Shown here one piece after another: positions 1 to 64,000 of a DNA stretch of 64,000 bases. Source of the stretch: Sanguibacter keddieii DSM 10542 (lineage in GTDB: Bacteria; Actinomycetota; Actinomycetes; Actinomycetales; Cellulomonadaceae); the NCBI RefSeq assembly GCF_000024925.1, contig NC_013521.1, forward strand, positions 186,001 to 250,000, given 5' to 3'. The notes beneath the pieces are model-generated. The model saw only the letters and a list, made by a program, of their open reading frames with translations. It ran no database searches and was not told the DNA's origin. How positions within the stretch are numbered: the stretch's first letter is position 1; each line of letters starts with the position of its first letter. A program made the position numbers and the translations under genes.

Positions 1-233
1 GTCACGCGGTGCAGCTCGGCGACGAGGTCGGGGGAGAGCCCGTCCTCGAGCTCGGCGAGGGACCGCTCGTGCACCTCGGCGAGCCGGGCCCGGGCCGCCT
101 CGTCGAGCGGCGCGCTGCGCACCTCCTCGAGCAGACGCTTGACCATCTCGCCGATCCGCAGGATCTTGGCCGGCTCGTGGATGACCGTGGTCCGGGAGCG
201 CTCGTCGTCGGGTGCGTGCTCTGTCGGTGCCAT
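1..233 (-). CDS. bpa: Bacterial proteasome activator Bpa (partial, C-terminus outside window)
   Basis: Only the first 77 residues are present; the gene runs off the left edge. The protein starts MAPTEHAPDDERSRTT and continues with the blocks EPAKILRIGEMVKRLLEEVR and APLDEAARARLAEVHERSL, then AELEDGLSPDLVAELHRV. These match, almost residue for residue, the helical core of Mycobacterium tuberculosis Bpa/PafE (Rv3780) as I remember it. Bpa is known to form a ring that opens the 20S proteasome gate without ATP and feeds it unfolded proteins. The C-terminal proteasome-docking tail is not visible. The start ATG is at 231-233 on the reverse strand. The alternative is a diverged DUF2587 paralogue, which I consider unlikely. 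Confidence 0.85.
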   Translation of the reverse strand, partial: MAPTEHAPDDERSRTTVIHEPAKILRIGEMVKRLLEEVRSAPLDEAARARLAEVHERSLAELEDGLSPDLVAELHRV

Positions 234-340
234 GCCTCCAGTCTCACGCAGAACACCGCACCCGCACAGGGGGACGGCGGACCGGCTTCCCGCCGTGGAC
301 CGGAGGTAGCGGTGTGCAGTCCTGGTGGCGATGGCGACGC

Positions 341-1339
341 TCAGGTGACGAGCAGGACCTTGCCGAGCACCGCTCCGGAGTCCATGAGCTCGTGTGCGCG
401 CGACGCGTCGCGCATCGGGACCTCGGCGTGCACCACGGGGCGCAGCCGGCCGTCCTCGAGCATCGGCCACACGTGCTCGCGGACCGCGGCCACGATCGCT
501 GCCTTCTCCGAGCGCGGCCGGGCACGGAGCGTCGTGCCGACCACGGAGGCACGCTGGGTGAGCAGGCGGCCCAGGTCGAGCTCGGCGCGGGTGCCCTTCT
601 GCATGCCGATGACCACCAGGCGTCCGCCGGTGGCGAGCGAGCGCAGGTTCGCGTCGAGGTAGGCGGCGCCCACCACGTCGAGGATGACGTCGGCCCCGCG
701 ACCGTCGGTCTGCTCCTGGACGAGTCCGGGCAGCGCCTCGGTGAAGGACGAGCCGTCGGTGGTCCGGTAGACGAAGCCGGCCGCCGCACCGAGGGCGACG
801 CACGCGTCGACCCGCTCCTGGCTGCCGGCCGTGACCAGCACCCGGGCGCCGAGGGCCACGGCCACCTGGACGGCGACGGTCCCGACGCCGCCGGCGCCGC
901 CGTGCACCAGGACCGTCTGGCCTGCGGTGAGGTGCGCGGCGCCCACGAGGTTGCTCCACACGGTGCAGACCGCCTCGGGGAGTGCTGCCGCCTCGACCAG
1001 GCCCATGCCGGAGGGCACCGTGAAGAGCTGGGTCGCGGGCACGGCCGCGTGGGTCGCGTAGCCGCCGCCGTCGACGAGCGCCGCGACGCGCTGGCCGACC
1101 TGCCACCCGGCGACCTCGGACCCGAGGGCCTCGATGACGCCCGACACCTCGAGCCCGGGCCACTCCGGCGCGCCCGGCGGCGGCGGGTAGTGCCCCTGGC
1201 GCTGCATGAGGTCGGCACGGTTCACCCCGGCCGCGGCGACCCGGACGAGCACCTCGTCGGGTGCGGGGACGGGCGTCGGGACCTCCTGCCAGGTGAGCTG
1301 CTCGGGACCGCCTGGCGCTGTGATCGTGACCGCGTGCAT
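341..1339 (-). CDS. NAD(P)H quinone oxidoreductase, medium-chain dehydrogenase family
   Basis: A 332-residue zinc-independent quinone oxidoreductase of the PIG3/QOR branch. It should transfer electrons from NADPH to quinones or other enones in the cytoplasm. The N-terminal GroES-like half carries the family blocks VAAAGVNRADLMQRQGHYPPP and WPGLEVSGVIEALG; the Rossmann half carries the nucleotide-binding loop HGGAGGVGTVAVQVA near residues 155-170 and the DGRGADVILDVVG block. No structural or catalytic zinc cysteines are seen, as expected for this branch. Length is normal. It stands alone between bpa and the conservon, transcribed away from the latter. The physiological substrate cannot be told from sequence. 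Confidence 0.85.
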   Translation of the reverse strand: MHAVTITAPGGPEQLTWQEVPTPVPAPDEVLVRVAAAGVNRADLMQRQGHYPPPPGAPEWPGLEVSGVIEALGSEVAGWQVGQRVAALVDGGGYATHAAVPATQLFTVPSGMGLVEAAALPEAVCTVWSNLVGAAHLTAGQTVLVHGGAGGVGTVAVQVAVALGARVLVTAGSQERVDACVALGAAAGFVYRTTDGSSFTEALPGLVQEQTDGRGADVILDVVGAAYLDANLRSLATGGRLVVIGMQKGTRAELDLGRLLTQRASVVGTTLRARPRSEKAAIVAAVREHVWPMLEDGRLRPVVHAEVPMRDASRAHELMDSGAVLGKVLLVT

Positions 1340-1472
1340 CGGTCCAGCGTACGACCGCGCGGGGCTCCCGGCCCGGGGGCGGGGGACCGCTCGGGTTAAA
1401 GTCCGCGGTTCTCCTCAAGGTGTCGCGGGGTGCAGCCGATGGTCTGGTTGCGGTCAGTGTCGCCCCGGCGGT

Positions 1473-1494
1473 GCTCGGTCTGCACCGACCGAGC
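1473..1494 (+). promoter_or_regulatory. Hairpin in the 5' untranslated region of the conservon operon
   Basis: GCTCGGTC and GACCGAGC pair perfectly (8 bp) around a 6-base loop, ending 37 nt before the ATG of the sensor kinase gene. There is no T-run, so it is more likely an RNA structure or protein site than a terminator. No role is proven. Confidence 0.35.
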
Positions 1495-1531
1495 CGAAGA
1501 CCGCACGAGAGAAGGAAGAGGAGGGGTACAG

Positions 1532-4500
1532 ATGCTCCGTAGGTTGAGCGTCCGAGGGAAGATCCTCGCCACCCTTGCCGTGCCTGTGATCGTGCTGTTC
1601 TTCGCCGCCGGTCTGTTCTCCGTGGCCGCCTTCGACGACGCGAAGGTCGCCAGCCAGGCGGAGGACGCGGTCGACCTCGGTCCCGCGATCGAGGCCGCCA
1701 GCGCAGCGCTCTCCGAGGAGCGCACCGTGTCGGTCACCACCGCGCGGGGTCAGACGACGGCCGAGATCGTCGCCGTCCGCAAGGTCACCGACGAGGCGCT
1801 CGCCTCTCTCGCCACGGCCTTCCGGGCCGTCGACGTCAGCGCGATCGACCCCCGGGTCCGGACCGCGCTCGACGGTGCGCTCGCCTCGAACAACCTCGAC
1901 CTGGTGGTCATCCGCGACGAGCAGAAGCGCGGCACCGTCGGGCCGGACGACCTCTCGACGCGGTACACCGCGCTCATCAAGCGCCTGCCCGCCGGCCTGT
2001 CCGCCCTCTCCGCAGGCCTCACCGACCGACAGCTCGCCGCGGACGTCGACGCCTACGTCACCTCGCTCGACGCCCTCGACCAGCTCGGTGCCGAGCTGCC
2101 GCTCATGCAGCAGGCGCTCATCGACGCCTCGCGCGACAAGCTGGCCATCAACCGCGTGTACGCGCTCACCACGATCGTCGCGGACACCAACGCCGCACGA
2201 GCCCGGGCGACCGAGGCCGTGGCGTTCCTCGACGACACCGACCTCATCCTCCCTCGCGCCAACGTGGAGTACACCGGTCTGCGCCGTCTGCTCGCGACCG
2301 GTGACTTCTCCTCGGTCCGGCCGGACCTCGCGGCCCGCTGGCCCGGTGCGGTCGAGACCGAGGTCAACCGCATCGCGCCGCTCAACGAGACCTTGAGCGT
2401 GCGGATGGCCGAAGCAGCGTCGGACTCGACGGCCTCCGCCCGCAGCACCGCGATCGCGACCGTGATCATCGCGATGCTCACCGTCCTCGCCTCCGTCGTG
2501 GTCGCGCTGCTCATCGCCCGACGCATCACCGGGCCGCTCAAGCACCTCACCAAGACCGCCGGCGAGGTCCGCGACCAGCTGCCGCGGCTCGTCGAGCAGA
2601 CCGCCGTGCCCGGTGCGATGCCGGACTTCGAGCTCCCCGAGATCGTCGTCGAGTCCGACGACGAGGTCGGCCAGCTGGCCGCGGCCTTCAACGACGTCAA
2701 CCACACGACCGTCGAGGTCGCCCGCGAGCAGGCCGCGCTGCGCGGGTCCATCGCCGAGATGTTCGTCAACGTGGCCCGCCGCGACCACGTGCTGCTCAAC
2801 CGCCAGCTCGCGTTCCTCGACGACCTCGAGCGGTCCGAGGAAGACCCGAACATCCTCGCGAACCTGTTCCGGCTCGACCACCTCGCGACCCGGATGCGCC
2901 GCAACTCCGAGTCGCTCCTGGTGCTCGCCGGGATCGACTCGGGCCGCCGCGTGCGCCAGCCGATGCCCGTATCCGACGTGGTCCGCACCGCGTCGTCCGA
3001 GATCGAGCTGTACGACCGCATCCACCTCAACCTCCAGTCCGACCCGCTCATGCTCGGGCACACGGCGCTCAACGCGGCGCACCTCGTCGCCGAGCTCCTC
3101 GAGAACGCGACGATGTTCTCGGAGCCCAACACCGCGGTCGAGGTCACCACGACCCGCACGAGCCACTACGTCACCATCGAGGTGCGCGACCACGGGCTCG
3201 GGATGAGCGCCGACGACATCGCGAGCGCCAACGAGAAGGTCGCCTCGCGCTCGCCCTCCGACGTCATCGGCGTCCAGCGCCTCGGTCTGTTCGTGGTCGG
3301 TCGTCTCGCCGACAAGCTCGGTGCGCACGTGGTGTTCGGTCTGCCCGTCGACGGCAGCGCCGGCACCGTGGTGACGGTGTCGCTGCCGCTCTCCCTGTTC
3401 GTGGACGAGTCCGACGTCCCGCTCCAGCTGCCGACCGACCCGCTGGTCCCCGCGACGCAGCAGGCCACCCAGGACTGGACGGCACCCGAGGCCGTGACGG
3501 CCGAGCCCGTGGACCTCGAGGCGCTGACCGACGGCGCGACGAGCATGGGCATGCCCCGTCGCCGCGCGTCGATCCCTGCCTCGGCCGCGCTCCCGGACGC
3601 CCCGGTCGCCGCCGCGCCGGCCAACCTGCCGCCCGCCGACGACTCCATCGTGCTCCCGGCGCTCGAGGCCGCCGACCCGGAGGTCGAGCTGACCGCGGTG
3701 ACGGACGTCGACTGGGCGCCCGAGCAGACCCTCGCCGAGGCCCTGCCGCCGAGCTTGCCCAGCCGTGCCCGTGGGGAGTCTGCCGGTGCCGCCGGCGCTC
3801 CGTCCCTCGAGCCCGTCCAGGACGCACCGCTGCTCGACGGCGGTCGTCGCAGCGCGATGTTCTCGCGCTTCCGCACCCTCAACGCCCTCGAGGACGGGGC
3901 CTCCGCCCTCGACGCGGTCGCCGCCGAGCGTGGCGCCCCGCTGGCCGTCCCCGGGCTCGCCGACGACGAGCAGCCGCAGTCGTGGGCCACCTCCGCCCTC
4001 GAGAGCCTCGGGGTGGCGAAGCCGGCCGAGCCGGAGCTGCCCTCGCGCGGCACCGTCGTGGTCCCCTCGCTCGAGCCCGACGAGGAGGAGTGGGCGCCGG
4101 CCTCGGCCGACCTCTACCCCGCCCCCGTCGAGCAGCCCGTCGTCGAGCCGCAGCCCGCGGAGCAGGCGCCTCAGCCGCAGTGGGCGGCGCCGCAGCTCCA
4201 GGACGACCAGCAGTGGGCCGAGTCCTCTGCGCTGCCCGAGCCCGCGCCGGCGGCCAGGTTCGCCTCGGCGCCGGAGCCGGTCCGCCCCCAGGCCGTGGAC
4301 GACGACGCGTCGTCGACCTGGGCCCCCGTGACCGCCTACGAGCCCCTGGGCGCCTACGAGGCGCAGTCCGCGGCAGGTGTGCCCGAGCCCGAGCCGGAGC
4401 CCGAGGCGGCCCCGCCGCTCGCGACCCGCGGGGCGCGGCGTGCGCTCGCCGAGCCGCAGCCGGTCTTCGAGCCCGAGCCGACGTTCGCACCGGAGCCGAC

Positions 4501-5476
4501 GTTCGCACCGGAGCAGGCGTTCGCGCCCGAGCCGGCCTTCGTCCCCGAGGAGTCCTTCGAGCCCGTCGGGTCTCTGTCGGACCGGGTCGACGCCACCGCG
4601 CCGGCTCCGACGCCGGTCGAGACGGCGCCCGAGCCCGTGGCGGCCCAGCCCGCCGCTCCCGCGCCCGTGGCTCAGGCCTCGGTCCCGGGTGCCTTCGAGG
4701 CGCCGCTGCCGAGCTTCGCCGACGTGCTCTCCGACGCGCCGACCCGCCGGTCGACCCGTCAGCGTGAGGCGCCTGTGCGACGCGGCCTCTTCGGCCGCAA
4801 GAAGAAGCGCGACGACGAGACCGACGAGGCCCTGCCCGCTGCGCCGCAGCGCGCCGCAGAGCCCGTGGCGCTGACCCCGCGCACCCCCGCGGTCTTCAGC
4901 CCGGGTGCAGGGAGCCCGGCGCCCGCGCCGGTCGCCTTCAGCCCCGAGCCGGTCCTCGCGGTCCCAGCCGCGACGGACCAGTCGGCGTGGGCTCCGGCGC
5001 CGTCGCGCAACACGCTGCCAGACCTGGCGAGCGGCTCCTGGAACCCTGCCCCCGTGCCCGACACCGCGCTCGCCGAGCTCGGCAAGATCGCGGGCACCAC
5101 CGACAGCTGGACGCCCCCGGGGCAGATCAGCTCGGACATGTCCTCGATGCTCGCCATGCGGTCGAACATCCAGGAGCAGGCGCTGGCCGAGCTGAGCCAG
5201 CTGTCCTCCTACCGCCCTGCGGCGGTCGAAACCTCACAGGGCGGCGGGCTGACCCGCCGTACCCGTGGCGAGGTCGCGGAATCCACCGACGACCTCGCGT
5301 CCCAGAAGATCAGCCGCGACGCGGCCGAGCTTCGCTCCCGGCTCTCGGCGTTCCAGTCGGCCACCTCGCGTGGACGTCAGGCACCCGAGGGCGAAGGTCA
5401 CACCGAGGAGGCCGCGGCACCCGCCGTGGACCTCAGCACGCAGTACGTCCCAGACTCGGCGCCCCAGCCGCGTTGA
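1532..5476 (+). CDS. cvnA: Conservon sensor histidine kinase-like protein (CvnA type) with very long Pro/Ala/Glu tail
   Basis: A 1314-residue membrane protein heading a conservon. Residues about 12-35 form a first membrane span, followed by an extracellular nitrate/nitrite-sensing-like helical domain, a second span near 308-332 and a HAMP region (RRITGPLKHLTKTAGEV). The kinase core has the family's RRDHVLLNRQLAFLDDLE and LFRLDHLATRMRRNSESL blocks (about 415-455), then a GHKL ATPase with ELLENATMFS (N box, about 520), DHGLGM and LGLFVVGRLADKLG. From about 635 to the end is a 680-residue low-complexity tail with units such as PEPTFAPEPTFAPEQ, ending in a basic patch GRKKKR and a conserved-looking C-terminus. 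ATG 1532 was chosen because GGAAGAGGAGG lies just upstream; an in-frame start at 1430 lacks a ribosome site. In Streptomyces such proteins act with the roadblock, DUF742 and GTPase partners encoded next. Confidence 0.88.
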   Translation: MLRRLSVRGKILATLAVPVIVLFFAAGLFSVAAFDDAKVASQAEDAVDLGPAIEAASAALSEERTVSVTTARGQTTAEIVAVRKVTDEALASLATAFRAVDVSAIDPRVRTALDGALASNNLDLVVIRDEQKRGTVGPDDLSTRYTALIKRLPAGLSALSAGLTDRQLAADVDAYVTSLDALDQLGAELPLMQQALIDASRDKLAINRVYALTTIVADTNAARARATEAVAFLDDTDLILPRANVEYTGLRRLLATGDFSSVRPDLAARWPGAVETEVNRIAPLNETLSVRMAEAASDSTASARSTAIATVIIAMLTVLASVVVALLIARRITGPLKHLTKTAGEVRDQLPRLVEQTAVPGAMPDFELPEIVVESDDEVGQLAAAFNDVNHTTVEVAREQAALRGSIAEMFVNVARRDHVLLNRQLAFLDDLERSEEDPNILANLFRLDHLATRMRRNSESLLVLAGIDSGRRVRQPMPVSDVVRTASSEIELYDRIHLNLQSDPLMLGHTALNAAHLVAELLENATMFSEPNTAVEVTTTRTSHYVTIEVRDHGLGMSADDIASANEKVASRSPSDVIGVQRLGLFVVGRLADKLGAHVVFGLPVDGSAGTVVTVSLPLSLFVDESDVPLQLPTDPLVPATQQATQDWTAPEAVTAEPVDLEALTDGATSMGMPRRRASIPASAALPDAPVAAAPANLPPADDSIVLPALEAADPEVELTAVTDVDWAPEQTLAEALPPSLPSRARGESAGAAGAPSLEPVQDAPLLDGGRRSAMFSRFRTLNALEDGASALDAVAAERGAPLAVPGLADDEQPQSWATSALESLGVAKPAEPELPSRGTVVVPSLEPDEEEWAPASADLYPAPVEQPVVEPQPAEQAPQPQWAAPQLQDDQQWAESSALPEPAPAARFASAPEPVRPQAVDDDASSTWAPVTAYEPLGAYEAQSAAGVPEPEPEPEAAPPLATRGARRALAEPQPVFEPEPTFAPEPTFAPEQAFAPEPAFVPEESFEPVGSLSDRVDATAPAPTPVETAPEPVAAQPAAPAPVAQASVPGAFEAPLPSFADVLSDAPTRRSTRQREAPVRRGLFGRKKKRDDETDEALPAAPQRAAEPVALTPRTPAVFSPGAGSPAPAPVAFSPEPVLAVPAATDQSAWAPAPSRNTLPDLASGSWNPAPVPDTALAELGKIAGTTDSWTPPGQISSDMSSMLAMRSNIQEQALAELSQLSSYRPAAVETSQGGGLTRRTRGEVAESTDDLASQKISRDAAELRSRLSAFQSATSRGRQAPEGEGHTEEAAAPAVDLSTQYVPDSAPQPR

Positions 5477-5513
5477 TGGTCTATCGCCACTGAGGCATCG
5501 AGAAGGAGGAAGC

Positions 5514-5963
5514 GTGAGCGCTCTCAGCACCGAGGCGACGAACTTCGGTTGGTTGCTGGACAACTTCGTCAGGACTGTCCCTGGCACCCGTCACACCCTG
5601 GTCGTGTCGGCCGACGGCCTGCTCATGGCCATGTCCGACAACCTCGACCGGACCAGCGGCGACCAGCTCGCCGCGATCGTGTCCGGCATGTCGAGCCTGA
5701 CCCGCGGGGCATCCCGCCAGCTCAACGGAGGCGCGGTCCGCCAGTCCATCATCGAGATGGACAACGGCTTCCTGTTCCTCATGAACGTGTCCAACGGCTC
5801 TGTCCTCGCGGCTGTCGCGGACTCGACGTGCGACGTCGGTCTGATCGGCTACGAGATGGCGATGCTGGTCTCTCGGACTGAGGCGACGCTGACGCCGCAG
5901 CTCATCACCGAGATGCGCAGCAGCCTGCCTGTCGACGGAGCCGTCCGAGCCCCCATCGGATGA
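5514..5963 (+). CDS. cvnB: Roadblock/LC7 domain protein (CvnB type)
   Basis: A 149-residue cytoplasmic protein of the roadblock/LC7 fold, second gene of the conservon. It starts at GTG 5514, placed behind AAGGAGGAAGC, 37 nt after the kinase stop. Family blocks seen are FGWLLDNFVRTVPGTRHTLV, VSADGLLMAMSDNLDR, DQLAAIVSGMSSLTRGAS and GYEMAMLVSRTEATLTP. Roadblock proteins bind small GTPases; bacterial relatives such as MglB regulate their GTPase, and CvnB is reported to bind the other conservon proteins. The product is expected to link the sensor CvnA to the GTPase CvnD at the membrane. Confidence 0.9.
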   Translation: MSALSTEATNFGWLLDNFVRTVPGTRHTLVVSADGLLMAMSDNLDRTSGDQLAAIVSGMSSLTRGASRQLNGGAVRQSIIEMDNGFLFLMNVSNGSVLAAVADSTCDVGLIGYEMAMLVSRTEATLTPQLITEMRSSLPVDGAVRAPIG

Positions 5964-5970
5964 GGTAGCC

Positions 5971-6381
5971 ATGATGACCAGACGCTCCGGCTCGCACTCC
6001 ATGGACGGCGAGCACTTCGAGGCCGCGACGGTGCGCCCGTACGCGGTGACCGGCGGGCGAGTGCGGTCCGCGACGTCGAACCTCCCCCTGGAGACCCTCA
6101 TCGAGGTGCTCCCGGGTGCGGTCGACAGCCGTGGCCTGCCTCCTGAGAAGCGAGCGATCCTCAGCCACGCAGCCAGCAACTACGTGTCGATCGCCGAGGT
6201 GTCTGCGCTCCTGCGCATGCCGCTCGGCGTGGTCCGGATCCTCATCGCCGACCTCGCAGAGGACGGCTACCTGACCATCCACACGTCTACGCCAGTCAAT
6301 GTTCACACCGGCCACGGCCAGAACCCCGCCCTGTCCCTGAGTGTGTTGGAGAGTGTTCTCAATGGTATTTCAGCCCTCTAG
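5971..6381 (+). CDS. cvnC: DUF742 protein (CvnC type)
   Basis: A 136-residue protein that begins 7 nt after the roadblock gene, with GATGAGGTAGCC before its ATGATG start. DUF742 blocks are visible: TVRPYAVTGGRV near the N-terminus, EKRAILSHAASNYVSIAEVS and LRMPLGVVRILIADLAEDG in the middle, which together look like a winged-helix fold, and a tail SLSVLESVLNGISAL. The family is the third member of conservons and is thought to be part of the membrane-associated complex with the GTPase. Its last 20 bases overlap the next gene, a sign of coupled translation. Confidence 0.9.
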   Translation: MMTRRSGSHSMDGEHFEAATVRPYAVTGGRVRSATSNLPLETLIEVLPGAVDSRGLPPEKRAILSHAASNYVSIAEVSALLRMPLGVVRILIADLAEDGYLTIHTSTPVNVHTGHGQNPALSLSVLESVLNGISAL

Positions 6382-6973
6382 CGGACCGACCGAGGCCACC
6401 GCTGTGAGCAAGCCCGTCGGTGCCCCCACGGTCGTCAAGATCGTGGTGGCCGGCGGGTTCGCGGTCGGCAAGACGACGTTCATCGGGTCGATCTCGGACA
6501 TCGAGCCGCTCAACACCGAGGCCGCGATGACCGAGCACTCGGTCGGCGTGGACGACGCGGGCGGTCAGACCGACCGCAAGACCACCACGACCGTCGCGAT
6601 GGACTTCGGGCGCATCGAGCTCCCGGGCTCGCTATGGCTGTACCTGTTCGGCACGCCGGGCCAGGACCGCTTCCTGTTCATGTGGGACGACCTGGTCCGT
6701 GGTGCGATCGGCGCCGTGGTGCTCGTCGACACCGACCGCCTGGAGCAGTGCTTCCCGGCCGTCGACTACTTCGAGTCCCGCGGGATCCCGTTCGTGGTCG
6801 GAGTCAACTGCTTCGACGGTGTGGCCAAGCACCGCCTCGAGGACGTCCGCGAGGCCCTGCAGATCCCCGCGCACGTGCCGATGCTCTACACGGACGCCCG
6901 TTCGCGTGCGGCGACCAAGCAGTCGCTCATCGCGCTCGTGCAGCACGCCATGCAGCAGATCCGGGCTGCGTGA
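6362..6973 (+). CDS. cvnD: Small Ras-like GTP-binding protein (CvnD type)
   Basis: A 203-residue GTPase closing the conservon. It carries the P-loop GGFAVGKTTFIG at about residues 31-42, a switch region KTTTTVAMDFGRI, the G3 equivalent FGTPGQDRF (Walker-B aspartate region with Gln-Asp-Arg) and VNCFDGV in place of the usual NKxD motif. This changed G4 motif is typical of the conservon family and not a defect. ATG 6362 overlaps the DUF742 gene by 20 bases; GTG 6404 is a possible alternative start. The protein is expected to be regulated by the roadblock partner and to relay the state of the CvnA sensor. Confidence 0.9.
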   Translation: MVFQPSSGPTEATAVSKPVGAPTVVKIVVAGGFAVGKTTFIGSISDIEPLNTEAAMTEHSVGVDDAGGQTDRKTTTTVAMDFGRIELPGSLWLYLFGTPGQDRFLFMWDDLVRGAIGAVVLVDTDRLEQCFPAVDYFESRGIPFVVGVNCFDGVAKHRLEDVREALQIPAHVPMLYTDARSRAATKQSLIALVQHAMQQIRAA

Positions 6974-6990
6974 GCTGACACCCAGACCAG

Positions 6991-7060
6991 GGAGCCTCGT
7001 CAGGCTCCTTGACCGCCCGGCCTCGCCCGACGTCCCCCCCACGTCCGCGAGGCCGGGCGG
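6991..7060 (+). terminator. Double hairpin terminator after the conservon
   Basis: Two successive hairpins follow the GTPase stop. The first is GGAGCCT-CGTC-AGGCTCC (6991-7008) followed by TT. The second pairs CCGCCCGGCCTCG (7013-7025) with CGAGGCCGGGCGG (7048-7060), a 13-bp stem with a 22-base loop. Confidence 0.65.
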
Positions 7061-7177
7061 CGGTGCGTCCGGGGCGCTGGGCCGGCGCAGGAGTTCGGCC
7101 TCGGGCGGGTCTCGTGACAGAATGTGCCCTGCGTCGCACGGCCTGCCACCCTCCGGGGAGGTCGAGCCAGGACGCGA

Positions 7178-7264
7178 GGAGGTGTGGCAGAGCGGCCTAA
7201 TGCACCAGTCTTGAAAACTGGAGTCGGCGCGAGTCGACCGTGGGTTCAAATCCCTCCGCCTCCG
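7178..7264 (+). tRNA. tRNA-Ser (anticodon TGA)
   Basis: An 87-nt class II tRNA. The acceptor arms GGAGGTG and CGCCTCC pair, the anticodon stem CCAGT/ACTGG encloses loop CTTGAAA giving anticodon TGA at 7212-7214, a long variable arm follows, and the T arm contains GGGTTCAAATCCC. The discriminator is G at 7264 and CCA is not encoded. It reads UCA and, by wobble, other UCN serine codons. Confidence 0.95.
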
Positions 7265-7266
7265 CA

Positions 7267-7323
7267 GCACGACGATGGCCCCCGGTCCAGGACTCGCTCC
7301 TGGGCCGGGGGCCGTCGTCGTGC
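7267..7323. terminator. Very stable bidirectional terminator between tRNA-Ser and the GH4 gene
   Basis: A 57-nt hairpin with a 26-bp stem (two G-T pairs only) and a 5-base loop: GCACGACGA at 7267 pairs with TCGTCGTGC ending at 7323, and GGCCCCCGG with CCGGGGGCC inside it. It starts 2 nt after the tRNA and ends 17 nt before the stop of the convergent GH4 gene, so it can serve both. Confidence 0.8.
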
Positions 7324-7339
7324 CGGGGGTGGAGCGGGG

Positions 7340-8647
7340 TCAGCTGCCGACCTGCACGCGCAGCGCGGGGGGCAGGAGGTCGCCGTGGGCGGCGACGAGC
7401 TCGTCGCAGAGGGCCCAGATCTGCGCAGGTGTGAGCACCGACGACGTGTTCGGGTCGACCAGCGCTGCCTGCCGCACCAGCACAGGGTCGCCTCGCCGCG
7501 CTGCCTCGACGGTCAGGGCGCCGACGGAGGCGTACGGCTGGTTGATCGCCGCGCACTGCACCGGGAGCGCACCCATCGGGACGGGGTGCACCCCCGAGGC
7601 GTCGACGGTGGCGGGGACCTCGACGACCGCGCCCTGGGGCAGGTTGTCGATCAGCCCGGCGTTCGGCACGTTGACGTGCACCTCGCGCGGCGTGCCCGTG
7701 ACGATCGAGTGGATGATGACGGGCGCGTACTCGCTGGCGCCCTCCTCGAGGGGGAAGTCCTCGTCGGCGGCGAGGATGCGACGGGTCTCGTCGAGCTGGG
7801 CGAGGTTGGCGCGGCTGATGTCGGCGTACTCGAGCGGGGTGAGGCGGTACTGCTCGATCTGCTCGGGGGAGCGCAGGAACCACGGGAGGTACTCCGAGGA
7901 GTGCTCGCTGGTCTCGGTGGGGTAGTAGCCGATCCGGCGGAACATCTCGACGCGGACGCGGCGCTGCAGCTCGGGGTCGCCTGCGATCTTCTCGGCGAGC
8001 CGCGGGTAGAGGCTCTGGCCCTCGTGCTCCCACTCGAGCAGCCAGGCCTGGTGGTTGATGCCGGCGGCACGGAACCGGGTCTCCTCGACGGGGACCCCGA
8101 CGAGGGCGGCGAGGTCGTGCGCGGTCCAGTAGACGCTGTGGCACAGACCGACGGTCTTGATGTCCGGGGCCACGACGGAGGCCCACCAGACGTTCATGGC
8201 CATCGGGTTGGTGTAGTTGAGCAGCCAGGCCTCGGGGCACAGCTCGCGCATGTCGGTGGTGAGCGCCTCGATGACAGGGAAGGTGCGCAGCGCGCGGAAG
8301 ATCCCGCCGACGCCGGTGGTGTCGCCGATGGTCTGGAGCAGCCCGTGCCGGGCCGGGATCTCGAGGTCGCGCAGGGTCGCGTCGACCCCACCCACCTGGA
8401 TCATGTTGACGACGAAGTCAGCGCCGGCGATCGCCGTGCGGCGGTCGGTCGACGCGGTGACCTGGGCGTCAGCACCGAGCTGGGCTGCGACGCGCCGCGT
8501 CGACGCCTCGGCGACGGCGAGCCGGTCGGGGTCGATGTCGTGGAGGGACAGGTGGGCGCCGGAGAGCTCGGGGAACCGGAGGATGTCGCTCACGAGCTGA
8601 CGGGTGAACACGACGCTGCCAGCGCCGACGAACGCGATGTGAACCAT
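7340..8647 (-). CDS. Family 4 glycoside hydrolase (alpha-galactosidase/alpha-glucosidase, MelA/AglA-like)
   Basis: A 435-residue cytoplasmic NAD- and metal-dependent glycosidase. The N-terminus MVHIAFVGAGSVVFTRQL is the GH4 dinucleotide-binding loop. Further family blocks are NYTNPMAMN, VGLCHSVYWTA with the metal-binding Cys and His, and AAGINHQAWLLEW with the catalytic-site His. GH4 enzymes work by oxidation at C3 and elimination and act on intracellular glycosides. The start at 8647 matches the usual family N-terminus; an in-frame ATG at 8668 would add seven residues and neither has a strong ribosome site. It is divergent from the amidohydrolase gene, with an inverted repeat between them. 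Galactosidase activity is suggested by the neighbouring GH36 gene, but glucosidase or glucuronidase activity cannot be excluded. Confidence 0.85.
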   Translation of the reverse strand: MVHIAFVGAGSVVFTRQLVSDILRFPELSGAHLSLHDIDPDRLAVAEASTRRVAAQLGADAQVTASTDRRTAIAGADFVVNMIQVGGVDATLRDLEIPARHGLLQTIGDTTGVGGIFRALRTFPVIEALTTDMRELCPEAWLLNYTNPMAMNVWWASVVAPDIKTVGLCHSVYWTAHDLAALVGVPVEETRFRAAGINHQAWLLEWEHEGQSLYPRLAEKIAGDPELQRRVRVEMFRRIGYYPTETSEHSSEYLPWFLRSPEQIEQYRLTPLEYADISRANLAQLDETRRILAADEDFPLEEGASEYAPVIIHSIVTGTPREVHVNVPNAGLIDNLPQGAVVEVPATVDASGVHPVPMGALPVQCAAINQPYASVGALTVEAARRGDPVLVRQAALVDPNTSSVLTPAQIWALCDELVAAHGDLLPPALRVQVGS

Positions 8648-8688
8648 GGGTCGATCATGGCGCAACATCCGATGGCGTGCAAGAATCT

Positions 8689-8708
8689 GATTGGAACCCG
8701 ACCCAATC
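8689..8708. promoter_or_regulatory. Inverted repeat, candidate operator between GH4 and amidohydrolase genes
   Basis: GATTGG (8689-8694) and CCAATC (8703-8708) form a perfect 6-bp inverted repeat with an 8-base spacer, in the 91-nt divergent intergenic region. The spacing suits a dimeric repressor. Which regulator binds is unknown; the ROK repressor encoded at 9890-11071 is a candidate by position. Confidence 0.4.
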
Positions 8709-8738
8709 GATCAACTTCAGCCACCGGAGGCCTCGACG

Positions 8739-9830
8739 ATGCCGCTTCACGACGCCCTGGGCGTGAACCCGAGCACACCACCCGTGCCAGACCTGCGCCT
8801 CGCCGAGTGGACGCCCCGACAACAGCTGCGGGTGCCCGAGACCCACGTGGCCCGCGCGGCCGTCCCGGCGGTCGACATCCACAACCACCTGGGTCGCTGG
8901 CTCACCGACGACTGGTGCACCCCCGACGTGGACGCCCTGCTCTCCCTCATGGACGAGGTGAACCTCACGACCGTGGTCAACCTCGACGGGTTGTGGGGCG
9001 AGGCCCTCGACGCCAACCTCGCGCGCTACGACCGTGCCCACCCCGGCAGGTTCGTCACCTTCTGCCAGGTGGAGTGGCCGCTGCTCAGCGAGCCCGACGG
9101 GGTCGAGCGGCTCGTCGCGCAGCTGCGTGACTCGGCCGCGCGGGGGGCTCGCGGGGTCAAGGTGTGGAAGAGCCTCGGGCTGTCGGTCCGCGACGCCTCG
9201 GGCGCGCTCGTGCAGCCTGACGACCCGCGGGTGGTGGAGGTGCTCACGGTCGCCGGCGAGCTCGGCCTCCCGGTGCTCATCCACGTGGCCGACCCGGTCG
9301 CCTTCTTCGATCCTCTCGACGCGCACAACGAGAGGTTCGACGAGCTCGCCGGCCAGCCTGACTGGTCCTTCGCGGACCGGGCGGTGTACCCCTCGTTCCA
9401 CGGTCTCCTCGGAGCTCTCGAGGCGCTCGTGCGCGCGACGCCGGGCACCACGTACATCGGCGCCCACGTGGGCTGCGTCGCGGAAGACCTGGACCACGTG
9501 TCGAGGCTGCTGCGCGAGCTGCCGAACTTCTTCGTCGACACCGCGGGCCGCGTCGCCGAGCTGGGGCGCCAGCCGCGGCGGTTCCGTCGCCTGCTCGAGG
9601 AGTTCCCCGACAGGGTGCTCTTCGGCACGGACATCTTCCCCCTCGAGCGCGCCGGTCTCGAGACGTACTTCAGGTTCCTCGAGAGCGACGACGAGAGCTT
9701 CCCCTACGCACCCGGCGCGAGCATCCCTCCGCAGGGGCGGTGGACGGTCTCCGGCGCCGACCTCCCGGTCGACCTGCTGACCTCGCTCTACAGCACCAAC
9801 GCGCGTCGCATACTGGGTCTCGGCGAGTGA
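8739..9830 (+). CDS. Amidohydrolase family 2 protein (TIM-barrel metal hydrolase)
   Basis: A 363-residue protein of the Amidohydro_2 group. It has the metal-binding HxH pair in VDIHNHLGRW (near residue 47), a barrel lysine region GARGVKVWKSLGL, the histidine blocks VLIHVADP and YIGAHVGCVAEDL, and the final aspartate in LFGTDIFPLER. This is the ordered ligand set of the superfamily. Members hydrolyse lactones or decarboxylate or deaminate small acids; the substrate here is unknown. ATG 8739 was chosen because CCGGAGG lies 8 nt upstream. Its place between a GH4 enzyme and a sugar ABC system suggests a sugar-acid lactone or similar, which is inference only. It is convergent with the ROK gene. 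Confidence 0.8.
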   Translation: MPLHDALGVNPSTPPVPDLRLAEWTPRQQLRVPETHVARAAVPAVDIHNHLGRWLTDDWCTPDVDALLSLMDEVNLTTVVNLDGLWGEALDANLARYDRAHPGRFVTFCQVEWPLLSEPDGVERLVAQLRDSAARGARGVKVWKSLGLSVRDASGALVQPDDPRVVEVLTVAGELGLPVLIHVADPVAFFDPLDAHNERFDELAGQPDWSFADRAVYPSFHGLLGALEALVRATPGTTYIGAHVGCVAEDLDHVSRLLRELPNFFVDTAGRVAELGRQPRRFRRLLEEFPDRVLFGTDIFPLERAGLETYFRFLESDDESFPYAPGASIPPQGRWTVSGADLPVDLLTSLYSTNARRILGLGE

Positions 9831-9889
9831 CCGGCCCCGGGGGTGCGCGCGCCGTCTCGGCGGCACCGCTCTCCGCGGTCGGGGTCGCG

Positions 9890-11071
9890 TCAGGTCGTGA
9901 CAGGCTGCGCGAGGCTCTCGTCGGCGTCGGACGCCCGCGCTCTCGCCGGTCGGATCTCGCCCGTCAGGTGGGAGGACTCGACCTCGCTCATCGCCAGCCG
10001 GACCGCACCCCGCGCCACGTGGTCGCCACCCAGGGTCGACACGCGCACGTCGGGCATGCGGATGACGCTGCGGCCGACCATGGCCGAGAACTCCGGCACC
10101 CACAGCTCGGCCCAGGGTGTGCTGCCGCCGCCGAGCACGACGACCTCGGGGTCGAGGGTCAGCACGAGGGCGGACGCACCCGTCGCGACCGCTCGGGCGT
10201 ACTCACGGACGAGCCGTCGCGCGCCGGGGTCGCCGCGGCGCGCGGTCTCGAAGGTGGTCGCGGCCGCCGTGGCGTCGACGTCGAGGTCGTCGTCTCCGGC
10301 GTGGTCCCCGCGCAGGATCCCGATCGCCTTCTTCCAGCGGACCACCGGGAGCCGGCCGATCTCTCCGGCGGCACCGGCGTGGCCCTTGACCAGCACGCCG
10401 TTGACGAAGGCCGCGGCCCCGGTCCGCAGGCCCGCGAGGATGTAGACGACGTCGTCGGCGCCCTGGGCCGCTCCCCACGCGTGCTCGGCGAGCAGGGCCA
10501 GCTTGACGTCGTTCTCGACGCGCACCGGGCACGGGAAGGTCGTGGCCAGGTGGCCGACCAGGTCGACGTCGGTCCAGCCTGGCAGCGGGCTGAAGAGCGA
10601 GGTGCGCCCTGTCGCGTCGACCGGCCCGGTCACCGCCGCGCCGACGGCCCACACGTCGTGCGGGCTCGCGCCGTGCTCGGCGAGGGCCTCGCCGAGGGTC
10701 CGGTCGATCGCCTCGAGCCGCTCGGGCGGGGCGAGCGCCGGGTCGACGGCGACCTGGTGCTCGACGAGCACGCCCCCGTCGAGGTCGGCCAGCAGCACGG
10801 AGATCCTGTGCACGCCGATGTCCAGACCCACCAGCAGCCCTGCCCTGCTCCTGAAGGCGAAGCGCTGGGGCGGACGGCCACCCTGCCCGTCGAGCACGGG
10901 CTCGACCACGTCGACCCAGCCGAGCCTGACGAGCTCGGAGACGAGGGAGTTGATGCTCGGGCGCGAGAGGCCCGTGGCGCGGGTGAGCTCGGACGTGGTC
11001 GACGGACCGCTCGACCTGATCGCACCCAGCGTGCGCTCGAGGTTGTACTCCCTGACCTGGATCGTCGCCAT
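9890..11071 (-). CDS. ROK family transcriptional regulator (NagC/XylR-like repressor)
   Basis: A 393-residue regulator with an N-terminal winged helix-turn-helix (SSGPSTTSELTRATGLSRPS, about residues 20-39, then INSLVSELVRLGWV) and a C-terminal ROK domain beginning LLVGLDIGVHRISVLLADLD. The ROK sugar-pocket region GHAGAAGEIGRLPVV is present, but the zinc cysteine cluster CxCGxxGC of ROK kinases is absent, so it is a regulator and probably not a kinase. A good ribosome site GAAGGAGCGG precedes the ATG. It is divergent from the ABC sugar operon and lies 156 nt from it, so it probably represses that operon until a sugar binds. Confidence 0.85.
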   Translation of the reverse strand: MATIQVREYNLERTLGAIRSSGPSTTSELTRATGLSRPSINSLVSELVRLGWVDVVEPVLDGQGGRPPQRFAFRSRAGLLVGLDIGVHRISVLLADLDGGVLVEHQVAVDPALAPPERLEAIDRTLGEALAEHGASPHDVWAVGAAVTGPVDATGRTSLFSPLPGWTDVDLVGHLATTFPCPVRVENDVKLALLAEHAWGAAQGADDVVYILAGLRTGAAAFVNGVLVKGHAGAAGEIGRLPVVRWKKAIGILRGDHAGDDDLDVDATAAATTFETARRGDPGARRLVREYARAVATGASALVLTLDPEVVVLGGGSTPWAELWVPEFSAMVGRSVIRMPDVRVSTLGGDHVARGAVRLAMSEVESSHLTGEIRPARARASDADESLAQPVTT

Positions 11072-11151
11072 GTGTGTACCGCTCCTTCGACTCGTGGACT
11101 ACCAGTACCACAAACGGAAGTGGCACACGTGACCCAGGTTACGTAAAGCCC

Positions 11152-11180
11152 TTGACAGGGTTCTAGCAAGTTCCTAGCCT
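11152..11180 (+). promoter_or_regulatory. Promoter of the ABC sugar transporter operon
   Basis: A perfect -35 box TTGACA (11152-11157), a 17-base spacer and a -10-like TAGCCT (11175-11180) lie 48 nt before the first permease start. The spacer and -10 contain a repeated TTCTAGC/TTCCTAGC, and CCAC...GTGG flank an 8-base spacer further upstream (near 11107-11122), both possible binding sites for the divergent ROK regulator. Confidence 0.6.
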
Positions 11181-11227
11181 AACCATCAGACCAGTGCAGG
11201 GGCACCACACAGCCCAGGAGGTTCTCA

Positions 11228-12184
11228 GTGACGAGACTGCTCGAGACGTCGGCCGATCCCGGTCGACGCAGAGACAGCGACGACGGGCCGTCAGGCCGCG
11301 CCGTGAAGAAGCCGATCCGGGACCGCAAGGAGGCCTGGGCGGCGGCCATCCTCCTCCTCCCGGCGCTCTTCGGGTTCGCGGTGTTCTGGATCTACCCGAC
11401 GATCCGCGGCACCTACTACTCCATGACGGACTTCAACCTCCTCCGGGAGCCCGAGTTCATCGGCCTGGAGAACTTCCGGCAGATCGCCTCCGACCCCCAG
11501 GTGTGGAGCTCGCTGCGCATCACCGCCGTCTTCGCGATCGCGAACATCGTCCTCGTGATGGTGCTGGCCCTCGTGCTCGCCGCGCTCATGCAGCGGCTCA
11601 ACCTCAAGACCTGGCTGCGGTCGGTCCTGCTGCTGCCGTGGCTGGTGCCCAACGTGGCCATCGCGCTCATCTGGGGCTGGCTGCTCGACGCCAACGTCGG
11701 CTACCTCAAGAACCTGCTCGACTCCGTCGGCATCGGGGGCGTGACCTTCTACAACCCGAAGGCCGCGCTGTGGATCATCGTCATGATCTCGGTCTGGTCC
11801 GGCCTCGGGTACACCGCGCTCCTGCTGTACGCCGGGATGCTCCAGGTCCCCGCCGAGCTCTACGAGGCCGGCTCGATCGACGGTGCGTCCGAGACCCGGA
11901 TGTTCTTCGGGATCACGCTGCCGCTCATCCGACCGGTGATCGCCCTCGTGCTCGTGGTCTCGTTCATCGGGTCGTTCCAGGTGTTCGACCTCGTCCAGGT
12001 CGGGTACGGCAACAACCCGATCCCCGAGGTCCGGGTCATCTACTACTACATCTACCAGTTGGCCTTCTCGTTCCACCGCATGGGCTATGCCTCCGCGGTG
12101 TCGATCCTGCTCGTGGTGCTCCTGGGCGCCCTGACCTACGTGCAGCTGCGCATCATGCGCGCCAACCGATCGGACCTCGCATGA
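11228..12184 (+). CDS. Carbohydrate ABC transporter permease (MalF/UgpA type)
   Basis: A 318-residue inner-membrane permease with a cytoplasmic N-terminal 45 residues and about six membrane spans, starting with AAILLLPALFGFAVFWIYP. The EAA loop that contacts the ATPase is ELYEAGSIDGASETRMFFGI. This is the CUT1 architecture for import of mono- or oligosaccharides. It begins at GTG 11228 behind AGGAGG and overlaps the next permease by 4 bases (ATGA). No ATPase gene is in the operon; CUT1 systems in actinobacteria often share one MsiK-type ATPase encoded elsewhere, which is the likely explanation. Confidence 0.9.
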   Translation: MTRLLETSADPGRRRDSDDGPSGRAVKKPIRDRKEAWAAAILLLPALFGFAVFWIYPTIRGTYYSMTDFNLLREPEFIGLENFRQIASDPQVWSSLRITAVFAIANIVLVMVLALVLAALMQRLNLKTWLRSVLLLPWLVPNVAIALIWGWLLDANVGYLKNLLDSVGIGGVTFYNPKAALWIIVMISVWSGLGYTALLLYAGMLQVPAELYEAGSIDGASETRMFFGITLPLIRPVIALVLVVSFIGSFQVFDLVQVGYGNNPIPEVRVIYYYIYQLAFSFHRMGYASAVSILLVVLLGALTYVQLRIMRANRSDLA

Positions 12185-13125
12185 CCACCACCACCGCGGC
12201 CCCCGCCGCCGTCAGCACACCCGTCCGCCAGCGGTCCCGGTTCGTCCCCCGCCGTCTCGCGCCCGGCAGGCTCGGCGCCTGGCTGGTCCTCGGGCTCGTC
12301 GTCGTGGCGACCGTGTTCCCGTTCTACTGGATGGTGCGGACGTCGCTCACCCCGACGGCGGACCTCATCGCCGACTCGGACAGGCTGTTCCCGACCGACC
12401 CGACGCTGGTCAACTTCCGGCGTGTGCTCGGCCTGACCACCACCGAGGAGGCGATCGCCGCAGGCGGCACCGGCGCCAGCATCAACTTCCTGCGCTACAC
12501 GATGAACTCGTTCATCTTCGCCGGGTCGGTGGCCCTCACCCAGACGCTGTCCTGCGCCGCGGCGGCCTACGCCTTCGCCCGCCTCACCTTCCGTGGGCGC
12601 GACGGACTCTTCGTCCTGATCATCGCCGGGCTCATGATCCCGGGGATCTTCACCCTGCTGCCGAACTTCGCCCTCATGCGCGAGCTCGGCCTGCTCAACA
12701 CGATGCTCGCCCTCGTGGCCCCGTCGCTGCTCGTCACACCCTTCGCGATCTTCTTCCTGCGGCAGTTCTTCCTCTCGCTGCCGCGCTCCGTCGAGGAGGC
12801 CGCGATGCTCGACGGCGTCGGACCGCTCGGCAGGTTCTGGCGCTTCGCGCTCCCCATGAGCCGAGGCCCCATCGCCACGATGATCCTCATCACCTTCGTC
12901 GGGATGTGGAAGGAGTACCTGTGGCCGCTGGTCGCCGGGAACTCCGAGAGCACCCGGGTGCTCACCGTCGGGCTCAGCGTGTTCCAGCAGCAGTCGCCGA
13001 ACACCCGGCCCGACTGGACCGGCCTCATGGCCGGCTCGACCCTGTCGGTCATCCCGGTGCTCCTCATCCTCATCTTCCTCGGACGGCAGCTCGTGCAGTC
13101 CCTCAACTTCTCCGGCGGCAAGTAG
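12181..13125 (+). CDS. Carbohydrate ABC transporter permease (MalG type)
   Basis: A 314-residue partner permease. It starts with a low-complexity cytoplasmic stretch and then the span LVLGLVVVATVFPFYWMVRT, typical of MalG. The EAA loop reads SVEEAAMLDGVGPLGRFWRF. About six membrane spans are seen in total. ATG 12181 overlaps the stop of the first permease, so the two are co-translated. Together they form the pore for the lipoprotein-delivered sugar encoded downstream. Confidence 0.9.
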   Translation: MTTTTAAPAAVSTPVRQRSRFVPRRLAPGRLGAWLVLGLVVVATVFPFYWMVRTSLTPTADLIADSDRLFPTDPTLVNFRRVLGLTTTEEAIAAGGTGASINFLRYTMNSFIFAGSVALTQTLSCAAAAYAFARLTFRGRDGLFVLIIAGLMIPGIFTLLPNFALMRELGLLNTMLALVAPSLLVTPFAIFFLRQFFLSLPRSVEEAAMLDGVGPLGRFWRFALPMSRGPIATMILITFVGMWKEYLWPLVAGNSESTRVLTVGLSVFQQQSPNTRPDWTGLMAGSTLSVIPVLLILIFLGRQLVQSLNFSGGK

Positions 13126-13179
13126 CCCGCCCGAGCCGTTCCTCCCTGCCCCACGGCAGTCAGACAGAAAGGCACGACC

Positions 13180-14508
13180 ATGAAGAAGCTCGCAGCACTC
13201 GTGGCGATCGGGGCAGCATCGGCGCTGACCCTCAGCGCCTGCTCTTCCGGCGGCAGCTCTGCCGACGGGGGTGACGTCACCCTCCAGTACTGGATGTGGG
13301 ACGACCAGCAGGCACCGCTCTACCAGGCCTGCGCCGCGGCGTTCACCGAGGAGAACCCGAACATCACCGTCGAGATCACCCAGACGGGCTGGGCGCAGTA
13401 CTGGCAGAACCTCAACACGCAGATCACGGCCGGCACCGCGCCCGACATCTTCGTCAACCAGATCTCCTACTACAAGGAGTTCGTGGACAACCAGCAGCTG
13501 CTCGACCTCTCCGAGTACGTCGACGCCTCCGACATCGACTTCGCGGACTACACCCCGGACCTCGCCGACCGCTGGGCCGAGGGCGACGCCCGCTACGGGC
13601 TCCCCAAGGACTGGGACACCGTGGGCCTGCTCTACAACGTGGCGGCGGCCGAGGAGGCCGGCTTCACGCCGGAGGACATGGCCGCGCTCACCTGGAACCC
13701 GACCGACGGCGGCACCTTCGGCGAGTTCGTGGCCGCGACGAGCGTCGACTCCGCCGGCCGCGACGGTCGCGACCCGGCCTTCGACAGCAGCGACGTCGTC
13801 CGCTACGGGTACTACCCGGAGTGGGCCGACGGAGCCATCGGCCAGAACGGGTGGGGAGTCTTCGCCCACGCCAACGGCTTCACCTTCGGGGACGGCACCT
13901 CGGCACCCGACTACGCCGACGCGTCCCTCGTCGAGACCGCCACCTGGCTGCAGTCCCTCATCGAGGACGGCTACGCCCCGAGCTTCGACTCGACGTCGAC
14001 GCTCGGCACCCAGGCCGTGATGGAGAACGAGAACGCCGCCTCGACGATCCAGGGCTCGTGGATGGCGTCCTCCTACCTGGGTGAGGCTGCCCCGACGGAG
14101 TTCGCGTTCGCGGCGGTCCCCACCGGACCGGCGGGACGCTTCGCGTCGACCAACGGGCTCGCGGACTCCGTCTGGGCCGGGACGTCCCACCCCGACGAGG
14201 CCTACCAGTTCGTCGAGTACCTCGCCTCGGCCGAGTGCCAGGACAGCGTCGGCGAGGCCGGCCTGATCTTCCCGGCACTGTCCTCGGCGACCCAGGTCGC
14301 CCTCGAGGCTCGCGAGGCCCTCGGCTACGACTCGACCGCCTTCGTGTCGGTCGCCGACGCCGGCGACACCTTCCTCGTGCCCGTCATCGAGCGCTCCGCC
14401 GAGGTCAACACGGCCGTGCAGGACGCCATGCAGTCGATCGCTCAGGGGACCGACGCCCAGACCGCGCTCGACACCGCGGCCGCCACGGTCGAGTCCTACT
14501 ACGAGTGA
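13180..14508 (+). CDS. Extracellular sugar-binding lipoprotein of ABC transporter
   Basis: A 442-residue solute-binding protein of the sugar family 1. The signal peptide MKKLAALVAIGAASALTLSA ends in a lipobox LSAC (Cys21), so the protein is lipid-anchored on the outer face of the membrane. The mature part starts with a Ser/Gly linker and then VTLQYWMWDDQQAPLYQ and ENPNITVEITQTGW, the usual first lobe. Length fits the family. It sits 54 nt downstream of the MalG-like gene and should determine which sugar the system takes up. Neighbouring GH4 and GH36 genes point to alpha-galactosides or GalNAc-containing sugars, which is inference. Confidence 0.9.
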   Translation: MKKLAALVAIGAASALTLSACSSGGSSADGGDVTLQYWMWDDQQAPLYQACAAAFTEENPNITVEITQTGWAQYWQNLNTQITAGTAPDIFVNQISYYKEFVDNQQLLDLSEYVDASDIDFADYTPDLADRWAEGDARYGLPKDWDTVGLLYNVAAAEEAGFTPEDMAALTWNPTDGGTFGEFVAATSVDSAGRDGRDPAFDSSDVVRYGYYPEWADGAIGQNGWGVFAHANGFTFGDGTSAPDYADASLVETATWLQSLIEDGYAPSFDSTSTLGTQAVMENENAASTIQGSWMASSYLGEAAPTEFAFAAVPTGPAGRFASTNGLADSVWAGTSHPDEAYQFVEYLASAECQDSVGEAGLIFPALSSATQVALEAREALGYDSTAFVSVADAGDTFLVPVIERSAEVNTAVQDAMQSIAQGTDAQTALDTAAATVESYYE

Positions 14509-14619
14509 CGCCGTCCCCGTCCGGCGACGACCGGGCCGCTGACCGGCCGCCGGTCAGCAGCTGACCAGCAGAACGACCACCACCCAGCAGGACGAGCCCA
14601 GCCTCGTCCCGACCCAGGC

Positions 14620-14650
14620 GACGGGAGCGGTGCACCCCACCGCTCCCGTC
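14620..14650 (+). terminator. Strong hairpin between binding-protein and GH36 genes
   Basis: GACGGGAGCGGTG and CACCGCTCCCGTC form a perfect 13-bp stem with a 5-base loop, 112 nt after the binding-protein stop and 20 nt before the GH36 start. No T-run follows. It may lower expression of the glycosidase relative to the transporter or protect the upstream transcript end. Confidence 0.55.
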
Positions 14651-14670
14651 GTCGTGCGAAGGACCTTGCC

Positions 14671-16188
14671 ATGTCGATCCAGAGCCCTCCCCGTCTCCCT
14701 CTCACCCTCCACGGGGGTGAGGTGGGCGGCAGCCCGACCTGGGCGAGCGCACCGACCGGTGCGGACGCCCCGACCGAGACCTTCTTCACCGCCTCCCGGG
14801 CGGCGTTCCTGCACGGCCGCACCGAGGGCGACGTGTACCGCAACGGGCACAACTCCTGGTCTCCGTCCGGGTGGCGCGCGATCGCCGACGCGCCCCTGCG
14901 CGTCGCCAACCCCGTCCGCCGCCAGACAGCCGACGACACCCGCTGGGACGACCCCGCCCGGCACCACTCGTCCTGGATGATCGCCGTGGCGTCCGAGCAG
15001 GGCACCCTGCTGCTCGGCTGCCTCGACGGCGAGACCCCGCGCCTGCACGCCGACACCGACCTCGTCAGCGCCTGGACCGAGACCGGCAGGTCGGCGTCCT
15101 GGGTGCTCCTCGAGGGCGACGAGCTCGCCGTCTTCGCGCGGTACCGCGACCTCCTCGTCGAGCGCCACGGCAGCCTCTCGCAGGCACCCGGCGCCGTCTG
15201 GTCCTCCTGGTACTCCTACTACGAGACCATCTCGCGCGCGGACCTCGACGAGGTCGTGCCCCAGCTCCCGGGCCTCGGCTTCGACACCGTGCAGGTGGAC
15301 GACGGCTGGGAGCGCCTGGTCGGCGACTGGCACCCGAACGACAAGTTCTCCGCCGGCATGAAGGACACCGTCAGCCTCATCAGCGACCACGGCATGCGGG
15401 CAGGGCTGTGGATCGCGCCGTTCATCACGCTCCCGGACGCCGAGGTGGTGCAGAAGAACCCGCAGATGCTGCTGCGGGACGCGTCGGGCTCCCTGGTCCA
15501 CGCCGGCACCAACTGGGGCAGCCACTACTACACCTTCGACTTCACGCGTCCCGACGCCCAGGGCTTCCTCGTCGACACCGTGAGCCGCGCGGTCCACGAC
15601 TGGGGCTTCAGCTACCTCAAGCTCGACTTCATCAACGCCGGGACCGTCGATGGCGTGCGGTCCCAGGACGTCGACCGCGAGCAGGCGTACCGCACGGCGA
15701 TCGAGACGATCCGCGCCGCGGTCGGTCCCGACACCTACCTCCTGGGCTCCGGGGCGCCCATCTTCTCGTCGTTGGGCGTGCTCAACGCCGTGCGGACCGG
15801 CCCGGACGTCGCGCCCATGTGGGACAACTACGCGACGGACGACCCGTCGGACGCCACCGCCCACAACGCCCTCTCCAACGCGGTGAGCCGCCTGTGGATG
15901 CGCGGCCTCGTCGGCCTGGACCCGGACGTCGTGTACTTCCGGCACCGCAGGAACCTGCTGAGCGACCAGCAGATGCAGTGGCTCAAGGACTGCGCGACGC
16001 TCTCGGGCTTCCCCGCGGTGTCCGACCCGCCCGCGTGGATCGACGCCGAGGACCACGACGAGCTGCGCACGTTCCTCACCACGTCGCCGGCGACCGAGCA
16101 GGTAGGACGGTACAGGTTCCGCATCGAGGACCGCGAGGTCGACTTCGGCCCGGTGTTCGACGACTCGGACAGCTTCTACCCGCTGTGA
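14671..16188 (+). CDS. Family 36 alpha-galactosidase (GH36, melibiase-like)
   Basis: A 505-residue cytoplasmic glycosidase with no signal peptide. GH-D clan features are the substrate loop DTVQVDDGWERLVGDW, the nucleophile in SYLKLDFINAG (Asp319) and the acid/base aspartate in VRTGPDVAPMW (Asp379), followed by WMRGLVGLDPDVV. It is shorter than classical bacterial GH36 enzymes of about 700 residues, mainly through a reduced N-terminal beta domain. It should split terminal alpha-galactose, or alpha-GalNAc, from oligosaccharides brought in by the transporter encoded just upstream. ATG 14671 follows AAGGACC. Classification within the family cannot be settled from the sequence alone. Confidence 0.85.
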   Translation: MSIQSPPRLPLTLHGGEVGGSPTWASAPTGADAPTETFFTASRAAFLHGRTEGDVYRNGHNSWSPSGWRAIADAPLRVANPVRRQTADDTRWDDPARHHSSWMIAVASEQGTLLLGCLDGETPRLHADTDLVSAWTETGRSASWVLLEGDELAVFARYRDLLVERHGSLSQAPGAVWSSWYSYYETISRADLDEVVPQLPGLGFDTVQVDDGWERLVGDWHPNDKFSAGMKDTVSLISDHGMRAGLWIAPFITLPDAEVVQKNPQMLLRDASGSLVHAGTNWGSHYYTFDFTRPDAQGFLVDTVSRAVHDWGFSYLKLDFINAGTVDGVRSQDVDREQAYRTAIETIRAAVGPDTYLLGSGAPIFSSLGVLNAVRTGPDVAPMWDNYATDDPSDATAHNALSNAVSRLWMRGLVGLDPDVVYFRHRRNLLSDQQMQWLKDCATLSGFPAVSDPPAWIDAEDHDELRTFLTTSPATEQVGRYRFRIEDREVDFGPVFDDSDSFYPL

Positions 16189-16207
16189 GCCCTGCCTCGC
16201 GGTGACC

Positions 16208-16246
16208 GGCGGCCGGGTGGGGTGCACGCGCCTCTCCCGGCCCGCC
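16208..16246. terminator. Hairpin between convergent GH36 and DeoR genes
   Basis: GGCGGCCGGG (16208-16217) pairs with CCCGGC and CGCC (16236-16246) with a single bulged C and an 18-base loop. It lies 20 nt after the GH36 stop and may end transcription from either side. Confidence 0.4.
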
Positions 16247-16254
16247 ACGAGGTA

Positions 16255-16312
16255 GGTCCGACGACACCACGTAGAGGTCGGACGACACCAGGTGGCAGGC
16301 CCGACGACCGGG
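16255..16312. repeat. Three direct repeats of about 21 bp
   Basis: GGTCCGACGACACCACGT (16255-16272) recurs as GGTCGGACGACACCAGGT (16276-16293), a 21-bp offset, and a partial third copy GGCCCGACGACC begins at 16298. The unit length equals two helical turns. The array lies in the convergent gap just beyond the deoR stop; no function is evident. Confidence 0.6.
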
Positions 16313-16344
16313 CCGTCCACGCCGCGTGCTCAGGCACGGTCGTG

Positions 16345-17130
16345 TCAGCCGACGACGACGTCCAGGCCACGGCCGCGGAGCACGTCGAGGGTGCTCTCGT
16401 CGGTGCCGGAGTCGGTGATGACGCCCTGGACGTCGTCCAGCCCGCAGATGCGGGCGAAGGCCGTCGCCGAGAACTTGTCCGAGTCCGCGACGACGTAGGT
16501 GCGCCGTGCGAGCGACACGAGGGCCGCGTTCACGGCCGCCTCGCCCTCGTGGTGCGTGAAGAGGCCGTGCTCCAGGTCGACCGCGCTCACCCCGAGGAAC
16601 AACGTGTCGATGTTGATCTCCGGCAGCATGAGCGACGCGAGGGGACCGACGAGCTCGTACGACCGTGCGCGGGCGACGCCGCCCGTCACGACGATGCGCA
16701 GGTTCTGGCGGACGATGAGGTCGTTCGCGATGTTCACGGCGTTCGTCACCACGGTCGTGACCGAGCCGGAGAACCGCTCGTCGCCCGAGGTCGCGACACC
16801 GACCTCGTAGGCGGCGACGGTGGTGGTGGTCCCACCGTTGAAGGCGATGACCTCACCCGGCGTGACCATCGCGGCGACCGCTGCGCCGATGGAGTTCTTC
16901 TCCTGCGAGCGGCGCACCGTGCGGTACCGCATGGGCAGGTCGCCGGAGATGCTGTTGACCGTCGCCCCGCCACGCGTGCGGCTGACCAGCTGCTGCTCCG
17001 CCAGGGTGTCGAGGTCGCGCCGGGCGGTGGCGGGGGAGACCTGGAAGGTCTCGACGACCTCCTCCACGTGGACCGAGCCGTTGGCGACGATGTGGTCGAC
17101 GAGCCGGGACAGACGTTCCTCGCGCTCCAT
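16345..17130 (-). CDS. DeoR/GlpR family transcriptional regulator (AgaR-like)
   Basis: A 261-residue regulator: N-terminal DeoR helix-turn-helix (VHVEEVVETFQVSPATARRD, then LDTLAEQQLVSRTRGGA) and a C-terminal sugar-phosphate sensor domain with NGGTTTTVAAYEV, VVTNAVNIANDL, VVTGGVARARSYELVGPLA and VVADSDKFSATAFA. It is the last gene of the amino-sugar operon; its ATG lies one base after the nagA stop, with GAGGAG inside the nagA end serving as ribosome site. This start was chosen over an upstream in-frame one for that reason. In Aga systems the DeoR-type AgaR represses the operon and responds to a sugar phosphate. Candidate operators are in the promoter region near 22155-22252. Confidence 0.87.
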   Translation of the reverse strand: MEREERLSRLVDHIVANGSVHVEEVVETFQVSPATARRDLDTLAEQQLVSRTRGGATVNSISGDLPMRYRTVRRSQEKNSIGAAVAAMVTPGEVIAFNGGTTTTVAAYEVGVATSGDERFSGSVTTVVTNAVNIANDLIVRQNLRIVVTGGVARARSYELVGPLASLMLPEINIDTLFLGVSAVDLEHGLFTHHEGEAAVNAALVSLARRTYVVADSDKFSATAFARICGLDDVQGVITDSGTDESTLDVLRGRGLDVVVG

Positions 17131-17131
17131 C

Positions 17132-18343
17132 TCACTCCTCGTTCGGGGCACCGGGCAGGGATCGCCCATTGAACCACACGGTGTCGACGCGCAGCCGCGC
17201 GTCGAGCAGCACGGCGTCGGACCGCGAGCCGACCCGGAGGACCCCCAGGTCAGGCCGTCCGACGGCGCGGGCCGGGACGTCGGTCACGGCACCGACGGCC
17301 TGCCCGAGGGGGAGCCCGACGTCCTGCACCGCCCGGCGGAGCGCGGCGTCGAGCGTGAGCGTCGAACCGGCCAGCGAGCCGCCCTCCACGAGCCGTGCCA
17401 CGCCGCCGGCGACGCGGACGTCCATCGACCCCAGACGGTACGTGCCGTCGCCCTGCCCGGTGGCCGCTCCGGCGTCCGTCACCAGCGCGACGCGGCCCGG
17501 GGCTTGAGCGGCGAGGAGCGCCACCATCGCCGGGTGGACGTGGACGCCGTCGTTCACCACCTCGAGCGTCACCCGGTCGTCGGCCAGCGCGGCCGCCACC
17601 GGGCCCGGCGCGCGGTGGTGCAGCCCAGGCATCCCGTTGAGGGCGTGGGTGAGGACCCGCGCGCCCGCGTCGAAGGCGCGCTGCGTCGTCTCGAGGTCTG
17701 CGCCGGTGTGACCCACCGCGGGCACGACCCGTGCGTCGACGAGGGCCCTGATGGCCTCGGTGGCCCCGGGGAGCTCGGGGGCGAGGGTCACCTGGACGAG
17801 CGTGCCGTCCGCGACCGCGAGGAGACGGGCCACGTCGGCCGCCGACGGCGTCCGCAGCAGGCGGGTGTCGTGGGCGCCGCAGTGCGACAGCGCGAGCCAG
17901 GGGCCCTCGAGGTGAGAGCCCAGCACACCGCTGCCGGGGGTCCGGGTGAGCTCGGCGACGAGCGCCAGGCGGTCGGCCAGCGCGTCGAGCGGTGCCGTGG
18001 CGAGGGACAGCACCTGGTGCGTGCTGCCGTGCGACCGGTGGTGCTCGACCGCGCGGAGCACCTCCGTCGGACCGGCGGGCTGCTCGTACCCCACGCCGAG
18101 GGCTCCGTGACCGTGCACGTCGACGAACCCGGGCACCAGGACCTTCCCGGTCCCGTCGACGACGGTGGTGCCGGGAGGTGCCGGGGTCGGACCGTCGGCG
18201 CTCCCGTCGACGTCGACCCGTGCTCTCCAGGTGGTCCCCTGACCGACGGCCGCGACCTGCGGACCGTCGAGCAGGACCCACGCGTCGGGTGTCTCGGTGC
18301 CGTGGCTGACGAGGAGCACGGAGTGCACGAGCGTGGTGGTCAT
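17132..18343 (-). CDS. nagA: N-acetylhexosamine-6-phosphate deacetylase (NagA/AgaA)
   Basis: A 403-residue amidohydrolase that removes acetate from GlcNAc-6-P or GalNAc-6-P. Visible family motifs are PGFVDVHGHGALG, the metal-binding glutamate in LGSHLEGPWLALSH, PAVGHTGAD, VLTHALNGMPGLHHR, DGVHVHP and the catalytic aspartate in ALVTDAGAATG. It overlaps the aldolase gene by ATGA and is followed one base later by the regulator. In this operon, which has a tagatose-type kinase and aldolase but no NagB-type deaminase, the likely substrate is GalNAc-6-phosphate, giving galactosamine-6-phosphate. The alternative is a general GlcNAc-6-P deacetylase. Confidence 0.88.
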   Translation of the reverse strand: MTTTLVHSVLLVSHGTETPDAWVLLDGPQVAAVGQGTTWRARVDVDGSADGPTPAPPGTTVVDGTGKVLVPGFVDVHGHGALGVGYEQPAGPTEVLRAVEHHRSHGSTHQVLSLATAPLDALADRLALVAELTRTPGSGVLGSHLEGPWLALSHCGAHDTRLLRTPSAADVARLLAVADGTLVQVTLAPELPGATEAIRALVDARVVPAVGHTGADLETTQRAFDAGARVLTHALNGMPGLHHRAPGPVAAALADDRVTLEVVNDGVHVHPAMVALLAAQAPGRVALVTDAGAATGQGDGTYRLGSMDVRVAGGVARLVEGGSLAGSTLTLDAALRRAVQDVGLPLGQAVGAVTDVPARAVGRPDLGVLRVGSRSDAVLLDARLRVDTVWFNGRSLPGAPNEE

Positions 18344-19206
18344 CGGCCGACGGGTGCGCCCTCGTCGAGCTCGAGCGAGAAGAGGCGCAGGAGCCGGGCG
18401 GCCTCGGCGATCATCGCCTCGCGCCCCGGGCCGATGTACTTGCGAGAGTCCACGACGGCCGGGTTGGCGCCGAGGAACTCTCGGACCGCCGCGGTGAACG
18501 TGCTGTTGAGGTGCGTCGAGACGTTGACCTTGACGATGCCGGCGCGGATGGCCTCCTGCATGGTGCGGTCGTCGACCCCCGACGAGCCGTGCAGCACGAG
18601 GGGCACGGGCACGGCGTCCCGGAGCCGCGCGACGAGGTCGAGGTCGAGCACCGCCTCTCGGGTCGTCATGGCGTGCGACGACCCGACGGCGACGGCGAGC
18701 GCGTCGACTCCGGTGGTCGCCACGAACTCGGCGGCCTCGGCCGGGTCGGTCCGGACACCCGGGGCGTGCGCGCCGTCCTTGCCGCCGATCTCCCCGAGCT
18801 CTGCCTCGACGAACACGTCTCTGGTCCGGGCGTGCGCGACGACGCGGCGCGTGGCGGCGATGTTGTCCTCCCACGGGAGGGCTGCGCCGTCGTACATGAC
18901 CGAGGAGTACCCGAGGTCGACGGCGGCGAGGGCGAGCGCCTCGTCCTCGGCGTGGTCCAGGTGCAGCGAGACGGGGACGTCGGAGCTCTCGGCGAGCGTG
19001 GCCGCGGCGCGGGTCAGCGGCTCGAGGTGACCGCCGTGGAAGGAGACGCAGTTCTGCGAGACCTGGAGGATCACGGGTCGGCCGGCGCGCTCCGCGGCGC
19101 GCACCAGCGCCTCGGCGGTCTCGAGGTGGAGCACGTTGAGGGCACCGACGCCGTGCCCGAGGCGGGCGGCCTCGCTCACGAGGTACCGGGTGGTCACGAG
19201 AGGCAT
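18340..19206 (-). CDS. Class II tagatose/fructose-bisphosphate aldolase (KbaY/GatY/AgaY-like)
   Basis: A 288-residue zinc-dependent aldolase. The blocks LGHGVGALNVLHLETAEA, VSLHLDHAEDEALA (zinc histidine and catalytic aspartate), VEAELGEIGGKDG, VLHGSSGVDD and AGIVKVNVSTHL are all present and correctly spaced. It should cleave tagatose-1,6-bisphosphate to dihydroxyacetone phosphate and glyceraldehyde-3-phosphate, the last step of GalNAc use. Fructose-bisphosphate cannot be excluded, but the PfkB kinase and SIS protein next to it favour the tagatose route. It is translationally coupled to nagA by a 4-base overlap and separated by 77 nt of purine-rich sequence from the kinase gene upstream. Confidence 0.87.
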   Translation of the reverse strand: MPLVTTRYLVSEAARLGHGVGALNVLHLETAEALVRAAERAGRPVILQVSQNCVSFHGGHLEPLTRAAATLAESSDVPVSLHLDHAEDEALALAAVDLGYSSVMYDGAALPWEDNIAATRRVVAHARTRDVFVEAELGEIGGKDGAHAPGVRTDPAEAAEFVATTGVDALAVAVGSSHAMTTREAVLDLDLVARLRDAVPVPLVLHGSSGVDDRTMQEAIRAGIVKVNVSTHLNSTFTAAVREFLGANPAVVDSRKYIGPGREAMIAEAARLLRLFSLELDEGAPVGR

Positions 19207-19283
19207 GGGGATCCGTTCGTCGAAGGATGGACGGGGAGCGATGAGCAGGCAGGAGAAGAGCAGAGAGCAGAGGAGGAGAGGGG

Positions 19284-20252
19284 TCAGGGGACCGGGCGTG
19301 CGTCCGGCGGACCGCTGGTCGCCGGTCGCGCGCCGAGCACGACGTCGTGCTCGAGCGCGGCAGGGTCGCCGCCGAGCGAGCCGGCCCACGGGCTGAGGAC
19401 CGCCGCGGCGGACCAGGCGACAGCGCGTCGCGCGACGGCGGTGAGGTCCTCGTGGTCGAGGGAGGCCACGTCCCTCCCTCGGACCAGGCTCGCGACGGCG
19501 GCCACGGCTGCGTCGCCAGCACCCGTCGGGTTGCCGTGCAGCGGGGCGGGGAGGCGCGCGTGGACGGGGTCGCCGTGCACCGGGACGAGCAGCATCCCGT
19601 CTGCGCCGAGCGAGACGACGACGAGCCGGGCCCCTCGACGCTGCAGCGCGCGGGCGCCGTCGAGCGGGTCGACCTCGCCGAGCGCGGCGACGAGCTCGTC
19701 CCGGTTCGGCTTGAGGACGTCCGCTCCGGCGTCGGCGGCTGCGAGCAGGTGGGCGCCGGCGACGTCGAGCACCACCGGGACCCCGGCGGCGCGGCCGAGG
19801 ACGGTCAGCGCCTGGAGCGTGCCGGTCGGCGCCCCGGGCGGCAGCGACCCGGACGCGACGAGGACGTCGGCCCGGCGCACCGGACCGTGGAGCGCGGTGA
19901 GCAGGTCGTCCCACTCGCGGGCGCCGCGGGCGGAGCCGGACTCGTTGAGCATCGAGGTGGTGTCCTCACCGGTCTCGACGATCGCGTACGAGTGCCGGGT
20001 GGGGGCCTCGCACACGACGAGCGTGTGCGGGACGGTGGCGAGGTCGGCACGGAACCAGGCCTCGTCGTCGCGCCCGACGGGCAGCACCGCGTGGGTCGGT
20101 ACGCCCTGCTGGGCCAGGACCCGGGAGACGTTCACGCCCTTGCCCCCGGCCCGGCGCAGCGCGGTCTCAATGGACCGGCTCGCCCCGCGGTCGACGTGCT
20201 CGGTGACGAGCGTGACGTCGACCGCGGGGTTCGGCGTGAGGGTGAGGATCAT
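19284..20252 (-). CDS. PfkB-family sugar-phosphate kinase (tagatose-6-phosphate kinase type)
   Basis: A 322-residue kinase of the 1-phosphofructokinase/tagatose-6-phosphate kinase branch. It begins MILTLTPNPAVDVTLVTEHV, has RRAGGKGVNVSRVLAQQG near residue 35, and the PfkB signature with catalytic aspartate in GNPTGAGDAAVAAVASLVRG near residue 245. LKPNRDELVAALGE is the usual hinge block. The likely reaction is tagatose-6-phosphate plus ATP to tagatose-1,6-bisphosphate. It overlaps the ROK kinase gene by 4 bases (ATGA). Fructose-1-phosphate kinase activity is possible, but no fructose PTS gene is nearby. Confidence 0.83.
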   Translation of the reverse strand: MILTLTPNPAVDVTLVTEHVDRGASRSIETALRRAGGKGVNVSRVLAQQGVPTHAVLPVGRDDEAWFRADLATVPHTLVVCEAPTRHSYAIVETGEDTTSMLNESGSARGAREWDDLLTALHGPVRRADVLVASGSLPPGAPTGTLQALTVLGRAAGVPVVLDVAGAHLLAAADAGADVLKPNRDELVAALGEVDPLDGARALQRRGARLVVVSLGADGMLLVPVHGDPVHARLPAPLHGNPTGAGDAAVAAVASLVRGRDVASLDHEDLTAVARRAVAWSAAAVLSPWAGSLGGDPAALEHDVVLGARPATSGPPDARPVP

Positions 20253-21217
20253 CGCGAGGTCTGCGCAGCGCCCGTCGGGGCGAGGGCGTCGCGGGCCGCG
20301 AGGGCCGCGCCGACCAGCCCGGCGTCCTCGCCGAGGTGGGCCCGCACGAGCGGCGGGACGGGTCCGTACCGCACCAGGCGCTCGAGCCGCTCGGCGAGCG
20401 GGACGAGCAGCGCGTCGCCGGCCTCCGAGAGACCGCCGGCGATGACCACCACGTCCGGGACGAGCAGGGTGACCGCGTGCGAGAGCCCGAGGGCGAGCGC
20501 GTCGAAGGCCGAGTCGCGCACGGCGACCGCGACGGGGTCGCCGGCTGCGGCGAGCGCGAGGACCTCCTTCGCGCCGTCGACCTGCGTCCCGGCGTCACGC
20601 TCGTAGCGGCGGCGGATGGCACCGGCCGAGGCCGTCGCCTCCAGGCACCCCCGGTTCCCGCAGACGCAGGGCTCGCCGCCGGGCTCGACGACGGCGTGAC
20701 CGATCTCGCCGGCGTAGCCGCGGCCGACGTGCAGCCGGCCGTCGACCTGGACCGAGGTGGCGATGCCGGTGCCGATCGCGAGCACCAGGGCCGTCGAGGC
20801 ACCCTGAGCCGCACCGAGGCGCGTCTCTGCGGCGCCGGCAGCCCGGACGTCGTGGGCGACGGCGACCGGGATGTCGAGAGTCTGGGCGAAGGCCGCCCGG
20901 AAGTCGACGTCGTGCCACTCGAGGTTCTCGGAGTACACCCCGAGCGCCTGGTCCTCGACGACGACACCGGGCAGCGCGATGCCGAGACCGGCCGGGCTGA
21001 CGCCGAGCCGCTCCGACTCCTCGCGGACGAGGTCGGTGGCGATGCGCACGACCTCGTCGGCGCTGCCGGGGCCCGGCGGCGGGCTGGGGACACGGCGCGG
21101 GGCGGTCATGGCGCCCGTCGGGCCGACGCCGGAGACCTTCATGGTCGTGCCGCCGACGTCGATGGCGACGACGGGGAGGCCGTCGCCGAGGCTGGGGAGA
21201 GCGTCTCGCTGGGTCAT
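20249..21217 (-). CDS. ROK family sugar kinase (candidate N-acetylgalactosamine kinase)
   Basis: A 322-residue kinase with the phosphate-binding loop VVAIDVGGTTMKVSGVGPTG, the catalytic-type aspartate block AVAHDVRAAGAAETRLGAA, IGTGIATSVQVDGR and the zinc-binding cluster GEPCVCGNRGCLEATAS that marks true ROK kinases. No DNA-binding domain is present. In the operon it is the only free-sugar kinase, so it should make the hexosamine-6-phosphate used by the NagA deacetylase, replacing a PTS. It follows the SIS gene by 9 nt and overlaps the PfkB gene. Glucokinase or GlcNAc kinase activity is the alternative. Confidence 0.83.
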   Translation of the reverse strand: MTQRDALPSLGDGLPVVAIDVGGTTMKVSGVGPTGAMTAPRRVPSPPPGPGSADEVVRIATDLVREESERLGVSPAGLGIALPGVVVEDQALGVYSENLEWHDVDFRAAFAQTLDIPVAVAHDVRAAGAAETRLGAAQGASTALVLAIGTGIATSVQVDGRLHVGRGYAGEIGHAVVEPGGEPCVCGNRGCLEATASAGAIRRRYERDAGTQVDGAKEVLALAAAGDPVAVAVRDSAFDALALGLSHAVTLLVPDVVVIAGGLSEAGDALLVPLAERLERLVRYGPVPPLVRAHLGEDAGLVGAALAARDALAPTGAAQTSR

Positions 21218-21226
21218 GGCTGCTCC

Positions 21227-22102
21227 TTACAGGATCACGGCGCGCGTGAGGGAGCGCGGCCGGTCGGGGTCGAGGCCACGGTGCTCGGCCACGGCGACCG
21301 CGAAGCGCTGGGCGACGACGAGCGCGGCCAGCGGGTCGAGGTCGTGGTGCACGTGGAGCGCGCCGGTGGCGGCGATGTCGTCGGGCAGCCCCTCCGGCAC
21401 CTCGCCGAAGGTCCAGACGGCGCGTCCGGGCTCGGCGATCGCGATGGGGCCGTGCCGGTAGTCCATGGCGGGGTAGCTCTCGGCCCAGAACTGGCCGGCC
21501 TCGCGCGTCTTGAGGGCGGCCTCGTTGGCCAGGCCGACGGTCCAGCCGCGCCCGAGGAAGGTGACCTGCTCGAGGTCGACGAGCTGCTCGACGTCGACCT
21601 CGAGGGCCTTCTCGGCGTCGACCGCTGCGGCCTCGACGTCCTGGCCGAGGTGCGCTCGCAGGAGGGCGAGCGCGGTCGTGGCGAAGCGGGTCTGCACGAC
21701 GGACTGCTCGTCGGCGAAGGCCAGGCCGACGGTCACGTCGGCGGCCTCGGCGCAGGGCGAGTCCTCGACGGCTGTCACGAGCACGGTCGGGACGTGCGTG
21801 ACCTGTCCGAGGAGCTCACGGATCTCGGTCGTGGTGCCGGAGCGGGAGATCGCGAGCACGCGGTCGTAGGTCCGCAGCACCGGGTACTCCGACCCGGCGA
21901 AGGCGTCGGTGGTGCCGTGCCCGGCCTCTTCGCGCAGGACCGCGTAGGCCTGGGCGACGAACCAGCTGGTGCCGCAGCCGACGACGGCGATGCGCTCACC
22001 GCGCTGCGGGAGGCGGTCGGCGACCTCGGGCAGCAGCCCGGCGGCCCGTCGCCAGTTCTCTGGCTGCGAAGCGATCTCGTCGTGCACGTACGTCGCCGTC
22101 AT
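21227..22102 (-). CDS. agaS: SIS-domain aldose-ketose isomerase/deaminase (AgaS-like)
   Basis: A 291-residue protein with two SIS domains. The first has GERIAVVGCGTSWFVAQAYA and LAISRSGTTTEIRELLGQ; the second has VTFLGRGWTVGLANEAALK followed by AGQFWAESYPAMDYRHGPIA. It lacks the glutaminase domain of GlmS. This is the AgaS pattern: a deaminase/isomerase converting galactosamine-6-phosphate to tagatose-6-phosphate and ammonia. It is the first gene of the operon. ATG 22102 was chosen as the first methionine after GTGAGG and because it matches the usual family N-terminus; the frame is open far upstream but without similarity. Confidence 0.83.
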   Translation of the reverse strand: MTATYVHDEIASQPENWRRAAGLLPEVADRLPQRGERIAVVGCGTSWFVAQAYAVLREEAGHGTTDAFAGSEYPVLRTYDRVLAISRSGTTTEIRELLGQVTHVPTVLVTAVEDSPCAEAADVTVGLAFADEQSVVQTRFATTALALLRAHLGQDVEAAAVDAEKALEVDVEQLVDLEQVTFLGRGWTVGLANEAALKTREAGQFWAESYPAMDYRHGPIAIAEPGRAVWTFGEVPEGLPDDIAATGALHVHHDLDPLAALVVAQRFAVAVAEHRGLDPDRPRSLTRAVIL

Positions 22103-22410
22103 GGGGCGCCTCACTGTTCTGTCAGAGCGGGTGCACCCTCGTCGGTGCGCGTTAGTGATCACGATACCCGTCAACGCGTCAGAATCAATCACTCCTGCTC
22201 GCGACATCGGGATGCTGCACAGATGTGACAGCGAACACATGCATTTATGTGAAGGGTCTTGCATAACCATGCTCCTGCTGCTGTGATGGACGCGACGGCA
22301 GCACCGACAGCCGTCTGGAGCACCGTCGGCCCGCGCACCTGTCAGACTGCGACGCACAGGCGCGTCGCAGCACGGTCGAACGGGCCGGCCGACCCTGGAG
22401 GACAGTGCAG
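22103..22410. other. Divergent intergenic region with candidate promoter and operator repeats
   Basis: This 308-nt AT-richer gap separates the GalNAc operon from the secreted DUF4832-like gene. It holds the candidate operon promoter near 22161-22188 and a group of repeats: ATGTGA at 22223-22228 and again at 22247-22252 (24 bp apart), with ACACAT in the opposite sense at 22235-22240 midway between. Such evenly spaced half-sites suit a DeoR-type multimer. I see no small gene or RNA in the gap. Confidence 0.45.
22161..22188 (-). promoter_or_regulatory. Candidate promoter of the GalNAc operon with palindrome at the -10
   Basis: Reading leftward, TTGATT (22183-22188), a 16-base spacer and TATCGT (22161-22166) give a fair -35/-10 pair, 59 nt before the SIS start. 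The perfect 8-bp palindrome GTGATCAC (22155-22162) touches the -10 and is a candidate operator. Confidence 0.3.
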
Positions 22411-24147
22411 ATGACCATCGACAGACCAGCGACACGACACCGGGCACGAGGCGCGGCAGCAGCCGCTCTGACCGTCGCCCTCGGCCTGCTCGGCACCTCG
22501 GCCGTCGCCGCCACGGGCCCGGCGCCCGCGCCCGGCACAGCGGGTGCGACGGGCACGGCGACGGCGACCTACGAGCTCGCGGCGACCCCCGCCCTCGCCA
22601 CCAACCCGCTCAAGGGGTTCCTGCCCTTCGCGCCCGAGCCGGGGCAGTCCTCCGGGTTCGCGGACCCTGACTTCCCGCACTCGATGGAGTGGTTCTACCT
22701 GCCCGTCGACTCCGTCGTGACCGGGGACGGCACCTACGACTGGACCGCCGTCGAGTCACGACTCGACGCGATCGCCGAGCGTGGTCACCAGTCGGTCTTC
22801 CGGTTCTACCTCGACTACCCCGGCCAGGACTCCGGTGTCCCGGACTACCTGCTCGGCCCCGACGGCATCAGCCAGGACCGCGCGTACGACTTCTTCGACA
22901 ACGACGGCCGCAGCTTCTCGCCCGACTACGACGACCCGCGCGTCGTCGACATGATCGTCGACTTCGTCACCGCCTTCGGTCAGGAGTACGACGGCGACCC
23001 GCGCGTCGGCTACGTCACCGCCGGGCTCATCGGGTTCTGGGGCGAGGACCACACCTACCCGGTCGACGGCGTCGTCTCCGACGAGAACCCCACCGGCGAG
23101 GACTGGATGCCGAGCCAGGCGACCCGCGAGACGATCTGGGAGGCCTGGGACGCCGCGCTCGACGACACCTGGCTGCTGGCCCGCTACCCGTCGCAGGCGG
23201 TCAAGGGCCACGGCTTCGGGCTGCACGACGACTCCTTCGCCTACGCCACCCTCCCCACGACCGACTGGCACTTCCTCACCAAGGTGATCGAGGAGGGTAT
23301 GCAGGACGCCTGGCAGCAGGCGCCGATCGGCGGCGAGCTCTACCCGCCGCTGCAGAACTGCCTCTTCGACGACCCGCTCTCCTGCCCGGACGCAGCCGCC
23401 GAGATCCCCCAGGGCCGCGACTACAACTTCGCCGACTCGGTCACCCAGACGCACATCAGCTGGATGATGAACCACCAGGCCTGGTCGACCGGGTACACCG
23501 GGGCGACCCGCGAGAGTGCGGTCGCAGCGGCCGCCTCGCTCGGGTACGACCTGACGGCGACGCAGGCCACGGTGACGAGCGACGGGACCACCGTCGACGT
23601 GGCGCTCGACCTCACGAACCGCGGTGTCGCACCGTTCTACTACGACTGGCCCGCCTCCATGGTCGTCCTCGACGCCCAGGGGGCCGTGCTCGCCGAGGCG
23701 CCCGTCGCGGCGAACCTGCCGGGCCTCCAGCCGGGGCAGACCTCGACCGTCTCCGCGACGCTCACCGCCGGTGACGTCGACCTCACCGGGGCGACGGTCG
23801 CCTTCGCCGTCCCGAACGTCATGGACGGCGGCCTGCCGCTGCGCTTCGCGAACGAGACCCAGGACGCGGACGCCGAGGGCTACCTCTCGCTCGGCGCCGT
23901 GCCCGCGGTCGCGGCGCCCGTCGCGCCGGAGCCTGTCGTGCCGGCCGACCCCGCACCGCAGGCCCAGGTCCCGGTGGTGTCGGGTGCTGCGGTCGTCCCG
24001 GCGGCTGCCGGACCGCGCGCGTCGCAGAGCGGTGACCTCGCCGCCACCGGGGCGTCCTCGACGAGCCTCGGTCTGGCCGCGGCAGGTGCTGTCGCGCTCG
24101 GCGGCGCTGTGCTCGTGCTGCGACGCCGGACGCTGTCCGGCCGATGA
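22411..24147 (+). CDS. Secreted, wall-anchored DUF4832-like protein, putative glycoside hydrolase
   Basis: A 578-residue exported protein. A signal peptide (AAAALTVALGLLGTSAVAA) is followed by a barrel-like domain opening ATNPLKGFLPFAPEPG, with MEWFYLPVDSVV, WTAVESRLDAIAERGHQSVF, RFYLDYPG and YVTAGLIGFWGEDHTYPV, resembling the beta-alpha strands of family A glycosidases. A beta-sandwich region follows from about residue 390. The C-terminus has LAATG (about 542-546), a hydrophobic span and RRRTLSGR, a sorting signal for a class E-type sortase. ATG 22411 lies behind TGGAGGA. It is divergent from the GalNAc operon, so a role in releasing GalNAc-containing sugars at the surface is a reasonable guess. 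Catalytic residues are not assigned; the family call is from memory of the NP-GF opening. Confidence 0.6.
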   Translation: MTIDRPATRHRARGAAAAALTVALGLLGTSAVAATGPAPAPGTAGATGTATATYELAATPALATNPLKGFLPFAPEPGQSSGFADPDFPHSMEWFYLPVDSVVTGDGTYDWTAVESRLDAIAERGHQSVFRFYLDYPGQDSGVPDYLLGPDGISQDRAYDFFDNDGRSFSPDYDDPRVVDMIVDFVTAFGQEYDGDPRVGYVTAGLIGFWGEDHTYPVDGVVSDENPTGEDWMPSQATRETIWEAWDAALDDTWLLARYPSQAVKGHGFGLHDDSFAYATLPTTDWHFLTKVIEEGMQDAWQQAPIGGELYPPLQNCLFDDPLSCPDAAAEIPQGRDYNFADSVTQTHISWMMNHQAWSTGYTGATRESAVAAAASLGYDLTATQATVTSDGTTVDVALDLTNRGVAPFYYDWPASMVVLDAQGAVLAEAPVAANLPGLQPGQTSTVSATLTAGDVDLTGATVAFAVPNVMDGGLPLRFANETQDADAEGYLSLGAVPAVAAPVAPEPVVPADPAPQAQVPVVSGAAVVPAAAGPRASQSGDLAATGASSTSLGLAAAGAVALGGAVLVLRRRTLSGR

Positions 24148-24150
24148 GCC

Positions 24151-24191
24151 AGAGGTGGGTGACCCAGGGGTAGCCCACCTCTGGGTCACCC
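24151..24191. terminator. Overlapping alternative hairpins after the secreted protein gene
   Basis: GGGTGACCCAG (24157-24167) pairs with CTGGGTCACCC (24181-24191), an 11-bp stem. A competing 9-bp stem AGAGGTGGG (24151-24159) with CCCACCTCT (24174-24182) shares both arms. Either could end transcription. Confidence 0.55.
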
Positions 24192-24301
24192 GCCCGGAGC
24201 AGAGTTTCGTTAGGTGGTGGCGAGTCGCAGGCTCTGCTCTTGCTCTGCCCACCTCGGAGCTGGGCGATGTCCTGCACTTCTGACCTGCTCACTCCGAACC
24301 T

Positions 24302-24341
24302 ACTCTTAAGTGGATGGGCCTGGTCCGGAACTCTTAAGAGT
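24302..24341. promoter_or_regulatory. Repeated ACTCTTAAG element, candidate operator
   Basis: A perfect 12-bp palindrome ACTCTTAAGAGT (24330-24341) is preceded 28 bp upstream by a partial copy ACTCTTAAGTGG (24302-24313). Both lie 53-92 nt before the GTG of the PD-(D/E)XK-like gene in otherwise GC-rich DNA, so they stand out as binding sites, probably for that gene. Confidence 0.5.
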
Positions 24342-24393
24342 GGACCTTCGAGTAGCGCCTAGCCGGTATCGAGCATGCCCGTAGGCTCGGGCT

Positions 24394-25014
24394 GTGACGG
24401 AACTTCCACGCGGTCCGATCGGGCCGGTCCCGCCAGCGCGGCCTCTGGTCGGGGACGAGCCGGTGGTCGGTCTCGACGAGACGACGGTCCTCGACTTCTG
24501 GCGCTGGGGCATGTCCGAGCTGCGGACGAACACGCTGCGAGGGGTCATGGCCGAGTTCATCGTGAGCAAGGCGGTCGGCGCGACGGCTCTTGGGCGGGTC
24601 GAGTGGGACCCGTACGACGTCGTCACACCCGATGGGGTGCGGCTCGAGGTCAAGTGCGGCGCGTACCTGCAGTCGTGGTCGCAGCAGCGGCTCTCCCGGA
24701 TCGTCTTCAGCGGGCTCAGTGCTCGGATGCTGGACGAGTCCGTCGGGACGTACGTCGGGGAGCGTGGGTACAACGCCGACGTGTACGTCTTCGCCGTGCA
24801 GACAGCCACCTCGCACGACGTCTTCGACGTGCTCGACACGAGGCAGTGGGAGTTCTACGTCGTCTCGCGCAGCAGGGTCGAGGCGACGGGGTGCCGCAGC
24901 CTGAGCCTGGCCACGGTGCGCACGCTGACGCCAGGCCCGGTCGTCGTCGAGGGGCTTGCCGCCGAGGTGGTCCGGGTGCACGAAGACGCACAGCCGGTTG
25001 GTGGGGCGGGCTGA
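24394..25014 (+). CDS. PD-(D/E)XK nuclease-like protein of unknown function
   Basis: A 206-residue soluble protein. It has the ordered residues of the restriction-endonuclease fold: a glutamate in VMAEFIVSKAVGATALG, then WDPYDVVTPDGVRLEVKCGA with the Asp...Glu-x-Lys core (about residues 72-88), followed by YLQSWSQQRLSRIVF. A later block YNADVYVFAVQTA and RQWEFYVVSRS fits the rest of the sheet. I recall similar stand-alone proteins in many actinobacteria; none to my knowledge has a proven role. No methylase is adjacent. GTG 24394 is the only start near the conserved region and has no clear ribosome site, so the mRNA may be nearly leaderless. Nuclease activity is inferred. Confidence 0.6.
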   Translation: MTELPRGPIGPVPPARPLVGDEPVVGLDETTVLDFWRWGMSELRTNTLRGVMAEFIVSKAVGATALGRVEWDPYDVVTPDGVRLEVKCGAYLQSWSQQRLSRIVFSGLSARMLDESVGTYVGERGYNADVYVFAVQTATSHDVFDVLDTRQWEFYVVSRSRVEATGCRSLSLATVRTLTPGPVVVEGLAAEVVRVHEDAQPVGGAG

Positions 25015-25105
25015 CCCCCGCGCGGTGGCGTGACCCCCGCCACCCACCGGTCGAGACGGGACCCACGTCCCGCACCGTCGGCGGCTGACGCGGGATGATG
25101 ACACC

Positions 25106-26380
25106 GTGACTCCTCCGGTGCCCCTAGAAGACGAGCTCGAACCTGTCGGACTCATCCGGCAGTCCGGTGTCGTGCTGCGTGTCGGCCGGATGCTGCTCGC
25201 GTCGGGCGGGGGCAGCTACCGGGTGCGCATCGCGATGGCTCAGGTGGGCCGGGCGCTCGGGCTCGACGGCGTCGAGGCGCAGGTGACGGTCAACGAGATC
25301 GTCGCGACGTCGCGGCGTGGTCCGATCTTCCGGACCGAGGTGACGCGCAGCCCGACCATCGGGGTGAACGCGAACCGCATGGTCCAGCTCGAGCGGCTGT
25401 GCTCCTCCCTCGAGCCGGGGGTGAGCGCGGAGGACGTCGACGCACGGCTCGACGAGATCGAGCAGACCCCCCTGCGCTACGGGGCGGCCGCGAACGCCTT
25501 CTTCACCGGCGTCGCCTGCGCAGCCTTCGCGTTCCTCAACAACGGCGGTCTGGTCGAGGTCCTCGTGGTCCTGGTCGGGGCGGCGCTCGGGCAGCTCACG
25601 CGGCGTCTCATGATCCACCGCGGCTTCAACCAGCTGGGCGTGACGATGGTCGCCGCGGCCGTGGCGAGCGTCGTGTACCTGGGGATCGTCAACCTGCTGT
25701 TCGTCGCGGGAGCCGTCGACTCGATCCACGAGAGCGGGTACGTCTCGGCGGTGCTGTTCCTCGTGCCGGGCTTCCCGCTCATCACGGCGGCGCTCGACCT
25801 CTCGCGCCTGGACTTCACGGCGGGCGTCTCGCGGCTCACCTACGCGCTGACCATCATGATGTCGGCCGCCCTGAGCGTGTGGGGTGTCTCGGCGGTCATG
25901 GGTCTCACGCCGAACCCCACCGGCCCGCTCGACCTCGGCGACGGCCAGATGCTCGCGCTGCGCCTGGTCGCGAGCGCCCTCGGGGTGCTCGGCTTCGCCG
26001 TCCTGTTCAACAGTCCGTGGCGGGTGGTCCTCGCGGCCGCCGGCATCGGGATGGTCGCGAACGTCATCCGGCTCGAGCTCCTCGACGCCGGCGTCATCGC
26101 CCAGGGAGCAGCCGCGGCCGCAGGACTGGTGGTCGGCGTCGCCGCGAACGTCGTGGCCCCGCGGATGCGCGTCCCGCGGCTCACGCTCTGCGTGCCGGCG
26201 GTCGTCATCATGGTGCCGGGGGCGTCGGCCTACCGGGCCGTGTACTTCCTCAACGCCGGGCAGACGGTCGACGCGCTGGCCTTCGGGGTCCAGGCGTCCT
26301 TCGTGGTGATCGCCCTCGCGATCGGGCTGACCGTGGCACGGACGGTCACGGACACGAGCTGGGGGAGGGCACCACGGTGA
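25106..26380 (+). CDS. Threonine/serine exporter family protein (ThrE type)
   Basis: A 424-residue membrane protein. The cytoplasmic N-terminal domain contains GRMLLASGGGSYRVRIAMAQ and VTVNEIVATS, typical of ThrE, then about ten membrane spans in two blocks (YGAAANAFFTGVACAAFAFL onward, and LALRLVASALGVLGFAVLF onward), so both halves that are separate genes in some bacteria are fused here. The loop FLVPGFPLITAALDLSRLDF is conserved in the family. ThrE of Corynebacterium exports threonine and serine by the proton motive force; this one probably does likewise. It begins at GTG 25106, 91 nt after the nuclease-like gene, and is followed by a serine tRNA, which is probably coincidence. Confidence 0.85.
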   Translation: MTPPVPLEDELEPVGLIRQSGVVLRVGRMLLASGGGSYRVRIAMAQVGRALGLDGVEAQVTVNEIVATSRRGPIFRTEVTRSPTIGVNANRMVQLERLCSSLEPGVSAEDVDARLDEIEQTPLRYGAAANAFFTGVACAAFAFLNNGGLVEVLVVLVGAALGQLTRRLMIHRGFNQLGVTMVAAAVASVVYLGIVNLLFVAGAVDSIHESGYVSAVLFLVPGFPLITAALDLSRLDFTAGVSRLTYALTIMMSAALSVWGVSAVMGLTPNPTGPLDLGDGQMLALRLVASALGVLGFAVLFNSPWRVVLAAAGIGMVANVIRLELLDAGVIAQGAAAAAGLVVGVAANVVAPRMRVPRLTLCVPAVVIMVPGASAYRAVYFLNAGQTVDALAFGVQASFVVIALAIGLTVARTVTDTSWGRAPR

Positions 26381-26420
26381 GGGCGCCGCGGAGAGGGTAC
26401 CTGGCTCACCCGCCGACGTT

Positions 26421-26450
26421 TTGCTCCCGGGCGCCTCGGCCAGGTAGCCT
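26421..26450 (+). promoter_or_regulatory. Candidate promoter of tRNA-Ser(GCT)
   Basis: TTGCTC (26421-26426), an 18-base spacer and TAGCCT (26445-26450), the same -10 sequence as at 11175. The -10 lies in the loop and arm of a small palindrome GCCAGG-TAG-CCTGGC. The tRNA starts 59 nt downstream. Confidence 0.35.
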
Positions 26451-26508
26451 GGCACAGCCCGCAGAGGATCACGTGCTCAGCGGGCACTGCGCCGAGGTGA
26501 CTCGGTGA

Positions 26509-26597
26509 GGAGACGTCGCATAGCCAGGTCTAGTGCGCCACCCTGCTAAGGTGGTAACGGGGCAACCCGTTCGAGGGTTCGAATCCCTCCGTCTCCG
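26509..26597 (+). tRNA. tRNA-Ser (anticodon GCT)
   Basis: An 89-nt class II tRNA. Acceptor GGAGACG pairs with CGTCTCC, the anticodon stem CCACC/GGTGG holds loop CTGCTAA with anticodon GCT at 26545-26547, a long variable arm follows, and the T arm has GGGTTCGAATCCC. Discriminator G at 26597; CCA not encoded. It reads AGC and AGU. Confidence 0.95.
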
Positions 26598-26974
26598 CCC
26601 CAGATCTTGAGTCCCACAGTCGTGAGCTTCGCAGAAGCGCCGAGGAGAACCCCCGCGAGCACCGCTCGACGGGGGTTCTGTCGTCTGCGCCGCCGTGGGA
26701 CCGGGTGAGATCTCGAGGTGTGGTGCACAGGGCTCCGAGAGAGCTCCAGGCCCGTGACCAGCGCCGCGACGCGTCCCGATCGACCCGAGGTGCCCGCCCC
26801 AGGATGATCGTTCCGTTCGTCCGGAGAAGCCGATCTGCTCGATTCGCCCAGAGGCTCACGGTCGGTGCTACTTTCGCAGAGGCGGCCTCGACTGAGGTCG
26901 GCCCCGCCGGTCACCAGCTCTCGACCGGTCCCGTGGCCGCACGCCGACTGCACGTCCAATCAGGGGAGGCCCTC
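26598..26974. other. Gap between tRNA-Ser(GCT) and the first small secreted protein
   Basis: A 377-nt stretch. It holds the tRNA terminator at 26646-26679. The remainder (about 26700-26960) shows no gene with a ribosome site, no tRNA-like remnant and no convincing promoter boxes; it presumably contains the promoter of the downstream secreted protein cluster. Confidence 0.5.
26646..26679 (+). terminator. Terminator of tRNA-Ser(GCT)
   Basis: AGAACCCCCG pairs with CGGGGGTTCT, and inside it CGAGC pairs with GCTCG around loop ACC; only one A is unpaired in the stem. It begins 49 nt after the tRNA. Confidence 0.75.
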
Positions 26975-27469
26975 GTGGCCGAGATCCGACGTCCTGCGAA
27001 GAAGCGCACAGCACTGGTCCTGACGGCGGTGCTCGTCGCCGCCGGTGGAGGCGTCGCGTACGCCTACTGGACCGCGTCCGGCTCGGGCACCGGGGAGGCG
27101 ACGACCGGGACCGCCGTGGCCTTCACCATCGCCAGCGACCCGGCGGTCGGCGAGATCTCCCCCGGGAGCGCCGGTCAGACCGTCGACTTCACGGTGACCA
27201 ACCCCGGGACCGGCTCTCAGCTGCTCGAGGCCGTCACGGTGACCACCGCCGACGCCGACGGGGTGGCGTGGGTGCCGGCAGGTGCCTGCGAGGCCGCCGA
27301 CTACACGGCGACCATCTCCACCCCGGTCCCTGCGGGCGAGGTCCCTGCGGGGGGCTCCGTCGAGGGCGTCGCGACGATCACGCTGGCGAACACCGGCGTG
27401 AACCAGGACGACTGCCAGGGCCAGGCCGTGCCGCTCTACTTCGAGGTGAGCGCCGCCCCGATCCCGTGA
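26975..27469 (+). CDS. Small secreted/membrane-tethered protein, paralogue of the third gene of the cluster
   Basis: A 164-residue protein with an N-terminal basic stretch and a hydrophobic segment ALVLTAVLVAAGGGVAYAYW, either an uncleaved anchor or a signal peptide. The exported part is a single beta-rich domain with VGEISPGSAGQTVDFTVTN and the cysteine-containing blocks GACEAADYTATI and GVNQDDCQGQAVPLYFEV. The same two blocks occur in the protein encoded at 28066-28641, so the two are related. The YAYWTASGSGTG start of the mature region recalls camelysin/TasA-like and other short actinobacterial surface proteins. GTG 26975 was chosen because CAGGGGAGG precedes it. Function unknown; structural or pilus-like use is speculation. 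Confidence 0.65.
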   Translation: MAEIRRPAKKRTALVLTAVLVAAGGGVAYAYWTASGSGTGEATTGTAVAFTIASDPAVGEISPGSAGQTVDFTVTNPGTGSQLLEAVTVTTADADGVAWVPAGACEAADYTATISTPVPAGEVPAGGSVEGVATITLANTGVNQDDCQGQAVPLYFEVSAAPIP

Positions 27470-27571
27470 TCGGCTCCCGGGCCCCGAGGCGGCTCACATC
27501 CCTCGGGTCCCGGGTACGGCACGCGTCGGCCGACGACGCCCCGCTCCCGACCTGACAGGACGGCACACCTC

Positions 27572-28069
27572 GTGCACAGCCCCACATCGACGACGCTCCG
27601 AGCCCCGGTCCACGGGTCGCGGCGCCGGGTCCGTCCTGCCGTGGCCGTCGCGGCTGCGGCGCTCGTCGGCGTCGCGCTCCTCCCGGCCGCTGCCGCCGGG
27701 CCGGCTGCGGCCTTCTGGACAGCCTCGACCACCGGTTCCGCCGCAGCCACGACGGCGGTCCTCGCGACCCCGACGGGCGCCTCGGTCCCCACGACGAGCG
27801 GCCCTGACGTCGCCGTCACCTGGGAGCCCGGTGCGGACGGGGCTACCGCCGACGGCTTCCTCGTGCTGCGGGACGACGGTGTCTCGGTCGAGGCCGCCTG
27901 CGGCTCGGGCCCGGGTGCCCTCGTCGCAGGCACGAGCTGCACCGACTCCGTCCCGACCGACGGGACCTACACCTACGTGGTCGTCGCGGTCCGCGCCACG
28001 TGGACCTCCTCCAGCACGGCGAGCCCCGCCGTCGTGGTCACCAGCCCGATCGTCGAGGAGACCCCATGA
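27572..28069 (+). CDS. Small secreted protein with fibronectin type III-like domain
   Basis: A 165-residue exported protein. The signal peptide (VAVAAAALVGVALLPAAAAG) is followed by AAAFWTASTTGSAAATTAVL, close to the mature start of the first gene of the cluster, and then one beta-sandwich domain: PTTSGPDVAVTWEPGAD, DGFLVLRDDGVSVEAAC, GTYTYVVVAVRATW. This is the fibronectin type III layout. GTG 27572 has only a weak ribosome site. Its stop overlaps the next start by ATGA, so they are co-translated. It may bind a partner at the surface; no catalytic residues are seen. Confidence 0.65.
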   Translation: MHSPTSTTLRAPVHGSRRRVRPAVAVAAAALVGVALLPAAAAGPAAAFWTASTTGSAAATTAVLATPTGASVPTTSGPDVAVTWEPGADGATADGFLVLRDDGVSVEAACGSGPGALVAGTSCTDSVPTDGTYTYVVVAVRATWTSSSTASPAVVVTSPIVEETP

Positions 28070-28641
28070 GGTGCGACATGCTGCCTGCCACCGGCCTGGA
28101 CACCCCGCTCGCGGTGGTCCTCGGTGTGGCGCTGTGCTGCGTGCTCCTCGGTGTCCTCGGGACGGCCGCCCGCTCGCGGCACCGTCGGGGTGCGCTCGGC
28201 GCCCTCGTGCTGGTGCTCGCCCTCGTGGTGACCGTCGGACCCGGGCTCGCCGCGGCACCCGCCCAGGCCGCTGACGCGGGGTGCGTGCAGGAGGGCGCCG
28301 ACGGTCGCCTGACCGTCACGCAGACCTCGACGATGGACGGGTTGGCGCCGGGCGTCGCACCTGCCGCGATCGCGGGGCTGCTCGTGAACGTGAGCACCGA
28401 CGCGACGGTGGTCGCCGCGGTCGACGTCGAGATCCTCTCGGTGGTCCCGACCGGGGCCGGGGCGTGCGACGCCGAGGACTACACCGTCCTCGACCCCCGC
28501 ATGCGTGTCGACCAGACGCTCCAGGGTGGCGCGTCGGCCACCTTCGAGGGCGCGTCGATCGGCTTCCGCTCGACAGCGGAGAACCAGGACGCCTGCCAGG
28601 GGGCGACCGTCCGGTTGCTCTACACCGTCGTGCCCGGCTGA
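28066..28641 (+). CDS. Small exported protein with N-terminal LPATG-like segment and two hydrophobic spans
   Basis: A 191-residue protein. Unusually, it opens MRCDMLPATGLDTPL, then a hydrophobic span AVVLGVALCCVLLGVLG and a basic stretch RSRHRRG, which together look like a sortase sorting signal normally found at a C-terminus. A second span ALVLVLALVVTVGPG and a signal-peptidase-like site AAAPAQAADAG follow, then one exported beta-rich domain with GACDAEDYTVLD and ENQDACQGATVRLLY, matching the domain of the 26975 gene. ATG 28066 overlaps the previous stop and has GAGGAG upstream. Either the protein is a two-span membrane protein or the N-terminal segment is the lost tail of the preceding gene. 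Function unknown. Confidence 0.65.
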   Translation: MRCDMLPATGLDTPLAVVLGVALCCVLLGVLGTAARSRHRRGALGALVLVLALVVTVGPGLAAAPAQAADAGCVQEGADGRLTVTQTSTMDGLAPGVAPAAIAGLLVNVSTDATVVAAVDVEILSVVPTGAGACDAEDYTVLDPRMRVDQTLQGGASATFEGASIGFRSTAENQDACQGATVRLLYTVVPG

Positions 28642-28649
28642 GCCCCGGT

Positions 28650-29990
28650 CTACGGCCTCGTCCTTCGCACCAGCACCAGGTAGGCGACCGCCGACACCGC
28701 GGCGACCGCGGCCAGCGTGAGGCTCGCGGCTCCCGCCCCCCAGTGGTCCAGGGCCAGGCCGAGGGCGAGCGGGCCGACGACGGCACCGAGGTCGCCGGTC
28801 GAGCGGAAGATGCCCATCGCGGCGCCCTGGCGGCCCGGTGCGGCGACGTCGGCGAGGACGACGCCGGGGACGATGCCGCCGACCGCTGCCCCGACGCCGG
28901 CGGTCACGACGACCGCGCCGAAGAGCAGCGGGGTGTCGGCCACGGGGTACAGGGCGATCGCCACCGCGGCGACGAGCATGCCGGGGACGAGGAGCCGTCG
29001 TCGCCAGCCCGCGTCGAGCAGACGCGCGAGCAGGGGCAGCAGCCCGAGCGAGACGAGGGTGATGACGCCGATCGACAGGCCCAGCTGGGTCGAGCTCATG
29101 CCGACGCGGTCGCCGAGGATCGGCACGAGGGACTGCTCGCCCCCGAACCGGATGACGAACACCGCGAAGCCGACGACGTTGAGCCCCACGAACGCCGCCA
29201 GGTCCGTCGCGACCCGCCGCCGCGCACCTGCTCCGGCAGCCGAGCCGTCGAGTTCGTGAGTTTCGAGCGAGTTCGGTACGTGGGAGGCACGAACTCGCTC
29301 TGAAGTCACGAACTCGGCGTCGGCCTCCACCGGAGCCAGACCCGGAGCCGGCGCCGCCTTCCCCCAGAACTCCTGGTCGGGCTGCAGCAGCGTCCACACG
29401 AGGCAGGCCACCGCCGGCACCGCCGCCGCGAAGAACACGGCGTGCAGCCCCCACCTGTCCAGCACCAGCCCGCCGACCACCGGCCCCATGGCCCCGCCCG
29501 CCAGCTGCACGGCCTGCGCCGTGGCGAGCACCGTCCCGCGGGCGTCGGCGGGAGCCCGCGCGGTCACGACGGCCAGACCGATGGTGACCACCGACCCGCC
29601 GAGCACCCCCGCGAAGAACCGCGCCACGAGCAGCACGGGCAGCGTCGGTGCGAAGGCCGTCAGCACGGTCACGACCACCAGGCCGACGAGCGCTCCCAGC
29701 AGCAGGCGCCGCGGCCCGAACCTGTCGGCCAGCAGCCCGGCGGGGATGTTGACGAGCAGCCGCCCGACGCCGAAGGCCGCGACGATCGCGCCGAGCAGGA
29801 ACGACGACACCGAGAACATGTCGCCGTAGCGGGGGAGGGCGGGGACGATCGCACCCCAGGTGATCTGCGCGCTGGCCACGAGGCAGCACGCGATGACGAT
29901 CTGCCGCCGCAGCCGGGCCGGCAGCGGCTTCCGCGCAGGCCGCGCGGGTCGCGCCTCCTCGGCGACCGCTGCCGCACCCCGGCCGCTCAC
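28650..29990 (-). CDS. Major facilitator superfamily transporter with palindromic insertion in the central loop
   Basis: A 446-residue transporter with twelve predicted spans. The first half has the MFS motif A region LLVNIPAGLLADRFGPRRLL and FFAGVLGGSVVTIGL; the second half repeats the fold from FVGLNVVGFAVFVIRFGG. The central cytoplasmic loop (EADAEFVTSERVRASHVPNS and following) is encoded by a 68-nt nested palindrome, described separately. GTG 29990 overlaps the stop of the flavin monooxygenase gene (GTGA), placing it last in the Rut-like operon. Position suggests import of the heterocyclic substrate or export of a product; drug efflux is the alternative. Confidence 0.82.
   Translation of the reverse strand: MSGRGAAAVAEEARPARPARKPLPARLRRQIVIACCLVASAQITWGAIVPALPRYGDMFSVSSFLLGAIVAAFGVGRLLVNIPAGLLADRFGPRRLLLGALVGLVVVTVLTAFAPTLPVLLVARFFAGVLGGSVVTIGLAVVTARAPADARGTVLATAQAVQLAGGAMGPVVGGLVLDRWGLHAVFFAAAVPAVACLVWTLLQPDQEFWGKAAPAPGLAPVEADAEFVTSERVRASHVPNSLETHELDGSAAGAGARRRVATDLAAFVGLNVVGFAVFVIRFGGEQSLVPILGDRVGMSSTQLGLSIGVITLVSLGLLPLLARLLDAGWRRRLLVPGMLVAAVAIALYPVADTPLLFGAVVVTAGVGAAVGGIVPGVVLADVAAPGRQGAAMGIFRSTGDLGAVVGPLALGLALDHWGAGAASLTLAAVAAVSAVAYLVLVRRTRP
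29249..29316. repeat. 68-nt nested palindrome inside the MFS gene
   Basis: Two 11-bp inverted repeats share one centre. The outer arms are CGAGTTCGTGA (29249-29259) and TCACGAACTCG (29306-29316); the inner arms are GAGCGAGTTCG (29265-29275) and CGAACTCGCTC (29290-29300). The element is in frame and encodes the central loop of the transporter. Confidence 0.85.
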
Positions 29991-31321
29991 AGCAGGTTCT
30001 CGCGCAGCGTCGTGCCCGCGTACCTTTCGCTGACGAGCCCGCGGCGGCGCAGCTCCGGGACGAGCAGGTCGGTGACCTCGTAGAGCGACGACGGCATGGA
30101 CTGCGGGTTGCAGATCATGAACCCGCCGTTGGAGCCGGTCGCGAGGAACTGCTCCTCGAGCTCGTCGGCCACCTGCTCGGCGGTCCCGGCGATGGTCTGC
30201 TCGTAGCCGGTCGCGTACTTCCAGCCCTCCTCGAAGAACTCGGTCCGCGTGAGCACGCCGTCGTCGCCGCGGCGCGCGATGAGCCGCTGCACGAACCCGG
30301 ACTGGGTGGCCTGCGCGGCCGCGATCTGCTCGGCGACCTCCGCGAGCGTGAACTTCTCGGGCAGCACGGAGAAGTCGAAGCCCGAGTTGTACGACAGGTA
30401 TGCCCCGACGGCGTCGTCGTCCATGAGCATCGACGCCATCTCCTCCTTGCGGGCGGCAGCCTCGGCGGCCGTCCGCCCGAGCACCACCTGCGTGGCCCAG
30501 AGGATGCCGACGTCCTCGGGCCGGCGCCCGGCAGCCGTCAGGGCGTCGTCGAGAGCGGCCCTGTGCTTCACCTGCGAGGGCAGGTGCCCGCCGAGGCCGA
30601 AGACGACGTCGGCGAAGGATGCGCTCGCGGCGATGCCGCGCGGGGACGCGCCGGCCTGCACGAGCACGGGGTGGCCCTGCGGGCTCGGCACGGAGGGCAG
30701 CGGGCCGGCGACGTCGAAGAACTCGCCGTGGTGGTCCACGCGGTGCACCTTGGACGGGTCGGCGAACTGCCCGGTGCTGCGGTCGCGGAGGATCGCGTCG
30801 GGCTCGACGGAGTCCCACAGCGCCTTGCAGACGGACACGAACTCCTCCATGCGCTCGTAGCGCTGGTCGTGGTCCATGAGCCCGTCGAAGCCGTAGTTCG
30901 CGGCGTCGGCCACACGCCCCGAGGCGACGACGTTGAAGGCCAGCCGGCCCTTCGTCACGTGGTCCAGGGAGTTGAGCAGCCGGGCCGTGTAGAAGGGGTG
31001 CATGTACGTCGAGGAGTAGGTCAGGCCGAAGCCGATGTGCTGCGTGGCCTGGGCCATCGCCGCGATGAAGGGGCTCATGTCCTGGCGGGGCCACTGGATG
31101 CCGTAGCGGATCGCGGCGTCCATCGACTGTTCCCAGGTGTCCGGGATCCCGGTGCCGTCGCCGAAGAACAGCATGTCGATGCCGCCGCGCTCAGCCGCGA
31201 CGGCCAGCTCGGTGAACAGGCCGACGTCCGGGTAGTCGGCGCCGACCCAGGAGCCGGGCGCGGCCCACTTGCCCTCGGTGTGCGTGAACGAGATGTCGAA
31301 GGCGAGCTTCATGGTGGTCAT
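29987..31321 (-). CDS. LLM-class flavin-dependent monooxygenase, NtaA/SnaA/DszA type
   Basis: A 444-residue bacterial-luciferase-like enzyme using reduced FMN and oxygen. It starts MTTMKLAFDISFTHTEGKWA and contains the family blocks DMLFFGDGTGIPDTW, YSSTYMHPFYTARLLNSLDH, KGRLAFNVVASGRVADAANY, HPVLVQAGASPRGIAASASF and FEEGWKYATGYEQTIAGTAE. Relatives open or desulfurise heterocycles and nitrilotriacetate. The start is one base into the stop of the hydrolase gene (TGATG); ATG 31312 is an alternative. Its reduced FMN probably comes from the reductase at 36501-37082. It differs clearly from the RutA-like enzyme of the same cluster, so two successive oxygenations are possible. Confidence 0.85.
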   Translation of the reverse strand: MTTMKLAFDISFTHTEGKWAAPGSWVGADYPDVGLFTELAVAAERGGIDMLFFGDGTGIPDTWEQSMDAAIRYGIQWPRQDMSPFIAAMAQATQHIGFGLTYSSTYMHPFYTARLLNSLDHVTKGRLAFNVVASGRVADAANYGFDGLMDHDQRYERMEEFVSVCKALWDSVEPDAILRDRSTGQFADPSKVHRVDHHGEFFDVAGPLPSVPSPQGHPVLVQAGASPRGIAASASFADVVFGLGGHLPSQVKHRAALDDALTAAGRRPEDVGILWATQVVLGRTAAEAAARKEEMASMLMDDDAVGAYLSYNSGFDFSVLPEKFTLAEVAEQIAAAQATQSGFVQRLIARRGDDGVLTRTEFFEEGWKYATGYEQTIAGTAEQVADELEEQFLATGSNGGFMICNPQSMPSSLYEVTDLLVPELRRRGLVSERYAGTTLRENLL

Positions 31322-32097
31322 CAGGGCCTCCCGGCGGGGATCGGCTCGGCGACGGCCACTGTCGAGGGCGACGGTGCTGTGGCGGACGGCGGTGCGGTGG
31401 GCTGAGCGGTGGACGGTGCGACGGGCTGTGGTGCGGGGGCTGCTGCGGCGTGGGCCCAGGCGGCCGCGACGGCTGCGGACGTCGCGACGACCGCGGCGTT
31501 CTCGGCGAGGACGGTGAGCGCGTGGGCGTGGGTCTGGGCGTCGTAGGCGGCGGTCGCGTCGGAGGTCATGACGGCGCGGAAGCCCAGCTGGAATGCGTCG
31601 CGGACGGTCCCGTCGACGCAGCACTCGCTGGTGAGGCCGGCGGCGACCACCCAGGTCACTCCGGACCCGCGGAGGTGGGCCTCGAGGCCTGTCCCGAGGA
31701 ACCCGGAGTAGCGGCGCTTGGGCACGACCGTCTCGCCGGGGAGCGGGGCGACCCCGAACCACTCGGCGCCCGGCGTGCCGACGACGCAGGGTTCCTCGGC
31801 CTCGGGCCAGGCCGCCGCGTCGAGCCCGCGCAGCCACAGCGAGGTACCCCACGGCTCGTCGGGGAGCTGCTCGAGAGCGACCCACACGACCGGCACCCCG
31901 GTCGCGCGGGCCTGGTCCACGAGCCACGCGGTGCGGGTCACCGCGGCGTCGACCGCGGCGAGACCGGCCTCGTCGAGCCACGGAAGGTAGGCGGGGTCGG
32001 CGAAGGACCGCTGGACGTCGACGACGACCAGCGCGGCCTCGGCGAGCGGACCGGGCAGCGGGCGGACGGTGCCGTCGACGCCCGTCAGGGTCGTCAC
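31321..32097 (-). CDS. Isochorismatase-like cysteine hydrolase (RutB-like)
   Basis: A 258-residue cysteine hydrolase. The catalytic triad is visible: aspartate in LVVVDVQRSF, lysine in VVPKRRYSGFLGT and cysteine in GLTSECCVDGTVRDAFQLGF. The RutB group of this family hydrolyses ureidoacrylate in the pyrimidine ring-opening pathway. The last 40 residues are an Ala/Pro/Ser/Thr-rich tail unlike the family and may be dispensable. GTG 32097 overlaps the stop of the RutA-like gene, and the gene's stop overlaps the next oxygenase, so all three are translationally coupled. A RutB-like role is inferred from this pairing; a nicotinamidase-type activity is the alternative. Confidence 0.78.
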   Translation of the reverse strand: MTTLTGVDGTVRPLPGPLAEAALVVVDVQRSFADPAYLPWLDEAGLAAVDAAVTRTAWLVDQARATGVPVVWVALEQLPDEPWGTSLWLRGLDAAAWPEAEEPCVVGTPGAEWFGVAPLPGETVVPKRRYSGFLGTGLEAHLRGSGVTWVVAAGLTSECCVDGTVRDAFQLGFRAVMTSDATAAYDAQTHAHALTVLAENAAVVATSAAVAAAWAHAAAAPAPQPVAPSTAQPTAPPSATAPSPSTVAVAEPIPAGRP

Positions 32098-33188
32098 GCG
32101 ACGCCCTCGAGCACGGCTGCCGGGCGCAGCAGGGGCAGGACGGTCTCGCCGAAGACGGGGAGGTCGGCGTGGTAGTCGGGGAAGATCATCATGAGCCCGT
32201 CGATGCCGGTCTCCTCGACGAGCTCGGAGATGCGCTCGGACACGGTCTCGGGGGAGCCGTGCACCACGGCGGTCTGGAAGGCCTCGTCCTCGGGGGCTGC
32301 GGCCGTCATGGACATCGCCTTGTCGAGCGGCAGGCCCCACGACGTCTTCATGTTGACGATGGCGTCGATGTCGGCGCCGCGCCCGTACTCGCGGCGCTTC
32401 GCCTCCGCCTCGGCGTCCGTCTCGCCGAGCACCACCGTGCACATCGAGTACGTCTTGATCGAGCGGCCGTTCGCGGCAGCCGCCTCCTTGACCTGGTCGG
32501 AGACCTTGCGCAGGCCGGGCAGGTCGTCGGCGGTGAGGAAGGACCCGTCGCAGTGCCGGGCCTGGAAGTCGACGCCGGCCGGGGAGCGGCCCGCGCTGAT
32601 GAGCGTCGGGCGCACCACGGGGTGCGGGCGGGACTGGCAGTCCTCGAGGTCGAAGAACTCCCCGTGGTGGGTCACGGAGTCCTCGGACCACAGACGCTCG
32701 AGGACGCTCGTCCACTCCTCGGTGTACCGGTAGCGGGCGGCGTGGTCGAGGGACTCGTCCCACAGGCCCATCTGCGAGAACTCCTGCGCGTACGCACCGA
32801 CCACGATGTTCATGCCGGCGCGACCGCCGCTGATCTGCTGCATGGTCGTGTACATCTTCGCGGCGATCGCGGGGTTGAACAGGTTGGTGTGGATGGTCGC
32901 CCAGATCTTCACGCGGCTCGTGGCCTCCGCGAGGCCCGACATCATCGACACGGACTCGAGGGTGCGGCCCCAGTGGTCTGTGGTGCCGCCGTAGCCGCGC
33001 CACTTGCCCATCGACATGATGAAGTCGAGGCCGGCCTCCTCCGCGAGGATCGCGGCCTTCCGGTTGTACTCGTAGGTGGCCTGCGGGTGGGGTGCGGTCT
33101 CGGACATGATCCAGCCGCCGTTGCCGATCGGCAGGAAGATGCCGAGCTCGGGGCCCGAGGTGCTGGTGGTGGCGTCGGTCGTCGTCAT
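32094..33188 (-). CDS. RutA-like flavin-dependent pyrimidine monooxygenase
   Basis: A 364-residue luciferase-fold enzyme. The opening LGIFLPIGNGGWIMSETAPH, the block RGYGGTTDHWGRTLESVSMM and SGLAEATSRVKIWATIHTNL, and QQISGGRAGMNIVVGAYAQE closely follow Escherichia coli RutA as I recall it, which opens the uracil ring with reduced FMN and oxygen. The pairing with a RutB-like hydrolase and a RutF-like reductase supports this. RutC, RutD, RutE and the RutG permease are not seen in the window. A ribosome site GAAGGA precedes ATG 33188. The real ring substrate may be uracil, thymine or another pyrimidine-like compound; alkanesulfonate monooxygenase (SsuD) is a less fitting alternative. Confidence 0.78.
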   Translation of the reverse strand: MTTTDATTSTSGPELGIFLPIGNGGWIMSETAPHPQATYEYNRKAAILAEEAGLDFIMSMGKWRGYGGTTDHWGRTLESVSMMSGLAEATSRVKIWATIHTNLFNPAIAAKMYTTMQQISGGRAGMNIVVGAYAQEFSQMGLWDESLDHAARYRYTEEWTSVLERLWSEDSVTHHGEFFDLEDCQSRPHPVVRPTLISAGRSPAGVDFQARHCDGSFLTADDLPGLRKVSDQVKEAAAANGRSIKTYSMCTVVLGETDAEAEAKRREYGRGADIDAIVNMKTSWGLPLDKAMSMTAAAPEDEAFQTAVVHGSPETVSERISELVEETGIDGLMMIFPDYHADLPVFGETVLPLLRPAAVLEGVA

Positions 33189-33232
33189 GATGGTCCTTCG
33201 TGGTGCGGTGTGGTCGTGCGGCAGGTGCGGGA

Positions 33233-33267
33233 CCCGGGGCGCCCGTGCGGGGGCCGGACGCCCCGGG
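33233..33267 (-). terminator. Hairpin between binding-protein and RutA-like genes
   Basis: CCCGGGGCG (33233-33241) and CGCCCCGGG (33259-33267) form a 9-bp stem with a 17-base loop in the 112-nt gap. No T-run; it may reduce read-through from the transporter genes into the oxygenase genes. Confidence 0.4.
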
Positions 33268-33300
33268 AGTGGTGAGGCGCGTTGTGTCAGAGGCGCTCGG

Positions 33301-34431
33301 TCAGGGAGCGGGCCAGACGAGCTCGGTGCCGTCGTAGATCGCCGTGAGGAAGGACGGGTCGAAGACGTCGCTCACGGTCGGGAGCTCGTCGAGCTCGCCC
33401 GAGGCGACGAGCGCCTCGCCCTCGGAGGTGGTGAGCGCGTCGTCGTGGAAGCCGAGCGGGCTGCCCTCGGGCGTGGACTCCGTGACGAGCGCCGACTCCG
33501 TCTCCCAGATCTTGAGGTTGTGCTCCTCGTCGTAGCCGGACTCCGCGACGTCGGCGGCGAAGCCGACGCACTCGGCGCCGTTGGTCTCGCAGTACTCGAA
33601 GGCCTTGGAGGTCGCCCGCAGGTAGTCCTCGACCGCGGTCGGGTGCTCGGCGGCGAAGGCGGGGTTGGCGACGATGGTGCCGAAGGACCCGGAGATGCCG
33701 TAGTCCTCGGGGTTCCACTCGGTGACCTCCTCGCCCATGGCGGCGAGCAGCAGCGGCTCGTTCGACTTGTAGCCGGTGAGGGACTGCACCTGGCCGCGCG
33801 GCAGGACCGTCGGGTCGTAGCCGACCTCGACCTGCTCGATCGCGTCGAGGTCCACGCCCTCCTCGACGAGCATGGCGCGCAGCGGTGCGGGCAGGGAGCC
33901 CTTGTGGCCGAGGATCGTGCCCTCGAGCTGGGTGAGGTCGGTGATGTCGGTGCCGGTCATGAGGGTCGCGATCGGCACGTGACCCCAGGTCGCGATGCCG
34001 GTGACGTCGATGCCGCCCGCGACGGCCTTGAGGGCCTCCGCGTCGTTGCCGAGGGAGGTCACCTGCGCGGTGCCGGCTGCCACGAGCTGGGCGTTCGCGG
34101 CCGTGTCGCCGGTGCCCGGCTGGATCTCGACGTCGAGGCACAGGGCGTCGAAGTAGCCGAGGGAGTCGGCGGCGAGCGCCTCGAGGATGCCTGCGGACGA
34201 CTGGTACTGGTAGCCGGTGATGTAGGTGATGGTCCCTGCGGCCTCGTTCTCGGCGCAGCGCTCGGCGGAGATCGCGCTGCCCTCGGCGGCGGCCGAGCCG
34301 GACGGGGCGGTGTCGTCGGAGCCCTCGGCGTCGCCCGAGCAGGCGGCGAGGGAGAGCAGCAGGGTTGCGCCCACGGTCGCGGCGAGCGCGGGCCGGAGGG
34401 TGCGGAGCTGACGGCGGTATCGGGGAGCCAT
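33301..34431 (-). CDS. NMT1/ThiY-like substrate-binding lipoprotein
   Basis: A 376-residue solute-binding protein. The signal segment ends in LLLSLAACSGD, a lipobox with Cys after LAA. The mature protein has TITYITGYQYQSSAGILEAL and LGYFDALCLDVEIQPGTGDT, the first lobe of NMT1/THI5-type proteins that bind pyrimidine precursors, sulfonates or nitrate. Next come AQVTSLGNDAEALKAV and LEGTILGHKGSLPAPLRAML. ATG 34431 was chosen over an upstream in-frame ATG because it starts the basic signal region and has GAAAGG nearby. It sits between the permease and the RutA-like gene. The ligand is probably the compound attacked by the oxygenases. Confidence 0.83.
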   Translation of the reverse strand: MAPRYRRQLRTLRPALAATVGATLLLSLAACSGDAEGSDDTAPSGSAAAEGSAISAERCAENEAAGTITYITGYQYQSSAGILEALAADSLGYFDALCLDVEIQPGTGDTAANAQLVAAGTAQVTSLGNDAEALKAVAGGIDVTGIATWGHVPIATLMTGTDITDLTQLEGTILGHKGSLPAPLRAMLVEEGVDLDAIEQVEVGYDPTVLPRGQVQSLTGYKSNEPLLLAAMGEEVTEWNPEDYGISGSFGTIVANPAFAAEHPTAVEDYLRATSKAFEYCETNGAECVGFAADVAESGYDEEHNLKIWETESALVTESTPEGSPLGFHDDALTTSEGEALVASGELDELPTVSDVFDPSFLTAIYDGTELVWPAP

Positions 34432-34482
34432 GGTGGTGCCTTTCGCAGAAGAGCCGAGGAGAGGGGGGTGCACGTACTGCGG

Positions 34483-34512
34483 GGACTGCGGACAGCGGGA
34501 CTGCAGACAGCG
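34483..34512. repeat. Two tandem 15-bp repeats
   Basis: GGACTGCGGACAGCG is followed directly by GGACTGCAGACAGCG and a partial third copy starting GGGACT. They lie in the 201-nt gap between the permease and binding-protein genes. This gap also holds a 6-bp inverted repeat CTCGGG/CCCGAG (34524-34547). Confidence 0.6.
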
Positions 34513-34632
34513 GGGACTACGGGCTCGGGGTCAGGGACGGACCCGAGGGCTGGGGGCTGCAGGTGCAGGTGCAGCGGGAGGGGAGAGCACGAGGCAGGAG
34601 CGGGGCGACGGTGGAGAGCGCCGCTGCGCTCC

Positions 34633-35559
34633 TCAGCTGGTCGCGCCCTGCTGAGACTCGTGCCAGAAGAGCAGGCGCTTCTCGACCACGGTGATGAGCA
34701 GGAGCATCACGACGCCCATCGCGGCCAGCCAGGCGATCGCCGCGTACAGCTGGGCGAGCTGGGAGTTGGCGGCCGAGGTCTTGATCATCGTGCCGAGGCC
34801 GGACGACGATCCCGGGGCGACGAACTCGGCGACCACGGCCCCGACGATCGACAGCGGGAGCACGACGCGCAGCGCGGCGAGCGTGAAGGGCAGGGCGCTC
34901 GGCATCCGCAGCCGCAGCAGCACCTCGAGGCGCGAGGCGTGCAGCGTCGAGAAGACGTGCAGCACCGGCACAGGCACCGACCGCAGGCCCGTCGTCACGT
35001 TGATGAGCACCGGGAAGAACGTGATGATCGCGGTGACGATCACCTTCGGTGTCATGCCGAAGCCGAAGGCGACGACGAGCGCCGGGGCGAGCGCGACGAC
35101 GGGCGTCACGTTGAGCACGATCGCCAGCGGCATGATGGCCCGCCGCAGCACCCCGATCTCGCTCATGACGACCGCGAGGACGAAGGCGGCGCCAAAACCG
35201 ATGCCCAGGCCGACGATCGCGATCTGCAGCGTCGCCCACGCGTTCGAGGCGAACAGCGCGGAGTCCTCGACGAGCAGCTCGCCGACCGCGGACAGCGGCG
35301 GCAGCAGGTACTTGTTCTCCGCCGCGACCCACGACCACGCGAGCGCCACGACGACGACCGAGACCGTCGTGGGGAGCCAGGTCGACGGACGCAGTCCGCG
35401 GGGGAGGCGCGACCGGCGTCGTGCCGAGGTCGTCGGCGCGGCCGTGGACGGCGCCGGGGCGGAGGAGGCCGAGGCGGCTGTCTCCGTCGTGTCCGTCGGG
35501 GCCGTGCTCGTGGTGCTGGGGACAGCCATGGTGGGCCTCCGGGTCGGGATCGTCGTCAT
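34633..35559 (-). CDS. ABC transporter permease, SsuC/ThiX-like
   Basis: A 308-residue permease with a 60-residue Thr/Ala/Pro-rich cytoplasmic N-terminus and about six spans from WLPTTVSVVVVALAWSWVA. The BPD_transp_1 coupling loop is in VLHVFSTLHASRLEVLLRLR and MPSALPFTLAALRVVLPLSI. This is the permease type used with NMT1-like binding proteins and SsuB-like ATPases. It begins 9 nt after the ATPase gene stop. An internal ATG 30 bases further in could also serve as start, since the N-terminal extension is not conserved. Confidence 0.85.
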   Translation of the reverse strand: MTTIPTRRPTMAVPSTTSTAPTDTTETAASASSAPAPSTAAPTTSARRRSRLPRGLRPSTWLPTTVSVVVVALAWSWVAAENKYLLPPLSAVGELLVEDSALFASNAWATLQIAIVGLGIGFGAAFVLAVVMSEIGVLRRAIMPLAIVLNVTPVVALAPALVVAFGFGMTPKVIVTAIITFFPVLINVTTGLRSVPVPVLHVFSTLHASRLEVLLRLRMPSALPFTLAALRVVLPLSIVGAVVAEFVAPGSSSGLGTMIKTSAANSQLAQLYAAIAWLAAMGVVMLLLITVVEKRLLFWHESQQGATS

Positions 35560-35568
35560 GGGTGCTCC

Positions 35569-36504
35569 TCAGCCCGCCACGAGGTCGACCGGGGCGGCCC
35601 CGGCCTCCCACGCGCTCTGGAGGCTCGCGCGGACGCGGTCCTCGATGGTGTGCAGCTGCGGGCTGAGCAGGACGTCGGCGCCGCGGGGCCGCGGGAGGTC
35701 GACGTCGATGACCTCGTGCACCTGCCCGGGGCGGGCCGACATCACGACGACCTGGTCGGACAGCGTCACGGCCTCGCGGACCGAGTGGGTGACGAACAGG
35801 ACCGTCGTGCGCATCCGCTGCCACAGCGTGAGCAGCTGGAGGCGCAGGGCCTCGCGGGTGAACTCGTCGAGCGCCGAGAAGGGCTCGTCCATGAGCAGGA
35901 TCTCCGGCCGCAGCCCGAAGGCGCGGGCGATCGCGACGCGCTGCTGCATGCCGCCCGACAGCGCACCCGGGTGCTTGTCGGCCGCGTCGGTGAGGTTGAC
36001 CATGTCGAGCAGCGAGTCGACGTCCGCGAAGGCGTCGAGCCCGGACGAGGCGCCCGGTGCCGACACTGCAGACAGGGCGGGGTGCTTGCGTTCCCGCTCA
36101 GCACGGCGGCGGTCCGCACGGCGGTTCACCTTGTGCGGGAGCTCCACGTTCTGCCGGACCGTGAGCCACGGCAGGAGGGCGGGAGCCTGCGGCACGAGGC
36201 CGACCGACTTGGCCGCGCAGGCCTCCTCCGGTGTCGCGCCGAAGATCGTGATCGACCCGTCGTCGAAGCCCTCGAGCCCCGCGACGGCCCGCAGCAGCGT
36301 CGACTTGCCGCAGCCGCTCGGCCCGATGAGGCTCACGAAGGTGCCGCGCGGCACGACCAGCTCGACGTCCGAGAGGGCGGCGACGCTCGTCCCCGGGTAG
36401 GTCTTGTGCAGCCCGCGGACGACGATGTGGTCCGGGTCGGCGACGACGTGCGGCGCGAGCGCCGCACCGGCGAGGGCGTCGGACGAGACCGCCTCGGCGC
36501 TCAC
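35569..36504 (-). CDS. ABC transporter ATPase, SsuB/ThiZ-like
   Basis: A 311-residue ATP-binding subunit. Walker A is [20 protein letters not shown], the Q loop [16 protein letters not shown], the signature [17 protein letters not shown], Walker [14 protein letters not shown] and the switch histidine VTHSVREAV. An insertion of about 30 mostly charged and Ser/Ala-rich residues sits between the Q loop and the signature, longer than usual. GTG 36504 overlaps the flavin reductase stop (GTGA). It powers uptake through the adjacent permease and lipoprotein. Confidence 0.87.
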
Positions 36505-37082
36505 GACGCCACCTGGGCGAGCTCGCGGAACATCCGGCCCTGGTACGTGAGCGGCTCGCGCTCACCGAGGTGCACGTGCTCGACCTCGAGCAGGATCACC
36601 GTGTGGTCGCCCGCCGTCCAGCGCTCGTGCACCCGGCCCTCGAGGGCGACCGTCGCGCCGGCCAGCACCGGGGCGCCGGTCGGGCCTGCGGGGAAGTCCG
36701 CGGCCGCGAACTTGTCGGCGCCCCGGGTGGCGAACACCTTGGACAGGTGCGCCTGGTCGGTCGCCAGGATGTTGATCGACGCGGTCTCCGCCACGAGGAA
36801 CGCGTCGTGGCACTCGGCGGTGTCCGCGAGGCAGACGAGCACCAGGGCGGGGCTCATCGACACCGAGGTGACCGAGTTGGCCGTGAAGCCGTAGCGGGCC
36901 CCGTCGACCTCCGCGGTCACGACGCTCACGGAGGTGACCATCTGCGCGAGGCCCTCGCGGAAGGCGGCGGGGTTCGCGGCGATGTCGGTGACGGGCGGGG
37001 CAGAGGGAGTGTCAGCTGAGGCGGTGCCGACCGAGGTGGCGGTCGTGCCGACAGAGGTGAGGGTGACGGGCGAGGCGGTCAT
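36501..37082 (-). CDS. Flavin reductase-like protein (RutF/HpaC type)
   Basis: A 193-residue FMN reductase. After about 40 poorly conserved residues the domain starts FREGLAQMVTSVSVVTAEVD and has GFTANSVTSVSMSPALVLVC, INILATDQAHLSKVFATRG, TVALEGRVHERWTAGDHTVI and a final GRMFRELA. RutF and HpaC supply reduced FMN to two-component monooxygenases. It is the first gene of the structural operon and should feed both luciferase-type oxygenases encoded downstream. ATG 37082 was chosen for its GAAGGAG site; the open frame extends 24 codons further without support. Confidence 0.83.
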   Translation of the reverse strand: MTASPVTLTSVGTTATSVGTASADTPSAPPVTDIAANPAAFREGLAQMVTSVSVVTAEVDGARYGFTANSVTSVSMSPALVLVCLADTAECHDAFLVAETASINILATDQAHLSKVFATRGADKFAAADFPAGPTGAPVLAGATVALEGRVHERWTAGDHTVILLEVEHVHLGEREPLTYQGRMFRELAQVAS

Positions 37083-37284
37083 GCGCGGGGCTCCTTCGAC
37101 GAGGGGTGCGTGCGGGGACGACGAGGGGAGCGCCGTCGCGGAGGTCGACGGCACGTGTGCCTGCAGGTGCCCGGGATGCGGGCGGCTGCGGGGACGACGC
37201 GGTCGGTGAGGGCGACGGTGCTCTGGTGCGGACGGCGGGTGCCGTCATGAGACGACCGCAGGTGGCGGTCTGCGCTCGGCGCTG

Positions 37285-37302
37285 CTGGGCGTGCGTGCCC
37301 AG
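37285..37302 (-). terminator. Small hairpin downstream of the leader-type ORF
   Basis: CTGGGC-GTGCGT-GCCCAG, a 6-bp stem with 6-base loop, lies 20 nt beyond the stop of the small ORF at 37322-37558 in the direction of transcription and 203 nt before the flavin reductase start. It could act in attenuation; evidence is weak. Confidence 0.3.
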
Positions 37303-37321
37303 CGCGGTCCGGCGGGTGGGC

Positions 37322-37558
37322 TCAGCCGGAGACTCCGGCGGGCGAGCCGGCGAGCGTCGGGAGCGCGAGCCACTGGTGCCGCTGGCACCACCGGGCTATG
37401 GGGTCCCGCACCGAGGGGTCCTGTGTCGCGGACGAGGCGACGTGCACGGGGTGCTGCTCCGGCAGGGCCGTCGCGGCCGTGAGTCTCGTCCGGGCGCTCG
37501 CGGTGCGCGAGCCCTGCTGGGGGTTCCCTACGAGTGCGTAGGCAGAAGACTGGCCCAT
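37322..37558 (-). CDS. Possible 78-residue leader-type protein upstream of the Rut-like operon
   Basis: A short open frame starting MGQSSAYALVGNPQQ and containing DPIARWCQRHQWLALP near its end. Its ATG at 37558 is preceded by an excellent ribosome site AAGGAGG at 5-nt spacing, better than that of most genes here, which is the main reason to list it. It has no signal peptide or span and I recognise no family. It points into the flavin reductase/ABC/monooxygenase operon 239 nt downstream and could be a regulatory leader or a small protein of the pathway. Confidence 0.45.
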   Translation of the reverse strand: MGQSSAYALVGNPQQGSRTASARTRLTAATALPEQHPVHVASSATQDPSVRDPIARWCQRHQWLALPTLAGSPAGVSG

Positions 37559-37733
37559 GGGCCCTCCTTGTCGGTACCTCACCGGTCGTGGTGAGGAGCG
37601 TCGGAGAGCGGGCGGAAGCGTGATGGTCGACGGCCCGCGGGGATCGTTGACAGGAGCGACGCTACGGGCCGTGTGTTTCCGGATCAGACGCCGATTGTTA
37701 CGACCGTGCGACAAGGTCGAGGTCCGTCGGCCC

Positions 37734-38162
37734 TCAGGCGAGCATGCGGGCGACCTGCGCCCCTGCCGTCGGGTCGGTGCGCACCAGGGCGACCTCGACG
37801 CCCTGCTGGGCGAGGGCGGCCGGCAGCCAGGCGCCGGTGACGAAGAGCCGTTCGAAGGGCTCGTTGACGACGACCACCGTGCGGGCCGTCGGGACCTGGG
37901 TGCGCAGCCAGGCGAGCTTGAAGGCGTCGGCGAGGACCTTGTTGCGCTGGGCCGACTTGACCGGCCCTGCGGCATAGGTCACCTGGACGAGGACCGCGCC
38001 CGCCACGCCGTGGCTGTCGGCGCTCCCGACACCGGCCCCGTCGACGCCCACGCGGACACCGGCGGGGAGCGTGAAGTCGCGCGGTGCGAGACGTACCCCG
38101 AGGTGGGTGGCCAGCGCGTCGAGGAGCGCGGCGTCGTGGGGCGGGAGGGCGGTCGTCGGCAT
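37734..38162 (-). CDS. Conserved hypothetical protein, 142 residues
   Basis: A small soluble protein of unknown function. It starts MPTTALPPHDAALLDALATH and has a hydrophobic strand GAVLVQVTYAAG followed by VKSAQRNKVLADAFKLAWLR, then TARTVVVVNEPFERLFVTGA and GVEVALVRTD. The alternation of strands and helices suggests a small alpha/beta fold, and the strand-Lys-helix arrangement is compatible with a nuclease-like fold, but I cannot assign it. ATG 38162 is the first start in frame. It lies 176 nt upstream of the leader ORF in the same direction and is probably an independent gene. Confidence 0.6.
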   Translation of the reverse strand: MPTTALPPHDAALLDALATHLGVRLAPRDFTLPAGVRVGVDGAGVGSADSHGVAGAVLVQVTYAAGPVKSAQRNKVLADAFKLAWLRTQVPTARTVVVVNEPFERLFVTGAWLPAALAQQGVEVALVRTDPTAGAQVARMLA

Positions 38163-38395
38163 GGCGCGAGCCTACGACCCGTGTGTTCCGGCGGCGTTAC
38201 GCGCCGCGCGAAGTCGTGGCCTCCGACCGCGCTTCGCAGGCCTCGCGGTCGGTAGGCTGGACGCGCCGGGGGCGGTACCACCGACGCCCCTGCCCTCCTG
38301 CCTCACCCCCTGAACCCGTACCTCCCGCACGACCTGCCTGCGTCTCCCCTGGCGCACCCCTGCCCCGCCCGGTCCGACCCGAAGGATCCGCCTCC

Positions 38396-39136
38396 ATGCT
38401 CCGTGCTGTGCTCTTCGACCTCGACGGTGTCCTGACACCGACCGCCGAGCTCCACATGCGCGCGTGGGAACGGCTGTTCGCGCCGTTCTGCACCGCCCGT
38501 GGGCTCGAGCCGTACACCGACGCCGACTACTTCGCGCACATCGACGGCAAGCCGCGCTTCGACGGGGTCCAGACGATGCTGGCCTCCCGCGGCGTCGAGC
38601 TCCCCTGGGGCTCGACCGACGACGCCCCTGGCGAGTCGACCGTCTGCGCCCTCGGCAACGAGAAGAACGACATCGTCAACGCCATGTTCGTGGAGGAGGG
38701 CATCGAGCCGTACCCGGGCTCTGTCCGCTTCCTCGACGCCGTCACCGCGGCCGGGGCGCACGTCGCCGTCGTCTCGTCGTCGCGCAACGCCCCGTCGGTG
38801 CTCGAGGCCGCCGGCCTGGCGCACCGCTTCGAGGTGGTCGTCGACGGAGCCGTCGCCGAGCGCGACGGGCTGCCGGGCAAGCCGGCCCCTGACACGTACC
38901 TGCGCGCCGCCGAGCTGCTCGGCGTGACCGCCGCCGAGGCCGTCGTCGTCGAGGACGCGCTCTCGGGCGTGCGCTCCGGGCGCGCCGGAGACTTCGGGCT
39001 GGTGCTCGGCGTCGACCGCGGCGTGGGCCGCGACGCGCTCCTCGCCGCCGGTGCCGACCTCGTGGTCGCCGACCTCGGTGAGCTCGACGCGTCCGTCCTG
39101 ACCACCACCCTGCCCGCGGACGGGGGAGACCGGTGA
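38396..39136 (+). CDS. HAD-family beta-phosphoglucomutase-like phosphatase/mutase
   Basis: A 246-residue HAD enzyme. The nucleophile motif is LFDLDGVLTPTAELHMRAWE, motif II VAVVSSSRNAPSVLEAAGL, motif III lysine in GLPGKPAPDTYLRAAELLG and motif IV VVEDALSGVRSGRAGDFGLV. The cap helix with GKPRFDGVQTML near residue 50 matches beta-phosphoglucomutases. ATG 38396 lies behind GAAGGA. The gene overlaps the GH65 phosphorylase start by GTGA; the standard pairing is that the phosphorylase releases beta-glucose-1-phosphate and this enzyme turns it into glucose-6-phosphate. Confidence 0.87.
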   Translation: MLRAVLFDLDGVLTPTAELHMRAWERLFAPFCTARGLEPYTDADYFAHIDGKPRFDGVQTMLASRGVELPWGSTDDAPGESTVCALGNEKNDIVNAMFVEEGIEPYPGSVRFLDAVTAAGAHVAVVSSSRNAPSVLEAAGLAHRFEVVVDGAVAERDGLPGKPAPDTYLRAAELLGVTAAEAVVVEDALSGVRSGRAGDFGLVLGVDRGVGRDALLAAGADLVVADLGELDASVLTTTLPADGGDR

Positions 39137-41610
39137 GCCACCGCACCACCGACGAGAAGCAGCACGTCGACCGCAGCCGGTTCCCGGCCGACGAGTGGCG
39201 CCTCGTCGAGAAGCGCTTCTCGACCGAGGACCTCGGCGTCACCGAGACGCTGTTCTCGGTCGCCAACGGCTACCTCGGCCTGCGCGGCAACGTCGAGGAG
39301 GGGCGCGAGTCCCACACGCACGGGACCTTCGTCAACGGCTTCCACGAGACGTGGCCGATCCGGCACGCGGAGGAGGCCTTCGGTCTCGCGCAGGTCGGCC
39401 AGACGATCGTCAACGCCCCCGACGCCAAGGTGATCCGCCTCTACGTGGACGACGAGCCGCTGCTGCTGCCCGTCGCCGAGCTCGTCGACTACGAGCGGTC
39501 CCTCGACATGCGCGACGGCGTGCTGCGCCGCGACATCGTGTGGACCACGCCCGGCGGCAAGCGGGTGCAGATCCGCTCGCAGCGCATGGTGTCCTTCGCG
39601 GAGCGCCACCTCGCCGTGATGACCTTCGAGGTCACGATGCTCGACGAGGCCGCGCCCGTCGCGATCTCCTCGCAGATCCTCAACCGGCAGGACGGCGAGG
39701 ACGAGTACCACGTGCGTGCCGCCGCGATGGGTGAGGGCTTCGACCCGCGCAAGGCCAACCAGTTCACCGGCCGCGTGCTCCAGCCGCAGACGCAGTGGGC
39801 CGACGACGAGCGCCTCGTGCTCTCGTACTCGGTGACCAACTCGGGCATGACGCTCGCCGTCGCCGCCGACCACCAGATGGTCACCGACAACCCCGTCGAG
39901 CTGCGCACCCTCGTCGAGGGTGACGTGGCCAAGCACGTGTTCCGCGTCGACGCGCAGCCCGGCCAGCCGATCCACCTCACCAAGACCGTGGCGTACCACA
40001 CGTCCCGCGGCGTCCCCGCGCGCGAGCTCGTCGACCGGTGCCGCCGCACCCTCGACCGCGCCGGGCGCGACGGGCTCGAGGGCACCTTCCGGGCCCAGCG
40101 CGCCTGGCTCGACGACTTCTGGGCGCGGTCCGACGTCGAGATCCCCGGCCAGCCGGAGATCCAGCAGGCCGTGCGCTGGAACCTGTTCCAGCTGGCGCAG
40201 GCGAGCGCCCGCGCCGAGGGCAGCGGGGTCCCCGCCAAGGGACTCACCGGCTCCGGCTACGGTGGCCACTACTTCTGGGACACCGAGATCTACGTCCTGC
40301 CGTTCCTCACCTACACGAGCCCCCGGTACGCGCGGAACGCCCTGCGCTTCCGCTACCAGATGCTCGACGCCGCACGGAAGCGTGCGGGCCAGGTGTCGCA
40401 GCTGGGCGCGCTCTTCCCGTGGCGCACCATCAACGGCGAGGAGGCCTCGGCGTACTACGCGGCCGGGACCGCGCAGTACCACATCGACGCCGACATCAGC
40501 TATGCGCTGGTGCAGTACGTGCTGGCCACCGGGGACCGCGAGTTCTTGGAGCGCGAGGGCGTCGACATCCTCGTCGAGACCGCGCGCATGTGGGCCGACC
40601 TCGGGTTCTGGCGGGTCAACGGCGACGACGAGTTCCACATCCACGGCGTCACCGGCCCGGACGAGTACACGACGGTCGTCAACGACAACCTCTTCACCAA
40701 CGTCATGGCGCGCTTCAACCTGCGTGCCGCGGTGCGGGCGCTCGAGATCATCGGCGAGACCGACCCGGCCTCGCGCGCCGACGTGGACGCCCGCCTGGGC
40801 ATCACCCACGCCGAGGTGCACGAGTGGTCCAAGGCCGCCGAGAAGATGTCGATCCCGTGGGCCGAGCACCTGGGCATCCACCCGCAGGACTTCCACTTCC
40901 TCGAGCGCGAGGTGTGGGACGTCGCGGCGACCCCGGCGGACCGCCGGCCGCTGCTGCTGCACTACCACCCGCTCGTGATCTACCGCTACCAGGTGCTCAA
41001 GCAGGCCGACGTGGTGCTCGCGCTGTTCCTCCAGGGGAACCAGTTCACCGACGAGGAGAAGCTCGCGGACTTCGAGTACTACGACCCGTTGACCACGGGG
41101 GACTCGACGCTGTCGGGCGTGGTGCAGTCGATCGTCGCGGCCGAGGTCGGCTACCAGGACCTCGCGCTCGAGTACTTCGAGAAGTCCGTCTACGTGGACC
41201 TCGCGAACCTGCACGCCAACGCGTCCGACGGCGTCCACGTGGCGTCGGCGGGCGGCTCGTGGTCGGCTCTCGCCTTCGGCTTCGGCGGCATGCGGGACCA
41301 CGACGGGCACGTCGCCTTCGACCCGCGCCTGCCGGCGTCGTGGGACTCGCTCACCTTCCGGGTGACGGTCAAGGGCTCGCGCCTGCGCGTGCACCTCACG
41401 GCCGGGGCCATCGAGCTGACCTGCGAGACCGGCGACGGTGCGCACGTCTCGGTCCGCGGCGTCCAGCACGACGTGCGCCCAGGCGAGCCGACGGTCGTCG
41501 CCCTCGAGGACCAGGGGCCCGTCCGCTCGGGACGGCCCAGCATGCGCCGGCTCTCGGGCAACCGCCGCGAGGACGGCACCCTCATCCAGGCCACCGTCCC
41601 GCACTCCTGA
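39133..41610 (+). CDS. Family 65 glycoside phosphorylase (maltose/trehalose/kojibiose type)
   Basis: An 825-residue cytoplasmic enzyme. The N-terminal beta domain has SVANGYLGLRGNVEEGRESH and FVNGFHETWPI. The (alpha/alpha)6 barrel has GYGGHYFWDTEIYVLPFLTY, GEEASAYYAAGTAQYHIDAD and the catalytic glutamate in HGVTGPDEYTTVVND (Glu511). The phosphate-binding region HANASDGVHVASAGGSW follows. GH65 enzymes split alpha-glucobioses with phosphate to beta-glucose-1-phosphate and glucose. With the adjacent beta-phosphoglucomutase this makes an energy-saving disaccharide route. Whether maltose, trehalose, kojibiose or nigerose is the substrate cannot be told here. A perfect 42-bp palindrome closes the operon. 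Confidence 0.88.
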   Translation: MSHRTTDEKQHVDRSRFPADEWRLVEKRFSTEDLGVTETLFSVANGYLGLRGNVEEGRESHTHGTFVNGFHETWPIRHAEEAFGLAQVGQTIVNAPDAKVIRLYVDDEPLLLPVAELVDYERSLDMRDGVLRRDIVWTTPGGKRVQIRSQRMVSFAERHLAVMTFEVTMLDEAAPVAISSQILNRQDGEDEYHVRAAAMGEGFDPRKANQFTGRVLQPQTQWADDERLVLSYSVTNSGMTLAVAADHQMVTDNPVELRTLVEGDVAKHVFRVDAQPGQPIHLTKTVAYHTSRGVPARELVDRCRRTLDRAGRDGLEGTFRAQRAWLDDFWARSDVEIPGQPEIQQAVRWNLFQLAQASARAEGSGVPAKGLTGSGYGGHYFWDTEIYVLPFLTYTSPRYARNALRFRYQMLDAARKRAGQVSQLGALFPWRTINGEEASAYYAAGTAQYHIDADISYALVQYVLATGDREFLEREGVDILVETARMWADLGFWRVNGDDEFHIHGVTGPDEYTTVVNDNLFTNVMARFNLRAAVRALEIIGETDPASRADVDARLGITHAEVHEWSKAAEKMSIPWAEHLGIHPQDFHFLEREVWDVAATPADRRPLLLHYHPLVIYRYQVLKQADVVLALFLQGNQFTDEEKLADFEYYDPLTTGDSTLSGVVQSIVAAEVGYQDLALEYFEKSVYVDLANLHANASDGVHVASAGGSWSALAFGFGGMRDHDGHVAFDPRLPASWDSLTFRVTVKGSRLRVHLTAGAIELTCETGDGAHVSVRGVQHDVRPGEPTVVALEDQGPVRSGRPSMRRLSGNRREDGTLIQATVPHS

Positions 41611-41660
41611 GCGCGTCCCCGGAGGTCGGGCACCTCAGCCACTCCACCACCGGCCACGCG

Positions 41661-41702
41661 ACACGCCGAGGGGGTATCCCGCGGGATACCCCCTCGGCGT
41701 GT
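41661..41702. terminator. Perfect 42-bp palindrome, bidirectional terminator
   Basis: Positions 41661-41681 are the exact reverse complement of 41682-41702, with core GGTATCCCGCGGGATACC and outer arms ACACGCCGAGG/CCTCGGCGTGT. It separates the GH65 gene from the convergent ABC permease gene and would form a long hairpin from either side. Confidence 0.8.
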
Positions 41703-41709
41703 CCCGTCG

Positions 41710-43041
41710 TCAGACGCGGACGACGTCTCGGACGACCGCGCGGGACGCGGCCGCCCCGAGCAGGACGAGGCCGGTCGCGGCGAGGACGCTGAGGACGAAC
41801 TGGACGACGACGGACACCTGGGTGAGCATCCCGGCGCCGAGGACCGGCAGCATGAACAGCAGGGCGAAGCCCGCTGAGGTACCGACGGTGACGACGAGCG
41901 GGATGAAGGTCTCGCGCATCCGCGCGGAGTCGAGCACCCGCAGGTCGGTGCCCGCGAGGGACAGCGCCCGGTACTCCGTCCGCTGGGCGATGACGTTGCC
42001 GGCCTGCATCACCCCGGTCGACACGGCGGCGAGCAGCCCGGCGATCGCGAGCGTGAGATAGCCGCCGGTCGCGATGTCACCGAGGAACACCGCCTCCTCG
42101 GGTGTGGCGCCTGACGACGCCGACGAGAACAGCGACGCGATGCTCGCGAGCCCGGCGATGAAGGTCGCGAGCGCGACCCCGCCGACGCTGCGCCACGCGG
42201 TCTTGGGGTCGTCGACCATCCTGCGGCCGGCGAGGAGCGTCGCAGCGGTCCGTGCGCGGTGCGCGGTCACCCTGCCCACCACCCACACGGTGAACGGCCC
42301 GACGAGGTTGAGCGTCGCGAAGCCGACCACGAGCATCACGCCGATGACGCCGACCCCCACCTGCCCGAAGCCCGTGGTGACGACGGCGAAGGCGCCCACC
42401 GCGACAGCAGCCACGAGAGCGCGCAACCAGGTCAGCCCAGGAGGCTGCACGCGGTTCGCGACGCCCAGTGGCGTGATCGCGACGCGCCGCAGGCTCATGG
42501 CGGACGACGCCACCGCGACGAGCACCACCCCGGCGAGCGCCGCGAGGACGATCGGCACGCCCGTCCACAGCTCGGCGAGCGCGAAGGTGCGCCCCTGAAA
42601 GTGCAGCCGCGCGACGAGCGGCAGCAGCGCCAGGTAGCCGACCACCCCGAGCGCGGCGCCGACGACGGCCTGCGCCGTCGCGTCCAGCACCGTCAGCCCG
42701 GTGACCTGACCGGTCGACGCCCCGGCGAGGCGCAGCGCTGCCAGGCGGGCGTCACGACGGGCGACGGCGAGGCGTGCCGCGGCGGCCCCGAGGGTGGTCA
42801 GCGGGACGACGAGCAGGCCGGTGGCCACCCATGCGAAGACCACGTACGACGCCGCGTCGGTGTCAGCACCGGGGGCCGCCGCGCGGTCCACGAAGGCGCC
42901 GACGCCGCCGAGGACCACGAGCAGCATCGCGGTCGCGACCGCGAAGGCGATGACCGCGAGGGTGGTGGTCAGGCGCTGCGGGTCGGTGCTCGACGCACCA
43001 CGGCGGCGCAGCAGCCGCCACAGGGACCAGGTCGCCCTCAT
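41710..43041 (-). CDS. FtsX-like ABC transporter permease
   Basis: A 443-residue membrane protein with about eight spans: LTTTLAVIAFAVATAMLLVV first, then a FtsX-type half VVFAWVATGLLVVPLTTLGA with the conserved cytoplasmic turn RDARLAALRLAGASTGQV, and the repeat half ending VLSVLAATGLVLLGAAASR with EYRALSLAGTDLRVLDSARM. The duplicated LRLAGAS/LSLAGTD motif is typical of MacB/FtsX-like exporters of peptides, lipids or antibiotics. It overlaps its ATPase gene by ATGA. Long extracellular sensor loops are absent, unlike BceB. Confidence 0.82.
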   Translation of the reverse strand: MRATWSLWRLLRRRGASSTDPQRLTTTLAVIAFAVATAMLLVVLGGVGAFVDRAAAPGADTDAASYVVFAWVATGLLVVPLTTLGAAAARLAVARRDARLAALRLAGASTGQVTGLTVLDATAQAVVGAALGVVGYLALLPLVARLHFQGRTFALAELWTGVPIVLAALAGVVLVAVASSAMSLRRVAITPLGVANRVQPPGLTWLRALVAAVAVGAFAVVTTGFGQVGVGVIGVMLVVGFATLNLVGPFTVWVVGRVTAHRARTAATLLAGRRMVDDPKTAWRSVGGVALATFIAGLASIASLFSSASSGATPEEAVFLGDIATGGYLTLAIAGLLAAVSTGVMQAGNVIAQRTEYRALSLAGTDLRVLDSARMRETFIPLVVTVGTSAGFALLFMLPVLGAGMLTQVSVVVQFVLSVLAATGLVLLGAAASRAVVRDVVRV

Positions 43042-43817
43042 CGTGCCTGCCCTCCCTGCTCGGCGGGGGAAGGGGCGTCGTCCTGGCGCCCCGGTGCGAA
43101 GAACTCGCGGGAGACGAGCCCGTCCCGCATCGCGACGGTGCGCGAGCACCAGCGGGCGACCGTGGGGTCGTGGGTGACGACGACGAGCGCCGCACCGCTG
43201 CGGGCGGCGGCCTGCGTGAGCACGGCCATCACCTCGGCGCCGGTGGTCTGGTCGAGGGCACCGGTGGGCTCGTCGGCGAAGATCACGCCGGGAGACCCGA
43301 CGAGCGCCCGAGCGATGGCCACACGCTGGGACTGCCCGCCGGACAGCTCGCCGGGGCGACGGTCTTCCATCCCCGCCAGCCCGAGGTCGCGCAGCCGTGC
43401 TGCGGCGGTCGCGACCGCGGCAGCGCGGGGCATGCCGCCCAGCATGAGCGGGAGGGCGGCGTTCTCGACCGCGGGGAGCTCGGGGAGCAGCTGGCCCGAC
43501 TGGAACACGAAGCCGAAGTCCGAGCGGCGCAGCGCGGTGCGCTGGACGTCCTTGAGCGTCGCGAGGTCCTGCCCCCTCCACAGCACCGACCCGGAGGTCG
43601 GCCGCACGATGCCCGCGAGGCAGTGCAGGAGCGTCGTCTTGCCGGAGCCGGACGGACCCATGATCGCGACCGACTCAGCCGGTGCGATCGTCAGGTCGAC
43701 GCCCGCGAGGGCGCGGGTGGCGGTGTGGTCGGTCCCGTAGACCATCTGCAGGGCGCGGGCGGTCAGGAGGGACGCGGCAGGGTGCTGCGGTGCCAGGGGA
43801 GAGGGTGTGGGCTGCAT
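43038..43817 (-). CDS. ABC transporter ATPase, MacB/LolD type
   Basis: A 259-residue ATP-binding protein. Walker A is IMGPSGSGKTTLLHCLAGIV, the Q loop FGFVFQSGQLLPELPAVEN, the signature [18 protein letters not shown], Walker B VIFADEPTGALD and the switch VVVTHDPTVARWC. The DEPTGALD form is diagnostic of the MacB/LolD/FtsE group. It forms a pair with the overlapping FtsX-like permease. ATG 43817 has GGGAG upstream; the frame is open further but carries no similarity. The substrate is unknown; self-protection against peptides is common for this type. Confidence 0.87.
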   Translation of the reverse strand: MQPTPSPLAPQHPAASLLTARALQMVYGTDHTATRALAGVDLTIAPAESVAIMGPSGSGKTTLLHCLAGIVRPTSGSVLWRGQDLATLKDVQRTALRRSDFGFVFQSGQLLPELPAVENAALPLMLGGMPRAAAVATAAARLRDLGLAGMEDRRPGELSGGQSQRVAIARALVGSPGVIFADEPTGALDQTTGAEVMAVLTQAAARSGAALVVVTHDPTVARWCSRTVAMRDGLVSREFFAPGRQDDAPSPAEQGGQAR

Positions 43818-44067
43818 GCTCCCAGCCTGCTGCGCGAGGTCCCGCGACCGCGTCGGGCAGCGGGTGGGTCTGCGACGAGCGGGCGTCGGCCCGCAGGGGG
43901 AGGGCACGGCGGGTGGCCTCCGCTGCCAGGGGGACGGCGCGGCACGGGCCCTGTCGCCGTGGCCTCGCAGCGCAGCGCTCCTGGTCGGCCGATAGGCTCT
44001 GCTCCTGCCGCTCGGACGAGCGTGCGGCGCGGGCCGGTGCCCGCCACGAGGTGGAGGAGTGCGTCCC

Positions 44068-44760
44068 ATGGGTGTCGTCGTCGGGCTGTACAGGATCGCG
44101 GTCGCGGTGTTCGCGCTGATCGGCACCCAGGAGATCTGGCGCGACGGAGACCCGTCCGGGCTCGTGTACTTCACCAACCAGTCCAACCTGCTGCTCGCGG
44201 TGGTCTTCGTGTGGGCGGGCTTCGCGTCGCTCGCGCGTCAGCCGCAGCCGCCCGCGTGGCTCAAGGGTGCGGTGACGCTGTTCATCCTCATCACCGGGCT
44301 CGTCGCGTACTTCATCCTGCCGCCCGACGCTCCCGGCGAGCCTGCTGTGGTGCTCGGGCTGACCGACGGGCAGATCGTCCACCAGCTCACGCCGATCATG
44401 GCCTTCGTCGACTTCCTGCTCTTCGACCCGCACCGACGGCTGCGCGTCAAGAACGCCGCCCTCTGGCTGCTGTACCCGGTCGCCTACTGCGCCTTCACCA
44501 CCGTCCGCGGCGTCGTCCTCCCGGACACCGACTACCCCTACGGTTTCGTGGACGTCGCCGAGATCGGGTACCTCGGCCTCGTGCAGAACGTGGTGCTCTA
44601 CGGCGTCGGGTTCTTCGTGCTCGGGCTGGTGATCGTCGGGATCGACCGCGTGCTGCCCCGCAACCCCGTGATCGGGCCGAAGGTGCCGGGCGGCGCGCGC
44701 CCCGGGTCGCGGTCAGGATCCGCGCGAGGACGCGGTTCCCGGAGCCGCTCGGAGGGCTGA
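44068..44760 (+). CDS. Pr6Pr family (FAR-17a/AIG1-like) membrane protein
   Basis: A 230-residue protein with six predicted spans. Family features are YFTNQSNLLLAVVFVWAGF near residue 35, LVAYFILPPDA, the histidine of VHQLTPIMAFVDFLLFDPHR and YPYGFVDVAEIGYLGLVQNV. The C-terminus is a basic Ser/Gly/Arg tail. ATG 44068 was preferred because GTGGAGGAG ends 9 nt before it; a GTG nine bases upstream is in frame. Eukaryotic relatives are fatty-acid-hydroxy-fatty-acid hydrolases, but bacterial ones are uncharacterised, so no function is claimed. Confidence 0.75.
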   Translation: MGVVVGLYRIAVAVFALIGTQEIWRDGDPSGLVYFTNQSNLLLAVVFVWAGFASLARQPQPPAWLKGAVTLFILITGLVAYFILPPDAPGEPAVVLGLTDGQIVHQLTPIMAFVDFLLFDPHRRLRVKNAALWLLYPVAYCAFTTVRGVVLPDTDYPYGFVDVAEIGYLGLVQNVVLYGVGFFVLGLVIVGIDRVLPRNPVIGPKVPGGARPGSRSGSARGRGSRSRSEG

Positions 44761-44782
44761 GCCACCGCCGCCGGAGGCCGGT

Positions 44783-44801
44783 GAGGCCCCTGGCGGGCCT
44801 C
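44783..44801 (+). terminator. Hairpin after the Pr6Pr gene
   Basis: GAGGCCC-CTGGC-GGGCCTC, a 7-bp stem with 5-base loop, 22 nt after the stop. Confidence 0.45.
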
Positions 44802-44838
44802 GGGTTGAGCGGCGTGTCGTGGGTCACGGAGAACTGAT

Positions 44839-44868
44839 TTGGCGTCTGGGTCCCGGCCCCTGTAACGT
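44839..44868 (+). promoter_or_regulatory. Candidate promoter of tRNA-Arg(ACG)
   Basis: TTGGCG (44839-44844), an 18-base spacer and TAACGT (44863-44868), 17 nt before the tRNA 5' end. Confidence 0.4.
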
Positions 44869-44885
44869 TTCTCTCGGTTCACCGG

Positions 44886-44961
44886 GCGCCCGTAGCTCAA
44901 CGGATAGAGCATCTGACTACGGATCAGAAGGTTGGGGGTTCGAATCCCTCCGGGCGCACCA
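44886..44961 (+). tRNA. tRNA-Arg (anticodon ACG)
   Basis: A 76-nt tRNA including an encoded CCA (44959-44961). Acceptor GCGCCCG pairs with CGGGCGC, the anticodon stem TCTGA/TCAGA holds loop CTACGGA with anticodon ACG at 44919-44921 (A34 to be edited to inosine), and the T arm contains GGGTTCGAATCCC. It reads CGU, CGC and CGA. Confidence 0.95.
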
Positions 44962-44968
44962 ACCCAAG

Positions 44969-44998
44969 AACGGCCCCAGTCTTCGGACTGGGGCCGTT
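44969..44998. terminator. Terminator after tRNA-Arg
   Basis: AACGGCCCCAGTC and GACTGGGGCCGTT form a 13-bp stem with a TTCG tetraloop, starting 8 nt after the tRNA. Confidence 0.8.
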
Positions 44999-45037
44999 CT
45001 CGTCGTCTGAGCGGTGCTGCTGCTGGGCCTCGTGCGC

Positions 45038-45080
45038 TGGGCCTGGAGAGGACCGACGTGCTCGACCCTCTCCAGGCCCA
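45038..45080. terminator. Terminator of the Pro-Val-Asp repeat surface protein gene
   Basis: TGGGCCTGGAGAGG (45038-45051) and CCTCTCCAGGCCCA (45067-45080) pair over 14 bp with a 15-base loop, 14 nt beyond the stop of the minus-strand gene. An outer repeat GAGCGGTG/CACCGCTC encloses it. Confidence 0.65.
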
Positions 45081-45094
45081 CCGCTCACTCGTCG

Positions 45095-47137
45095 TCAGCC
45101 GGTGCGAGACCAGCGACGACGCGTGACCAGCGTCGAGGCGCCGAGGAGCAGGAGGGCGCCTGCCGCGGCGAGCGCGGCGACCGACCCGCTGCCGGTGGCG
45201 GCGAGGGTGGAGGCAGGGGCCGCGGCGACCGCGCGTGCAGCGCCGTCGGCCGTGGTCGCAGCGCCAGCACCTGCCGGGGCGTCGCCCCCTCCGGTCCCGG
45301 CGCCGTCCGTGCCGTCACCAGCACCGGGGATGCCGTCGACCGGTGCGGGCTCGGGGGAGACCACGGTGATGGTGGTCCACCCGAGCTGCTCGCCGGCCTC
45401 GGACCAGACGGCGATGCGGTGCTCGCCCGGCACCGCGTCAGCGGGGATCGCGACCGCGACGGTGCTCGCCGCGGAGACGAGGTGCGCCCCCAGGTACACC
45501 GGTGTGGAGAACATCCAGGTGCCGACACGGTCCCCTGTCGCTGCCCCGCTGACCACGACCGTGATCTCCTCGCCGGGCGTCGCCGTGCCGGGTGCCGTGA
45601 CGGACCCCTCGAGCGCGGGGTCGAGGGCCTCTGCGGTCGGCGGTATGGCCGGGATCGGCTCCGACGGGTCGACCGCCGGCGGCTCGGTGACCGGCGGCTC
45701 GACGACGGGCGGGTCCACGACAGGCGGGTCGACCGGGGGAGCGACGGGCGGGTCCACCACGGGGGGATCGACGACCGGCGGGTCCACGGGGTCGACGGGC
45801 GGGTCGACCGGGTCCACCGGAGGGTCGACGGGTGGGTCGACCGGGTCGACAGGTGGGTCGACCGGGTCTACCGGGGGATCGACAGGCGGGTCCACGGGAT
45901 CGACAGGCGGGTCCACGGGGTCGACCGGGGGATCCACGGGTGGATCGACAGGCGGGTCCACCGGAGGATCGACCGGCGGGTCGACCACCGGGGTGTCGGT
46001 GACCGTGAAGGTGCGGATGCTGGCGTGACGGTGCGGGGTCGCGTTGTGCCCCTCGGGCACCGAGGCGAGCACCATGATCTCGTGCTGCCCGACCCCGAGC
46101 GCTCCGACGTAGGTGGTGTCGAGGCCACCGCCCACGGTCGTCGGGAGGTCGCCGACCACGCGCCCGTCGACGTACAGCGTCGGCGTCACACCAGCCGGGA
46201 AGCCGGGGGTGACCATCCGGACGCCGCTCGTCGCGATCTCGTCGACGGTCAGCTCACCGGGAGTCAGCGTGGTGTCGTGCGAGGTGACCCTGATGAACGC
46301 GTTGCTGTCGTTGATGACGACGAGCGAGGTCTGCAGGGTGATCGGGGCGCCGTCGCGGGTCCCGGTCACCTCGACCGTGTAGTCCTCGCCGGTGTGGCTC
46401 GACGGCAGGTCGTCCCGGTAGTAGAGGAAGGCGACCCCGTCGCTGTCGACGCGGAGGTCGCGCTCTCGGAGCAAGCGGTCGTCGTAGTCCCGTGTGATGG
46501 TGAGCCTCGCGTCGGTGTCAGGCGTGAGCCCGACGGCCTCGAAGGCCGTGCCGATGACCTCGAGCTCCACGTGCCGCAGGACGGAGGGCTCTGCTCGCAG
46601 CGCGGGGTCGGCGGGGCCAGGACCCGGACCGGGCCCGGGGTCTCCGCCACCGCCGCCGAGCGTCGCGGTCCAGCTGAACACCGAACCCCCGCAGGTCCCG
46701 AAGGGCAGGAACCCGGCGCGGCCGGTGCCGCTCGCCGTGCCGTCGGCCTGCACGACGCCGGTCAGCTCGTAGTACGCCTGGATGTCACCGGGGGCGCCCT
46801 CCCAGGTGAGCTCGAAGGGCTCACCCGCCTGGACCTGCGTCGCGGGCATCCCGGACCACTGGACGGGGAGCGTCCCGAACGAGGTGGTGCAGTAGCTCTC
46901 GGTCTCGAAGCCGCTGAGGCTGCCGCCCTCGTCGACGGAGAACCGCACCTCGGCGCCGGTGTAGGCGGTGCTGCTGCCCCCGTACTGGCCGGCGGGCGGC
47001 GGCTCGGCGGCGTGCGCCTGGACCGAGGTGGCACCGGTGAAGACCAGTGCGAGGAAGGCGACGACGGCGACCGCAGACCGCCCCCGTGCTGTGCGTGTGC
47101 CGTGGTGCGTCGGTCTGCTGACCGCTCTGTGTCTCAT
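45095..47137 (-). CDS. Secreted, wall-anchored protein with Pro-Val-Asp-Pro repeat stalk
   Basis: A 680-residue surface protein. A signal peptide (VAVVAFLALVFTGATSVQAHA) is followed by an N-terminal domain (about 40-165), a Gly/Pro linker GGGGGDPGPGPGPG, and two beta-rich domains up to about 380. Residues about 384-487 are an irregular repeat of VDPPVDP and VDPVDPP, probably a stiff polyproline-like stalk through the cell wall. Another beta domain and an Ala/Gly-rich stretch lead to LAATG (about 645-649), a hydrophobic span and RRRWSRTG, the sorting signal. ATG 47137 starts the basic signal region. Likely an adhesin or wall-spanning protein; no enzyme motif seen. The codon choice of the repeat varies, so it is not a recent expansion of one unit. 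Confidence 0.78.
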   Translation of the reverse strand: MRHRAVSRPTHHGTRTARGRSAVAVVAFLALVFTGATSVQAHAAEPPPAGQYGGSSTAYTGAEVRFSVDEGGSLSGFETESYCTTSFGTLPVQWSGMPATQVQAGEPFELTWEGAPGDIQAYYELTGVVQADGTASGTGRAGFLPFGTCGGSVFSWTATLGGGGGDPGPGPGPGPADPALRAEPSVLRHVELEVIGTAFEAVGLTPDTDARLTITRDYDDRLLRERDLRVDSDGVAFLYYRDDLPSSHTGEDYTVEVTGTRDGAPITLQTSLVVINDSNAFIRVTSHDTTLTPGELTVDEIATSGVRMVTPGFPAGVTPTLYVDGRVVGDLPTTVGGGLDTTYVGALGVGQHEIMVLASVPEGHNATPHRHASIRTFTVTDTPVVDPPVDPPVDPPVDPPVDPPVDPVDPPVDPVDPPVDPPVDPVDPPVDPVDPPVDPPVDPVDPPVDPVDPPVVDPPVVDPPVAPPVDPPVVDPPVVEPPVTEPPAVDPSEPIPAIPPTAEALDPALEGSVTAPGTATPGEEITVVVSGAATGDRVGTWMFSTPVYLGAHLVSAASTVAVAIPADAVPGEHRIAVWSEAGEQLGWTTITVVSPEPAPVDGIPGAGDGTDGAGTGGGDAPAGAGAATTADGAARAVAAAPASTLAATGSGSVAALAAAGALLLLGASTLVTRRRWSRTG
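45676..45988 (-). repeat. Irregular Pro-Val-Asp coding repeat
   Basis: About 104 codons alternating VDPP and VDP units in the surface protein gene. The DNA repeats the pattern GGGTCGACCGG/GGGTCCACGGG with variation and may favour slippage or recombination. Confidence 0.8.
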
Positions 47138-47302
47138 CGGTGAAACCCCCAGGACGTGTGCGAGAGATGGGGCGACCGCGTGACCGGCACACGACGCCTC
47201 AACGATCGTCGCCGAGGGGTGGTTCTGGGTGAACAGCCGCTCACTCACGTTCTTACTCAACTTCACCTGGGCGAGACGCTGGTGAGACCTGGGGTGGTGC
47301 GG

Positions 47303-49891
47303 TCAGTCCTGCCGCCCGGACCAGGGCACGAGGTCGGCGGCCTCCTCGCGGCTCGACACCCCGAGCTTGCGCAGGAGCCGGCTGACGTGGTTCTCCGCGG
47401 TCCTCTTGCTGAGGGTGAGCCGCTCGGCGATCTCACCGTTCTTCAGGCCGGCGACCACGAGCTCGAGGACCTCGCGCTCCCGCGGGGTCAGCTGCCCGAG
47501 CGGCTCGCTCAGGCGGGCGAGCATCGCCTCGGCTCGTGCCAGGCCGGCCTGCGCCCGCCCGAGCTGCAGCCGCATGTCCCGGCGATCGAAGATCTCCCTG
47601 GCCGACCGCAGCAGGTTGACGGCCTCGAGCGGCTCGCCGGCCGCGAGCAGGATCTCTGCGTACGCGGTCTGGATCATCGCCTTCTGCCCTGCCTGTCCCT
47701 GCGACTCGGCGATGGCGACGCCCTCCGCGACCAGGCTCGCCGCTGTCGTCGGGTCGCCCATCGCCGCTGCGACGACGGCCGCGTCGGCGTGCCGCAGGGC
47801 GGTCATCGCGTCCCGCGGCTCACCGAGGAGCTCGGGGCACGGCTCGGGTCGGCCGAGCTGCGCGGACACCCGGGTACGGAGCGTGAGGATGGCGCGCCGC
47901 CACCAGCCGAACTCCGGCAGCGCGGTCGCGTCGACCTCCTCGAGGCGACGTCGCAGGAGCTCGGGGTCGCCCCGGCCCTGCGCGACGACCATGAGCCCGG
48001 CCCGGGCCATGCCGACCACGTCGGCCGGGCCGTAGCGCTCGGCGTCGAGCACGGCCTGCTCGCCGGCCTGCTCGGCCTTGTCGAGCAGGCCGAGGGAGGC
48101 ACGGCAGAAGAGCAGACCGGTACCCAGGTTGGCCAGGGCGTCGGCCTGGCCGAACCGGTGGGCGAGCTGCAGGCTGCGCTCGGCGAGGCGGGCTCCGGTC
48201 CCGTAGTCGTCGAGCATGTACGCGGCCCACACGGCGCAGGCCACGGCGTGCACGACGTCGGCGACCTCGCGGCTCCCCGCGCTCGTCACCCACCCGGGGA
48301 CGGGCGCGAAGGTCGCGCGCGCCTGCGGGACCCTGCCCTCGGACAGCAGGTCCATGGTGCGGTAGACCGCCGCGACGACGCGGTTCTCCTCACCGGGCAG
48401 CTGCTCGAGGCGGGACAGGAGCCGTTCCGGGACCCGCCCGTCGAGGAGCGCCACCACGTCGACGTGCTCGCGGAGGAGCTCGGCGTCGACGCTGTCGTCG
48501 GCGGAGGCCAGGACGGCGCGCGCCTCGACGGGGTCTCCGGAGATCCGCAGGGCGCTGGCGAGCAGGATCAGCGCCTTGGCCGGCGGTGCGCCCGGGTGCG
48601 CGTCGACGAGGTGCCGGAGCCGGTCGAGGGCCTCGGGGGTCTTGCCCTCGAGGATCAGGGCACGGGCGAGCAGCAGCTCCGAGCGGCTGCTCCGGTGAGC
48701 CGCGGGCAGTCGTGCGAGCCAGTGCGACGCCGCTCGAGGGTCCGAGCCGATGGCGAGGTGCGCGGCGTCGACGAGGACCTCCGACTCGTCGGCCGTGAGG
48801 TCGGAGCCGACCTGTGCGACGTGGTCTGCGCGTCGCAGGAGGTGCGCGTCGGGCAGGGACGCGGCCCGACGGTGCATCTGCTCGCGCCGGCCGACCTCGG
48901 TGTTCTGGTAGACGCTGTAGCGGACCACGGGGTGCAGTGCCTCGTGCGGGCTGTCGCTGAGCAGCCCTCGGTCGGCGAGGTCGCGCTCGGCGGCCTCGAA
49001 CTCGTCGGGCGCGAGACCGGCGACGTCGGACGCCTCCGTGCCGGTGCCGTCGTTGCCGAGCACCGCGAGCGTCTCGAGCGCACGGCGCGAGGCGTCGTCG
49101 AGGGTGGCCATGTCGTCGGCGACGGCGGCGCTGAGCATCGCGGCGCGGCTGCCGGCCGCCAGGCGCAGCACGTCGTCGACGCGCGTGGCCGCGGGGTGGC
49201 GCCGGAACGCGGCGACGGCGGTCTGGGCGAGGAGGGGGTTGCCCGCCGCGGCGTCGCGGACCGCGTCGACCTGCACCGCGGAGAGCCCCGTGCCCAGGTC
49301 GCCGATGACGTCGTCGGACAACGGCCCGAGCGTGATGTGGTCGTGCGCGGCGCCCCGCCGGCGGGCAGCGGTGACGACCCGCTCGGGCTCGAGGCCGGGC
49401 CGGTGCACCAGGACGAGGGCCAGCGGGACGGGCGCCGGGGTACCGAGGAGCGCGATGAGGAAGTCCTCGGACGTCCGGTCCAGCCAGTGGGCGTCGTCGA
49501 CCGCGACGACAGCTGCGTCGTCGTGCAGGGCCTCCAGGCAACGGCTGGCCAGTACGGAGGGCGGCGCGTCGTCGAGCAGCTGCTCGAGGGGCTCGCCGAG
49601 CAGGTCCTCGAGCATGTGGCGGTGAGCGGCGAGCGGGGCCTCGTTGTGCAGGTGGTCGCCCTGCGACAGGAAGACGCGCGGGGCGCGAGCCTCGGCGGAC
49701 GGGCCGACCGGTCCGGTGCCGTCCCCGGACGACGTCGCGCTGGCGCGGGCGAGCGCACCGGCGAGGAACGCGCTCTTGCCGACCCCGATCGCGCCGTCGA
49801 CCTGGACGAGCCGGACCTGCCCGGGGGCGAGCAGCCGGAGGTCGAGCAGCGCGGCGACCGTCCCGAGCTCGTGGTCACGACCTGCAAGCAC
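47303..49891 (-). CDS. Large LuxR-family ATP-binding transcriptional regulator (LAL type)
   Basis: An 862-residue regulator. It begins MLAGRDHELGTVAALLDLRL, with a Walker A VDGAIGVGKSAFLAGALA near residue 35 and a Walker B-like VVAVDDAHWLDRTSEDFLIA near 125. The middle 450 residues are helical repeats of the TPR kind. The C-terminal LuxR helix-turn-helix reads LTPREREVLELVVAGLKNGE and IAERLTLSKRTAENHVSRLL, with the invariant glutamates and glycine. LAL regulators typically activate secondary metabolism or sugar genes. It starts at GTG 49891 with no strong ribosome site, and is divergent from the gltS-type gene. The wall protein gene downstream is 165 nt away and may be a target or co-transcribed. 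Confidence 0.87.
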   Translation of the reverse strand: MLAGRDHELGTVAALLDLRLLAPGQVRLVQVDGAIGVGKSAFLAGALARASATSSGDGTGPVGPSAEARAPRVFLSQGDHLHNEAPLAAHRHMLEDLLGEPLEQLLDDAPPSVLASRCLEALHDDAAVVAVDDAHWLDRTSEDFLIALLGTPAPVPLALVLVHRPGLEPERVVTAARRRGAAHDHITLGPLSDDVIGDLGTGLSAVQVDAVRDAAAGNPLLAQTAVAAFRRHPAATRVDDVLRLAAGSRAAMLSAAVADDMATLDDASRRALETLAVLGNDGTGTEASDVAGLAPDEFEAAERDLADRGLLSDSPHEALHPVVRYSVYQNTEVGRREQMHRRAASLPDAHLLRRADHVAQVGSDLTADESEVLVDAAHLAIGSDPRAASHWLARLPAAHRSSRSELLLARALILEGKTPEALDRLRHLVDAHPGAPPAKALILLASALRISGDPVEARAVLASADDSVDAELLREHVDVVALLDGRVPERLLSRLEQLPGEENRVVAAVYRTMDLLSEGRVPQARATFAPVPGWVTSAGSREVADVVHAVACAVWAAYMLDDYGTGARLAERSLQLAHRFGQADALANLGTGLLFCRASLGLLDKAEQAGEQAVLDAERYGPADVVGMARAGLMVVAQGRGDPELLRRRLEEVDATALPEFGWWRRAILTLRTRVSAQLGRPEPCPELLGEPRDAMTALRHADAAVVAAAMGDPTTAASLVAEGVAIAESQGQAGQKAMIQTAYAEILLAAGEPLEAVNLLRSAREIFDRRDMRLQLGRAQAGLARAEAMLARLSEPLGQLTPREREVLELVVAGLKNGEIAERLTLSKRTAENHVSRLLRKLGVSSREEAADLVPWSGRQD

Positions 49892-50053
49892 GGTGATGGC
49901 CCCTCACGGTCTCCCTGCACCGGGGCGCAGGCTCACGGTCGCCTGGAAGTGTGGTTGCCGCACTGTAGCGCGAGCCCTGGGGCCTGCCAAGGATGATGTC
50001 GCCGCACGCTGCGCGGACCGGCTCAGGCGCGACCAACGTCACCAAGTGGACTT

Positions 50054-50084
50054 ATGCGTCGAACATCGCGCATCGTTGACGCAT
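50054..50084 (+). promoter_or_regulatory. Inverted repeat overlapping the start codon of the GltS-type gene
   Basis: ATGCGTC (50054-50060) and GACGCAT (50078-50084) are perfect 7-bp inverted repeats with a 17-base spacer. The right arm covers the first two bases of the ATG at 50083, so a hairpin or bound protein would block initiation. Confidence 0.4.
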
Positions 50085-51462
50085 GGTTCCCGACCTCTCC
50101 CAGCCGCAGATCATCGGCCTGTCCTTCGTCGCCCTCGGAGCGCTCCTGGGCGCCGGGTGGGTGCTGCGCCGGTCGGTGCGCCCGCTCGGTGCGCTCTACC
50201 TGCCGGTCAGCGTGGTCACCGGCTTCCTCGTGCTGCTCGTCGGGCCGCAGGTCCTCGGCTCGCTCACCGGGACCCAGGGCCTGATACCCGGCGCGTTCCT
50301 CGACGTCTGGCGCGTCATGCCAGGCCTGCTCATCAACGTGGTGTTCGCCGCGATCATGATCGGCAAGGTGCTGCCCCGCTGGGGCGAGCTCTGGGACGCG
50401 GCGGCGCCGCACGCGATCTTCGGGTCGCTCCTCTCCTTCGGCCAGCTCTTCCTCGGCGGGCTCGCCGTCCTCGTGCTCCTCGGGCCGGTGTTCGGCGTCG
50501 CCCCCGAGGCCGGCTCCCTCCTCGAGATGTCGTTCGCGGGCGGCCACGGCACGATCGCCGGGATGGGCCAGCTGCTCGCCGACGCCGGGGCGGAGGACCT
50601 CGTCGACGTGGGCCTGAGCCTCGCCACCATCTCGATGATCACCGGCATCGTCTGCGGCTCCGTCCTGGTGCGGTGGGCGGTCCGCAGCCCACGGCTCGCG
50701 GTCGCCCGCGACCAGGTGCACGTCCCGTCGCTCGAGGACGACCCCGAGGTGGACATCGTGCGGCTCTCGCCCGTCGACGAGGACCAGGACAACGACCACG
50801 GCATGCACGCGACCACCTTCGCCGGGATGCTCATCCTGCTGGCGATCGCCGTCGCCGTCGTCATGCTGTGGACCGCGCGCTGGGTCGCCGGGCAGCTCGG
50901 GTCGGACATCCTCGACTCGTTCCCGCTGTTCCCGGTCACCGTGATCGGCGGCTTCGTGGTGCAGACCGTCGCCACGCGGCTCGGGTTCGCCGAGCGGATC
51001 GACAAGCGCGTCGTCGCGGGGATGTCGTCCGTCGCGCTCGACGGCCTGGTGGTCTGCGCGATCGGCACCATGTCGCTCGCGACCCTCGGCGACAACGTCC
51101 CCGTCATCGTGGTCATGACCGTCCTGGGCGTCGGGTGGAGCGTCGTGGCCCTCGTCTGGCTCGGACCGCGCATCCACCGCAAGGACTGGTTCGAGCACGC
51201 GATCGCCGACTTCGGGCAGTCGCAGGGCAACGTCGCGACCGGGTTCGTCCTGGCCGAGATGGTCGACCCGGCACGACGCACCACCACGGCCAACGACTAC
51301 GGGTACAAGCAGCTCCCCTACGAGCCGCTGCTCGGCGGCGGCATCCTCACGGCCCTGTCCGTGCCGCTCATCACCGTGTGGGGTCTGCTGCCCTTCACGG
51401 TGGTGTCCGGCCTGGTCGCGGTGGCGCTCGGGGTGTGGGGGTGCGTGCGACGCCGTGGATGA
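50083..51462 (+). CDS. gltS: Sodium/glutamate symporter family protein (GltS type)
   Basis: A 459-residue membrane protein with about twelve spans. It opens MVPDLSQPQIIGLSFVALGA and has the two family half-site motifs: SFAGGHGTIAGMGQLLADAG near residue 150, and DFGQSQGNVATGFVLAEMVD near 380, the inverted re-entrant regions of GltS. A hydrophilic loop of about 45 residues (SLEDDPEVDIVRLSPVDED) separates the halves. GltS imports glutamate with sodium; distant members may take other dicarboxylates. Upstream is an inverted repeat that overlaps the start codon, and no standard ribosome site is seen. A LytTR two-component system follows after a terminator, so regulation by it is plausible but unproven. 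Confidence 0.8.
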   Translation: MVPDLSQPQIIGLSFVALGALLGAGWVLRRSVRPLGALYLPVSVVTGFLVLLVGPQVLGSLTGTQGLIPGAFLDVWRVMPGLLINVVFAAIMIGKVLPRWGELWDAAAPHAIFGSLLSFGQLFLGGLAVLVLLGPVFGVAPEAGSLLEMSFAGGHGTIAGMGQLLADAGAEDLVDVGLSLATISMITGIVCGSVLVRWAVRSPRLAVARDQVHVPSLEDDPEVDIVRLSPVDEDQDNDHGMHATTFAGMLILLAIAVAVVMLWTARWVAGQLGSDILDSFPLFPVTVIGGFVVQTVATRLGFAERIDKRVVAGMSSVALDGLVVCAIGTMSLATLGDNVPVIVVMTVLGVGWSVVALVWLGPRIHRKDWFEHAIADFGQSQGNVATGFVLAEMVDPARRTTTANDYGYKQLPYEPLLGGGILTALSVPLITVWGLLPFTVVSGLVAVALGVWGCVRRRG

Positions 51463-51481
51463 CGGGCGTCGGGCCACGGTT

Positions 51482-51505
51482 GACCGGGTGCTCGGGCACC
51501 CGGTC
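51482..51505 (+). terminator. Terminator of the GltS-type gene
   Basis: GACCGGGTGC and GCACCCGGTC form a 10-bp stem with loop TCGG, 19 nt after the stop. Confidence 0.65.
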
Positions 51506-51595
51506 GGGTTCGGTACTCTCGTGCCATCCCCTGCCAGCAGCCCTCGTCCGCGTCGCGCCCGAGCCCGCGGCTGGTCATCGCCTCCAGGAGCGCCA

Positions 51596-52309
51596 GTGAT
51601 CCGCATCGGCATCGTCGAGGACGACGCAGCCAGCGCCCGCCTCCTCGTCGAGCACCTGCGCCGCTACGAGCGCGAGCACGACGAGGACTTCGCCGTCTCG
51701 CTGTTCGAGGACGGCAGCACCGTCGTCGCCGGCTACCGGCCGGACTACGACATCCTCCTGCTCGACATCCAGATGGCCGAGATGGACGGCTTCACCGCGG
51801 CCGAGAAGATCCGCGAGGTCGACTCCGACGTCATCATCGTGTTCATCACGAACATGGCGCAGTACGCGATCCGCGGCTACGAGGTCGACGCGCTCAGCTA
51901 CGTCCTCAAGCCGGTCCCGTACTTCGCGTTCTCGCAGGAGATCAAGCGGTCCCTGCAGCGCATCCGGCGCCGGTCGGCCGACTACCTCATGCTGTCGGTC
52001 GACGGCGCGCTCGTGCGCGTCGACACCGCGCAGATCGTGTACATCGAGAGCGTCAAGCACCGGCTCGTGGTGCACACGACCGACGGACCGCACTCGACGG
52101 TCGGGGCGCTCAAGGCGATGGAGGCGCAGCTCGAGGGGAAGAGCTTCTTCCGCTCCAACAGCTGCTACCTGGTGAACCTGCGGCACGTGACCGGCGTCAA
52201 GCAGAGCACCTGCCAGATGGTCGGCGGTCACGACCTCACCATCAGCCGCCCGCGCAAGCGCGCGTTCCTCGACGCGCTCACCGACTACGTGGGCGGGCGC
52301 GGGGCATGA
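51596..52309 (+). CDS. LytTR-family response regulator
   Basis: A 237-residue regulator. The receiver domain starts MIRIGIVEDDAASARLLVEH and has the phosphoacceptor aspartate in DILLLDIQMAEMDGFTAAEK (Asp57), the threonine switch IIVFITNMAQYAIRGYEVDA and lysine in SYVLKPVPYFAFSQ. The DNA-binding LytTR domain runs from about 135 to the end, with IVYIESVKHRLVVHTTDG, FFRSNSCYLVNLRHVTGVKQ and LTISRPRKRAFLDAL. GTG 51596 sits 5 nt after CAGGAG. It overlaps the sensor kinase gene by ATGA. LytTR regulators bind pairs of 9-bp direct repeats; likely targets are the GH3 genes that follow. Confidence 0.88.
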   Translation: MIRIGIVEDDAASARLLVEHLRRYEREHDEDFAVSLFEDGSTVVAGYRPDYDILLLDIQMAEMDGFTAAEKIREVDSDVIIVFITNMAQYAIRGYEVDALSYVLKPVPYFAFSQEIKRSLQRIRRRSADYLMLSVDGALVRVDTAQIVYIESVKHRLVVHTTDGPHSTVGALKAMEAQLEGKSFFRSNSCYLVNLRHVTGVKQSTCQMVGGHDLTISRPRKRAFLDALTDYVGGRGA

Positions 52310-53658
52310 CCTTCGACGTCCTCCCCGACATCCCGCGCGAGCTCACCGGGCTCGCCGAGTGGGCGGCGTGCATGGTGTACGTCCTGCTGCGCCAGCAGCG
52401 CCTGCGGCCGTCCCGCCTGGCGGTGCTCTCCGCTGTCGCGCTCGTGGTCCTCGTGGGGGTCCAGGTCGGGGCCGGCATGCTCCCGCTCGCCTGGTGGCCC
52501 GTGGGCATGGCCGCGTCGGCCGCCTGCATGTACGCGTTCATCTACGCGGCCGCCCGGCTGCCCGTCAAGGACGCCGGGTACTTCTGCGCGCGGGCCCTGG
52601 TGCTCGCCGAGCTGGTCGCGGCCCTGCACTGGCAGATGCACTGCTTCTTCTTCCTGCGGGACGGCGACATGGCCAGCCCGTCGAGGATCATGCTGTTTGC
52701 CGTGGTCTACGTGGCGGCCTTCGCCGTCGCGTACGTCGTCGAGTCCCGGCACTTCCGACCGTCCCAGCCGCTCGACGTCACCGGACGCGACGTGGCCTCG
52801 GCCGCCGCGATCGCCCTGGTGACCTTCGGCATGAGCAACCTCAGCTTCCTCAACGCGAGCACCCCGTTCAGCGGACGCCTCGGCTTCGAGATCTTCTACA
52901 TCCGCACCCTCGTGGACCTCTGCGGCTTCGTCGCGCTCTACGCCCAGCAGGGTCAGCGCCTGCAGCAGCACGCCAAGGGCGAGCTCAAGGCGATCGACGA
53001 GATCCTGCGCAGCCAGCACCAGCAGTACCTGCAGTCCAAGCGCAGCATCGAGCGCGTCAACCGCAAGTACCACGACCTCAAGCACCAGGTGGGCGTCATC
53101 CGCGCCGAGGTCGACCCCGGCAAGCAGGCGTCCTACCTCGACGAGCTCGAGGCGACCATCAAGGACGTCGACACCCAGAGCAAGACCGGCAGCAGCGTCC
53201 TCGACGTCATCCTCACCACCAAGCACCTCGAGTGCGTCGAGCGGGACGTCGACCTCACCTGCGTGGCCGACGGCAGCCTGCTCGGCTTCATGACCGTCAT
53301 GGACGTGAGCGCGCTGTTCGGCAACGCCCTCGACAACGCGATCGACGGTGCCTCACGCGTCGAGGACCCCGAGAAGCGCCTCGTCAAGATGGCGCTGTTC
53401 GCCCGCGACGAGCTCGTGGTGATGACCTTCGAGAACTACTTCGACGGCGACGTCCGCACCGAGGCCGGGCAGGTCGTCACCCGCCGCAGCGACCGCGACC
53501 GCCACGGCTACGGCCTCAAGAGCCTGCGCTACACCGCCGAGAAGTACGGCGGCTCGATGACCGTCCGCACCGACGGCGACTGGTTCGTGGTGCGGATCCT
53601 CGTGCCGCTGCCCCGCGACTACGTGCGGACCGAGCAGGCCGAGCGCCAGATCGCCTGA
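52306..53658 (+). CDS. GHKL-domain sensor histidine kinase (AgrC-like class)
   Basis: A 450-residue membrane sensor with about six spans in the first 220 residues (WAACMVYVLLR to VDLCGFVALYA), no extracellular domain, a coiled linker and a kinase core. The phosphoacceptor motif is KYHDLKHQVGVIRAEVD (His256); the ATPase has the N box LFGNALDNAIDGASRVED and the G box RHGYGLKSLRYTAEKYGG. This HDLKHQ-type kinase class (HPK10) usually senses peptides or membrane signals and pairs with LytTR regulators, as here. It is translationally coupled to the regulator. Confidence 0.87.
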   Translation: MTFDVLPDIPRELTGLAEWAACMVYVLLRQQRLRPSRLAVLSAVALVVLVGVQVGAGMLPLAWWPVGMAASAACMYAFIYAAARLPVKDAGYFCARALVLAELVAALHWQMHCFFFLRDGDMASPSRIMLFAVVYVAAFAVAYVVESRHFRPSQPLDVTGRDVASAAAIALVTFGMSNLSFLNASTPFSGRLGFEIFYIRTLVDLCGFVALYAQQGQRLQQHAKGELKAIDEILRSQHQQYLQSKRSIERVNRKYHDLKHQVGVIRAEVDPGKQASYLDELEATIKDVDTQSKTGSSVLDVILTTKHLECVERDVDLTCVADGSLLGFMTVMDVSALFGNALDNAIDGASRVEDPEKRLVKMALFARDELVVMTFENYFDGDVRTEAGQVVTRRSDRDRHGYGLKSLRYTAEKYGGSMTVRTDGDWFVVRILVPLPRDYVRTEQAERQIA

Positions 53659-53659
53659 G

Positions 53660-53680
53660 GCGGGAGGGCGCCCCTCCCGC
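53660..53680 (+). terminator. Terminator of the two-component operon
   Basis: GCGGGAGGG-CGC-CCCTCCCGC, a 9-bp stem with 3-base loop, beginning one base after the kinase stop. Confidence 0.65.
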
Positions 53681-53949
53681 TCTGCCCGACGGAGCGGGAC
53701 CCCCGCCGTCCACGGCTGCCAGCGTCGCGCACGGGTGCCCTCGCGCGCCCCCGCACACCCTCCGGGGCGACGTCTCCGTGCCCTCCCGACGACAGGTTGT
53801 GCACCCAGAACGACAGGTTCTGCAGATCGGCGCAGCGCCGTCCCGGGAGTGCGCTTCAGTGGGGGCGTCGGGAGCCGACGCCTGTGGTGGGCCTCTGACA
53901 GTCGAAGACGACACGCGTGCGCACGCACGCGCAAGGAGAGGGAAGGTCG

Positions 53950-56364
53950 ATGAAGACTACGACGACGACACCACGTCGCCACCGCACGACGACGGGCATC
54001 AAGGGAGCAGCGGCGCTCACCGGTCTGGCGATGCTCGCGATCGCCGGCTGCTCCGCAGACACCCCCGCCGAGGGGAGCGGCGCGAGCGCCACCGAGGGCA
54101 GCAGCGCCTTCACCACCCGCGAGGTCACCGACGGCAAGACGACGTTCACCGTCGTCACCAACCCGGGCGACGGACCCACCCTCTCCTACGGCGCCGACAG
54201 CCGCATCGAGCTCATCACCGAGGAGGTCGACGGCCAGACCCTCGCCTTCAAGGACATGAACGGCAGCGGCGAGCTCGACGTCTGGGAGGACTGGCGCGAG
54301 GACGACAGCGTCCGCGCCGCCGCGCTCGCGGAGGAGCTGTCGATCGAGCAGATCGCCGGGCTCATGCTCTTCAGCTCGCACGAGCGCTCGCCCGCCGACG
54401 GGATCACCGACGCGCAGAAGACGTACATGGAGGAGTCGCGCCTGCGCAACGTCCTCAACGCCGGCCCGAACGACACCGAGGCCAACGTCACCTGGACCAA
54501 CCAGCTGCAGGCGCACGCCGAGTCCCTGGTCACCGACGACGAGCCCTACGTGCCCGTGAACTTCAGCTCCGACCCGCGGTCGACCGCAGAGAGCGGCGGG
54601 AGCTACAACGCGACGGGCGACATCTCGCGGTGGCCGTCGAACCTCGGCTTCGCCTCGACCTTCGACCCCGCGCACGTGAGCGCCTTCGCCGAGATGTCCT
54701 CGGCGGAGTACCGCGCGCTCGGCATCACCACCGCGCTGAGCCCGCAGATCGACCTGGCCACCGAGCCGCGCTGGCTGCGCGTCGACGGCACCTTCGGCGA
54801 GAACGTCGAGCTCACCAGCGAGATGGCCGCGGCCCTCGTCGACGGGCTCCAGAGCTCGCCCGGGACCGACGGCTGGGGCGAGGAGTCGGTCGCCGCGATG
54901 ATCAAGCACTGGGCCGGCGACGGACCCGGCGAGGGCGGCCGCGAGTCGCACACCTCGGTCGGCAAGTACGGCGTCTACCCGGGTGACAACTTCGACGCGC
55001 ACACCGAGGCGTTCCTCGGTGCGATCGACTCGGCGGCGGTCATGACCGCGTACTCCATCGCCCTCGACGGCGACGGCGAGCCGCTGTTCGGCGAGCGCGT
55101 GGGCAGCGCCTACGACTCTGCCCGCACCGGCCTCCTCCGTGAGGACTTCGACGGCGTCGTCGTCACCGACTGGGGCGTCACCGCCGGTGGCTCGACCGAC
55201 CCCGACGCCCTCATCGGGACGTCCTGGGGCGCCGACGACCTCACGGTCGCAGAGCGTCACTACGCGATCCTCAAGAACGACGTCGACATGTTCGGCGGCA
55301 ACAATGCCGTCGAGCCCGTGCTCGAGGCCTACGACATGTGGCAGGCCGACTTCGAGGCAGGCACCAACGACGTCGACGCGGACACGCGCTTCCGGGAGTC
55401 CGGCACGCGCATCCTCACGATGCTGTTCCAGCCCGGCCTGTACGAGAACGCGTTCCTCGACCTCGAGGAGTCCGAGGCGACGCTCGCCTCGGAGGACAAG
55501 GTCGCGGCGGGCTACGCAGCCCAGCTGGCCTCGGCCGTGATGCTCAAGAACGACGGCGAGACCGTCTCGGCCTCCGACGCCGAGTCGTGGAAGGACAAGA
55601 CCGTCTACATCCCGCGGTCCTACGACACCGGCTTCGACAGCACCTTCGGGCCCGGCGAGTACACCGAGGGCCCCGGCCTGGACGTCGAGACCGCCGAGCA
55701 GTACTTCGCCGCGGTCGTCACCGACGAGGCCGTCGAGGACGCCGACGGCGTCGTCACGGGCTACACGGCTCCCGACCTCAGCGACGTGGACCTCGTCCTC
55801 GTGGGGATGAGCAGCCCGAACAACGGCAGCAACTTCTCCAGCGCCGGTCAGGACGCGGAGACCGGCGCCTGGTACCCGCTCTCGCTCCAGTACCGCCCGT
55901 ACACGGCGGACGGCGAGAACGTCCGTCAGGTCTCGATCTCGGGCGACATCCTCGAGGACGGCACGCAGGAGAACCGCTCGTACTTCGGCGCGACGTCGCG
56001 GATCGCCAACGAGTCGGCCCTCGACGCCTTCGAGCGAGCGGTGTCGGCGGTCGAGGCCAGCGGCAAGGACATCCCGGTGGTCACGGTCCTCAAGGCTAAG
56101 AACCCGACCGTCCCGACCGAGTTCGAGGCCGCGTCCGACGCGATCCTCGTCGGCTTCGGCATCAGCGACCAGGCGCTCATCGAGGTCGCCCTCGGTCTGC
56201 ACGAGCCGCAGGGTCGTCTGCCGATCGGCTTCCCCGCCTCGATGGACGCCGTCGAGGCCCAGCTCGAGGACGTCGGCGAGGACACCGAGCCGTACGTCGA
56301 CTCGGCAGGCAACGCGTACTCCTTCGGCTTCGGCCTGGACTACTCCGGGACGATCACGGACTGA
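53950..56364 (+). CDS. Lipid-anchored family 3 glycoside hydrolase
   Basis: An 804-residue exported lipoprotein: signal LTGLAMLAIAGC with lipobox Cys34. A short region DMNGSGELDVWEDWREDD resembles the Asp-rich calcium-like segment seen before the GH3 domain in several actinobacterial and clostridial enzymes. The catalytic (beta/alpha)8 domain has AMIKHWAGDGPGEGGRESH and the nucleophile aspartate in GVVVTDWGVTAGG (Asp407); the C-terminal alpha/beta domain has LASAVMLKNDGETV and later LVGFGISDQALIEVALG with GRLPIGFPASMD. It should be a beta-glucosidase or related exo-enzyme at the outer membrane face. ATG 53950 was chosen behind AGGAGAGGGAAGG. The 291-nt gap upstream likely holds its promoter. 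Confidence 0.85.
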   Translation: MKTTTTTPRRHRTTTGIKGAAALTGLAMLAIAGCSADTPAEGSGASATEGSSAFTTREVTDGKTTFTVVTNPGDGPTLSYGADSRIELITEEVDGQTLAFKDMNGSGELDVWEDWREDDSVRAAALAEELSIEQIAGLMLFSSHERSPADGITDAQKTYMEESRLRNVLNAGPNDTEANVTWTNQLQAHAESLVTDDEPYVPVNFSSDPRSTAESGGSYNATGDISRWPSNLGFASTFDPAHVSAFAEMSSAEYRALGITTALSPQIDLATEPRWLRVDGTFGENVELTSEMAAALVDGLQSSPGTDGWGEESVAAMIKHWAGDGPGEGGRESHTSVGKYGVYPGDNFDAHTEAFLGAIDSAAVMTAYSIALDGDGEPLFGERVGSAYDSARTGLLREDFDGVVVTDWGVTAGGSTDPDALIGTSWGADDLTVAERHYAILKNDVDMFGGNNAVEPVLEAYDMWQADFEAGTNDVDADTRFRESGTRILTMLFQPGLYENAFLDLEESEATLASEDKVAAGYAAQLASAVMLKNDGETVSASDAESWKDKTVYIPRSYDTGFDSTFGPGEYTEGPGLDVETAEQYFAAVVTDEAVEDADGVVTGYTAPDLSDVDLVLVGMSSPNNGSNFSSAGQDAETGAWYPLSLQYRPYTADGENVRQVSISGDILEDGTQENRSYFGATSRIANESALDAFERAVSAVEASGKDIPVVTVLKAKNPTVPTEFEAASDAILVGFGISDQALIEVALGLHEPQGRLPIGFPASMDAVEAQLEDVGEDTEPYVDSAGNAYSFGFGLDYSGTITD

Positions 56365-56382
56365 TCGCCCGCGAGAGCACGA

Positions 56383-56422
56383 CCCCGGGTGGCCGGTCGG
56401 GACGACCACCGGCCACCCGGGG
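56383..56422 (+). terminator. Strong hairpin after the lipoprotein GH3 gene
   Basis: CCCCGGGTGGCCGGT and ACCGGCCACCCGGGG form a perfect 15-bp stem with a 10-base loop, 18 nt after the stop. No T-run; may end or stabilise the transcript. Confidence 0.65.
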
Positions 56423-56454
56423 GCACCACCCCCACACCTCATCAAGGAGCAGCA

Positions 56455-56877
56455 GTGAAGAACACGATGAAGCGCACCGGCCTGGGCCTGCTGATCGCAG
56501 CCACCGCGACCTTCGGCCTCACGGCCTGCGGCAGCGACGACGACGCGACGACGGGGTCGTCGACCTCCGCCGAGGCCTCGGACGTGGCCGCCGCTGACGT
56601 CGACGTCGCCGACGACCTCGAGGCCGCACGCACCGCCGTCGCCGACGCGCTCGCCGAGGACGACTCGTGGAACCAGATCATGCTGGCGAGCGACGTCAAG
56701 GCGCCGACCGTCAAGTACGGGATGCTCGTCGTCCCGTTCACGCCCTCGGACGCCGCCTCGCGCGTGACCGGCACCGTCGCGATCGAGGACGGCGCGTTCG
56801 TCATCGAGGCCGACTCCGAGGCGACCGGCCAGACCTGGCAGATCGACCAGGACGGCACCATCACCGAGAAGTCCTGA
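56455..56877 (+). CDS. Small lipoprotein of unknown function between two GH3 genes
   Basis: A 140-residue lipoprotein. The signal MKRTGLGLLIAATATFGLTAC ends in lipobox LTAC, followed by a Ser/Thr/Asp-rich linker and a small acidic domain with AEDDSWNQIMLASDVKAPTV, YGMLVVPFTPSD and AFVIEADSEATGQTWQIDQD. GTG 56455 has AAGGAGC just upstream; an in-frame ATG four codons later is possible. I recognise no family. Its position between hairpins and between two GH3 genes suggests an accessory or binding partner of these enzymes. Confidence 0.7.
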   Translation: MKNTMKRTGLGLLIAATATFGLTACGSDDDATTGSSTSAEASDVAAADVDVADDLEAARTAVADALAEDDSWNQIMLASDVKAPTVKYGMLVVPFTPSDAASRVTGTVAIEDGAFVIEADSEATGQTWQIDQDGTITEKS

Positions 56878-56888
56878 CGTACCCGGCC

Positions 56889-56909
56889 GCACCGGCTCTG
56901 GGCCGGTGC
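56889..56909 (+). terminator. Hairpin after the small lipoprotein gene
   Basis: GCACCGGC-TCTGG-GCCGGTGC, 8-bp stem, 11 nt after the stop. Confidence 0.55.
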
Positions 56910-57017
56910 ACCGCTGCGCTCCTCACGGACCGCAGCACCCCCGATCGCAAGGCAGCGGCGAACAGCACGTTCTCGAACCCCTGACCTGATCACCGCTCGC
57001 ACTCGAGGAGGAATGCA

Positions 57018-60000
57018 GTGAACGCCAAGGCAACGAACGCCGGTCGCGAGAAGAAGTCCACGTCGCCCAAGAAGCCGATGTCGAACAAGAAGTACCTGTG
57101 GATCTGGGTGCCGACGCTGGCCACCGTCACCGTCGTCACGGTGGTCGCCAACGTGGCGCTCAACGTCGCCGGCGGGTGGGTCGCCTCGCAGCTCGGGACC
57201 GGCACGTACACCTTCACGAACGCGGAGAGCTCCGCCGAGTGGGACACCGACTACTACACGTCCGACTTCGCCTCCATCGACGAGGTCGACGAGGCCGCCA
57301 AGGCCCTCGTCGAGGAGATCTCCGGGTCCGGCATCGTCCTGGCCAAGAACGAGTCCGGCGCCCTGCCTCTCGCGGCAGGGGCGAACGTCACGATGCTCGG
57401 TCGCGCGGCGGCCGACCCCGTGTTCGGCGGCTCCGGCTCCGGGTCGGTCGACACCAACTCGGCGGTCACCGCCCGTGGCGGGCTCGAGAACGCCGGCCTC
57501 TCGGTGAACGAGCCGGTCTACGACGTGATCAGCGCCTTCGCGGAGGAGAACCCACGCGGGCACATCGAGATGGACAACCCCGAGGCGTCCACCTACACGA
57601 TCGGCGAGCTGCCGGTGAGCGCGTACGAGGAGCAGGCGGCGACCTTCGCCAGCAGCCCCGACGCGGGGATCATCTTCATCGGCCGCCCCGGCGGCGAGGG
57701 CGGAGACCTCACCCAGGACATGGTCGGCGAGGGCGAGACCGCCGAGGCGGGCGAGCACCAGCTGGAGCTCAACCAGGACGAGCGTGACCTCGTCGAGCTC
57801 GCCAAGGCGAGCTTCGAGACCGTCGTCGTGGTGGTCAACGCCTCGACCACCCTCGAGATGGGCGCCCTCCAGGACGACCCCGAGATCGACGCGATCCTCC
57901 TCGCCGGGTCTCCCGGCGCGACCGGCTTCAACGCCCTCGGCAGCGTCATCACCGGTGACGTCAACCCGTCGGGCCGCACGGCCGACCTCTGGGCCGCGGA
58001 CTTCACCGCGGACCCCACCTTCGCCAACTTCGGCGAGTACGTGTACGAGAACATCGAGGCGTCCTTCCCGGTCGCCGCGATCGAGACCGCGACCTCGAAC
58101 GCGACCGTCACCGCGGACGCACCCTTCGTCAACTACGCCGAGGGCATCTACGTCGGCTACCGGTACTACGAGACCGCGGCGGCCGAGGGCTTCATCGACT
58201 ACGACGAGGCCGTCGTCTACCCCTTCGGCTACGGCCTGAGCTACACGGACTTCGCGTGGGAGGTCACGGGCACGGAGGCCGGTGACGTCGACGGGACCGT
58301 CGCGGTGACGGTCGACGTCACCAACACCGGCGCGGTCGCCGGCCGCGACGTCGTCGAGCTGTACTACTCCGCGCCCTACACGCCGGGCGGCATCGAGAAG
58401 TCAGAGGTGGTGCTCGGCGGCTTCACCAAGACGGACGTCATCGAGCCGGGTGCGAGCGAGACCGTGACCATCGAGCTCGCGGTCGAGGACATGGCCTCCT
58501 ACGACCACCTCGGCGCCCAGGCGTACGTCCTCGAGGCGGGCGACTACGCGATCACGCTGCGCACCGACTCGAACACCGTCGCCCCGGGCACCGAGGCCAT
58601 CACCTACACGGTCGACTCCGACGTCGTGTTCTCCGGCGACGACCACCGGTCGACCGACCTCTCCGAGGTGACCAACCGGTTCGACGACGTCTCGGCGGCG
58701 TTCAGCGCCGAGACCGAGGACGGCAAGATCCTCATGATGTCGCGGGCGGACTTCGCCGGGACCTTCCCGACGGCCCCCACCCCCGACCTGTACGTCGCGA
58801 GTGACGCGACGGTCGAGGACTTCCAGGCCTGGGACTACGACGCCGAGGCCGCGGCCTTCGACGGCGACATGCCGACCACCGACGCCCGCACCGAGCTCGC
58901 GCTCGTCGACCTGCGCGGCCTGCCCAAGGACGACCCGCAGTGGGAGTCGCTCCTCGACTCCGTCTCGGTCGGCGACATGACCGACATGCTCCTCAACGGC
59001 GCCTACCAGACGGCCGCGATCGGCTCGATCGCCAAGCCGGCGACCGTCGAGCCCGACGGGCCCGCAGGGCTCTCGTCGTTCATCAACTCCTCGATCAACG
59101 GCGTGGCCTACCCGTCGCAGGTGCTCATCGCGCAGACCTGGGACGTCGACCTCGGCACGGCGATGGGCTCGATGATCGGCAACGAGGTCCTGCAGAAGGA
59201 CCTCAACGGCTGGTACGCGCCCGCCGTCAACCTGCACCGCTCGCCGTTCGGCGGGCGCAACTTCGAGTACTACTCGGAGGACCCGCTCCTGTCGGGTGCC
59301 CTCGCCACCGCCGTCTCCAACGGTGCCGGTGAGAAGGGCGTCTACACGATGCTCAAGCACTTCGCGCTCAACGAGCAGGAGACCAACCGCGTCAACAACG
59401 GCATCGCGACGTGGGCGACCGAGCAGACGATCCGCGAGATCTACCTGAAGCCTTTCGAGATGGTCGTCAAGGACACCTCGATGCCGGTCAGGTACATCGC
59501 CGACGACGAGGGCACGGTCGCCGAGACGACGATCGGTGCCGGCGGCATCATGAGCTCCTTCAACCGGATCGGCGCTGTCTGGGCCGGTGGCTCCGAGGCG
59601 CTCATGACGGACGTGCTGCGCGGGGAGTGGGGCTTCGAGGGCTTCGCGATCTCGGACTTCAACCTCTACCCGTACATGAACCCGAACCAGAGCATCAGCG
59701 CCGGGACGGACCTCACGCTGACGTTCCAGCCCTCGAAGTCCTTCGGGGACACCACGTCGGCCAAGGCGGTCACGGACATCCGGACCGCGACGCACAACAT
59801 CCTGTTCACGGTCGCGAACTCCAACGCGATGAACGGGATCGCGCCGGGCGCGACGGTCGACTACACGCCCCCGACCTGGGTGTACATCCAGATCGGCGCG
59901 AGCATCGTGCTCGGCCTGCTGGTCGTGGCCGGCGGGTTCATGGTGACCCGTCGTGTGCTGCGGCACCGGGCGTCCGACGCGCCGGTCGTCGTCTCGCAGT

Positions 60001-60023
60001 CGCCCGAGCCCAGCGGCGACTGA
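57018..60023 (+). CDS. Membrane-anchored family 3 glycoside hydrolase with permuted domain order
   Basis: A 1001-residue protein with one span near each end: about 27-50 (WVPTLATVTVVTVVANVAL) and about 955-975 (GASIVLGLLVVAGGFMV). Between them the GH3 parts are in unusual order. The C-type alpha/beta domain comes first (GSGIVLAKNESGALPLAAGA, RPGGEGGDLTQDM, YPFGYGLSYTDFAWEV), then a fibronectin-like domain (DGTVAVTVDVTNTGAVAGRD), and only then the catalytic barrel (VEPDGPAGLSSF, GGRNFEYYSEDPLLSG, MLKHFALNEQETNRVN) with nucleophile aspartate in GFEGFAISDFNLYPYM (Asp880). Such permuted GH3s are known in Clostridia and Bifidobacteria. GTG 57018 follows GAGGAGGA. Both ends are probably cytoplasmic, with the enzyme outside. 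Confidence 0.85.
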   Translation: MNAKATNAGREKKSTSPKKPMSNKKYLWIWVPTLATVTVVTVVANVALNVAGGWVASQLGTGTYTFTNAESSAEWDTDYYTSDFASIDEVDEAAKALVEEISGSGIVLAKNESGALPLAAGANVTMLGRAAADPVFGGSGSGSVDTNSAVTARGGLENAGLSVNEPVYDVISAFAEENPRGHIEMDNPEASTYTIGELPVSAYEEQAATFASSPDAGIIFIGRPGGEGGDLTQDMVGEGETAEAGEHQLELNQDERDLVELAKASFETVVVVVNASTTLEMGALQDDPEIDAILLAGSPGATGFNALGSVITGDVNPSGRTADLWAADFTADPTFANFGEYVYENIEASFPVAAIETATSNATVTADAPFVNYAEGIYVGYRYYETAAAEGFIDYDEAVVYPFGYGLSYTDFAWEVTGTEAGDVDGTVAVTVDVTNTGAVAGRDVVELYYSAPYTPGGIEKSEVVLGGFTKTDVIEPGASETVTIELAVEDMASYDHLGAQAYVLEAGDYAITLRTDSNTVAPGTEAITYTVDSDVVFSGDDHRSTDLSEVTNRFDDVSAAFSAETEDGKILMMSRADFAGTFPTAPTPDLYVASDATVEDFQAWDYDAEAAAFDGDMPTTDARTELALVDLRGLPKDDPQWESLLDSVSVGDMTDMLLNGAYQTAAIGSIAKPATVEPDGPAGLSSFINSSINGVAYPSQVLIAQTWDVDLGTAMGSMIGNEVLQKDLNGWYAPAVNLHRSPFGGRNFEYYSEDPLLSGALATAVSNGAGEKGVYTMLKHFALNEQETNRVNNGIATWATEQTIREIYLKPFEMVVKDTSMPVRYIADDEGTVAETTIGAGGIMSSFNRIGAVWAGGSEALMTDVLRGEWGFEGFAISDFNLYPYMNPNQSISAGTDLTLTFQPSKSFGDTTSAKAVTDIRTATHNILFTVANSNAMNGIAPGATVDYTPPTWVYIQIGASIVLGLLVVAGGFMVTRRVLRHRASDAPVVVSQSPEPSGD

Positions 60024-60036
60024 CCCGAGACCCCGT

Positions 60037-60072
60037 CGTGCGCCGGGCAGGCCCCCGCCTGCCCGGCGCACG
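60037..60072 (+). terminator. Strong hairpin between the second and third GH3 genes
   Basis: GTGCGCCGGGCAGG and CCTGCCCGGCGCAC form a 14-bp stem, extended by one C-G pair, with a 6-base loop, 14 nt after the stop. Confidence 0.7.
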
Positions 60073-60183
60073 TCGGGCCTCGCGCGCGGGGCGTCGCGAG
60101 CAGCGCACCCCCGACGGGTCCACGGCCCACCAGCGACACCCCGGGCACACCCACCCCAGGACACACGAAGGAAGCAGCAGGTC

Positions 60184-62613
60184 ATGACGGCAGAACTCAC
60201 GGTGCTCGAGAAGGCCGCCCTCCTCAGTGGGAAGAACGTCTGGGAGACGAGGTCGGTGCCGCGCGCCGGGATCCGCTCGCTGTTCCTCTCCGACGGCCCG
60301 CACGGGGTCCGCAAGCAGCTCGGCTCGTCCGACCACCTCGGCCTGCACGCCTCGCAGGAGGCGACCTGCTTCCCGACGGCGGCGACCGTCGCCAACAGCT
60401 GGGACCCCGGGCTCGCGGAGGAGATCGGTCGTGCGCTCGGCGCCGAGGCCGCGGAGCAGGGCGTCGACGTGCTGCTCGGGCCGGGCCTCAACATCAAGCG
60501 CAGCCCGCTCGGCGGGCGCAGCTTCGAGTACTTCTCCGAGGACCCGCTCCTCTCCGGGAGGCTGGCGGCCGGCTACGTGCGCGGCATCCAGTCGCACGGC
60601 GTCGCCGCCTGCCCCAAGCACTTCGCGGCCAACAGCCAGGAGCTGCGGCGCATGGTCAACGACTCGGTGGTCGACGAGCGCACGCTCCGCGAGATCTACC
60701 TCACCGGGTTCGAGATCGTCGTCCAGGAGTCTGCTCCCCGCGCGATCATGTCGGCGTACAACCTCGTCAACGGCACCTACGCCAACGAGAACGCGCCCCT
60801 GCTCCAGGAGATCTTGCGCGACGAGTGGGGCTTCACCGGCGCGGTCGTCACCGACTGGGGCGGCTCGAACGACATCGTCGAGGGCGTGCGCGCCGGCAGC
60901 ACCCTCGAGATGCCGGCCGCCGGTCTCGACTCGGCACGCCAGCTCGTGGCAGCCGTCGAGGCGGGCCGCCTGTCCGAGGCCGACCTCGACGCCCGCGTCG
61001 CCGAGCTCCGCACCCTCGTCGCCGAGTCCCGTGCTCCCGGGACCGCCGCGGCGGTCGACCAGGACGCGCACCACGACCTCGCCCGCCGCGCCGCCGCCCG
61101 CAGCGCCGTGCTCCTCAAGAACGAGGGGTCCCGTCTGCCGCTGGCCGAGGGCACCCGGGTCGCGGTGGTCGGCGACTTCGCGCAGACGCCGCGCTACCAG
61201 GGCGCAGGCTCGTCGGCGGTCAACCCGACCCGGCTCGACAGCGTCCTCGACGTCCTCGGCCGTGCCGGCGGCAGCGGGCTCGGCAGGTCCCACGGACTCA
61301 GCATGACCGCCTACGCGCAGGGCTTCCGCCGCGGCAGCGCACCCGACGCCGCCCTCGTCGCCGAGGCGGTCGCGGCCGCGCGCGAGGCCGACGTGGTCTT
61401 GCTCTTCCTCGGGCTCGACGAGATCGCCGAGTCCGAGGGGCTCGACCGCTCTCACCTGCGGCTCCCCGCGGCCCAGACCGAGCTGCTCGCCGCGGTCGCG
61501 GCCGCCAACCCCGAGGTGGTCGTCGTGCTCAGTGCCGGCGGCGTGGTCGAGATGCCATGGCTCGCGTCGTGCCGTGCCCTGGTGCACGGGTACCTCGCCG
61601 GGCAGGCCGGTGCCGGGGCGCTCCTCGACGTCCTCACGGGCGCGGTCGACCCCTCGGGCCGGCTCGCCGAGACCGTGCCGCTCGCGCTCTCGGACACCCC
61701 GACGGCACGGACCTTCCCGGGGACCGAGCGGACCGCCGAGTACCGCGAGGGGCTCTACGTGGGGTACCGCTACTACACGACGGCCGACGTCCCGGTCGCC
61801 TTCCCCTTCGGGTTCGGGCTGTCGTACACGAGCTTCGAGCACAGCGACCTCGTGGTCGCCGAGGACGGCGTGCAGGTCACGGTCCGCAACACCGGTGACC
61901 GCGACGGAGCCGACGTCGTCCAGGTGTACGTGCGTCGCACGAGCGCCGGGGTGCACCGCCCCGACCGCGAGCTCAAGGGCTTCGCGCGCGTCGAGGTGCC
62001 CGCCGGCGGGAGCGTGACCGTGACGGTGCCGCTCGACGCGAGGGCGTTCCGGCACTACGACGTGGGGTCGGGCAGCTGGCAGGTCGAGCAGGGCGAGTAC
62101 GAGGTCCTCGTGGGCGCGAACGTCGACGACACCCCGCTCTCCGGGACGCTCGTGGTCCGCGGGACCATGCCCGCCGGGACGGCTGACCCGGCGCTGCCCA
62201 GCTACCAGACGGGCGACGTGCAGTCGGTCGGCGACGCGGAGTTCGCCGCGCTGCTCGGCCGCCCGGCCCCGCAGGCCGCCTGGACCGGCGAGCTCGGTCC
62301 CAACGACGCGCTCGGCCGCATGGAGTCGGCACGGAGCCCGCTGGCTCGCCTCGCCTACAAGGTGCTCGCCTGGCAGCTGCGGCGCAGCGAGAAGAAGGGC
62401 ACGCCCGACCTCAACACCCTGTTCCTGCTCAACATGCCCTTCCGGGCCATCGGGAAGATGACCAACGGCATGGTGAGCACCGAGATGGTCGACGGCATCG
62501 TCCGCATCGTCAACGGGCACCTGCTCACCGGAGCCGCGGCCACGGTCCGCGGCTTCGTCCGCAACCTCCGCGCCAACCGCCGGACCGCACGCGCACTGCG
62601 CGACGCCGGCTGA
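60184..62613 (+). CDS. Cytoplasmic family 3 glycoside hydrolase (beta-glucosidase type)
   Basis: An 809-residue enzyme without signal peptide or spans. Domain order is classical: barrel first (LFLSDGPHGVRKQLG, GGRSFEYFSEDPLLSG, CPKHFAANSQELRRMVND, nucleophile in GAVVTDWGGSNDIVEG, Asp224), then the alpha/beta domain (SAVLLKNEGSRLPLAEG, FLGLDEIAESEGLDR with the likely acid/base region) and a fibronectin-like domain (VTVRNTGDRDGADVVQVYVR). About 140 extra residues follow the usual end, with an amphipathic helical part (LAYKVLAWQLRRSEKKGTPD), possibly for membrane contact or oligomerisation. ATG 60184 follows GAAGGAAGCAGCAGG. It would act on glycosides taken into the cell. Confidence 0.87.
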   Translation: MTAELTVLEKAALLSGKNVWETRSVPRAGIRSLFLSDGPHGVRKQLGSSDHLGLHASQEATCFPTAATVANSWDPGLAEEIGRALGAEAAEQGVDVLLGPGLNIKRSPLGGRSFEYFSEDPLLSGRLAAGYVRGIQSHGVAACPKHFAANSQELRRMVNDSVVDERTLREIYLTGFEIVVQESAPRAIMSAYNLVNGTYANENAPLLQEILRDEWGFTGAVVTDWGGSNDIVEGVRAGSTLEMPAAGLDSARQLVAAVEAGRLSEADLDARVAELRTLVAESRAPGTAAAVDQDAHHDLARRAAARSAVLLKNEGSRLPLAEGTRVAVVGDFAQTPRYQGAGSSAVNPTRLDSVLDVLGRAGGSGLGRSHGLSMTAYAQGFRRGSAPDAALVAEAVAAAREADVVLLFLGLDEIAESEGLDRSHLRLPAAQTELLAAVAAANPEVVVVLSAGGVVEMPWLASCRALVHGYLAGQAGAGALLDVLTGAVDPSGRLAETVPLALSDTPTARTFPGTERTAEYREGLYVGYRYYTTADVPVAFPFGFGLSYTSFEHSDLVVAEDGVQVTVRNTGDRDGADVVQVYVRRTSAGVHRPDRELKGFARVEVPAGGSVTVTVPLDARAFRHYDVGSGSWQVEQGEYEVLVGANVDDTPLSGTLVVRGTMPAGTADPALPSYQTGDVQSVGDAEFAALLGRPAPQAAWTGELGPNDALGRMESARSPLARLAYKVLAWQLRRSEKKGTPDLNTLFLLNMPFRAIGKMTNGMVSTEMVDGIVRIVNGHLLTGAAATVRGFVRNLRANRRTARALRDAG

Positions 62614-62659
62614 CGGCGCCCGGACGCCGCGCCTCGGGCTACCGGTACGCAGGCCGTCA

Positions 62660-62869
62660 GCACCGCAGCACCCCGCACCGCAGCACCCCGCACCGAAGCA
62701 CCCCCGAACCGCAGCACCCCCGAACCGCAGCACCCCCGAACCGCAGCACCCCCGAACCGCAGCACCCCCGAACCGCAGCACCCCCGAACCGCAGCACCCC
62801 CGAACCACAGCACCCCCGAACCGCAGCACCCCCGAACCACAGCACCCCCGCACCGCAGCACCCACCGAA
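62660..62869 (+). repeat. 16-bp minisatellite upstream of the gtrA-like gene
   Basis: Twelve full tandem units from 62668 to 62857: two of 15 bp (GCACCCCGCACCGCA type) and ten of 16 bp (GCACCCCCGAACCGCA type, with A for G in two copies and a variant last copy), flanked by partial units. The unit is not a multiple of three in most copies, so it is non-coding. The array ends 15 nt before the start codon of the next gene. Confidence 0.95.
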
Positions 62870-62884
62870 GAGAGATCGCACATC

Positions 62885-63511
62885 ATGGTCACCCGTCTCA
62901 AGGCCGCATGGAGCCGCTTCGCCGAAGCCCGACCGGGCGTCGCGCAGTTCGTCGTGTTCTTCGCGCTGAGCAACGGGGTGACCGCCCTGCAGCTCGCACT
63001 GATGCCGCTCGTCAAGTGGGCTTTCAGCCACACCGCTCTCATCGACACGGCGTTCCAGCACTGGCAGATCGGGTCCAACACCGACGGCTCGGTGTACTAC
63101 GTCTTCGACTACGCGGCGGGCGCCCTGCCGCTCGGCGGTGGGGGTCTGGCATACTTCCTCGCGGTCCAGATCACCATCCTCGTGGCGCAGGTCATCAACT
63201 TCTTCGCCCAGCGGAACATCACGTTCAAGTCGAACAGCAGCGTCGGCCGGGCGGCGTTCTGGTACCTCGTGGCGTACGTCCTCATCACCATCGGTGCCGC
63301 GGCCCTGCAGGGCCTCTACAAGGCGCCGATCTACGACCTGTTCATCGACACCTGGGGGCTCGGTGGGACGGGTGAGACGCTCGCCGACTTCGTCACCGTC
63401 ATCATCAACAGCGCGATCTCCTTCTGGGTGTTCTTCCCGATCTTCAAGGTGATCTTCAAGTCCGACCCCGTCACCGATATCGCCTCAGAGCCGAGCGAGC
63501 AGAAGTCATGA
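62885..63511 (+). CDS. GtrA-like family membrane protein
   Basis: A 208-residue protein with four predicted spans: FVVFFALSNGVTALQLALMP, FLAVQITILVAQVINFFAQ, FWYLVAYVLITIGAAALQG and FVTVIINSAISFWVFFPIF. The conserved NFFAQRNITFKSNS turn is the GtrA signature (usually NF..R.WVF). An extra hydrophilic segment with a Gly stretch (LPLGGGGLAY) lies between the first two spans. GtrA-like proteins are thought to flip lipid-linked sugars made by a partner glycosyltransferase; here the family 2 transferase gene overlaps by ATGA. Only a weak ribosome site (AGAGAG) lies between the minisatellite and ATG 62885. Confidence 0.82.
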   Translation: MVTRLKAAWSRFAEARPGVAQFVVFFALSNGVTALQLALMPLVKWAFSHTALIDTAFQHWQIGSNTDGSVYYVFDYAAGALPLGGGGLAYFLAVQITILVAQVINFFAQRNITFKSNSSVGRAAFWYLVAYVLITIGAAALQGLYKAPIYDLFIDTWGLGGTGETLADFVTVIINSAISFWVFFPIFKVIFKSDPVTDIASEPSEQKS

Positions 63512-64000
63512 CCACCCAGGCGCACGTCCCCACCCGTACCCGTCACGGCTGGCCGGGATCCCGTCGACGGGGTGCGACACCCGGGCCTCGGGCCGGCGTG
63601 TCCGGCGCTCCCGTCGGCGGGGTCGACGTCCTCGCCCCGGTCCCCGAGCCGCTGCTGTCGGTCATCGTCCCGAGCTACAACTCGCAGGACTACCTCGACC
63701 GGTGCCTCGACACGCTCGTGGCTGCCGGGTCCGAGCTGGAGATCATCGTGGTCGACGACGGCTCGACCGACGGGACCGCAGCCCTCGCCCAGACCTACGT
63801 CGACCGGTTCCCCGGCGTGGTGGTGCTCGTGAGCAAGCCGAACGGCGGGCACGGGTCGGCGATCAACACCGGGCTGGCTCGGGCGCGTGGGCGCTACCTC
63901 AAGGTCGTCGACAGCGACGACTGGGTCGACGAGACGGCGCTCGCCCAGGTGCTCGACACGCTCCGCGGGTTCGCGGCGTCGGGGTCGGACGTCGACCTCG
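63508..64000 (+). CDS. Family 2 glycosyltransferase (partial, C-terminus outside window)
   Basis: The first 164 residues of a GT-A fold transferase. After about 45 poorly conserved, Arg/Gly/Pro-rich residues the domain starts LLSVIVPSYNSQDYLDRCLD, with IIVVDDGSTDGTAALAQTYV, NGGHGSAINTGLARARGRYL and the DxD-type metal motif in KVVDSDDWVDETAL. It overlaps the gtrA-like gene by 4 bases, so the two are made together. Likely transfers a sugar to a polyprenyl lipid or glycan at the membrane. Whether C-terminal spans exist cannot be seen. Confidence 0.87.
   Translation, partial: MTTQAHVPTRTRHGWPGSRRRGATPGPRAGVSGAPVGGVDVLAPVPEPLLSVIVPSYNSQDYLDRCLDTLVAAGSELEIIVVDDGSTDGTAALAQTYVDRFPGVVVLVSKPNGGHGSAINTGLARARGRYLKVVDSDDWVDETALAQVLDTLRGFAASGSDVDL

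Follow-up and report, generated by a model that had tools for sequence, protein, structure and literature searches.

A nested palindromic element within a transporter gene

The window analysed here is a stretch of 64,000 nucleotides of the Sanguibacter keddieii genome, which consists of one contig of 4,253,413 bp starting at dnaA. At the locus described, an MFS transporter gene carries a palindromic element in its reading frame (Table 1). The minus-strand frames beside this gene, at window positions 30000-33200, encode what we take to be luciferase-like flavin monooxygenases and an isochorismatase-type hydrolase. The element has the order CGAGTTCG-N11-CGAGTTCG-N14-CGAACTCG-N11-CGAACTCG, with two 8-bp boxes in each arm. 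The four arms named in the original prediction were found where it had placed them (CGAGTTCGTGA at 29249-29259, GAGCGAGTTCG at 29265-29275, CGAACTCGCTC at 29290-29300 and TCACGAACTCG at 29306-29316). They had been described as two separate inverted repeats; instead, they form one imperfect hairpin with arms at 29246-29275 and 29290-29319 (30 nt each, 87% complementary and 14 nt apart). Folding of the element as single-stranded DNA gave -31.6 kcal/mol, compared to a mean of -16.3 kcal/mol for shuffled sequences (z = -6.2), and none of 200 shuffles was equally stable. An RNA family was dropped as the identity of the element, since a scan of window positions 29000-29600 gave no match at E<=1 among 4227 Rfam families.

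Table 1. Features of the locus in the window, and the nuclease gene elsewhere in the S. keddieii genome.
Feature	Position	Strand	Basis or remark
MFS transporter gene carrying the element in frame, 446 aa, GTG start (our choice)	28650-29990	-	PF07690, E = 1.2e-45
Nested palindromic element, 68 bp	29249-29316	.	Boxes and spacers 8-11-8-14-8-11-8
Box 1, CGAGTTCG	29249-29256	+	Sequence read and array geometry
Box 2, CGAGTTCG, 19 bp from box 1	29268-29275	+	Sequence read and array geometry
Loop between arms, 14 nt	29276-29289	.	Folding and alignment of copies
Box 3, CGAACTCG, inverted box orientation	29290-29297	-	Sequence read and array geometry
Box 4, CGAACTCG, inverted box orientation, 19 bp from box 3	29309-29316	-	Sequence read and array geometry
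Single S. keddieii match to the nuclease gene family (E<=1e-40), 310 aa with the start used	Genome 3491364-3492293		Element 59 bp past the stop codon

The peptide encoded by the element begins at residue 226 of the transporter. The last hydrophobic stretch of the first half of the protein spans residues 188-196 and the first of the second half residues 268-277, so that, judged by hydropathy alone, the element lies in frame in the loop joining the two halves, as had been proposed. Six distant homologues were 24-27% identical to the S. keddieii protein. In the loop, where this alignment is unreliable, the S. keddieii protein showed a 25-residue gap relative to them just ahead of the element-encoded peptide, and two of the six had about 17 extra residues of their own near the loop. 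The closest relative was the transporter of S. inulinus, with an in-frame element at the same place (L221/L220). As this sole close relative already carries the element there, an orthologue without it was not found, and four other genomes of the genus gave no match to the protein at E<=1e-30.

A family of dispersed elements

A BLAST search of the genome with an 86-base segment identified ten more copies of similar length, 11 in total, in keeping with the prediction that the element is a dispersed repeat. With a covariance model built from 25 copies from five genomes, the 4.25 Mb of S. keddieii yielded 11 full-length copies at 62-88 bits, the next candidate scoring 20 bits. A strict four-box pattern, allowing at most two mismatches, fitted all 11 loci, and a genome-wide count of the four-box pattern gave 11, compared to 0 for a reversed control. 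The hairpin at 29249-29316 is therefore not due to chance, and a single copy or chance was dropped as an explanation. At loci L003, L009, L010, L011, L013 and L014 the 19-bp unit of box and spacer was repeated once more on one or both sides. The elements of S. keddieii end in CGAG...CTCG or nearly so, and those of other genomes in different words. When positions 1-27 and 42-68 were treated as fixed pairs, 89.3% of cells were standard pairs (81.7% in shuffles), and the covariation score was 0.235, compared to 0.119 in shuffles (0/500). Changes at both positions were seen in 13 pairs, a number that 25 of 500 shuffles reached, and the further pair types numbered 25, which 23 of 500 reached.

The pattern CGANNTCG-N11-CGANNTCG-N14-CGANNTCG-N11-CGANNTCG, with up to three mismatches, was present in 14 of the 16 single-contig genomes of the family at 2-58 copies each, and the reversed control gave none in any of the 16. 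The two pattern-negative genomes, G126 and G180, still gave matches to the covariance model, and their box words may therefore differ. At E<=0.001 this model found elements in 153 of 221 family genomes and 18 of 25 genera; its filters are strict and miss some, G065 being negative although one of its loci (L329) has elements flanking the nuclease gene described below on both sides. With up to two mismatches, the pattern was detected in 26 of the 396 genomes of the order; 12 of these belong to the family and 14 to three other families (f3, f6 and f13), with up to 95 copies per genome. The CGANNTCG box pattern is its own reverse complement, so the pattern does not test orientation, and outside the family at least two of the listed hits were direct rather than inverted arrays (the first of G283 and the single one of G357). 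No nuclease gene was seen in the 1.5-kb flanks of loci L339-L346, which come from the three other families.

The copy in the transporter gene is thus one copy of the family, probably retained because it is open in the frame of the gene and sited in the loop between the halves; it may have been inserted there or have arisen together with the loop.

A predicted nuclease gene associated with the elements

One homologous gene sits between close pairs of elements in genomes G004 and G091, and a gene of the same family adjoins an element in S. keddieii and others; in S. keddieii the element is downstream only. Eight members were aligned, the others being 39-47% identical to the S. keddieii protein. 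Five proteins were scanned for domains. The N-terminal half matched the AbiEi models of PADLOC in all five (4e-10 to 2e-15). Pfam matches were weak and below the curated cut-offs, with MTES_1575 or DUF559 in the C-terminal part of four and AbiEi_4 in one, and NCBIfam gave no match for these proteins. The columns E199, D230, E241, D243 and K247 were invariant in 30 of 30 proteins; these nuclease-type residues are presumed to be catalytic, as in the PD-(D/E)XK superfamily. The gene is therefore predicted to encode an AbiEi-like DNA-binding domain joined to a PD-(D/E)XK nuclease. A relative of solved structure was not accepted, as the one chain found, at E = 0.28, was unconvincing.

The gene-family alignment was searched in 221 genomes, with ten candidates scored per genome, and 172 genomes matched at E<=1e-40. 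Gene (E<=1e-60) and element occurred together in 132 of the 221 genomes, the gene only in 23, the element only in 21 and neither in 45 (odds ratio 12.3, P = 1.6e-14, kinship ignored). The draft genome of S. inulinus gave no gene match at E<=1e-40, despite its elements. Carriage of the nuclease by plasmids, phages or viruses was dropped as a possibility: searches of 72,556 plasmid and 50,697 phage records gave no tblastn match at E<=1e-10, and none of 128 pattern-matched stretches of IMG/VR encodes a relative of the nuclease.

An apparent second copy of the gene unit in G004 proved to be an overlap of the contig's own ends. The end of the contig (3519300-3521501) repeats a stretch near its start (30000-33200) with 99.8% identity over 2206 bases (L253/L254), and the end copy of the nuclease gene has frame disruptions. 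The element counts for G004 consequently hold duplicates, with 19 distinct copies among the 21 extracted.

Elements bracket the gene and diverge with it

We examined the 30 best protein-selected loci, one per genome, from the 172 matching genomes. At 20 of them the gene had elements to either side, at 6 to one side only (one of these a weak case of 21.7 bits) and at 4 to neither; with the seven seed loci excluded, the numbers were 15, 4 and 4 of 23. A scan of the flanks that made no use of box words (periods of 14-26; L315 left out and the right flank of L336 too short) placed 48 of 57 flanks, from 29 loci, above the largest of 57 composition-shuffle scores, with both sides positive at 21 of the 29 loci, one side at 6 and none at 2. 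The period was 19 in 42 of the 48 positive flanks, 20 in 2 and 15 in 4, the last being G+C-rich simple sequence. Loci without CGANNTCG carried nested 19-bp repeats with other words, on both sides in L327, L334 and L338 and on the right side in L332, the left flank of which holds related sequence. Elements were 81% alike at the same locus and 59% alike at different loci, and protein identity correlated with element identity (Mantel r = 0.61, 0/5000; 17 loci including 5 seeds, kinship ignored).

Common chromosomal neighbours were found at 11 of the 30 loci (for example L310, L314, L319 and L328). In the 55 pairs that these 11 loci form, the flanks were 83-85% identical and the gene 70%, the gene falling below both flanks in all 55. 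Relative to the common neighbours, the gene is oriented one way at eight loci and inverted at three. The common place and the low identity of the gene suggest that the unit is inherited in place and evolves fast. Judging from these alignments, the unit also appears able to flip between the inverted arrays beside it, or else to be replaced. Three more groups of loci have flanking DNA in common (L315/L324/L326/L330, L331/L337 and L334/L336/L338), and the gene therefore seems to stay put in other lineages too.

We consider it probable, from these comparisons of sequence, that the palindrome in the window is a copy of a dispersed family that serves as the DNA partner of the AbiEi-wHTH and predicted PD-(D/E)XK nuclease.

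Location and turnover of the copies

In S. keddieii, 10 of the 11 copies are located between genes and 1 within a gene. Among 95 copies extracted from five genomes (including two duplicates from the contig overlap of G004, with genes called by a simple caller of our own), 7 overlapped a predicted gene, 36 lay in convergent, 34 in tandem and 9 in divergent gaps, and 9 were at an edge. Control gene pairs from the same loci, which include operon neighbours, were convergent in 23, tandem in 128 and divergent in 25 cases, giving an odds ratio of 5.6 for convergent placement.

S. inulinus has 18 elements, and 4 of the 11 S. keddieii sites were occupied at the orthologous place there: the transporter site, L224/L209, L225/L213 and L228/L207. 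For seven of the 14 remaining S. inulinus sites, the two flanks were found near each other in S. keddieii, where the element was absent from all seven, which indicates that copies come and go. The other seven had one flank each in S. keddieii and were outside the occupancy count. Of the seven remaining S. keddieii sites, one had its two flanks in S. inulinus at too great a distance for comparison, and the others had one or none there. In S. inulinus, 4 of the 18 elements are within 150 bases of a contig start (L203 at 78, L211 at 40, L215 at 69 and L220 at 62), as if the hairpin had broken the assembly.

These data bear on four other explanations of the elements. The arrays could be operators, with the AbiEi-type protein repressing its own gene and the dispersed copies forming the operators of a regulon. 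AbiEi proteins do autoregulate through multiple inverted repeats, according to passages of PMC7319586. However, the copies favour convergent gaps, which should lack promoters: of the 79 placed intergenic copies, 36 are in such gaps, compared to 23 of 176 control pairs. Divergent gaps have few copies, 9 of the 79, compared to 25 of 176 (the control including operon neighbours). Arrays also stand downstream of the nuclease gene, and S. keddieii has no element at any of the seven S. inulinus sites that can be compared. We therefore regard operators as unlikely.

A strong hairpin that is frequent in convergent gaps would also be expected of ordinary bidirectional terminators, which might have come to resemble each other by convergence or local duplication. 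That account is highly improbable, given that the exact 68-bp spacing recurs in many genomes and is never seen in the reversed control, that the box variants are genome-wide, and that one copy lies inside an open gene. In addition, no T-run followed the arms of the 11 S. keddieii copies when inspected by eye, and the spacers of G098 pair no better within than between copies.

The dispersal of the elements, with occupied and empty sites, is shared with miniature inverted-repeat transposable elements (MITEs), here of an insertion sequence not found in this work, with the nuclease gene carried along between two such elements as a passenger. At the seven pairs of empty and occupied sites the flanks were too diverged for alignment of the junctions, so that target-site duplications give no reading for or against MITEs. 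A passenger gene is difficult to reconcile with bracketing at 20 of 30 loci chosen by protein, or with co-divergence of gene and elements, also where the box word differs, and we find MITEs very unlikely.

Finally, all 11 S. keddieii copies are within about 1 Mb of dnaA, and those of G004 and G091 are similarly clustered. Such clustering would suit sites that anchor a chromosome-organising protein close to the replication origin. The S. keddieii copies all fall within 47% of the origin-terminus half around dnaA (P = 0.0025), the 19 distinct fetched copies of G004 within 37% (0/100000 simulations; 0.0005 after thinning), and the 24 copies of G091 cluster around dnaA (0/20000). No such bias was seen in G098, however (P = 0.34, for the 23 of 38 sites listed), and it was weak in G090 (P = 0.085). 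The S. inulinus sites map up to 1.6 Mb (both flanks) or 2.0 Mb (one flank) from dnaA in S. keddieii coordinates, and sites are often not common to the two species. Anchoring sites are thus very improbable, and clustering at the origin was dropped as the main story on these grounds.

Box words differ between genomes

CGAGTTCG accounts for 32 of 44 boxes in S. keddieii and CGAGATCG for 60 of 72 in S. inulinus. At the four shared sites the word of the species itself was found in 12 of 16 boxes in S. keddieii and 14 of 16 in S. inulinus, and in the transporter gene in 4 of 4 and 3 of 4, respectively. Element identity was 72% at the four shared sites, 77% between non-orthologous elements of the two species and 82-83% within a genome. 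Such a genome-wide change of box word between close species would be expected if the protein maintained or spread the boxes it recognises.

Within-genome identity was highest in the boxes (Table 2). This is partly built in, because the extraction pattern fixes six of the eight bases of a box, and the fair figure is therefore the identity at the two free bases. It exceeded that of the spacers in S. keddieii, S. inulinus and G098, and was not above it in G004 and G091. The box and spacer data indicate that the spacing is the constant feature. In S. inulinus, G004 and G091 the spacers of one copy paired with each other better than with those of other copies, which was not so in S. keddieii (0.75 within copies, 0.76 between) or G098 (0.53 and 0.59). 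Genomes thus differ: some have a uniform box word and others a mixture, and some keep the hairpin pairing.

Table 2. Identity between copies within a genome.
Genome	Copies	Boxes	Spacers	Loop	Two free box bases
S. keddieii	11	0.94	0.77	0.65	0.82
S. inulinus	18	0.95	0.80	0.54	0.85
G098	23 extracted	0.98	0.66	0.59	0.97
G091	22	0.87	0.58	0.61	0.58
G004	21	0.82	0.54	0.51	0.47

Several box words coexist in G004 and G091, which have three gene matches (one a duplicate) and one, respectively. The boxes of G091, 88 in all, include CGAGTTCG 30 times, CGAGATCG 19 times and CGAGCTCG 17 times.

A possible mechanism

The boxes may be bound by the AbiEi-like N-terminal domain; passages of PMC7319586 report binding of two and four inverted repeats by AbiEi and Rv2827c. 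The palindrome itself, or a target, could then be nicked or cut by the nuclease domain, and repair of the break or strand transfer would copy the element elsewhere, as proposed for REP elements and RAYTs.

A wider reading, which we hold tentatively and rate at close to an even chance, is that this is a second, independently evolved system of palindrome and cognate nuclease, parallel to REP/RAYT. An AbiEi-wHTH PD-(D/E)XK enzyme would read four-box 68-bp arrays and spread or renew them genome-wide, so that the copies track its changing specificity, and the arrays bracketing the gene would also let it invert in place. Elements and gene are common in the Sanguibacter family, and elements of the same spacing are present in at least three other families of the order.

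Among the papers listed by a literature search that covered a minor part of the subscription journals, none appeared to describe this pairing of element and nuclease, and no paper paired DUF559 with AbiEi. For the terms searched, PMC12306157 yielded one table line on three other Actinomycetota, and PMC3733652 none of six actinobacterial and REP terms. The elements are an apparently undescribed class of repeat in actinobacterial genomes, and the association suggests a testable role for a nuclease family only weakly recognised by the libraries used. The switch of box word across the genome between two close species, also at orthologous sites, offers a direct test of whether a dispersed sequence follows the protein that reads it.

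Comparison with known systems

Rickettsia palindromic elements are palindromic repeats that lie in frame inside protein-coding genes. The palindrome in the window likewise lies in frame in such a gene, and these elements had been put forward as a model for it. They are a poor one, because only 1 of 11 copies in S. keddieii is coding (among the 95 copies from five genomes, 7 overlap predicted genes); moreover, a cognate gene is associated here, the comparison implying no relation in sequence. Vsr-like and DUF559-type endonucleases, some of them homing, combine a nuclease-type motif with a DNA-recognition domain. The partner protein does the same, but its gene is associated with dispersed palindromes. 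The antitoxin AbiEi of type IV toxin-antitoxin systems resembles the N-terminal domain, as the PADLOC matches in five of five proteins indicate, and known AbiEi proteins bind two or four inverted repeats (passages of PMC7319586). The domain studied here differs in being joined to a nuclease-like domain, and the repeats differ in flanking the gene on both sides and recurring elsewhere in the genome.

REP elements and RAYTs are the best known bacterial palindromes kept with a cognate enzyme, and their function is still open. The original prediction of a mobile REP-like palindrome holds in that the S. keddieii element is a short dispersed palindrome, 10 of its 11 copies being intergenic, and is in frame in a protein loop. 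It was not borne out for the REP-associated tyrosine transposase, which had been named as a gene to look for: PF01797, the Y1 (HUH) transposase, gave no match at E<=1 in S. keddieii, the control being positive in 10 of 14 genomes, and REP with RAYT was dropped as the identity of the system. RAYTs are flanked by two inverted REPs, coevolve with them and evolve rapidly, according to passages of PMC2817692. Here, too, the cognate gene lies between two inverted copies at 20 of 30 loci (in S. keddieii an element stands on one side only), protein and palindrome co-diverge (Mantel r = 0.61 for 17 loci, kinship ignored), and the gene evolves faster than its neighbours.

The enzyme, by contrast, is unrelated, an AbiEi-wHTH domain with a predicted PD-(D/E)XK nuclease. 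The element is a 68-bp array of four boxes with a 19-bp period, and the base of its hairpin lacks a GTAG/GTGG (or CGTC) head, unlike the 20-40 bp palindrome with a GTAG-type head of REPs. It is present at 2-58 copies in 14 of 16 single-contig genomes, compared to usually more than 100 for REPs (PMC2817692). As both the enzyme and the head of the palindrome are different, the system looks like an independent counterpart of REP/RAYT, outside that family. A second such system, whose enzyme is unrelated and whose element is more rigid, would make it possible to ask which features the function requires: whether the copies have to bracket the gene, lie at gene ends, diverge quickly together with the protein and be inherited in place.
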